Source: Agrococcus beijingensis (lineage in GTDB: Bacteria; Actinomycetota; Actinomycetes; Actinomycetales; Microbacteriaceae). Taken from it: a stretch of DNA of 30,710 bases. The position numbers and the translations under genes were made by a program. The stretch is taken from positions 2,332,284 to 2,362,993 of the forward strand of contig NZ_CP132360.1 in NCBI RefSeq assembly GCF_030758955.1, given 5' to 3'. Shown here piece after piece: positions 1-30,710 of the stretch. Position 1 is the first letter of the stretch. Each line of letters opens with the position of its first letter. A model generated the notes under the pieces. It had not been told where the DNA came from, did not search any database, and saw only the letters and a program-made list of their open reading frames with translations.

Positions 1-43
1 CGCCACTCAGCGACCGGAGACCGGAGGGTGGCGGCGGCCGGGC

Positions 44-1594
44 TCAGGCGGCGGGGGTCGCCTGCTCGATGCGGGGGAAGAGCGGCGGCACGGTCGTCAC
101 ACGGCCGGTGCCCGACCAGTCGTGCGCCGACTGGATCGGCTGCGCGAGCACGTCGCCCTCGCCGCCGACCGCGGCCCACAGCGTCTGCGCGCTCTCGGGC
201 ATGACCGGCGCGAGCAGGATCGCGGCCGCCCCGATGCCGTGCACGTTCGAGGCCAGCACCTGGTGCAGCCGCTCGCGCTGCGCCTCGTCCTTCGCGAGCA
301 CCCAGGGCGCCTGCTCGGTGATGTAGCCGTTCAGCCGCTCGACGATGCTCATCGCGGCGTCGACGGCCTGGTCGATCGCGAAACGGTCGATGGCCTCGTC
401 GGCGCGACGCACCGCATCCGCCGTCAACGCCTGGATGTCGGCGTCGACCTCGACGTGCGGCACGACGCCGTCGCAGTACTTGTGCACCATGGCGATCACG
501 CGCGAGGCGAGGTTGCCGAGGCCGTTCGCGAGCTCGGAGTGGTAGCGGGCGTCGAGGTCCTCCCACGAGAAGGAGCCGTCGGAGCCGAAGGCGATCGCCG
601 ACGAGAAGTAGTAGCGGAACGCGTCGACGCCGAACACGTCGGTGATCTGGCGCGGCTCGATGCCGGTCGCCTTCGACTTCGACATCTTCTCGCCGCCGAC
701 GAGCAGCCAGCCGTGGCCGAAGACGTGCTCCGAGATCGGCAGGCCCGCGGCCATCTGCATGGCGGGCCAGATGACCGCGTGGAAGCGGGCGATGTCCTTG
801 CCGACGATGTGGTTGGCGGGCCAGCGGCGGGCGAAGAGCTCGTCGTCGACGCCGTAGCCGTTGGCGGTGATGTAGTTCAGCAGCGCCTCGAACCAGACGT
901 AGACGACGTGCGTCTCGTCCCACGGCACCTTGATGCCCCAGTCGAACGTGTTGCGGCTGATCGACAGGTCGGTGAGGCCCTGCTTGACGAACTGCCGCAC
1001 CTCGTTGCGCACGTGCTCGGGCTGCACGTAGTCGGGGCGCTCGTCGTAGAGCGCGAGCAGGCGGTCGCCGAACTCGCTCAGCTTGAAGAAGTAGTTCGCC
1101 TCGCGCACGGTCTCGACCGGCCGCGAGTGGATCGCGCACACCTGCTCGCCCTCGAACTCGCCGGTGCCGGGCACCAGGTCGTTCGGCGTCTTGTACTCCT
1201 CGCAGCCCACGCAGTACTGGCCCTCGAACTCGCCGTGATAGACGTAGCCGGCCTCCTTGAGCCGCTCGAGGAAGATGCGCACGCCCACCTTGTGGCGCTC
1301 GTCGGTGGTGCGGATGTAGTCGTCGTTCGAGATGTTCAGCAGCTCGAGCTGCGGCTTCCAGGCGGTCTCGACGAGGCGGTCGGTCCACTCCTGCGGGCTG
1401 ACGCCGTTGGCGGCGGCGGTGCGCATGATCTTCTGGCCGTGCTCGTCGGTGCCGGTGAGCATCCACACGTCGTCGCCGCGCATGCGGTGCCAGCGGGCGA
1501 GGACGTCGGTGGCGACCTCGTTGTAGGCGTGCCCGATGTGGGGCACGTCGTTGACGTAGTAGATCGGCGTCGTCACGGAGAAGCGCTCGGGCAT
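44..1594 (-). CDS. metG: Methionyl-tRNA synthetase
   Basis: Cytoplasmic class I aminoacyl-tRNA synthetase that charges tRNA-Met for initiation and elongation. The 516-residue product opens with the Rossmann-fold start and the HIGH signature at residues 19-22. It has a zinc-knuckle-like segment (CVGCEEY, then CAIH) in the connective domain and the KMSKS loop (GGEKMSKSKATG) around residue 300. Length matches the short actinobacterial MetG without a C-terminal tRNA-binding domain. I chose the ATG at 1594 because homology begins there (MPERFSVTTPIYYVND); upstream in-frame codons give Arg-rich noise. No clear Shine-Dalgarno precedes it. It lies 52 bases after rsmI on the same strand, so cotranscription is plausible. 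The rsmI-metG-pmt neighbourhood is familiar in actinobacteria. Confidence 0.97.
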   Translation of the reverse strand: MPERFSVTTPIYYVNDVPHIGHAYNEVATDVLARWHRMRGDDVWMLTGTDEHGQKIMRTAAANGVSPQEWTDRLVETAWKPQLELLNISNDDYIRTTDERHKVGVRIFLERLKEAGYVYHGEFEGQYCVGCEEYKTPNDLVPGTGEFEGEQVCAIHSRPVETVREANYFFKLSEFGDRLLALYDERPDYVQPEHVRNEVRQFVKQGLTDLSISRNTFDWGIKVPWDETHVVYVWFEALLNYITANGYGVDDELFARRWPANHIVGKDIARFHAVIWPAMQMAAGLPISEHVFGHGWLLVGGEKMSKSKATGIEPRQITDVFGVDAFRYYFSSAIAFGSDGSFSWEDLDARYHSELANGLGNLASRVIAMVHKYCDGVVPHVEVDADIQALTADAVRRADEAIDRFAIDQAVDAAMSIVERLNGYITEQAPWVLAKDEAQRERLHQVLASNVHGIGAAAILLAPVMPESAQTLWAAVGGEGDVLAQPIQSAHDWSGTGRVTTVPPLFPRIEQATPAA

Positions 1595-1646
1595 GGGGTC
1601 CAGTCTAGAAGTCGCGCGGCGACGTCTGACGCCAGGCGTCGGGCGC

Positions 1647-2465
1647 TCAGACGGGCGGATGCGTGAGCGCGGCCTGGTAGAGCGCGTTGCGCGGGTGCCC
1701 GGTCGCCTCCGCGACCTCGGCGGCGGCATCCTTCAGCCGCATCCCGGCGCTCTTCAGCCGCAGCACCTGCGCCACGGCCGCGTCGAGGTCGGCGAGCACC
1801 GGTGTGGCGCCCTCGATGACGATGACGATCTCGCCCTTCACGCCGCCCTGCGCCCATTCGAGCAGCTCGGCGGCGGTGCCGCGGCGCACCTCCTCGAACT
1901 TCTTCGTCAGCTCGCGGGCGACGGCGATGCGGCGGTCGGGCATCGCGCGGGCGATCGCCTCGACCGACTCGGCGAGCCGGTGCGGCGCCTCGAACAGCAC
2001 CACGGTGCGCTCCTCGCGGGCGAGGCTCTGGAGGAACCGGTCGCGCTCGCCGCCCTTGCGGGGCAGGAAGCCGTCGAACGCGAAGCGGTCGGTGGGCAGG
2101 CCCGACAGGGCGAGCGCGGTGAGCACCGCCGAGGGGCCTGGCAGGCAGGTGACGGCGACGCCGGCGGCGACCGCGGCCTGCACGAGCCGGAAGCCCGGGT
2201 CGCTCACGGTCGGCATGCCGGCGTCGGTGAGCACGAGCACGTCCTCGTCGCGGGCGCGCTCGACGAGGGCGGGGGCGGCGGCCTCCTCGTTGTGCTCGTG
2301 CAGGGCGACGAGCTGCGGCTGCGCGTCGATGCCCAAGGCGCGGATGAGCTGCTTGGCAGTGCGGGTGTCCTCGGCCGCGATGATGGGCGCGGTGGCGAGC
2401 GCCTCGCGGAGCCTGCCGCTCGCGTCGCCCAGGTTGCCGATGGGCGTCGCGCCGAGGATGATCAC
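1647..2465 (-). CDS. rsmI: 16S rRNA (cytidine(1402)-2'-O)-methyltransferase RsmI
   Basis: SAM-dependent tetrapyrrole-methylase-fold enzyme that 2'-O-methylates C1402 in the decoding centre of 16S rRNA. The 272-residue product shows the family signatures in order: ATPIGNLGDAS near the N-terminus, AAEDTRTAKQL, VLTDAGMPTVSDPG, PGPSAVLTALALSGLPTDRF with the following FDGFLPRK, and VLFEAPHRL. Length is normal. The start is GTG at 2465, directly before IILGATPIGN. A 14-bp tandem repeat lies just upstream (2479-2530). It is followed by metG on the same strand; RsmI sits close to the O-mannosyltransferase gene as in other actinobacteria. Confidence 0.96.
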   Translation of the reverse strand: MIILGATPIGNLGDASGRLREALATAPIIAAEDTRTAKQLIRALGIDAQPQLVALHEHNEEAAAPALVERARDEDVLVLTDAGMPTVSDPGFRLVQAAVAAGVAVTCLPGPSAVLTALALSGLPTDRFAFDGFLPRKGGERDRFLQSLAREERTVVLFEAPHRLAESVEAIARAMPDRRIAVARELTKKFEEVRRGTAAELLEWAQGGVKGEIVIVIEGATPVLADLDAAVAQVLRLKSAGMRLKDAAAEVAEATGHPRNALYQAALTHPPV

Positions 2466-2478
2466 GCCGCCCAGGCTA

Positions 2479-2530
2479 TCGACGGCCCGGTGTCGACGGC
2501 CCGGTGTCGACGGCCCGGTGTCGACGGCCC
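2479..2530. repeat. 14-bp tandem repeat, about 3.7 copies
   Basis: Three perfect copies of TCGACGGCCCGGTG (2479-2492, 2493-2506, 2507-2520) are followed by a 10-base partial copy to 2530. The array fills most of the gap between the DUF2255 gene and the rsmI start, so it lies in the presumed rsmI leader/promoter region. Another 14-bp-period array lies upstream of prpC (11469-11566). Confidence 0.95.
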
Positions 2531-2547
2531 GACGCCGTCGGGCGCGC

Positions 2548-2961
2548 TCAGCGAGCCGCTTCGACCCGCAGCGTGCACGCCCGTGCGTCGTCGCTCAGCA
2601 TCATGTCGACCGACTCCGGGCTGCCGGAATACTTGCGCCGGAGCTCTTCGTCGATCCTCGCCTGCACCTCGTCGTCGACCGGCACGTAGGTGGTCGCGAC
2701 CTGCGCACGCGGAAGCTCCAGCGCGGCCGCTCGATCACGCTCCGCGATCGAGCCGTCGCCGAGCGCGAACGCCACCGGCCGACCGGCGCGCACATGCCGG
2801 TACCACCAGGCTCCGGCGCCGTTCACCGATCGCACGTAGGGCACCCCGTCGATGACCATCGACCAGATCGGCGTCGCGATCGGCTGACCGTCGGCCTTCG
2901 TGGTGACCACAGCCACGACCTTCGTCTCATCCAGCACCTGCACCACGTCGTCGAAGCTCAT
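2548..2961 (-). CDS. DUF2255 family protein (split-barrel, FMN-binding-like fold)
   Basis: Small protein of 137 residues. The central run TPIWSMVIDGVPYVRSVNG with WYRHVRAG, and the ending EELRRKYSG...MMLSDDARACTLRV, match the usual DUF2255 pattern. That family is related to pyridoxamine-phosphate-oxidase-like split barrels; its reaction is not established. I chose the ATG at 2961 (MSFDDVVQVLDE) because the longer frame upstream is Arg-rich, reads into the divergent pmt gene, and lacks homology. It is divergent from pmt (71-base gap) and followed by rsmI after 82 bases. It separates rsmI from pmt, which are usually direct neighbours. Confidence 0.8.
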   Translation of the reverse strand: MSFDDVVQVLDETKVVAVVTTKADGQPIATPIWSMVIDGVPYVRSVNGAGAWWYRHVRAGRPVAFALGDGSIAERDRAAALELPRAQVATTYVPVDDEVQARIDEELRRKYSGSPESVDMMLSDDARACTLRVEAAR

Positions 2962-3032
2962 GAGGCCGAACTTACCGCGCTGCGGGAGGCGAACGCAGGG
3001 CCGGCGAAGGAACTGGTGCCAGAATCGCCCGC

Positions 3033-4721
3033 GTGACCCTTTCGAGCGGCGACCTCGCCCAGCGCGACGCCGTCGCCACCGAGGATGCACCCGACGCACC
3101 GTCTCCGTCCCGCCTGGCACGGCTGACGGATGCGTACGGTTCCGTCGAGCGGCGCCTTGCCGAGCCGCGCATCCGCCGCCGCATCGAGATCGCGGCGCCG
3201 ATCGCCATCCTCAGCATCGCGGCCGTCGCGCGGCTGGTCGGCCTCGGCCACCCCGGGATCCTCGTGTTCGACGAGACCTACTACGTCAAGGAGGGCTGGT
3301 CGACCTGGCAGCTCGGCTACGAGGGCGAGTGGGGCGAGGGCAGCGACGAGCGCTTCCAGGACGGCGACCCCGGCGGCCTCACCACCGAGGCCGACTACGT
3401 CGTGCACCCGCCGCTGGGCAAGTGGATCATCGGCATGGCGATGGCCCTGTTCGGCATGGCCGACCCCTTCTGGTGGCGGCTGCCCAGCGCCCTCGCCGGC
3501 ATCGCGCTCGTCGGCCTCACCTACGCCATCGCCCGCGGCCTGCTGCGGTCGGTCGCGTTCGCCTCGCTCGCCGGCTTCTGGATGGCCATCGACGGCTTCG
3601 CGATCGTGATGAGCCGCACCGCACTGCTCGACGGCATCCTCGCCCTGTTCGTGCTCGCCGGCGCCGGCGCGCTGCTGCTCGACCGGCGCGGCTCCCCCGC
3701 CCGCACCATCAGGGCCCTCGCCGACCGACCGAACCGCGTGCTCGCCGCCTTCTGGTGGCGGCCCTGGCTCGTCACCGCCGGCGTGCTGCTCGGCGCCGGC
3801 GCCGCCACCAAGTGGTCGGGCGCCGTCTTCATCGCCGCCTTCGGCCTCTGGAGCGTGCTGCTCGACGCGCTCGACCGACGCCGCGCCGGCTACCGCTCCC
3901 CCTGGCTCGGCACGCTGCTCTCGCAGGCGCCCACCAGCCTCGTGCTGCTCGTCGGCCCGGCGCTGATCGTCTACGTCGTCAGCTACGCCGGCTGGTTCGA
4001 CGGCGGCTGGGGCTCGCAGCTCATGCTCGAGCGCGCCGACCTCCGCTGGGGCGGCCTGCTCGCCTGGGTGCCGCTCGGCCTGCAGTCGCTCTGGCAGTAC
4101 CACCTGCAGCAGTTCGGGTTCCACGTCGGCCTCGTGGGCGACCACGTCTACCAGTCGCCCGCCTACGAATGGCTCTACCTCGGCCGCCCGACGGCGTTCG
4201 AGATGGAGGCGGGATCGTCGGGCACCTGGTGGGTGACCGCGCTGCCGAACCTGCTCATCTGGTACGCCTCGGTGGCGGCGCTGGCCTTCCTGCTGTTCCA
4301 CCTCGGGCGCCGGCTCGACCGCCGCGCGGGCTTCCTGTTGGTGGGGGTCGCCGCCGGCTACCTGCCCTGGCTGCTGGTGCCCGACCGCACGATCTTCCTC
4401 TTCTACGCGATCGTCTTCCTGCCGTTCATGGTGATCGGGCTGGCGCTGGCCCTGCAGCACCTCGTGGGGCCGCGCGGTGTCGCGACCGGGCTGGCGGATG
4501 CGTCGCCTCGGCTCGACGCGGACCTCGCGGTCGCGGTGCCGCCCCTCGACAAGGTGGAGGGATCCGTCGAGCGGCGGGCCGCGGGCTGGTTCGTGATCGC
4601 GGCGCTCGTGGTCGTCTCGGTCGTCGTCTTCGCCTGGTTCTTCCCGGTCTGGTACGGGGTGACGCTCGACTCGGATCTCATGCGGCTGCGGCATTGGCCG
4701 CCGACCTGGCCGGGGCGCTGA
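3033..4721 (+). CDS. pmt: Polyprenyl-phosphate-mannose--protein O-mannosyltransferase (GT39)
   Basis: Polytopic membrane enzyme of 562 residues that transfers mannose from polyprenyl-phosphate-mannose to Ser/Thr of secreted proteins during Sec export. After a cytoplasmic N-terminus of about 50 residues come a first membrane helix and the GT39 catalytic loop with the acidic pair Asp80-Glu81 (VFDETYYVKEG). A HPPLGKW segment and about ten further hydrophobic helices follow. Length fits actinobacterial Pmt. Start is GTG at 3033; a CAGAAT box at 3020-3025 is 7 bases before it, so a leaderless mRNA is possible but the -35 is weak. It converges on the DUF255 gene with only 16 bases between stops. 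The Ser/Thr/Pro-rich lipoproteins at 23.5-25.2 kb are the sort of substrate such an enzyme modifies (inference). Confidence 0.93.
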   Translation: MTLSSGDLAQRDAVATEDAPDAPSPSRLARLTDAYGSVERRLAEPRIRRRIEIAAPIAILSIAAVARLVGLGHPGILVFDETYYVKEGWSTWQLGYEGEWGEGSDERFQDGDPGGLTTEADYVVHPPLGKWIIGMAMALFGMADPFWWRLPSALAGIALVGLTYAIARGLLRSVAFASLAGFWMAIDGFAIVMSRTALLDGILALFVLAGAGALLLDRRGSPARTIRALADRPNRVLAAFWWRPWLVTAGVLLGAGAATKWSGAVFIAAFGLWSVLLDALDRRRAGYRSPWLGTLLSQAPTSLVLLVGPALIVYVVSYAGWFDGGWGSQLMLERADLRWGGLLAWVPLGLQSLWQYHLQQFGFHVGLVGDHVYQSPAYEWLYLGRPTAFEMEAGSSGTWWVTALPNLLIWYASVAALAFLLFHLGRRLDRRAGFLLVGVAAGYLPWLLVPDRTIFLFYAIVFLPFMVIGLALALQHLVGPRGVATGLADASPRLDADLAVAVPPLDKVEGSVERRAAGWFVIAALVVVSVVVFAWFFPVWYGVTLDSDLMRLRHWPPTWPGR

Positions 4722-4737
4722 CCGTCGGCAGGCCGCG

Positions 4738-6594
4738 TCAGTAGGGCTGCGGGAGGTCGCAGACGAAGCCCTCGCAGCGGTAGGCGGCCGGCGCCGACTT
4801 GCCCTCGAAGAGCGAGAAGCCTGCCTCGGCGAGCGCGGCCGCCTGCTCCGGGCTCGCGAGCACTGCGCCGGGCTCGCGGCGCATCGCGGCGGGCGGATCG
4901 CCGATGAGCACGGTGGTGCGCGGCGGCTCGGCGAGGCTGGCGGCGACGCGCAGCGTCGCGGCGCCCGCGAGGGGGTTGCGGATGGCCAGGCTCGCGTCGA
5001 GCAGGCGGCTCGCGCGGGCGAGATGGTCGCCGTCGCCGGTCAGCGCGTAGAGCGCGTGGAGCGCGCCGGCGAGCGACGATCGGCCGCCCGGCGCATCGCC
5101 GTCGGAGTCGGGGCCGAGCTGCAGCGCCGGGCCCTGCCCGGCGACGGTCGCGGGATCGGGGGCGGCGTCGAGGATGGCGCGCGCAGCGATGGCCCAGCGT
5201 GCCTCGCCGGTCGCGGCGGTGAGCGCGAGCAGCCCCTGCGCGAGGTTGCCGGCGTCTGCCGCGGTCGCGGCCGCGGCCGAGGGCACGCCGTCGAGGCTGG
5301 CGTGCACGAGCGCCGCGGGATCGCTGGCGTGGGCGGTCAGCAGGTGCTCGGCCGCGCCTCGGGCGAGCTCGAGCGCGCGGGCGTCGCCGTCGCGCAGCGC
5401 GCGCACCGCGAGCGCCTCGATCGCCAGCCCGTTGGCTGCGGTGACGAGCAGCCGATCGAGCGGCGGCCGCTCGACGCCCGGCGTGCCCGGCTCGGCGAGG
5501 TGCCAGCCGCCCTCGGCGCGGCGACCGGCGACCGTCGACTCGGCGTCCTCGGCCACGGCGAACCCGCCGCCCGGCAGTCGCAGCACCTCCCCGAGGAAGC
5601 CCACGATGCCGGCGGCGACCCGCTCCCGGCCCAGCAGCGTGGCGGCATGCAGCAGCTGCGCGTTGTCGATGAGCATCCGCTCGAAGTGCGGCACGCCCCA
5701 GTCGCGCTGGGTCGCGTAGCGGAAGAACCCGCCATCGCGCCCGCGCAGGTGCGAGAAGCCGCCTGCCTCGACCACGTTGTCGTCGCCGGCTGCCGCGTCG
5801 AGCAGGCGCCCGGCGAGGCCGGGTGCGCCCTGCGCCGCCTGGGGGTCCGTGCTGTCGCCACCGGACGCATCCGCCTCAGACGACTGCGCGTCCGCGCTGC
5901 CGCGTTCCGCCGGCTCGGCATCGGCCGCCGCCTCTGCCTCGGCCAGCGCGACGATCAGCCCCGGCTGCGGAAACTTCTGGCCGGTGCCGAGCCCGCCGTG
6001 CAGCGGATCCTCGAGCGCGGCGACCCCCGCGAGCGCCGCCCGAGTCTCGGCCGCCGTCGGCGCGGCGCCGCCCTCGCCGGAGGCCGAGGCCCGCAGCGCC
6101 TCCTGCACCCGCGCCGCCGTGTCGAGCGCCTGGTCGGGCCGCTCGCGCCACGCGTCGCCGACGGCGGCCAGCACCTGGCGGAACGCGGGCACCCCCTGCA
6201 CCTCGACCGGCGGGAAGTAGGTGCCGGCGTAGAACGGCAGGCCGTCGGGCGTCAGGAACACGCTCAGCGGCCAGCCCAGCGACCGGGTGAAGGCGGATGC
6301 GGCGCCCATCAGCGCCGCGTCGACGTCGGGCCGCTCCTCGCGGTCGATCTTGATCGCCACGAAGCCGTCGCGCAGCGCCTCGCCGATGGCCGGGTCGGCG
6401 AACGACTCGCGCGCCATCACGTGGCACCAGTGGCAGGTGGCGTAGCCGACGGAGGCGAACACCGGCACGCCGCGCTCGCGCGCCTCGGCGAAGGCGTCGT
6501 CGCCCCACTCGCGCCAGTCGACGGGGTTGTCGGCGTGCAGGCGGAGGTAGTCGCTCGCGGCGCCCGCGAGCCGGTTGTCGTTGCGCTGCTGCAT
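4738..6594 (-). CDS. DUF255 / YyaL-type thioredoxin-domain protein
   Basis: 618-residue homologue of YyaL and mammalian SPATA20. An N-terminal thioredoxin-like domain (about residues 8-165) carries the hallmark CHWCHVM with Cys54 and Cys57, then IKIDREERPDVD and GWPLSVFLTPDG...YAGTYFPP. The C-terminal part resembles an (alpha/alpha)6 barrel, with the family motif FFRYATQRDWGVPHFERMLIDNAQLL at about 290-315 (quoted in pieces: FFRYATQRDW, GVPHFERM). Biochemical role is unknown. Residues about 219-257 are an Ala/Glu/Asp/Ser-rich low-complexity insertion between the two domains, and this copy seems shorter than typical members. Start ATG 6594 (MQQRNDNRLAGAASDYLRLH) matches the family N-terminus; the longer frame overlaps the DUF2695 gene. 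Confidence 0.9.
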   Translation of the reverse strand: MQQRNDNRLAGAASDYLRLHADNPVDWREWGDDAFAEARERGVPVFASVGYATCHWCHVMARESFADPAIGEALRDGFVAIKIDREERPDVDAALMGAASAFTRSLGWPLSVFLTPDGLPFYAGTYFPPVEVQGVPAFRQVLAAVGDAWRERPDQALDTAARVQEALRASASGEGGAAPTAAETRAALAGVAALEDPLHGGLGTGQKFPQPGLIVALAEAEAAADAEPAERGSADAQSSEADASGGDSTDPQAAQGAPGLAGRLLDAAAGDDNVVEAGGFSHLRGRDGGFFRYATQRDWGVPHFERMLIDNAQLLHAATLLGRERVAAGIVGFLGEVLRLPGGGFAVAEDAESTVAGRRAEGGWHLAEPGTPGVERPPLDRLLVTAANGLAIEALAVRALRDGDARALELARGAAEHLLTAHASDPAALVHASLDGVPSAAAATAADAGNLAQGLLALTAATGEARWAIAARAILDAAPDPATVAGQGPALQLGPDSDGDAPGGRSSLAGALHALYALTGDGDHLARASRLLDASLAIRNPLAGAATLRVAASLAEPPRTTVLIGDPPAAMRREPGAVLASPEQAAALAEAGFSLFEGKSAPAAYRCEGFVCDLPQPY

Positions 6595-6647
6595 GCGGCG
6601 ACCGTAGCGGGGCGACCTCGGCACGGGGTGTGCGCGACAGCACCGCG

Positions 6648-7088
6648 TCACCGCCCCCGGTAGCGCGCGGGGCGCCGCATGGTGTGCCAGTTGCGGCAGG
6701 GCTGCGTCGAGCCGCGCCGCACGCCCGTGCACGGCGGCATCGACGGCGGCGGCTCCGCCTCGAGCACGATCTCGCGCCCGTCGATCTCGATCTCGCGGCT
6801 CGTCGACCACAGGTGCCAGGCCGGCTGCAAGGCGTTGCAGAGCACCTCGCAGTCGCAGAAGCCGCCCATCGACTCGAGCCGCTCCACGAGCGCCGTCGCG
6901 CGCGGCGCGGCCACGTCGCGGTAGTGCTCGGCGAGCGCCAGGTCGCCGGCGCAGCGATGTCGCTCGAGCGCCCGATCGAGATAGCAGGCGAGGCACTCGC
7001 CGGGGTCGGGGTCGAGCCACTCGGAGAGCAGCCCGCGCACGTAGGCCTCGGCTTCGTCAGCGATCGATGCGTCCATGCGGTGCACCAT
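6648..7088 (-). CDS. DUF2695 domain protein, cysteine-rich
   Basis: 146-residue protein recognised by the DUF2695 signature GGFCDCEVLCNAL (residues 75-87). It is preceded by a CLACYL motif (Cys32, Cys35) and followed by a C-terminal Cys pair (Cys120, Cys131) within PPCTGVRRGSTQPC. The paired cysteines suggest a metal-binding protein, but I know no demonstrated function. Start is uncertain: ATG 7088, or ATG 7076 (MDASIADEAEAY); neither has a clear ribosome binding site. It lies 53 bases upstream of the DUF255 gene on the same strand, so the two may be cotranscribed. Confidence 0.8.
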   Translation of the reverse strand: MVHRMDASIADEAEAYVRGLLSEWLDPDPGECLACYLDRALERHRCAGDLALAEHYRDVAAPRATALVERLESMGGFCDCEVLCNALQPAWHLWSTSREIEIDGREIVLEAEPPPSMPPCTGVRRGSTQPCRNWHTMRRPARYRGR

Positions 7089-7157
7089 CGCACCCGGAGC
7101 TCACGCTGCGCGCCGAGCCCGCAGCGCCCTGTGGAAAGCCGCCCGACGAAGGCGCAG

Positions 7158-7751
7158 TCAGCGCGCGGGCACCGCCCGGTCGACGAACGCGTCGACCGCG
7201 GCGAGCGCCTGCTCAAGCGTGAGGTGCCCGGCCTGCGCCAGCTGCGCGAGCCCGTGGGCGACACCCCACGAGGCGGCTGCCAGCGCCTCGATCGCGGCTC
7301 CGTCGGCGTCCTCCCCCAGCACATCGCGCACGACGTCGCCGACGAGCTGCTCCTCCGCCGCGATGAGCGGCGCCATCGTGTCGGTGGGCTGCCCCGGCAC
7401 GCACACCGCGGGGTCATAGATGACGGCGAACGCGTGCGGACGCTCCGCGGCGAACCGCACGTAGTCGTGCCCGATGCGCCGCAGCCGCTCGACCGGGTCG
7501 CCGACCCCGCCCGCCGCCCGGTTCGACTCCAGCAGCGCCGCCATCGACCGCTCGGCGAGCACCTTCAGCAGCGCCTTGCGGTCGCCGAAGTGGTGGTACG
7601 GCGCGTTGTGGCTGACGCCGGCCGCCCGCGCGACCTCGCGCAGGCTGATCTCGTTCGCGGGCTGGGTCTCGAGCAGCGCCATCGCGCCGCGCTCCAACGC
7701 CTCCCGAAGGTTGCCGTGGTGGTAGCCGTCGCCCGATCTTGACACGAGCAT
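7158..7751 (-). CDS. TetR/AcrR family transcriptional regulator (WHG-type C-terminal domain)
   Basis: 197-residue repressor-type protein. The N-terminal helix-turn-helix covers about residues 14-62, including EISLREVARAAGVSHNAPYH and HFGDRKALLKVLAE. The C-terminal ligand domain contains the WGVAHGLAQL motif of TetR proteins with a WHG domain. It is transcribed divergently from the flavodoxin-fold oxidoreductase at 7851 with a 31-bp perfect palindrome between them. The simplest reading is autoregulation plus repression of that neighbour, relieved by an unknown small molecule, perhaps a quinone or electrophile. Start ATG at 7751. Confidence 0.92.
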   Translation of the reverse strand: MLVSRSGDGYHHGNLREALERGAMALLETQPANEISLREVARAAGVSHNAPYHHFGDRKALLKVLAERSMAALLESNRAAGGVGDPVERLRRIGHDYVRFAAERPHAFAVIYDPAVCVPGQPTDTMAPLIAAEEQLVGDVVRDVLGEDADGAAIEALAAASWGVAHGLAQLAQAGHLTLEQALAAVDAFVDRAVPAR

Positions 7752-7766
7752 GATGCTACGTCACAG

Positions 7767-7797
7767 TTGGCACTGTCTAGATTCTAGACAGTGCCAA
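7767..7797. promoter_or_regulatory. 31-bp palindromic operator between tetR and the oxidoreductase gene
   Basis: Perfect inverted repeat: left arm TTGGCACTGTCTAGA (7767-7781), one central base (7782), and right arm TCTAGACAGTGCCAA (7783-7797). The length and near absence of a spacer are typical of TetR operators. TAGAAT, read on the minus strand from 7786 to 7781, is a good -10 box for tetR; TTGCGA (7811-7806) is a possible -35 with a long 19-base spacer. TAGATT (7778-7783) could be a -10 on the plus strand. TetR binding here would block both directions. Confidence 0.9.
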
Positions 7798-7850
7798 GAT
7801 CGGCGTCGCAAGAGTCGCCCCACGACCCCACCAGCACCCAAGGAGCCACC

Positions 7851-8444
7851 ATGTCCGCCCTCGTCATCGACGCCCACCCGAACCCCGACTCGCTCGTCTC
7901 GGCCCTCGCATCCGCCTACGCCGAAGGGCACGGCGATGCGCGCGTCATCCGGCTGCGCGAGCTCGACTTCGACGTGCACATGCGCTTCGGCTACACGCGG
8001 CGCATGGCGATCGAGCCCGACCTCGCCGATGCCCGGCAGGCGATCCGCGACGCCGACCACATCGTCATCGCGACGCCCGTCTGGTGGCGCTCGACGCCCG
8101 CGCTGCTGAAGGGCTTCCTCGACCGCGCGCTGCTCCCCCAGCAGGACTACCGCTACAAGGGCTCACTGCCAGAGGGCCTGCTGACCGGCCGCACCGGCCG
8201 CATCATCGCCACCAGCGACACCCCGGGCTGGCTCGCGCCGCTGCTGCCCGACACCCGGCTCGACCAGCTGCGCTCGGGCACCCTGGCGCTCTGCGGCATC
8301 AAGCCCGTGCGGATGCGTCGCCTCGGCCCCGTCAAGCAGTCCACCGCCGAGCAGCGACAGGCGTGGCTCAGCCAGGTGGCAGCCGACGGCGCGAAGGACG
8401 CCGCCCGGGCACCGCGGCGCACCAGCCCGCTGGTCGCGGCCTGA
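7851..8444 (+). CDS. Flavodoxin-fold NAD(P)H oxidoreductase (quinone reductase-like)
   Basis: 197-residue member of the Flavodoxin_2 / NAD(P)H dehydrogenase (quinone) group, expected to bind FMN or FAD and carry out two-electron reduction of quinones, azo or nitro compounds. Visible are the first strand and phosphate loop ALVIDAHPNPDS, the DHIVIATPVWWRSTPALLKG flavin-binding segment, the FLDRALLPQQDYRYKG loop, and the GRTGRIIATSDTPGW strand. Start ATG 7851 has a clear AGGAG at 7841-7845; an upstream GTG at 7791 lies inside the operator and is not used. Its divergent TetR gene suggests induction by its own substrate. Confidence 0.88.
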   Translation: MSALVIDAHPNPDSLVSALASAYAEGHGDARVIRLRELDFDVHMRFGYTRRMAIEPDLADARQAIRDADHIVIATPVWWRSTPALLKGFLDRALLPQQDYRYKGSLPEGLLTGRTGRIIATSDTPGWLAPLLPDTRLDQLRSGTLALCGIKPVRMRRLGPVKQSTAEQRQAWLSQVAADGAKDAARAPRRTSPLVAA

Positions 8445-8521
8445 CGCACGCGCGACCAGCGCCCCGCTGCCGCGCCTCCGGGCTTGAGCCGGGGGGCGCT
8501 GCGCGTGGCAGGCTCGACTGC

Positions 8522-9181
8522 ATGGATGCCACGCGCCAGGTCGTGCCCGTCACGATCGACCACCCGACGGTGCCGCACGTCGACGCCATCGTCGACCTCC
8601 CCGCGGCCGCATGGACGAGCATCGTGCTGCTGCACGGCGCCGGCGGTTCCGCCACGCACCCGTGGATGGAGGGCGCCGCCCGCGGGCTGGTCGGCGAAGG
8701 CGTCGCGGTGCTGCGCGCGAGCTTCCCGAACGCGCAGGCGGGCAAGCGGCAGCCGGAGCGTGCGCCGAGCGCGATCGCGACCTGGCACGCGGTGATGGAT
8801 GCGGCGAAGGGCCTCCTGCCGCACCTGCCGTGGGCGGGCGGCAAGTCGTTCGGCGGACGGATGGCCGCAGCCGCCGTCGCGGCCGGCATGCCCGCCACCG
8901 GCCTGCTCTACCTCGGCTACCCGCTGCACCCGCCCGGCAAGCCCGAGCCACTGCGCGAGGAGCACCTGCGCGACATCGCGCTGCCGCAGCGGTTCCTGCA
9001 GGGCACGAACGATGCGTTCCAGTCGGGGGATGCGCTCGACCGGCTGGTCGCGCAGCTGCCGGACGCGCGCATCGACTGGGTCGCAGGCGGCGACCACTCG
9101 TTCCTGGTGGCCGGCGGCGACCGCGACCCGGCGCGCGTGGCCGAGGCGCTCGGCCCGCGGATCGCAGCGCTGCTGCGCTGA
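8522..9181 (+). CDS. Alpha/beta hydrolase, KANL3/Tex30 type
   Basis: 219-residue compact alpha/beta hydrolase. The oxyanion segment is VLLHGAGGS (residues 36-43), the nucleophile elbow GGKSFGGR puts Ser109 as nucleophile, Asp164 (GTNDAF) is the likely acid, and His192 (GGDHSF) the general base. These match the KANL3/Tex30 group of small bacterial hydrolases; substrate is unknown. Start ATG 8522 is where homology begins; no strong ribosome binding site is seen. It follows the oxidoreductase by 77 bases on the same strand and could be in its transcript. It converges on the aldo/keto reductase across a gap holding a 56-bp palindromic repeat. Confidence 0.82.
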   Translation: MDATRQVVPVTIDHPTVPHVDAIVDLPAAAWTSIVLLHGAGGSATHPWMEGAARGLVGEGVAVLRASFPNAQAGKRQPERAPSAIATWHAVMDAAKGLLPHLPWAGGKSFGGRMAAAAVAAGMPATGLLYLGYPLHPPGKPEPLREEHLRDIALPQRFLQGTNDAFQSGDALDRLVAQLPDARIDWVAGGDHSFLVAGGDRDPARVAEALGPRIAALLR

Positions 9182-9272
9182 CGGGCTGGCGGCCTGACGC
9201 CGCCGCCCGCCGACGCGTCGCCAGCCCGCGTCGCGAGCCCTCTCCGCGAGCCCGCGCCGCGAGCGCAACGCG

Positions 9273-9328
9273 GACCCCTTCCACCAAGCGCGACCCGGTG
9301 CACCAGGTCGATTTCGGTGGAAGGGGTC
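9273..9328. repeat. 56-bp dispersed palindromic repeat, copy 1
   Basis: Quasi-palindrome centred between 9300 and 9301. Outer arms are GACCCCTTCCACC (9273-9285) and its exact complement GGTGGAAGGGGTC (9316-9328). Five unpaired bases follow on each side, then inner arms CGACCCGGTG and CACCAGGTCG pair at 9 of 10 positions. It lies between two convergent genes, where the stem could end transcription. Same family as 28804-28859 and 29969-30024. The rest of the 9182-9441 gap is GC-rich sequence in which I see nothing else. Confidence 0.95.
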
Positions 9329-9441
9329 GAGCTCGCGGTGCGCAGCCCGGCCGCGCGACCGGCACACGCGAGCGGCCGACGCGCCAGGGCCGCGCGCCGG
9401 GCCACGCGACAGGCCCGCGCGAGCGGCGCCGCGCCGAGCCG

Positions 9442-11466
<2,025 letters not shown>

Positions 11467-11468
11467 CT

Positions 11469-11566
11469 ATGCCACCGGCCCCGCGCGACCGGCCCGGCGC
11501 CACCGGCCCCGCGCGACCGGCCCGGCGCGACCGGCCCCGCGCGACCGGCCCTGCGCGACCCGCACC
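11469..11566. repeat. 14-bp-period GC-rich tandem array upstream of prpC
   Basis: About seven units of 14 bases, consensus GCGCGACCGGCCCC with variants, start at 11483, 11497, 11511, 11525, 11539 and 11553, with a partial unit before 11483. The array fills most of the 216-base divergent gap between prpC and the SRPBCC gene. It would be expected to sit over or near both promoters. Apart from it and the two ribosome binding sites I see nothing in this gap. Confidence 0.9.
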
Positions 11567-11642
11567 CGGCCACCGGCCGCAGGCCGCAGGTTGACGGCGC
11601 ACCCTGCGCCGGTCAGGCTCGAGGCAGACCCTGGAGGCACCC

Positions 11643-12158
11643 GTGCAGCAGATCCGCATCGAGCAGGCGGTCGACATCGCCGCCCACGCCGACGTCGTCT
11701 GGCACGCGCTCGTCGACGAGCCGTCGGCGTGGTGGGGCAAGCCGTACCTGCTGCTCGAGGGCATGCTGCCCGGGATGCCGTGCGTGATCGAGCTGCCGCT
11801 GCGCGCGGGCGAGGCCGTGCTCGAGCACGCCGGCGACGCGTCGGCGCTCTGGGGCGTGGTGACCGAGTGCGTGCCGGGCGCGAGCTATGCCTGGCGCGGC
11901 CAGATGGGCATGGGCGACAACGTCGAGGGGCACGTGCGGCTGGTGCTCGAGCCGCGCCCGCGAGGCACGCGCGTGAGCCTCGTGCACGAGGCGGCGCTGC
12001 TGTGGGGCGACGGCGGCGGCGCCGACGGCGTGCAGCGCTCCTACGACGAGGGCTGGGCCGACCTGCTGGCGCGGCTCAAGGCGCTCGTCGAGACGGGCGC
12101 GCGGCACGGGTCGGCGGGGCTGAGCGCGCCGGTCGCGCCCGCAGCGCGCGGCCAGTAG
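11643..12158 (+). CDS. SRPBCC / START-like domain protein
   Basis: 171-residue protein with the pattern of the SRPBCC hydrophobic-ligand fold. An N-terminal strand (IRIEQAVDIAAHADVVWHAL) is followed by a tryptophan-rich WWGKPYLL segment, a series of beta strands, and a long C-terminal helix (YDEGWADLLARLKALVE). Such proteins include AHSA1-like and polyketide-cyclase-like members; I cannot name a ligand. GTG start at 11643 with GGAGG at 11633-11637. Residues after about 150 are a low-complexity Ala/Pro/Gly tail. Divergent from prpC. Confidence 0.75.
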   Translation: MQQIRIEQAVDIAAHADVVWHALVDEPSAWWGKPYLLLEGMLPGMPCVIELPLRAGEAVLEHAGDASALWGVVTECVPGASYAWRGQMGMGDNVEGHVRLVLEPRPRGTRVSLVHEAALLWGDGGGADGVQRSYDEGWADLLARLKALVETGARHGSAGLSAPVAPAARGQ

Positions 12159-12295
12159 CGCCGACGCGGCCCGGCCCCGAGGCCCGAGAGACCGGCAGAT
12201 CTCGTCGGCTCAGCGCCTCCGGCGGGATAGTCCCAGCGGAAGCCCCCAGCGCCCGAGACCTGCCGGAGCCGAGCCAGCGACGGCGGACGCAGCGC

Positions 12296-13459
12296 CTACG
12301 CGACGCCGAGCGCCCGCGCCACCACCAGCAGCTGCACCTCGCTCGTGCCCTCGCCGATCTCGAGGATCTTCGAGTCGCGGAAGTGCCGGGCCACCGAGTA
12401 CTCGTTCATGAACCCGTTGCCGCCGAAGATCTGCGTCGCGTCGCGCGCGTTGTCCATCGCCGCGTCGCTGGCGGTGAGCTTGGCGATGGCCGCCTCGGTC
12501 TTGAAGGGCTTGCCGGCATCGCGCAGCCGCGCCGCCTGGTGCCACGCGAGCCGGGCCGTGTGCACGCGCGCCTGCATGCGGGCGAGCGTGAACTGGATGC
12601 TCTGGCGGGTCGCGAGCGGCTCGCCGAAGACCGTGCGCTGCTTGGCGTAGTCGATCGCGTCCTCGAGGCAGCCCTCGGCGGCGCCGGTCGACAGCGCCGC
12701 GATCGCGATGCGCCCCTCGTCGAGGATGTGCAGGAAGTTCGCGAAGCCGCGGCCCTGCTGCCCGAGCAGGTTGCCCGCGGGCACGCGCGCGTCGACGAAC
12801 GTGAGCGGGTGCGTGTCGGAGGCGTGCCAGCCGACCTTGTCGTAGGCGGCCTCGACGGTGAAGCCCGGGGTGCCGTTGGGCACGACGATCGTCGAGATCT
12901 CCTTGCGACCGCCCTGCTCGCCGGTGACGGCGGTGACGGTGACGAACTTCGTGATCGGCGTGCCCGAGTTGGTGATGAACTGCTTGGCGCCGTTGATGAC
13001 CCACTCGTCGCCGTCGAGGCGCGCGGTGGTGCGGGTCGCGCCCGCGTCCGAGCCCGCCTCGGGCTCGGTGAGCCCGAAGCCCGCGAGCGCCCTGCCCGCG
13101 AGCAGCTCGGGCAGCAGCTCGGCCTTCTGCTCGTCGCTGCCGAAGCGGAACACCGGCATCGCGCCGAGGCTGACCCCGGCCTCGAGCGTGATGGCGATCG
13201 ACTGGTCGACGCGCGCGAGCGCCTCGATGGCGAGGCAGAGCGCGAAGTAGTCGCCGCCCTGGCCGCCGAGCTCCTCGGGGAACGGGATGCCGAACAGGCC
13301 GAGCTCGCCCATCTGCGCGACGACGTCCATCGGCAGCGTCTTCGTGCGGTCGGCCTCGTAGGAGGCCGGCGCGACGACGCGGTCGGCGAACTCGCGGATC
13401 GTCTCGGCGAGCGTCACCTCGTCGTCGCTGAGGGCGTAGGTGGCCAGGTCGATCGTCAT
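12296..13459 (-). CDS. Acyl-CoA dehydrogenase
   Basis: 387-residue FAD-dependent acyl-CoA dehydrogenase that introduces an alpha,beta double bond into an acyl-CoA and passes electrons to ETF. Signatures include GFGLTEPEAGSDAG (residues 127-140), the FITNSG flavin region, the DEGRIAIAALSTGAAEG helix, the QIFGGNGFMNEY loop, and the catalytic base Glu370 in IGEGTSEVQ. The Glu position is that of short/medium-chain enzymes; chain length cannot be fixed from this. Start ATG 13459 has AAGGAG upstream. In a neighbourhood with methylcitrate genes it could supply propionyl-CoA from branched or odd-chain acyl-CoA (inference). Confidence 0.93.
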   Translation of the reverse strand: MTIDLATYALSDDEVTLAETIREFADRVVAPASYEADRTKTLPMDVVAQMGELGLFGIPFPEELGGQGGDYFALCLAIEALARVDQSIAITLEAGVSLGAMPVFRFGSDEQKAELLPELLAGRALAGFGLTEPEAGSDAGATRTTARLDGDEWVINGAKQFITNSGTPITKFVTVTAVTGEQGGRKEISTIVVPNGTPGFTVEAAYDKVGWHASDTHPLTFVDARVPAGNLLGQQGRGFANFLHILDEGRIAIAALSTGAAEGCLEDAIDYAKQRTVFGEPLATRQSIQFTLARMQARVHTARLAWHQAARLRDAGKPFKTEAAIAKLTASDAAMDNARDATQIFGGNGFMNEYSVARHFRDSKILEIGEGTSEVQLLVVARALGVA

Positions 13460-13496
13460 GCCGTCTCCTTGTCTGAGAAGACCGCCATCCGCGCGG

Positions 13497-13510
13497 GGAT
13501 CCCGGGATCC
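13497..13510. promoter_or_regulatory. Palindromic cluster upstream of the acyl-CoA dehydrogenase gene
   Basis: GGATCCCGGGATCC is a perfect 14-bp palindrome 38 bases upstream of the dehydrogenase start. It is followed at once by GATCGGGATCC (13511-13521), giving three GGATCC cores in 25 bases. It could be a regulator site for the dehydrogenase. No regulator gene for it is adjacent, and no clear promoter boxes are visible. Confidence 0.45.
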
Positions 13511-13568
13511 GATCGGGATCCAGCCGGGTCGCTCCACGCTGAGCGGTCGGCAAGTACCTTACGGCACG

Positions 13569-13604
13569 GGCCGTTGCGCAGACACAGGCCGTTGCGCAGG
13601 CACA
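13569..13604. repeat. 18-bp direct repeat, two copies
   Basis: GGCCGTTGCGCAGACACA (13569-13586) is followed directly by GGCCGTTGCGCAGGCACA (13587-13604), identical at 17 of 18 positions. It lies 64 bases upstream of the antitoxin start, before its promoter. It could be a binding site or a simple duplication. Confidence 0.9.
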
Positions 13605-13631
13605 GGTGCGGATGCGTGCCGTCGCCTGCGC

Positions 13632-13661
13632 TGGACGCGTCGCGGTATGACTCGTTATACT
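13632..13661 (+). promoter_or_regulatory. Promoter and overlapping operator of the toxin-antitoxin operon
   Basis: A near-consensus -10 box TATACT lies at 13656-13661, with TGGACG at 13632-13637 as a possible -35 (18-base spacer). The -10 ends six bases before the antitoxin ATG, so transcription should begin at or next to the start codon, giving a leaderless mRNA. The imperfect palindrome GTATGACTCGTTATAC (13645-13660) covers the -10 and is a good candidate site for autorepression by the antitoxin. Confidence 0.75.
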
Positions 13662-13667
13662 TTCGGC

Positions 13668-13913
13668 ATGAAGACTGCGATCTCGATCCCTGACCGCGAC
13701 TTCGAGCGCTTCGAGCGCATCGCCGCGCGGCACGGCATGAATCGCTCCGAGTTCTATCGGCGCGCTGGTCGCCGCCTCGCCGACGAGCTCGAGGGCGAGG
13801 CCGAGCTGACCGCGCTCGCGAACGCCGTCATCGCTCGCGTCGGCCAGCCGGCCGCAGACGGCCTGCTCCTGCGGGAGTCGGAGCGCATCATCGGCGAGGG
13901 CACCGACTGGTGA
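13668..13913 (+). CDS. MazE-like antitoxin (ribbon-helix-helix type)
   Basis: 81-residue DNA-binding antitoxin. The N-terminus MKTAISIPDRDFERFERIAA with HGMNRSEFYRRAG is the beta strand plus two helices of a ribbon-helix-helix (CopG/MazE-like) domain. The C-terminal half is acidic and should wrap the toxin. ATG at 13668 follows the -10 box so closely that no ribosome binding site fits, consistent with leaderless translation. It overlaps the toxin start by four bases (GTGA, 13910-13913), the usual antitoxin-first arrangement. Confidence 0.87.
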   Translation: MKTAISIPDRDFERFERIAARHGMNRSEFYRRAGRRLADELEGEAELTALANAVIARVGQPAADGLLLRESERIIGEGTDW

Positions 13914-14254
13914 TCGCGCACGGAGATGTCGTCTGGGTCGACTTCGGGTCGCCGCGCGGCTCAGAGCCGGCGAAGCGGCGGCCGGCTGTCGTCATGCAGG
14001 AGGACTGGCTGCTCGCCTCGCAGATCGCCACCGTGCTCGTCGTGCCGTTGACCTCGAACCTCGCGCTGGAGGCCTTCCCCGGCAACGTGCTCGTGCCGGC
14101 CCATGCCTCCGGTCTCGACAAGGACTCCGTCGCGGTCGTGTCGCAGCTCGGCGCGGTCAGCCGCGAGTTCCTGGAGCCGTACCCCGTGGGGCGCGTCCCG
14201 GCCTACGTCCTCTCGAAGATGGCCGACGGCATCCGCCTGGTCACGGGCATCTGA
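13910..14254 (+). CDS. MazF/PemK family endoribonuclease toxin
   Basis: 114-residue MazF-fold toxin expected to cleave single-stranded RNA at a short motif. The family pattern is clear: GDVVWVDFGSPRGSEPAKRRPAVVMQ (quoted in pieces: GDVVWVDFG, KRRPAVVMQ) with Arg23-Arg24-Pro25. Then come VVPLTSN with Thr48-Ser49, and the closing LSKMADGIRLVTG. All expected catalytic-region residues appear present, so the pair looks intact. GTG start overlaps the antitoxin stop. It converges on the ene-reductase with an 18-base gap. Confidence 0.92.
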   Translation: MIAHGDVVWVDFGSPRGSEPAKRRPAVVMQEDWLLASQIATVLVVPLTSNLALEAFPGNVLVPAHASGLDKDSVAVVSQLGAVSREFLEPYPVGRVPAYVLSKMADGIRLVTGI

Positions 14255-14272
14255 CCGCCCGCTGCCGGTGGC

Positions 14273-15355
14273 TCAACGGTGCTGGCGCGCCCGGGTGTAC
14301 TGGTCGGGCCACACCGACGCAGCCGCCTCGCCGTCGAGCTCGGCCTCGGCCGCCAGCGCCCAGTGCGGATTGCGCAGCCAGGCGCGCGCGAGCATGACCG
14401 CGTCGGCGTCGCCCTCGGCGAGCAGCTGCTCGGCGTGCGCCGGCTCGTCGATCAGCCCGACCGCGTTGACCGGCAGGCCGGTCGCGGCGCGCACCTCGCG
14501 CGCGAAGTGCACCTGGTAGCCGGGCCCCAGCGGGATCTCCTGCCGCGGGTCGAGCCCACCGCTCGACAGGTCGAACCAGTCGGCGCCCGCCTCGGCCGCG
14601 ACCCGCACGTGCTCGATGGTGCGGTCGACCTCGATGCCGCCGTCGACCCAGTCGGATGCGCTGAGTCGCACCATGAGGGCGGCCTCCGGTGCCGCTGCCC
14701 TCACCGCCGCGACGACCTGCCGCAGCAGCTCGACGCGCAGTCCGCCGGCGTCGGCGCCCCACTCGTCGTCGCGCTGGTTGGTGAGCGGCGAGAGGAACTG
14801 GTGCAGCAGGTAGCCGTGGGCGGCGTGCAGCTCGATCGCCTCGAAGCCGGCGTCGACCGCGCGGCGGGCGGCCGCCGCGAACAGGCTCGGCAGCTGCGCG
14901 ACCTCGTCGCTCTCCAACGCGCGGGGCGCGGAGAACCGGCCGAACGCATCCGCCCCCGCAGCCACGCTCTGCCAGCCGCCCTCGTCGGCGGGCGCGGTGC
15001 CGTGGCCCGACCAGGGGCGGCGCGCGGAGGCCTTGCGGCCGGCGTGGGCGAGCTGCATGGCGGCGACGGCGCCGTGGGCGCGGATGCGCTCGGCGATCAC
15101 CGCCCACGCCTCGGCCTGCTCGTCGTTCCAGATGCCGGTGTCCTGCGGCGAGATGCGGCCGATCGGCTCGACCGCCGCCGCCTCGGTCATCACGAGGCCC
15201 GCGCCGCCGCGCGCGAACGACGCGAGGTGCTCGAGGTGCCACTGACCGGGGATGCCGTCCTGCCGCTCGCAGGAGTACTGGCACATGGGCGAGACCCAGG
15301 CGCGGTTGCGCGCCTCGACCCCGCCCACCTGCACGGGCGCGAAGAGCAGGCTCAA
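14273..15355 (-). CDS. NADH:flavin oxidoreductase, Old Yellow Enzyme (YqjM type)
   Basis: 360-residue FMN-dependent ene-reductase with a TIM barrel. YqjM-class marks include SPMCQYS with Cys25 (the redox-tuning cysteine), MQLAHAGRKAS (99-109), the substrate pair His176/His179 in IELHAAHGYLLHQFLSP, TNQRDDEWG, and a C-terminal ARAWLRNPHW. It reduces activated C=C bonds next to carbonyl or carboxyl groups, using NAD(P)H. The start is TTG at 15355, where homology begins (SLLFAPVQVGG); it overlaps the prpB stop by four bases (TTGA, 15352-15355). It is the last gene of the six-gene tct-prp operon, which suggests a role with an unsaturated acid in that pathway (inference). Confidence 0.9.
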   Translation of the reverse strand: MSLLFAPVQVGGVEARNRAWVSPMCQYSCERQDGIPGQWHLEHLASFARGGAGLVMTEAAAVEPIGRISPQDTGIWNDEQAEAWAVIAERIRAHGAVAAMQLAHAGRKASARRPWSGHGTAPADEGGWQSVAAGADAFGRFSAPRALESDEVAQLPSLFAAAARRAVDAGFEAIELHAAHGYLLHQFLSPLTNQRDDEWGADAGGLRVELLRQVVAAVRAAAPEAALMVRLSASDWVDGGIEVDRTIEHVRVAAEAGADWFDLSSGGLDPRQEIPLGPGYQVHFAREVRAATGLPVNAVGLIDEPAHAEQLLAEGDADAVMLARAWLRNPHWALAAEAELDGEAAASVWPDQYTRARQHR

Positions 15356-16302
15356 GACGCGTCGCCTCCGGTGGATCCCTCTCCGGTCGTGCCGCCCGCG
15401 AAGCCGCTCGGCACCTCGAAGTCGAACACACCCTCGTCGAACGCGTTGTATGCGGCGTAGTCGTTCAGCTCGTACAGGCGGGCGCGCGTCTGCATGCGCG
15501 GCACCGCGTCGTCGAGCGTGCCCGTCTCGTTCAGCAGCCCAAGCTCGCGCTCGATCGCGCCCATCGCGATGCGCAGCAGCGACACCGGGTGGATGGCGAT
15601 GTTCACGCCCACGTCCTGCAGCTGCTGGTGCGTGAAGAGCGCGCTCTTGCCGAACTCGGTCATGTTGGCGAGGATCGGCACGTCGACCGCCGCGCGGATG
15701 GCCGCGAACTCCTCGAGCGTGGCCATCGCCTCGGGGAAGATCGCGTCGGCGCCGGCCGCCTCGAGCGCCTTCGCGCGGTCGACGGCGGCGCCGAGGCCCT
15801 GCACGCCGCGGATGTCGGTGCGCGCCATGATCAGCAGGTCGCTGTCGCGGCGGGCCCGCACTGCGGCGGCGATGCGCTGCACGGCGAGGTCGAGCGAGAC
15901 GACCTCCTTGCCGTCGAGGTGGCCGCAGCGCTTGGGGTTGACCTGATCCTCGAGGTGCAGGCCCGAGACGCCGGCGTCCTCGAGCTCGTGCACGGCCCGC
16001 GCCACGTTCATCGCCTCGCCGAAGCCGGTGTCGGCGTCGATGAGGGTCGGCAGGTCGGTCATCCGCGAGATCTGGCGGCCGCGCTCGGCGACCTCCGACA
16101 GCGTCGTCAGCCCGATGTCGGGCAGCCCCAGCTCGGCCGCCATCACGGCGCCCGAGATGTAGGCGCCCTCGAAGCCCAGCTGCTCGATGAGCGGCGCGGT
16201 GAGCGGCGTGAAGGCGCCCGGGAAGCGCTGGATGGTGCCCGAGGCGAGGCCCGCCCGCAGCGCCTTCCGCTTCTCGTTCGGCGTGACGCGGGTCGACAGC
16301 AC
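15352..16302 (-). CDS. prpB: Methylisocitrate lyase
   Basis: 316-residue member of the isocitrate lyase / PEP mutase superfamily. The active-site loop is PKRCGHLDGK with Cys126, the metal-binding residues are Asp89 and Asp91 (LIDADTGFGEA) and Glu118 (HLEDQ), and ARTDIRG and NMTEFGKSALFT are as in PrpB. It cleaves 2-methylisocitrate to pyruvate and succinate. The C-terminus has about 20 extra Gly/Ser/Thr residues. GTG start at 16302 shares one base with the prpD stop (TAGTG). The Lys-Arg-Cys-Gly-His signature argues for lyase rather than phosphonate-type chemistry. Confidence 0.93.
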   Translation of the reverse strand: MLSTRVTPNEKRKALRAGLASGTIQRFPGAFTPLTAPLIEQLGFEGAYISGAVMAAELGLPDIGLTTLSEVAERGRQISRMTDLPTLIDADTGFGEAMNVARAVHELEDAGVSGLHLEDQVNPKRCGHLDGKEVVSLDLAVQRIAAAVRARRDSDLLIMARTDIRGVQGLGAAVDRAKALEAAGADAIFPEAMATLEEFAAIRAAVDVPILANMTEFGKSALFTHQQLQDVGVNIAIHPVSLLRIAMGAIERELGLLNETGTLDDAVPRMQTRARLYELNDYAAYNAFDEGVFDFEVPSGFAGGTTGEGSTGGDAS

Positions 16303-17807
16303 TAGAAGAGGCCCTTCGTGGTGCCGCCGTCGACCGTGCCCGCGGGCGCGACGACGTTGAGCTGGCGCACCTCGTCGGCGGTGAGCTCCGGCAGGCGGTC
16401 GACGAGGGCGAGGAAGCGGTCGATCTCGGCGTCGCCGATGATGCCCTGCGCGAGCGTGCGGAGCTTGTGCTCGTACTCCGCCCGGCCGAACGGGCGCGCC
16501 CCGGCCGGGTGCGCATCCGCCACCGAGATCTCGTCCTCGATCGTCTCGCCCGAGGTGAGGGTGACGACGATGCGGCCGCCGAACGCCTTCTTGTCGGGGT
16601 CGGGGTCGTGGTAGCGCTCGGTCCACACCGGGTCCTCGAGGGTGGTGATCCTGTTCCACAGCGCGACGGTGTCGGGCCGCTGCGCGCGCTCGGGCGCGTA
16701 GGAGTCGACGTGGTGCCAGCCGCCGTCCTGCAGCGCGACCGCGACGATGTACGGGATCGAGTGGTCGAGCGTCTCGCGGCTCGCGGTCGGGTCGTACTTC
16801 TGCGGGTCGTTGGCACCCGAGCCGATCACGAAGTGGGTGTGGTGGCTGGTGTGCAACACGATCGAGACGACGTTCTCGGGGTCGCGCAGCTCGGGGCGCT
16901 CGGCCGAGAGCTTGCGGGCCAGGTCGATCCAGGCCTGCGCCTGGTACTCGGCCGAGTGCTCCTTCGTGTAGGTGTCGAGGATGCCGCGCTTGGGCTCGCC
17001 CGGTGCGGGCAGCGGCACCTGGTAGGAGCCCTCCCAGCCGTCGAGCAGCCAGGCGATGACGCCGTCCTCGCCCTCGTAGATCGGCACGGGGCTCGTCTGG
17101 CCGCGCATGGCGCGGTCGACCGACTCGACCGCCATCTTGCCGGCGAAGGCGGGGGCGTGCGCCTTCCAGGTGGAGATCTCGCCCTTGCGCGACTGGCGCG
17201 TGGCGGTGGTGGTGTGGAGCGCCTGGCCGACGGCCTGGAAGATCGTCTCGGCGTCGAGGCCGAGCATGGTGCCGATGCCGGCGGCGGCCGAGGGGCCGAG
17301 GTGGGCGACGTGGTCGATCTTGTGCTTGTGCAGCGAGATGGCGCGCACCAGGTCGACCTGGATCTCGTAGCCGGTGGCGATGCCGCGCACCAGCGCGCGC
17401 CCGTCGCAGCCGACGTGCTGGGCGACGGCGAGGATCGGGGGGATGTTGTCGCCCGGGTGGGAGTACTCGGCCGCCAGGAAGGTGTCGTGGTAGTCGAGCT
17501 CGCGCACGGCGACGCCGTTGGCCCACGCCGCCCACTCGGGGCTGACGCGGTCGCCGATGCCGAAGACGGCGGCGCCCGGCTGGAAGGGGTGGCGCTGCGC
17601 CTGCTCGCGGGCCGAGACGACCGGCGGGCGGTTGAGGCTCGCGATCGCGACCGAGGCGTTGTCGATGATGCGGTTCGCGATCATCTCGACGACCTCGGCC
17701 TCGACCTCGACGGGGTCGACCGCGACCTGCGCGATCTTCCAGGCGAGCTGCTCTTCGCGGGGCAGGTTCTCGGCGCTCTTGCGGGCGCGGACCTCGTGCT
17801 GGATCAT
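16302..17807 (-). CDS. prpD: MmgE/PrpD family 2-methylcitrate dehydratase
   Basis: 501-residue protein of the MmgE/PrpD family, whose founding member dehydrates 2-methylcitrate to 2-methyl-cis-aconitate without an iron-sulfur cluster. Conserved stretches are [15 protein letters not shown] (97-110), [16 protein letters not shown] (115-130), the [19 protein letters not shown] helix, the [14 protein letters not shown] loop, and [16 protein letters not shown]. Length is normal for PrpD. Start ATG 17807 has AAGGAGA upstream and overlaps the tctA stop (ATGA, 17804-17807). The family also includes aconitate- and tartrate-type dehydratases, so substrate is inferred from the adjacent prpB. Confidence 0.9.
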
Positions 17808-19441
17808 GGCTTCTCCTTGGTTGCGGGGGTCTGCTGGGCGGACGCGGGCTGGGGTTCGGTGAGCTGGATGGGGTGCTCGCGGTCGTCGCGCTCGTCGCGC
17901 TGGTCGCGGTGGTCGTCGGGCACCGTCTCCAGCATGGTGGTTCTCGTGAGGCGGCGCCGGTTCAGGGTGCGGATGAGCAGCGGCAGGGTGAGCACGACCG
18001 CCAGCGTGACGTAGACGACCACCGAGAACGGCGAGGCGAGCAGGGTGAGCGGGTCGCCCGCCGAGATGTCGAGCGCGCGGCGCAGCTGCAGCTCGGCGAG
18101 CGGGCCGAGGATGGCGCCGACGACGACGGGGGCGATCGGGAAGCCGAAGCGCCGCAGCAGGTAGCCGACGACGCCGAAGACGATCAGCAGCAGCACGTCG
18201 AACGACGCGCCGTTGACGGCGTAGGCCCCCAGCAGCGCGAAGGTCGCGATGCCCGCGAACAGGTAGGGCTTCGGGATCTTGAGCAGCTTCACCCAGACCC
18301 CGACCAGCGGCAGGTTGAGCACGAGCAGCATCAGGTTGCCGATCAGCAGGCTCGCGATGAGTCCCCACACCAGGTCGGGCTCGTTGCGCAGCAGCGCCGG
18401 GCCGGGCTGCAGCCCGTACTGCTGGAACGCGACCAGGATGATCGCCGCGGTCGCCGAGGTCGGGATGCCGAGGGTCAGCAGCGGCACCATCGTGCCGGCG
18501 GCGTTCGCGTTGTTGGCGGCCTCGGGGCCTGCGACGCCCTCGATGGCGCCGTTGCCGAATTCCTTGCGCCGCGCGCCCTTCGCGAGCCGCTTCTCGAGCG
18601 AGTACGACAGGAACGTGGGGATCTCGCTGCCGCCGGCGGGGATCACGCCGAGCGGGAAGCCGATCGCGGTGCCGCGCAGCCAGGGCTTCCACGACCGGCG
18701 CAGGTCGGTGCGCGTCATCCAGCGCTGGCCCTTGATCGACTCGACCGCGTACTTCGACGTGGTCTGGTGCGCGACGACGTAGAGCACCTCGCCGATGGCG
18801 AAGAGCGCGACGATGAGCACGACCGTGTCGATGCCGTCGAGCAGTCGCGGCATGCCGAAGGTCAGGCGATCCTGGCCGGACTGGAAGTCGATGCCGACGA
18901 GGCCGAGCGTGAGGCCGAGGGCGAGCGACGTCAGGCCGCGCAGCGGCGAGCCGCCGACGAGTGCGCCGACCGTCAGGAAGGCCACGACCATGAGCGCGAA
19001 GAAGTCGCGCGCGCCCAGCTGCACCGCGATGTCGACGATGCCCGGCGCGAACAGCGCCACGAGCACCGTGGCGATCGTGCCGGCGATGAACGAGCCGATC
19101 GCCGCAGTCGCGAGCGCCGCGGCGCCGCGGCCCGCGCGTGCCATCTTGTTGCCGTCGATGGCGGCGACGATCGAGCCGGACTCGCCGGGAGTCTTGAGCA
19201 GGATCGAGGTCGTCGATCCGCCGTACATGGCGCCGTAGTAGATGCCGGCGAAGAGGATGAAGGCGCTCGCGACCTCCATGCCGTAGGTCATCGGCAGGAG
19301 CAGCGCGATGGTGAGCGCCGGGCCGATGCCCGGCAGGACGCCGATCATCGTGCCGACGAATGCGCCGAGCAGCGCGAAGAGCAGGTTCTGGAGCGTGAAC
19401 GCGACCGTGAAGCCGTGGACGAGTCCTTCGATGCCGTCCAT
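17804..19441 (-). CDS. tctA: Tripartite tricarboxylate transporter, large permease TctA
   Basis: 545-residue polytopic permease, about 12 membrane helices, the main translocating subunit of a TTT-family secondary transporter. Family marks are [16 protein letters not shown] (35-50), the [19 protein letters not shown] segment (74-91), [18 protein letters not shown], and [12 protein letters not shown]. The C-terminal 40 or so residues form a highly charged tail rich in Asp/Arg, then Pro/Gln/Lys, likely cytoplasmic and not a usual part of TctA. ATG at 19441 overlaps the tctB stop by one base (TGATG). Confidence 0.94.
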
Positions 19442-20010
19442 CACAGGATTCCCGTCAGGATGCCCGCCGGCAGCTGGATGCGCAGCAGCAGGGTGAAGAG
19501 GTAGAAGACGCCGAGGGAGAGCACGACGGCGATGCCGATGGTGAGGAGCCAGCGCTTGGCGCCGGTGGCGAAGGCGACCGCGACGAAGGTGATGGCCGCG
19601 GCGATCGGGTAGCCGAGCACGTCGACTGTGAGCGCGAACAGCACGAGCGCGGCGGTGGCGAGCAGCAGCTGCCACCAATGGAGGCGGCTGGCGTCGACGT
19701 CGCCCTCTGCGGCATCCGGATGCCCGAGCCTGCCGCGCAGGATCTGCACGATGAGGAGGATGCCCAGCCCGGTGGTCAGGCCGCCGACGATCATCGGGAA
19801 CTGACCCGCGCCGAGTCCGGAGGCGGAGGTCGAGGCAGGCTGCGACAGCCCGTCGAGGATCGTGACGATGCCGATGGCGACGACGGCGATGCCGAGCAGC
19901 AGCTCGGGCCAGCGCCGCTTGGCTCCTGCCTCCGGCACGCGGGTCGCCCCGGCGCCGGGGGCCGCGATCGCGGCTCCCGACTCCGGGGCGACAGTGGGGC
20001 GGTTCGTCAC
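19441..20010 (-). CDS. tctB: Tripartite tricarboxylate transporter, small subunit TctB
   Basis: 189-residue small membrane subunit. After a 30-residue Ala/Pro/Gly-rich start there are four hydrophobic helices: [19 protein letters not shown], a second around [20 protein letters not shown], a third in [20 protein letters not shown], and a last pair in the C-terminal third ([20 protein letters not shown]). The [10 protein letters not shown] segment is typical of TctB. GTG start at 20010 overlaps the tctC stop by four bases (GTGA, 20007-20010). Works with TctA in the membrane and TctC outside. Confidence 0.88.
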
Positions 20011-21026
20011 TGGACGACGAGGCCCAGCTGCGAGAGCACACCCTCGACGCGGGTGTTCTCCTCGTCGAGCCACGCGTCGAACTCGTCGCCGGCGAGGAAC
20101 AGGTCGGCCCAGTCGTTCGTCTCGAGCTGCTCGGCCCAGGCGTCCGAGCCGGCGAGCTCGGTCACGACGTCGACGTACTGCTGGCGCAGCTCGTCGTCGA
20201 TGCCGCCCGGCGCCATGATCGAGCGCCAGTTGGCGAACTCGAGGTCGGGGTGACCGATGTCGGCGACGCTCTGCACCTCGATGCCCTCGACCGGCTCGCT
20301 GCTCGAGAGCAGCAGCGGCCGCAGCTCCTCCTCGAGGATCTGGTCGCGGAACTCGCCGATGCCGGCGATGCCGGCGCTGACCTGGTTGCCGAGCAGGGCG
20401 GTGGTCGCCTCGCCGCCGCCCGAGAACGGCACGTAGTTGAGCTGGCTGGGCTCGATGTCGTACGCCTCGGCCAGGAGGCCCAGGAACACGTGGTCGGCGC
20501 TGCCGGCCGAGCCGCCCGCGATCGGCACGCCGGCGGGGTCCTCGGCGATCGCGGCCAGCAGGTCCTCGATCGTCTGGAACTCCGAAGCCGCGGGCACCAC
20601 GATGATCTCCGCCTCGCCGATCAGGCGCGCGATGGGCGTGACGTCGTCGAGGCTCACGCCCGTGTCGTTCGTCAGCACGCCGCTCATCATCGCGAGGCCG
20701 GAGGCCATGAGCACGCCCTCCTGGCCGGGGTTGGCCGCGACCTGCGCGAGCGCGACGGTGCCCGAGGCGCCGGGCACGTTCGTGACGGTGATCGACTCGG
20801 CGAACTCACCGCCCTCGAGGGCGGTGCCCAGGGCGCGTGCGGTCTGGTCCCAGCCCGAGCCGGGGGCGGCCGGGGCGAGGATCTCCATGCGACCCAGCGC
20901 CTGCACCTCTGCGGCCGCCGTCTCGCCCGCGTCCGACGCCTGCGGCGCCTGGTTCGCGGTCGTGCATCCGACCAGTGCGATCGCCACTGCCGCGATCATC
21001 GCCGCGGACTTCACCTGCTGCTTCAC
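20007..21026 (-). CDS. tctC: Tripartite tricarboxylate transporter substrate-binding lipoprotein TctC
   Basis: 339-residue extracytoplasmic binding protein (Bug/TctC family). A lipoprotein signal ends at Cys21 (IALVGC), so in this Gram-positive-type cell it would be membrane-tethered. Family features include [35 protein letters not shown], a VGxA-like [15 protein letters not shown] strand, [20 protein letters not shown] and [20 protein letters not shown] chose GTG 21026 over GTG 21032 because GGGAG sits five bases before it, whereas it runs straight into the earlier GTG. It is the first gene of the operon, behind the GntR operator. Confidence 0.93.
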
Positions 21027-21084
21027 GTGCACTCCCTCGTGTTCGTGTCCTGCGCGGCCTCAGCGCCGCACCCTTGAAGCATAC

Positions 21085-21102
21085 TTGCATACAGGTATCC
21101 AA
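21085..21102. promoter_or_regulatory. GntR/FCD-type operator between tctC and gntR
   Basis: TTGCATACAGGTATCCAA: half-sites TTGCATAC and GTATCCAA flank AG and match as an inverted repeat at 7 of 8 positions, in the style of FadR-subfamily operators. A further GCATAC half-site lies just upstream (21079-21084). For gntR, TTGAAG (21074-21079) and TATCCA (21096-21101) with a 16-base spacer make a possible promoter covered by the palindrome. For the tct operon, TATGCT read on the minus strand (21083-21078) is a possible -10. Confidence 0.8.
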
Positions 21103-21131
21103 CTGCGCGAGCCCTGTGCCATCATGGCGGC

Positions 21132-21800
21132 ATGGAAGGCAGCGGGCGAGGGCGACGCGACAGCCGGTCCCCCGCCTACGAGCGGCTGCGGGCCCTCATC
21201 GTCGATCGCACGCTCTCCCCCGGCTCGCTGCTCTCGGAGCCCGAGCTCGCCGACCAGCTCGGCGTCTCTCGCACGCCTGTGCGCGAGGCGCTCCGCACGC
21301 TGACGGCCGAGGGCCTGGCGGTGAAGCTCAGCTCGAACCGCACCATCGTCGCGCCCGTGTCGATCGAGGAGCTGCGCCACGTCTACGACGTGCGCTCGCG
21401 CCTCGAGGGGCTGATCGCCGCCGATGCCGCACAGCGGGTCACGCCCGCCGACGAGCAGTACCTGCTGCGCCAGGTGTCGCTCATGGAGCGCCTGCGCGAC
21501 GACGACGAGGAGGTCGTGCGCATCGGCGCCGACTTCCACGACCACATCCTGGCGATGAGCGGCAACGAGCTGGCCGGCAACCTGCTGCACATCGTGCGCG
21601 GGCACGTCGACCGCTATCGGGCGCTCACGACCCGCGAGCCGGGCCGCAGCTCCGACGCGGTCGACGAGCACCGGCGCGTCTGCGAGGCTGTGCTCTCGGG
21701 CGACCCGGCGCTGGCCGAGCGCACCATGCGAGAGCACATCGACGCTGCTCGCGGCATCGCGATCGGCCTCACCCCCGAGCCCGACGACGCCGACGCCTGA
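21132..21800 (+). CDS. GntR family regulator, FadR/FCD subfamily
   Basis: 222-residue regulator. The winged helix-turn-helix (about residues 14-75) includes SEPELADQLGVSRTPVREAL and RTLTAEGLAV. The C-terminal FCD ligand domain (about 85-210) has the metal/acid-binding pattern: DFHDHI (FHxxI type), DEHRRVCEAV and MREHIDAA supply the Asp and His ligands. FCD domains commonly bind carboxylic acids, which fits control of the divergent tricarboxylate operon; it probably also controls itself through 21085-21102. ATG at 21132. It converges on the sortase gene across 27 bases. Confidence 0.92.
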   Translation: MEGSGRGRRDSRSPAYERLRALIVDRTLSPGSLLSEPELADQLGVSRTPVREALRTLTAEGLAVKLSSNRTIVAPVSIEELRHVYDVRSRLEGLIAADAAQRVTPADEQYLLRQVSLMERLRDDDEEVVRIGADFHDHILAMSGNELAGNLLHIVRGHVDRYRALTTREPGRSSDAVDEHRRVCEAVLSGDPALAERTMREHIDAARGIAIGLTPEPDDADA

Positions 21801-21827
21801 CCGGAGGCAGCGACGACGGCTTCGCGG

Positions 21828-22514
21828 CTACCTGACCTCGACCAGCTTCGCGAACACCACGAGGTTGTTCGGGAACTCGTCGGGGTTGTCGTCGAAGCTG
21901 TCGCAGGTGATGAGCCGCAGCTCGGCGCCCGGCACCGGATAGTAGACGGCGCGGGTCGGGAAGGCGTCCTTGGCGAACGACTCCACCCGGTAGGTCTCGA
22001 ACACCGCGACCGAGCCGTCCTCGCGCGCGACCTCGACGAGGTCGCCGGCCTGCATCGTCTCGAGGCCGTAGAAGACGCCGCTGTCGTCGATGGGCGAATT
22101 GACGTGGCCGAGCAGCACGGCGGCGCCGCGCTCGCCCGGGGTGGGCGATCCGTCGTACCAGCTGGCGGGCGAGCCCTCGGGCTCCGGCGGCACCTCGAGG
22201 CGACGGTCGGCGCGCATGCCGGTGACGACCAGGTCGGCGACGCGCTCGAGCGCCGGGATCGTCACCTGCACCGGTCGCGACGCGGGCATCGACGGCGACG
22301 CCGGCTCGCTCTCGGCCGCAGGAGCCGCGGCCTCGGGCTGGGGCTCGGGCTGGGGCTCGGACTGCGCGGGCGTCGGCGCCGCCGTCGGGCTGGCGGATGT
22401 CGTGGGCGGCACGGGCGCGGAGGCCGCGGTGCCGCAGGCGGTCAGGCTGAGCAGCAGGGCCGCCGCCACCGCCGTGAGGCGGAGGCGACGGCCCGTGCTG
22501 TGGAGCATCATCAT
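21828..22514 (-). CDS. Class F-like sortase, lipoprotein form
   Basis: 228-residue sortase-family transpeptidase. A lipoprotein-type signal ends at Cys27 (LLSLTAC), then a Pro/Ala/Glu/Ser linker to about residue 80, then a compact sortase barrel. His137 (LLGHVNS) and Cys204 (RLITCDSFD) are the catalytic pair. The third usual residue, an Arg a short distance after the Cys just before the DNxVV strand, is not seen: the corresponding stretch is DDNPDEFPNNLVVFAKL and the only later Arg is the last residue, 228. Three consecutive ATG codons begin the frame (22514, 22511, 22508). It follows the CHRD gene by 12 bases on the same strand, so enzyme and likely substrate are cotranscribed. Confidence 0.83.
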   Translation of the reverse strand: MMMLHSTGRRLRLTAVAAALLLSLTACGTAASAPVPPTTSASPTAAPTPAQSEPQPEPQPEAAAPAAESEPASPSMPASRPVQVTIPALERVADLVVTGMRADRRLEVPPEPEGSPASWYDGSPTPGERGAAVLLGHVNSPIDDSGVFYGLETMQAGDLVEVAREDGSVAVFETYRVESFAKDAFPTRAVYYPVPGAELRLITCDSFDDNPDEFPNNLVVFAKLVEVR

Positions 22515-22526
22515 GCGTGTCGAGGC

Positions 22527-23300
22527 TCAGCTGACCCGGATCGCGCGGCGACGGATCGCCGTGATGCCGGCGAGCAGCAGCGTGGCGAACAGGCCGCCCA
22601 TGGCGACGAAGCCCATCGTGGCCACCTCGTTGCCCTCATCGGCTGCAGAGACGACACCGGTGTCGACGCCGCCGGCGGGCGCCATCGCCACCACGCCGCA
22701 GAGCGCCGGGGAGGTCGCGGCGAGCGGCAGCTCGGGCACCAGGTCGCTGGGCGACATGCCCGACTCGGGCTGGGTCGCCGGGTCGAGTCCGTGCACCACC
22801 ACGACGGCGGTGCCGGCGCTCAGGTTGTCGAGCGTGGCCTGATCCATCTGGAACGTCTCCTCATACGTGATGGTCGGGCCGGACGGCGCGACCATCAGGT
22901 CGAGGCCCGCGTCCGGGCTCTTGTCGGCGAGTCCGATCGAGAGCGTCGTGCCGATGCCACCGTAGAAGGGCGCGCCCTCGGTGGTGCTGATGATGCCGTC
23001 GCCGTTGGTGTCCGCGCTCGGCGCGGGGCAGGCGCCCTGTGCGCCGATGTGGATGTGCTGCACGTGCGGGTACGGGTTGCCGTCGAACTCGGCGGCCAGC
23101 CCGGTCGCGTTCAGGGTCACCGTGGCCATGTCGCCCTCGACATCGATCCACACCTCGCCCGATGCACCGCTGTTGTTGATCTCGTCGAGCGTCGTGGAGT
23201 ACGAGCCCGTCGCGTCGGCCGCCATCGCGGGCGATGCGCTCAGGATCACGAGGCCGAACCCGAGGGCCGGTGCCATGATCAGCATTGACTTCTTCTTCAT
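22527..23300 (-). CDS. CHRD-domain secreted protein with sortase-like C-terminal tail
   Basis: 257-residue exported protein. A classical signal peptide ends near AMAADA (about residue 28). A CHRD-type beta domain spans about 30-170 with PHVQHIHIG (His79, 82, 84). An EF-hand-like calcium loop lies inside it: Asp97, Asn99, Asp101, Gly102 and Glu108 in DTNGDGIISTTEG. The C-terminus has the form of a cell-wall sorting signal, PAGGVDTG (208-215), then a short acidic spacer, a hydrophobic helix (about 229-248) and RRRAIR. The adjacent sortase gene supports anchoring through a GGVDTG motif instead of LPxTG. The start ATG 23300 has AGAGG within a palindrome (23302-23313). Confidence 0.82.
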   Translation of the reverse strand: MKKKSMLIMAPALGFGLVILSASPAMAADATGSYSTTLDEINNSGASGEVWIDVEGDMATVTLNATGLAAEFDGNPYPHVQHIHIGAQGACPAPSADTNGDGIISTTEGAPFYGGIGTTLSIGLADKSPDAGLDLMVAPSGPTITYEETFQMDQATLDNLSAGTAVVVVHGLDPATQPESGMSPSDLVPELPLAATSPALCGVVAMAPAGGVDTGVVSAADEGNEVATMGFVAMGGLFATLLLAGITAIRRRAIRVS

Positions 23301-23301
23301 G

Positions 23302-23313
23302 AGAGGTACCTCT
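23302..23313. promoter_or_regulatory. Palindrome covering the ribosome binding site of the CHRD gene
   Basis: AGAGGTACCTCT is a perfect 12-bp palindrome ending two bases before the ATG (minus strand). It contains the AGAGG ribosome binding site. In RNA it could dimerise or fold weakly and hide the site; it could also be a protein site, or chance. Confidence 0.4.
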
Positions 23314-23498
23314 TCCGAAGGTTCCTGGGGCACCACGTGCGCCCCTCTGCCACGGTCTTCGGCGCCCCCGGGCTGACGGATTGGAGATTGCCGTCGGACT
23401 TCGCGCGCCGGCCGGCTGCCGCATCGCTGCAATCCGATCGGCGGTCCGCACCGAACCCCTTCCACGCACCCGCCTCGCTCGCTCAGCGCGCACCGGCG

Positions 23499-23546
23499 GG
23501 ATCGACACAGATCGGGATCGACACAGATCGGGATCGACACAGATCG
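23499..23546. repeat. 16-bp perfect tandem repeat, three copies
   Basis: GGATCGACACAGATCG occurs three times in direct succession (23499-23514, 23515-23530, 23531-23546), ending 10 bases before the chosen start of the lipoprotein gene. Each unit has two GATC cores. It lies in the leader or promoter region of that gene, in the divergent gap to the CHRD gene; the rest of the gap (23314-23498) shows no convincing promoter. Confidence 0.96.
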
Positions 23547-23556
23547 GATGGATCGC

Positions 23557-24192
23557 ATGGCTCGCACGAACCGCCTCGTCGCCCTCGCGGTCGGCGCCGC
23601 CGCGCTGCTGCTGACCGGATGCGCGTCAGCCACCGCATCCCCCGCCGCCTCCCCCTCGCCCGCTCCGTCATCGACCGAGGCGTCGCACGCCATGCCCGAC
23701 GGCTCGACGATGTCGGGCGCGGAGCACGGCGGCGACTCGGGCGACGCCGTCGTGGCGGCCGAGCCCTCGGCGGCTGCGCAGATGATCTGCGGCGGCCAGG
23801 TGGTGACCGCCGTCGCCGCCATCTTCGGGATCCCGGGCGTGGATGCGCCCGAGTCGTCGTGGCAGGCGCCGACCTACACGTGCACCTTCGACATCGATGG
23901 CGCGCCGCTGGAGCTGACCGTGCATGACACGGCGGATGCGGCGGCCGGCCAGGCGCACTTCGACCAGTTGCAGGAGTCCCTCGGCGCCGACGACATCGAG
24001 GGGCTGCTCGGGCTCGGCCTGCCCTCCTTCTCGACCGGCGAGGGCGTGGTCGGGTTCCTCAAGGACGGCCGCACGCTCACGGTCGATGCGACCGCGGTGC
24101 CGGACGGCTTCGCCGGCGGCTCGCGCACGCAGGAGGGCGCGGCCTACGCCGTCGCCTCTGCCGTGCTCACCTGCTGGGTCCAGCACGACTGA
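23557..24192 (+). CDS. Secreted lipoprotein of unknown function
   Basis: 211-residue lipoprotein. The signal ends at Cys22 (ALLLTGC). A Ser/Pro/Ala-rich stretch with some His and Met (HAMPDGSTMSGAEH) follows to about residue 70, then a compact domain of about 135 residues with cysteines in MICGG, YTCTFD and LTCWVQ. It starts MICGGQVVTAVAAIFGI and has GFLKDGRTLTVDAT. I have the impression of a recurrent actinobacterial lipoprotein domain but cannot name a function. Start ATG 23557 (MARTNRL) has GGATGG five bases before it; ATG 23548 is an alternative. Divergent from the CHRD-sortase pair. Confidence 0.78.
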   Translation: MARTNRLVALAVGAAALLLTGCASATASPAASPSPAPSSTEASHAMPDGSTMSGAEHGGDSGDAVVAAEPSAAAQMICGGQVVTAVAAIFGIPGVDAPESSWQAPTYTCTFDIDGAPLELTVHDTADAAAGQAHFDQLQESLGADDIEGLLGLGLPSFSTGEGVVGFLKDGRTLTVDATAVPDGFAGGSRTQEGAAYAVASAVLTCWVQHD

Positions 24193-24311
24193 CCCGCGGC
24201 GGGCGCCCGACGCAGCTCATGCGGCCGGCTGACCCGAGACCTGTGGCGATCGTGACGAGATCGTGATCGATCGCTCGGCAGATGCCATTGCTGCGGGCGC
24301 ATGCTCTGGTC

Positions 24312-25184
24312 ATGCAGGCACGACGCATGCTGGCGCTGGCGATCGGCGGCGCAGCGCTGCTGGGGCTCACCGGCTGCGCGCCCGAGCCGAGCGTGCCTGC
24401 GGAGCCGAGCGCGGCCGAGCCTGAGCGCACGACCGAGCCGGACGCATCCGGCGGGCAGACCGCTGGGCCGACTGCCGAGCCGACCGCCGCGCCGTCCGGT
24501 GCGCCGTCCGGTGCGCCGAGCGCCGGGCCGACCGCCGGGCCGAGCGCGAGCGCCTCGCCGCGACCGAGCCGCTCCCCCGCGGAGAGGCCCCCTCCCGAGC
24601 CGAGCCGCTCCGCCGAGTCGACGCCGCCGGCGCCGAGCGCGACCGCGGCGTCCGCACCGGACCCGGGTCCCGATCCGCTGCCTCCTGCCCCGCCGTCGCC
24701 GACCGCCACCGCCGACGCCGTGCCGTACTGCGGCGACGAGTTCGTGCTCGATCGCAACCACCTGATGTGGTGGCCGGGCGACGCCGCCGCGCAGCTCGCG
24801 GCGGCCGACGTGCGAGATGCCTTCGAGCCCGCCGACGCGATCGCGGGGCTCGACGTGGTGTGCGCCGCGTCGTACTCGAGCCCGGTCGACGGCGCAGGAG
24901 GCGGCATCGTGCGGGTGTCCGAGGCGCTGCTCGAGCGCGCCCCCCGCTCGTTCGCGGCGCTGCGCCGCTGGGCACGCACCAACGGCTACACCACGACGGC
25001 CGAGCAGCCCTTCGTCGAGCGCTCACGGCCCGAGGCCGCCGACGGCACCACGACGATGAAGATCTTCTGGGCGCCGCTCGACGGCGACGACCCGACGATC
25101 GGCGGCGCCGACGACATCGCGCGGCAGACCGGCGCGGCCAGCGACGCGATCTACGTCTGGCACGCCGACTTCACGGGCGGTTGA
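24312..25184 (+). CDS. Lipoprotein with long Pro/Ser/Ala linker and C-terminal domain of unknown function
   Basis: 290-residue protein. The lipoprotein signal ends at Cys22 from the ATG at 24312 (LLGLTGC); ATG 24327 is an alternative start. A disordered linker of about 110 residues rich in Pro, Ser, Thr, Ala and Glu, with PSGAPSGAPSAGP-like near-repeats, leads to a C-terminal domain of about 150 residues. That domain begins VPYCGDEFVLDRNHLMWWPG and ends DAIYVWHADFTGG. The linker is typical of wall-spanning, often O-mannosylated, actinobacterial proteins. I do not recognise the C-terminal domain. It follows the previous lipoprotein gene by 119 bases and may share its transcript. Confidence 0.75.
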   Translation: MQARRMLALAIGGAALLGLTGCAPEPSVPAEPSAAEPERTTEPDASGGQTAGPTAEPTAAPSGAPSGAPSAGPTAGPSASASPRPSRSPAERPPPEPSRSAESTPPAPSATAASAPDPGPDPLPPAPPSPTATADAVPYCGDEFVLDRNHLMWWPGDAAAQLAAADVRDAFEPADAIAGLDVVCAASYSSPVDGAGGGIVRVSEALLERAPRSFAALRRWARTNGYTTTAEQPFVERSRPEAADGTTTMKIFWAPLDGDDPTIGGADDIARQTGAASDAIYVWHADFTGG

Positions 25185-25203
25185 GCCGGCGGATCGTGCC
25201 TTC

Positions 25204-25219
25204 TCGACGCGCGCGTCGA
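25204..25219. terminator. Palindrome between convergent genes
   Basis: TCGACGCGCGCGTCGA is a perfect 16-bp palindrome in the 42-base gap between the lipoprotein and helicase stops. As RNA it could form a six-base-pair stem with a four-base loop and act on both transcripts. No T-tract follows, so the terminator role is uncertain. Confidence 0.4.
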
Positions 25220-25226
25220 CGGCGCG

Positions 25227-27011
25227 TCAGCGCTTGTCGACCACCCGACGCAGGTAGCGGATGCGGTCGCGCAGCTGCTGCATGGAAGCCTGTGCGACGG
25301 GCGGGCCGCCGCAGACCCGCCGCGACTCGGCGTGCACGAGCGCGTGCGCCTCGCCGCGCCGCTTCGCGACGATCGCGACGAGGGAGTTGAGCAGCTGCCG
25401 CTCCTCGCGCATGTTGCGGTAGAGCGGCTCGGGCGGGGCCTCCGCCGCCGGGCGCTCGCGGATGCGCGCCGCCTGCCGCTGGTGCCGGCGCTTCAGCAGC
25501 TCGGAGACGTCCTCGGCCTCGAGCAGCCCGGGGATGCCGATGAAGTCGAGCTCCTCCTCGGTCTCGGGCTCCACCAGCTGCCCGAACTCCAGGTCGCCGA
25601 AGAGCACCTTGTCGAACGTGGCGCTCGACTCCATCGGCTCCCACGTGAAGGGGGCCGGCTCGCGGTCGTCCTTGTCGCCCTGCTCGGCTGCCGCCATCAG
25701 GTCGTCGTCGAGCAGCTGGTCGTCGTCGCGCTCGCGGTCGAGCGCGTGGTCGCGCTGCCGCTCGAGCTCGGCCGCCAGTGTCAGCAGCGGCGGCACCGAG
25801 GGCAGGAAGATGGTGGCGATCTCGCCGCGCCTCCGCGAGCGGACGAAGCGGCCGATGGCCTGCGCGAAGAACAGCGGCGTCGACGAGCTCGTCGCGTAGA
25901 CGCCCACCGCGAGCCGAGGCACGTCGACCCCCTCCGAGACCATGCGCACCGCCACCATCCACCTCGTCGTGGAATCCGCGAACGCGCCGATGCGATCCGA
26001 GGCGCCCGCGTCGTCGGAGAGCACGACGGTCGGCTCCTGCCCCGAGATCGACCTGAGCAGCTGTGCATACTGACGCGCCTGGGCCTGGTCGGTCGCGATC
26101 ACGAGACCGCCCGCATCCGGCACCGTCTGCCGCACGTGCGTCAGCCGCACGTCGGCCGAGCGCAGCACCTGCTGGATCCACTCGCCGCCCGGGTCGAGGG
26201 CGGTGCGCCAGGCGCCGTTGGTGATGTCCTTGGTGTCGCCGTGCCCGAGCGTCGCCTTCATCTCGTCGCCCATCGACGTGCGCCACTGCATGGTGCCGGC
26301 GTAGGCCATGAAGAGCACCGGCCGCACGACGCTGTCGCGCAGCGCCGCGTCGTAGCCGTAGGCGTAGTCGGTCTGGCTGAGGCGCACGCCGCGCTCGTCG
26401 CGCACGTACTGCACGAACGGGATCGGCGAGGTGTCGCTGCGGAACGGCGTGCCCGTCAGCGACAGCCGGCGGGTGGCCGGGCCGAACGCCTCGAGCACCG
26501 CATCGCCCCAGCTGAGCGCGTCGCCGGCGTGGTGCACCTCGTCGAGGATGATCAGGCTCGGCGCCGACCGGGTGATGCGCTCGTGCACGGATGCGCGGGC
26601 CGCGACCTGCGCGTACGTCACGACGACGCCGTGGTACTGCCGCGGGTAGTCGCCGTCGCCGTTCGAGAAGTCGGGGTCGAGGCGGATGCCGGCCTTGTGC
26701 GCGGCGTCGGCCCACTGCTGCTTCAGGTGCTCGGTGGGGGCGACGACGGTGATGCGCTGCACGGCGCCGCGGCGCAGCAGCTCGGAGGCGAGCCGCAGCG
26801 CGAAGGTGGTCTTGCCGGCGCCCGGGGTGGCCGCCGCGAGGAAGTCGCGCGGCTCGGTGCGGAAGTACTGCTCGAGCGCCTCCTGCTGCCAGGCGCGCAG
26901 CGGCTGGGCGGTGCCCCAGGCGGCGCGCTCGGGGTAGCTGGGGCTCAGGTGATCGGCGGCCCACGACCCGAAGTGCGCATTGGGATGCGTCGAGGCGGGC
27001 AGGCTGGTCAC
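25227..27011 (-). CDS. SF2 DEAD/DEAH-box helicase
   Basis: 594-residue ATP-dependent nucleic-acid helicase of the type III restriction/UvrB-like SF2 group. The Q-like region RAWQQEALEQYF precedes Walker A in ATPGAGKTT (61-69). Then come APTEHLKQQW, Walker B DEVHH (157-161), motif III in SLTGTPFRSD, motif IV/V MVAVRMVSEGVDVPRLAVGV (350s-370s) and motif VI QAIGRFVRSRRRGE. A C-terminal region of about 180 residues is charged and probably helical. No nuclease or methylase domain is attached or adjacent, so this looks like a stand-alone repair or housekeeping helicase. GTG start at 27011. Confidence 0.92.
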   Translation of the reverse strand: MTSLPASTHPNAHFGSWAADHLSPSYPERAAWGTAQPLRAWQQEALEQYFRTEPRDFLAAATPGAGKTTFALRLASELLRRGAVQRITVVAPTEHLKQQWADAAHKAGIRLDPDFSNGDGDYPRQYHGVVVTYAQVAARASVHERITRSAPSLIILDEVHHAGDALSWGDAVLEAFGPATRRLSLTGTPFRSDTSPIPFVQYVRDERGVRLSQTDYAYGYDAALRDSVVRPVLFMAYAGTMQWRTSMGDEMKATLGHGDTKDITNGAWRTALDPGGEWIQQVLRSADVRLTHVRQTVPDAGGLVIATDQAQARQYAQLLRSISGQEPTVVLSDDAGASDRIGAFADSTTRWMVAVRMVSEGVDVPRLAVGVYATSSSTPLFFAQAIGRFVRSRRRGEIATIFLPSVPPLLTLAAELERQRDHALDRERDDDQLLDDDLMAAAEQGDKDDREPAPFTWEPMESSATFDKVLFGDLEFGQLVEPETEEELDFIGIPGLLEAEDVSELLKRRHQRQAARIRERPAAEAPPEPLYRNMREERQLLNSLVAIVAKRRGEAHALVHAESRRVCGGPPVAQASMQQLRDRIRYLRRVVDKR

Positions 27012-27069
27012 TCGCTCAATGGTAGGCGCGTGCGCCCACTTCGCCCCGCCTGCGTGTCGCCCCGCGCGC

Positions 27070-27134
27070 CCCGACGACTGCGCGCCGGCTCGCGCCCGGC
27101 GCGGCCCGACGACTGCGCGCCGGCTCGCGCCCGG
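27070..27134. repeat. 30-bp perfect direct repeat, two copies
   Basis: A 30-base sequence beginning CCCGACGACTGCGCGCCGG and ending CTCGCGCCCGG occurs at 27070-27099 and again, without mismatch, at 27105-27134 (period 35). It is in the divergent gap between the helicase and the three-TM protein, directly next to the inverted repeat at 27135. Confidence 0.95.
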
Positions 27135-27201
27135 ATCTCAACGTGCTCTGTGTCTGCTCGGCGCATGGGGTGCGGCGAAGCAGCACCTCGCACGTTGAGA
27201 T
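27135..27201. repeat. 12-bp perfect inverted repeat with 43-base spacer
   Basis: Left arm ATCTCAACGTGC (27135-27146) and right arm GCACGTTGAGAT (27190-27201) are exact complements. Inside the loop a second pairing is possible between GTGCT (27143-27147) and AGCAC (27182-27186 region). It could be a looped regulator site, a structured leader of the gene at 27248, or a small REP-like element. No promoter boxes are evident in the gap. Confidence 0.85.
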
Positions 27202-27247
27202 GCGCGGGTTCGGTGCGCGTTCGGGGTGCGGCGCCTAGGCTGACGCC

Positions 27248-28156
27248 ATGCACTATCTGCTCGGTCTTGCAGCGCTGCTGATCGGCGTCGTCATCGCGAC
27301 CCGCCGCACCCGCCCCATGTGGTTCGTCGTGCTGACCGGCGTGCTCGTCGGCGTCGGTGCGCTGCTCGCGATCCTCAGCTACACCCGCGTCACCGACGGC
27401 CTCGGGCTCGTCGCGAACAACGTGCTCGGCTGGGTGTTCGTCGGACTCTCGCTGATCACCATGCTGTCGGCCGTGTTCGTGCTCGAGCGGCGCGGCGAGC
27501 GCGGCGAGGAGCTGCCTCCGCTGATCGGCGACAACCCGTTCGACGGCGACACCGACGACAGCGACGACCCGGCGCGCGGCCAGGCGGGTCCCGCCTCCAC
27601 GGCAGCACCGGCAGTGCGGGCGGAGCGGGCAGCCGCCGCTGAGAGCCGAGCCGAGGCGCAGGGCGCCGCGGGCATGTCTGCGGGCCTGGCCGGCGGCGCG
27701 GGTGCGGCGGCCGCGACGGCTGCCGCCTTCGGCGACGGGGTGGTGCCGACGGTGCACGAGATCGGCGCCGACCCGACGACCACCCGCGGCGGCACCTTGC
27801 CGAGCGACTCCGTCGCCGGCGCCGAGACCGGAGCGGCGGACCAGCGCGAGCCCGAGCAGGGCGGCACGCCCGGAACGCCGGGCGGCACGCTGCCCGAGGC
27901 TCACGCCCCGCACGACGGCGACGAGCGTCGCGGCTTCACCGCCGCTCCGGAGGAGGGGCACCAGGGTCGCGACGACGAGCACAGCGCGTCGGAGCCCGCC
28001 GGCGACCGCCCCGGCCCCAGCGACGTCGCCGTCGACGGCACGACCGTCGTCGGCGCCGACCCCGACATCGCGACCGATCCCGCCGAGACCGATGTCGACG
28101 CGGCGCCCGAGGGGGGCGTCGACGACGACCGCACCGACGGCGGCGACCGCACCTGA
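27248..28156 (+). CDS. Three-TM membrane protein with long acidic disordered tail, unknown function
   Basis: 302-residue protein. Three hydrophobic helices lie in the first 80 residues (about 2-17, 24-43 and 58-78) with a TRRTRP loop between the first two. From about residue 82 onward it is a low-complexity region rich in Gly, Ala, Asp, Glu, Thr and Pro with no recognised domain, ending in a strongly acidic DxxDD-type stretch. I do not recognise the family. ATG at 27248 is preceded by no clear ribosome binding site. It converges on the cupin gene with a strong terminator between them. Confidence 0.72.
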   Translation: MHYLLGLAALLIGVVIATRRTRPMWFVVLTGVLVGVGALLAILSYTRVTDGLGLVANNVLGWVFVGLSLITMLSAVFVLERRGERGEELPPLIGDNPFDGDTDDSDDPARGQAGPASTAAPAVRAERAAAAESRAEAQGAAGMSAGLAGGAGAAAATAAAFGDGVVPTVHEIGADPTTTRGGTLPSDSVAGAETGAADQREPEQGGTPGTPGGTLPEAHAPHDGDERRGFTAAPEEGHQGRDDEHSASEPAGDRPGPSDVAVDGTTVVGADPDIATDPAETDVDAAPEGGVDDDRTDGGDRT

Positions 28157-28175
28157 CGCATCCGCCAGACACGAC

Positions 28176-28203
28176 GACGCCCGCCGGTGCTCCGGCGGGC
28201 GTC
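28176..28203. terminator. Strong hairpin terminator between convergent genes
   Basis: A perfect 12-base-pair stem, GACGCCCGCCGG (28176-28187) and CCGGCGGGCGTC (28192-28203), closes a TGCT loop. It lies between the stops of the three-TM gene and the cupin gene. T-tracts are weak on both sides, as often in high-GC actinobacteria, but stem length and position make a bidirectional terminator likely. Confidence 0.85.
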
Positions 28204-28220
28204 TCGCGTTGCGTGGCAGG

Positions 28221-28700
28221 TCAGGCGGTCTCCTCGCCCTTCGTGTCGACCTCCTCCACCCACTTCGGCGGCTCGTCGCGGCCGGCCTCCTCGTCGGCGT
28301 CGGCCTTCTGCTTGGTCGGCTGCACGATGCCCTTGGCGTGGTGCGTCGGCGCGTAGACCGTGTAGAGGCGCAGCGGCTCGTCGCCGGTGTTCTCGACGTC
28401 GTGCCACGTGCCGGCGGGCACCTGGATGCTCCAGCCGTCCTCGACCTCGTGCTCCTGCAGGTCGTCCTTCTCGGGACCCATCTTGGCGACGCCCTTGCCC
28501 TGGTCGATGCGCAGGAACTGGTCGGTGCCGTGATGCACCTCGAGGCCGATCGAGGCGCCGGGCTCGATCGACATGAGCGTCACCTGCAGGTGCTTGCCCG
28601 TCCAGGCGACGGCGCGATAGTTGGTGTTCTCGACCGTCGCGGTCTCGATGTTGAACGCGTTGGGCTTGGGGCCGTTGTCGTGGATGTCCATGCGCGGCAT
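28221..28700 (-). CDS. Cupin domain protein (mannose-6-phosphate isomerase-like)
   Basis: 159-residue single-domain cupin. Cupin motif 1 is seen in LEVHHGTDQFLRIDQGKG, with the His pair and the downstream metal ligand region, and motif 2 in VPAGTWHDVENTGDEPLRLYTVY. Then comes HHAKGIVQPTK and a charged tail (about residues 130-159). Members with this form are usually annotated as cupins or mannose-6-phosphate isomerase-like; the reaction is unknown. Start chosen at ATG 28700 (MPRMDIHDNGP) because GAGGG lies just before it; ATG 28691 is possible. Confidence 0.88.
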   Translation of the reverse strand: MPRMDIHDNGPKPNAFNIETATVENTNYRAVAWTGKHLQVTLMSIEPGASIGLEVHHGTDQFLRIDQGKGVAKMGPEKDDLQEHEVEDGWSIQVPAGTWHDVENTGDEPLRLYTVYAPTHHAKGIVQPTKQKADADEEAGRDEPPKWVEEVDTKGEETA

Positions 28701-28803
28701 CCTGCCCTCGCTGCCTGAGCGTCGCCAGAGCGCGGGGGCGGGCGGCCGGCGGTGGCGGCTGCGGGGGCCGCCGCGGGGCACCGCGCTCCCCGCCGCGCTT
28801 CCG

Positions 28804-28859
28804 GACCTCTTCCACCAAATCCGACCTGGTGCACCAGGTCGATATTGGTGGAAAGGGTC
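28804..28859. repeat. 56-bp dispersed palindromic repeat, copy 2
   Basis: Same architecture as 9273-9328: outer arms GACCTCTTCCACC and GGTGGAAAGGGTC, unpaired five-base stretches, and inner arms CGACCTGGTG and CACCAGGTCG, here perfectly complementary. Downstream of the AbiEi-like gene (minus strand), upstream of the cupin start. Confidence 0.95.
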
Positions 28860-28912
28860 CGAGGTTCGATCTTGGCGGAAGGGGTCCCAGGTCGATATTG
28901 GTTGAAGGGGTC
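28860..28912. repeat. Two extra right-half units of the 56-bp repeat
   Basis: Immediately after copy 2 the right half recurs twice, with changes: AGGTTCGATCTTGG followed by CGGAAGGGGTC (28862-28886) and CCAGGTCGATATTGG followed by TTGAAGGGGTC (28887-28912), at 26-27 base spacing. This gives three right halves in a row, a sign of tandem duplication or repeated partial insertion. Confidence 0.88.
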
Positions 28913-28920
28913 CGGGGCAG

Positions 28921-29880
28921 TCACGCCGAACGCGACATGTCCACGACCGGAGGGCGCAGGCGCGGCACCTCGTACGCGGTCATGATGCGCTCGAGCCGCG
29001 ACGGCTGCTGCAGGTCGGCCCAGATCCAGTGGACGGGATCCCCGCTGAACAGCAGCTCGTCGTCGCGAGCCTTCTCCTTCATGAGCGCCCGCACGCCGGA
29101 GCTGCCCTGCTCGTTGGCGAGCTTGCCGTACTTCTGCTCGCCGTCGAACTCGCCGTAGACCGGCCTGCGGCCCTCGCGCCGGAACCGCATGTCGACTCGC
29201 CACTGCTTGTCGGTCGGTCCCGCGACCCACACCTGCAGCTCTGGAGCGGCAAACCCGAGTTGGTGGATGCGCACTCGGCTCCACGACTCGCCGACCGATT
29301 CCGACGCGCCGTCGGCGAAGGCGATCGCCCACTCCGCCCGCGCACGGCGGTACTTGCCCTGCCTGCCGAGCGCCTCGATGATCTGTGCCTTCGTCACCGA
29401 GCCCTGATGCAGCGCCGCGTCGATCGCCGAGACGGCGTCGAGCACGCTGCACTTGCGCGCGACGTCGGCGAGCGCATACGCGAGCGAGCACACTGCCAGA
29501 TCGCCCACGGCCGTGATGTCCAACGGCTGCAGCTCGACCGGAGCGTGCACGATGCCGGCTTTCTTCCCCGCCGTCCTCGTGTCGCCGGTCGTGAAGACTG
29601 CGGCAGGTGCGAGGCCGTAGGGCACGTCGTGGATCGCGAGCGCCGATTCGCGGGCGAAGACCGCGTTGGGCCGAGCGGCGTGGGCGGCGCGGATCCGCAT
29701 GAGGTAGGCGGCGTCGCGATCCGCCGCGGCCCACGACGCCGTCGGTGCGTAGACACCGCGGCGCACCCGCATGAGCCCGTCATCGCGCTCCGGCCGGAAC
29801 CCCGACTCCTGCGCCACGATGGCGCTCACCCGTCGCACCTGCTCGCCCGTCGATGCACTCTCCGCCTGCATGCTGCGCAC
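28921..29880 (-). CDS. AbiEi / DUF559-like protein, possible type IV antitoxin-like
   Basis: 319-residue protein. The N-terminal part reads like an AbiEi-type winged-helix region (LMRVRRGVYAPTASW, then RDAAYLMRIRAAHAARPNAVFARESALAIHDVP in pieces: FARESALAIHDVP). The C-terminal part has a DUF559/Vsr-like endonuclease-fold signature: VDMRFRREGRRPVYGEFDGEQKYG (quoted as VDMRFRREG, EFDGEQKYG). No AbiEii toxin gene is beside it, so a working type IV toxin-antitoxin system is not shown. GTG 29880 is used as start; ATG 29871 is an alternative. It lies between two same-orientation copies of the 56-bp repeat (28804 and 29969), suggesting a separately acquired unit. Confidence 0.7.
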   Translation of the reverse strand: MRSMQAESASTGEQVRRVSAIVAQESGFRPERDDGLMRVRRGVYAPTASWAAADRDAAYLMRIRAAHAARPNAVFARESALAIHDVPYGLAPAAVFTTGDTRTAGKKAGIVHAPVELQPLDITAVGDLAVCSLAYALADVARKCSVLDAVSAIDAALHQGSVTKAQIIEALGRQGKYRRARAEWAIAFADGASESVGESWSRVRIHQLGFAAPELQVWVAGPTDKQWRVDMRFRREGRRPVYGEFDGEQKYGKLANEQGSSGVRALMKEKARDDELLFSGDPVHWIWADLQQPSRLERIMTAYEVPRLRPPVVDMSRSA

Positions 29881-29968
29881 ACTGTCACGCTCGCCGGCGC
29901 TCGAGGGTGACGGATGCGTTCACCTGTGGAGCGCGCACGCGCGGCCCCGAGCGGCCACACACCGGCCC

Positions 29969-30024
29969 GACCTCTTCCACCAATATCGACCTGGTGCACC
30001 AGGTCGAATTTGGTGGAAGGGGTC
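29969..30024. repeat. 56-bp dispersed palindromic repeat, copy 3
   Basis: Outer arms GACCTCTTCCACC and GGTGGAAGGGGTC, inner arms CGACCTGGTG and CACCAGGTCG, with mismatched AATAT/AATTT-type stretches between. Same orientation as copy 2, judged by the GACCTC left end. It lies just upstream of the truncated HNH gene. Confidence 0.95.
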
Positions 30025-30056
30025 GAGCGAGTGTGGGCGGAGCGCGCGGCGGCTGC

Positions 30057-30119
30057 GGGCGGTGGGCGAAGCGCGCGAGGGTGGCGGGCGGTGGGCGGCG
30101 CGCGCGGGCGGTGGGCGGC
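30057..30119 (+). repeat. G-rich short direct repeats at the HNH breakpoint
   Basis: GGGCGGTGGGCGGC occurs at 30086-30099 and 30106-30119 (20-base period), and a partial GGGCGGTGGGCG at 30057-30068. The runs of three and two G could allow a quadruplex on this strand. The array ends where the HNH homology begins. Confidence 0.8.
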
Positions 30120-30710
30120 ACCATCACCGTCACCATCCCCGCCACCGAGCTGCTGCACGAGCCCCACACCGACGACCTCGACGATGCCCCCGAGCCGGAG
30201 CTGCGCTGGCCGGCCGCCCTCGACGGCCGCGTGCTCGTCGACGCGGCCACCATCCGAGCGCTCGCCGCAGAGACGGTCGTCTGGGAGCGGCTGTTCCTGC
30301 ACCCGGTCACCGGGCTGCCGGTCACGGTCGACACCTACCAGCCCAACCGTGCGCAACGCCGGCTGCTGCGCGCCCGCGACGGGCACTGCCGCTGGCCCGG
30401 CTGCGCCAACCCCGTCTCCCGCGCCGACGTCGACCACACGAAGGACTTCGCGAAGGGCGGCATGACCACCCTGTCGAACCTCGCCCACCTGTGCCGACGC
30501 CACCACACGATGAAGCACGCCACCCGCTGGACCGTCCGGCAGCTGCCCGACGGGGTACTCGAATGGACCAGCCCGCTCGGCGACATCCACCGCGACGAAC
30601 CAGAACCGCAGGGCCCACGCTTCGCCGACACGCCCGCCTGGGACCCGCGGGAGAGCTCCTGGGAGATCCCGATCGGCATCGTCGCCCCACCCGGCCCCGA
30701 CGAACCACCC
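30111..30710 (+). pseudogene. HNH endonuclease (DUF222-HNH type), N-terminally truncated, runs off the window
   Basis: An open frame with no stop from before 30111 to the window end encodes the C-terminal part of an HNH nuclease of the DUF222/HNH kind, common in Microbacteriaceae in many copies. Visible are TVTIPATELLHEP, HPVTGLPVTVDTYQPNRAQR, then the HNH/zinc region CRWPGCANPVSRADVDHTKD, TTLSNLAHLCRRHHTMKH and WTVRQLPDGVLEW. The DUF222 domain, normally about 200-300 residues before this, is absent: upstream the frame reads only through G-rich repeats and the 56-bp palindrome. I read it as a 5'-deleted remnant. GTG 30111 is a possible in-frame start but has no convincing ribosome binding site. 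The 3' end is unknown. Confidence 0.78.

Follow-up and report, generated by a model that had tools for sequence, protein, structure and literature searches.

The window analyzed here, i.e., the whole stretch of 30,710 nucleotides from Agrococcus beijingensis, contains a row of six minus-strand genes encoding a tripartite transporter, two putative methylcitrate enzymes and an ene-reductase, together with a divergent regulator gene and, further downstream, a predicted synthase gene:

21132..21800, plus strand, divergent GntR regulator of the FCD (FadR) type (Pfam GntR 62.9 bits, FCD 94.4 bits; placed in a tree of 92 GntRs)
21080..21100, no strand assigned, candidate operator of the GntR, located between gntR and tctC and consisting of an imperfect inverted repeat around TACCTGTATGCAAGT (which spans 21083-21097 of the minus strand)
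20007..21026, minus strand, tctC, solute-binding protein (PF03401, 68.9 bits; GTG at 21026 preferred as start, 21032 possible)
19441..20010, minus strand, tctB, small membrane subunit (PF07331, 73.4 bits)
17804..19441, minus strand, tctA, large membrane subunit (PF01970, 503.8 bits)
16302..17807, minus strand, prpD, predicted 2-methylcitrate dehydratase (MmgE_PrpD_N, 250 bits; NF042438, 857.8 bits, cut-off 950)
15352..16302, minus strand, prpB, predicted 2-methylisocitrate lyase with KRCGH (PEP_mutase, 148 bits; TIGR02317, 371.6 bits, cut-off 354.4)
14273..15355, minus strand, ene-reductase of the Old Yellow Enzyme (OYE) family (PF00724, Oxidored_FMN, 221 bits)
10266-11573, minus strand, prpC, predicted 2-methylcitrate synthase (NF010636, 610.4 bits, cut-off 479)

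All seven genes of the operon region (the six plus gntR) are backed by Pfam profile matches, and the recomputed frames and junctions bore out the row and its overlaps of 4, 1, 4, 1 and 4 bases as described by the sequence-only reading. In particular, tctC and tctB share 4 bases (GTGA), tctB and tctA share 1 (TGATG; 4 with a GTG start instead), tctA and prpD share 4 (ATGA), prpD and prpB share 1 (TAGTG), and prpB and the OYE gene share 4 (TTGA). The "own GntR switch" of that reading also stands, in that the divergent regulator presents both the GntR winged helix-turn-helix and the FCD domain, and the layout of the uptake genes and prpDB is that of a single unit. The claim of a single translational unit fared less well: even though the overlaps are real here, tctCBA and the divergent FCD-type GntR adjoin prpD (hereafter, the cassette) in 7 of 24 Agrococcus genomes, and the chain of five overlaps is complete in just two of these seven (G000 and G010), so that the idea of a translational unit conserved through its overlaps was rejected.

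The reaction steps of the methylcitrate cycle are well established, and, judging by the profile matches, PrpD and PrpB look like ordinary methylcitrate enzymes. PrpB scores above the cut-off of the methylisocitrate lyase model while falling far under those for isocitrate lyase, and its KRCGH catalytic motif aligns with that of 1mum in an alignment to solved lyases. PrpD, the sole MmgE_PrpD_N match in the genome at an E value of ≤0.001, scores below the cut-off of NF042438, the model for PrpD of the high-GC Gram-positive type; a new substrate was considered as the reason and rejected, since four PrpDs of other loci, where prpB and prpC adjoin prpD, score 841 to 880. An MmgE/PrpD protein also serves the small-acid route of the itaconate/methylsuccinate cluster, where the available text of PMC12290011 describes it as an isomerase in a CoA-dependent route, whereas the Agrococcus PrpD scores as a methylcitrate dehydratase.

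The sequence-only reading took the operon to lack a synthase, which is wrong: prpC lies within the same window, 2.8 kb downstream of the operon and on the same strand. Its start is likely the ATG at 11426, as judged by comparison with relatives, and the -10-like motif TAGAGT about 45 bases upstream suggests that prpC has its own promoter, separate from that of the prpDB unit. A MazEF-like pair on the opposite strand stands between the two; the palindrome upstream of prpC, sought in the window, gave one weak match, which was equaled in 39 of 100 shuffles. With prpC this close, the cell has its own means of producing 2-methylcitrate, a point against the uptake reading. Of the earlier proposal that an imported tricarboxylate rather than internal propionyl-CoA is catabolized, a methylcitrate-type tricarboxylate remains the best candidate.

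This arrangement departs from the usual actinobacterial order GntR-prpD-prpB-prpC, where prpC belongs to the same operon as prpDB. Among the best 80 of 579 confirmed PrpD loci (more existed), prpB follows prpD in all 80, prpC comes next in 75 (three of the remaining five are cut by a contig end), and a GntR gene lies in the same direction less than 800 bases from prpD in 70; none of the 80 contains a match for TctA, TctB or TctC. The order and family of prpD and prpB are therefore shared, whereas the Agrococcus unit features a GntR of another lineage and divergent orientation, tctCBA in front, and prpC set apart with its own promoter-like motif.

Within the genus, the cassette is patchy, with four changes on both the metG tree and the prpDB tree, of which three and four, respectively, are forced. 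The trees of metG, prpDB, tctCBA, GntR and OYE disagree in part; the metG tree places G004 outside the group assigned to it by the prpDB tree and leaves the basal-type genomes G006, G007 and G013 in an open fork with the rest. Such patchiness would fit a cassette that landed between a sortase gene and prpD without any functional link, which we regard as very improbable, as the signals upstream of prpD differ with the presence of the cassette and relatives of the GntR adjoin both prpD and tctC elsewhere (see below). The motif TAGG[C/G]T-N7-ATG, which may represent a leaderless-type promoter, occurs at prpD in 9 of the 12 cassette-free genomes of this Agrococcus group and in none of the seven cassette-bearing ones, all of which present a Shine-Dalgarno-like AGGAGA or AGGAGAAG instead; in these seven, prpC nevertheless retains a promoter-like motif of its own.

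The operon encodes the full set of TctC, TctB and TctA, in that order (Pfam, 69, 73 and 504 bits), of a tripartite tricarboxylate transporter (TTT), which would carry a tricarboxylate, for which a methylcitrate-type compound is the best candidate. The fold of TctC is not disputed, although a fold does not decide between ligands. The ligands known for TTT proteins are diverse, citrate being the commonest, according to the available text of PMC5812351. Two further TctC/TctA sets are present in the genome. The first (L205) adjoins a kinase of the CitA/DcuS family and a regulator, neither of which reaches any NCBIfam cut-off and whose best scores are with DcuS/MalK and DcuR (C4-dicarboxylate sensors), so that a citrate role of this transporter is not secure. 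The second (L206), where TctB was not detected, adjoins a GntR and TcuA, a tricarballylate dehydrogenase (562 bits; cut-off, 369). That these two transporters sit next to a CitA/DcuS-family sensor and TcuA suggests that the one of the operon serves a different tricarboxylate, for which 2-methylcitrate is the simplest choice. Uptake of citrate or tricarballylate, with PrpD serving as an additional aconitase, would agree with the prevalence of citrate among TTT substrates and with the name of one NCBIfam PrpD model, bifunctional 2-methylcitrate dehydratase/aconitate hydratase; however, we deem it quite improbable in view of these separate transporters and of the PrpB scores, which speak for a methylisocitrate lyase.

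The same tctC-tctB-tctA genes are found in Corynebacterium glutamicum, where citrate is the substrate and a two-component system governs them (Brocker 2009, cited in PMC5812351); the possible counterpart in Agrococcus is L205 with its CitA/DcuS-family system, while the operon has a GntR in place of the two-component system and catabolic enzymes after tctA. L206 likewise combines TctC/TctA with a GntR and the enzyme that opens a tricarboxylate route, but TcuA oxidizes tricarballylate, whereas the operon carries PrpD and PrpB.

Another carboxylate, e.g., one yielding propionyl-CoA, might be imported instead, with the coexpressed prpDB helping to dispose of the propionyl-CoA by way of the usual methylcitrate cycle. 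The presence of prpC in the window and the diversity of TTT substrates (PMC5812351, available text) are consistent with this, as are the nearest TctCBA sets outside the genus (G451 and G252), where an MFS gene comes next and no prp match was found within the 20 kb read. However, prpC, whose product would be needed first, lies outside the unit and has a promoter-like motif of its own, no CoA ligase or transferase is encoded among the six genes, and the three TctCs of the genome, including those by the CitA/DcuS-family sensor and TcuA, have the loop motifs PG[SG]GWDQT, GGSAG and SGGGEA in common, which were not seen in the five Bug-type chains aligned. Import of such a carboxylate is thus rather unlikely, though to be taken seriously. 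In a TctC protein search that scored the 7,996 candidates sharing most words, the near relatives among the 120 matches listed were named Agrococcus, followed by an actinobacterial group at about 53 to 65% identity; on plasmids, TctC matched 428 records, all at less than 60% identity.

In the gap upstream of gntR, the pattern CTG[C/T]ATGCA[A/G] was found in all eight loci considered, i.e., the seven cassette loci and G009, where the GntR and prpDB are kept but no tct genes separate them. The inverted repeat passed a one-mismatch script test in five of the eight and failed in G003 and G017, G020 not being scanned. At three mismatches, the pattern of this candidate operator matched twice in the window, a number that 35 of 100 shuffles reached; genome wide, at two mismatches, it gave nine matches compared to three for the reversed pattern, and the sole perfect match is the one between gntR and tctC. 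Judged by eye, a second site of palindromic form (G000:C1:2096817) falls within the coding sequence of menaquinone-type genes.

Among 396 genomes drawn from the order, with seven candidates scored per genome, three outside the genus encode a GntR matching at an E value of ≤1e-40: two upstream of prpD-prpB-prpC and one divergent from a TctC with 59% identity. A further prpD-linked relative occurs in Cellulosimicrobium funkei (L070). The nearest out-of-genus relatives found are thus located beside prpD (three loci) or tctC (one); the prpD-linked ones (L070, G535 and G576) may belong to one genus and hence reflect a single event. Upstream of gntR-prpD, the prp-linked relatives present TTGTATACAA, which contains the GT...AC core with a 2-base spacing of the palindromic PrpR operator (PMC4494728, available text), while TACCTGTATGCAAGT keeps the GT on one side only. 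Until the study of PMC9765439, according to its introduction, no GntR-type regulator of the methylcitrate cycle had been experimentally characterized. The regulator described there, PrpR of Pseudomonas aeruginosa (PA0797), is, like that of Agrococcus, an FCD-type GntR; it represses prp genes, its likely inducer being 2-methylcitrate, also controls prpC, and the available text names no transporter in its operon.

The ene-reductase had been proposed to act on an unsaturated intermediate or substrate, a role that the genome comparisons weaken. Its Oxidored_FMN domain and its solved relatives are of the YqjM/XenA kind, the best chains being 7o0t, 8pun and the chromate reductase 3hf3, followed by XenA and YqjM. 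A true pathway enzyme, reducing 2-methylaconitate or a toxic by-product, would be in line with its position: among the 18 loci that could be evaluated in Agrococcus genomes having the orthologue, it comes immediately after prpB in 16, and the 4-base overlap is present in 11. Conservation with the operon holds in that part of the genus but not beyond it: in none of the 99 genomes outside Agrococcus that have both genes (both on one contig in only 49) is OYE found less than 10 kb from prpD, and none adjoins prpB in the best 80 PrpD loci. Moreover, OYE matches at an E value of ≤1e-60 occur in 122 of 150 Microbacteriaceae genomes, as a single match in 107 of the 119 positive out-of-genus genomes, and the closest relatives of solved structure bear the names of general ene-reductases. 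A pathway role, which is independent of the substrate question, is therefore unlikely; the gene is probably cotranscribed with the operon as a passenger. No link between the methylcitrate cycle and Old Yellow Enzyme was found in the open-licence PubMed Central literature.

Taken together, the sequence-only reading keeps its uptake-and-cleavage layout and its best candidate, and loses the missing synthase and much of the ene-reductase's part. We consider it an even call that tctCBA-prpDB forms one unit for taking up and cleaving 2-methylcitrate or a close C7 relative, with the synthase regulated apart. In part of Agrococcus, tctCBA with its own FCD-type GntR stands directly ahead of prpD-prpB; the proteins for import, dehydration and cleavage would accordingly be coproduced under the GntR and its candidate operator. 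TctC would bind the substrate outside the cell and TctA/TctB would bring it in; PrpD would dehydrate 2-methylcitrate, either PrpD or aconitase would rehydrate the product, and PrpB would cleave 2-methylisocitrate to pyruvate and succinate. From its own promoter, prpC would supply the same PrpD and PrpB from internal propionyl-CoA, the GntR would most likely respond to the substrate, and the ene-reductase, carried along in the transcript, would have a general, separate job. Our confidence is lowered because the L205 sensor is below the cut-offs and DcuS-like and the prpD-linked GntR relatives may come from one genus. The patchy cassette, the GntR-prpDB of G009 with no importer adjacent, and the TctCBA sets of G451 and G252 without prp genes also count against this interpretation.

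It is possible to hypothesize, with slightly less confidence, an operon dedicated to importing and catabolizing 2-methylcitrate (or 2-methylisocitrate) from outside, e.g., as released by neighbors under propionate overload, in a cell where making and cleaving the compound are separately controlled. If so, this would be the first known 2-methylcitrate transporter as far as the open-licence PubMed Central literature shows, in which we found nothing on methylcitrate uptake, transport or growth on methylcitrate, nor on Agrococcus and methylcitrate. Furthermore, 2-methylcitrate would be a scavenged bacterial nutrient beyond its role as an internal intermediate of propionate breakdown, the large TTT family would gain a defined C7 substrate, and the GntR would have a directly testable inducer and operator. 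Agrococcus, with close relatives with and without the cassette, offers a natural experiment.

Plasmid-borne tct-prp clusters were also considered and rejected: 188 plasmid records matched PrpD, of which 15 were listed, and the eight loci read among these all carry prpD, prpC and prpB as a group, without any TTT gene. In one of them (L280), tcuAB adjoins prpB, and in another (L281), a TAXI-type TRAP transporter is located nearby.

The six consecutive genes tctC-tctB-tctA-prpD-prpB-OYE and the divergent gntR were confirmed by their reading frames and Pfam matches, with successive junction overlaps of 4, 1, 4, 1 and 4 bases, as the sequence-only reading had described. The same reading had taken the operon to lack a synthase, which proved incorrect: a 2-methylcitrate synthase gene, prpC, lies within the window, and its product scores 610 bits against a cut-off of 479 with the NCBI model for the bifunctional 2-methylcitrate/citrate synthase. 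The search of the genome (99.56% complete, a single contig of 2.89 Mb) returned two citrate synthases, one of them inside the window. The stretch from the ene-reductase gene (OYE) to prpC holds a plus-strand MazEF-like pair and an acyl-CoA dehydrogenase.

10266-11573, minus strand: prpC, 2-methylcitrate synthase gene
13668-14254, plus strand: MazEF/PemK-like toxin-antitoxin pair (PemK_toxin, 71.7 bits), between OYE and the acyl-CoA dehydrogenase

Among the Agrococcus loci fetched, counterparts of this pair (86-88% identical) occupy the same place only in G015 and G009.

The spacing of prpC from prpB is 3.3-6.7 kb, with or without the cassette (tctCBA plus the GntR in front of prpDB), in 14 of the 19 genomes with an OYE orthologue; in the remaining five prpC is absent from the stretch read, which in several is bounded by a contig end or by the chosen region. 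Upstream of prpC, TAGAGT occurs in 10 and TAGGGT in 2 of the 14 loci, the site being only partly displayed in G014 and G001. By eye, a candidate prpC operator, an inverted repeat near CGTTCG[C/T]C[C/G]GGCGAACGA, could be noticed upstream in L144, L148, L151, L153, L154, L157 and L158; no copy was found in the window, whose repeats at this place are rich in G+C.

PrpD and PrpB of the window are, as far as their sequences tell, ordinary enzymes. PrpB scores above the methylisocitrate lyase cut-off, and its KRCGH region aligns with that of solved lyases. PrpD, to which the genome's sole MmgE_PrpD_N match belongs, reaches 858 bits where the cut-off is 950; this is no sign of a new substrate, since four other loci that carry prpB and prpC encode PrpDs scoring 841-880. 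In a collection of named PrpDs, which may omit entries from this genome or very close ones, the best locus is that of A. jejuensis (81%); the nearest named proteins to the window's TctC are those of Agrococcus sp. HG114 and A. carbonis. Among the best 80 of at least 579 PrpD loci, prpB follows prpD in all 80 and prpC in 75; of the other five, L028, L029 and L075 end at a contig end, and L043 and L060 show no prpC match. None of the 80 has a TctA, TctB or TctC match in its flanks (up to 10 kb, shorter at contig ends).

All 24 Agrococcus genomes have a PrpD match, and tctA (88-94% identity) adjoins prpD in G003, G010, G014, G015, G017 and G020, in addition to the window. The tctA/prpD overlap is 4 bases in five of these seven cassette loci, with gaps of 34 in G017 and 40 in G014. 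In G005, G018, G021 and G023 fewer than 100 bases separate the end of the sortase match from the PrpD match, and in the window and G014 the cassette sits between sortase and prpD. Separately, the PrpD match of G018 (L160) splits in two near its end, a possible frameshift or sequencing error.

The cassette is absent from 12 of the 19 genomes with an OYE orthologue; nine of these 12 present TAGG[C/G]T seven bases before the prpD start, the exceptions being G001 (with a classic-type GntR upstream), G002 and G009. Such motifs are generally tied to leaderless starts in actinobacteria, and by its shape this one is a putative leaderless promoter. It occurs in none of the seven cassette loci, which show a Shine-Dalgarno-like AGGAGA instead; changed prpD signals accompany the cassette.

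The GntR regulator is predicted to link the uptake half and the prp half. All seven cassette loci have the motif CTG[C/T]ATGCA[A/G] in the intergenic gap ahead of tctC, mostly inside an inverted repeat; in G009, where tct genes are absent and GntR faces prpD, it lies upstream of prpD. With one mismatch allowed, the repeat was recovered in G000 (the window's genome), G009, G010, G014 and G015 and failed in G003 and G017; G020, whose gntR ends at a contig end, was left out. Among 396 genomes of the order (seven candidates scored each), a GntR reaching E<=1e-40 was found in three genomes outside Agrococcus: two of these GntRs lie upstream of prpD-prpB-prpC, with TTGTATACAA before gntR, and the gene of the third is transcribed divergently from that of a 59% identical TctC. 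A tree built from 92 GntRs groups the window type with these three and with the prp GntR of Cellulosimicrobium, and 76 classic prp GntRs stand apart. Two regulators near other transporters and two more on long branches fall beside this group; by the program's own warning, joins of long branches may be false. Work on P. aeruginosa argues for 2-methylcitrate as the GntR inducer (PMC9765439). The operator-like motif recurs as a palindrome (CATCTGCATGCAGATC region) at G000:C1:2096817 (L287 / L263), by eye inside a menaquinone-type coding sequence.

Two further TctA and TctC matches are present in the genome.

L205, G000:C1:2736001-2756000: TctCBA, and divergent from it a kinase and a regulator of the CitA/DcuS family
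L206, G000:C1:1734001-1754000: TctC/TctA, then TcuA (tricarballylate dehydrogenase) and a GntR

The L205 kinase and regulator fall under every NCBIfam cut-off, the best models being DcuS/MalK (297 bits, cut-off 520) and DcuR (94, cut-off 262), followed by DpiB/DpiA (citrate). L205 is possibly a citrate importer; TctAs about 60-65% identical to the window's occur in many Agrococcus genomes. In L206, TctB was not detected and TcuA scores 562 bits against a cut-off of 369; this locus likely serves to import and oxidise tricarballylate. Identity among the three TctCs is 40-44%, and they have loop motifs in common, which are absent from the five Bug-type chains aligned. If one of the other two sets is assigned to citrate or a C4 acid and the other to tricarballylate, the simplest assignment for the window set is another tricarboxylate handled by PrpD/PrpB, namely their substrate 2-methylcitrate; reached by elimination, it is only as good as the other two assignments. 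Several points speak against it: the cassette is patchy in Agrococcus, PrpC can feed PrpD from inside the cell, and some TTT proteins are known to bind other ligands (PMC5812351, where the word methylcitrate does not occur). Moreover, the closest TctCBA sets outside the genus (G451 and G252; L200 and L276) are followed by an MFS transporter gene, and the 20 kb read holds no prp match. Tricarboxylate uptake appears genuinely coupled to the cleaving half of the methylcitrate cycle, an unusual arrangement built of known parts and found, among the genomes searched, only in part of one genus, Agrococcus. As another meeting place of methylcitrate and tricarboxylate genes, prpDCB adjoins tcuB and tcuA (tricarballylate use) on a Paracoccus yeei plasmid (L280).

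The ene-reductase had been suggested to reduce, possibly, an unsaturated intermediate or substrate. Its place with the operon is kept in the part of Agrococcus that has the orthologue: an orthologue of at least 67% identity is present in 19 of the 24 genomes (four others reach only <=51%, and G022 has none at the cut-off), and in 16 of the 18 evaluable loci OYE directly follows prpB (gap -4 to 188), 11 loci having the 4-base overlap. The distance is 1.1 kb in G004 and 6.6 kb in G016; G017 ends at a contig end and was not evaluable. Outside the genus the association is not seen, the nearest OYE-PrpD pair being 19 kb apart (99 genomes with both, 49 with both on one contig), and of the best 80 PrpD loci only L014 has an OYE (44%), 3.2 kb beyond prpC. 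OYE matches occur in 122 of 150 Microbacteriaceae genomes at E<=1e-60, singly in 107 of the 119 positive genomes outside Agrococcus. A role in the methylcitrate pathway is less likely, and OYE is best seen as a general Microbacteriaceae enzyme that became a neighbor of prpB on a single occasion.

A prp operon of actinobacterial type (PrpD 77%), whose GntR groups with Arthrobacter, sits on a contig labelled Vibrio cholerae strain 35D (L073), probably a contamination. Finally, G002 has both a GntR-prpD-prpB-prpC operon and a prpD-prpB-OYE locus in one genome (L148, L165).
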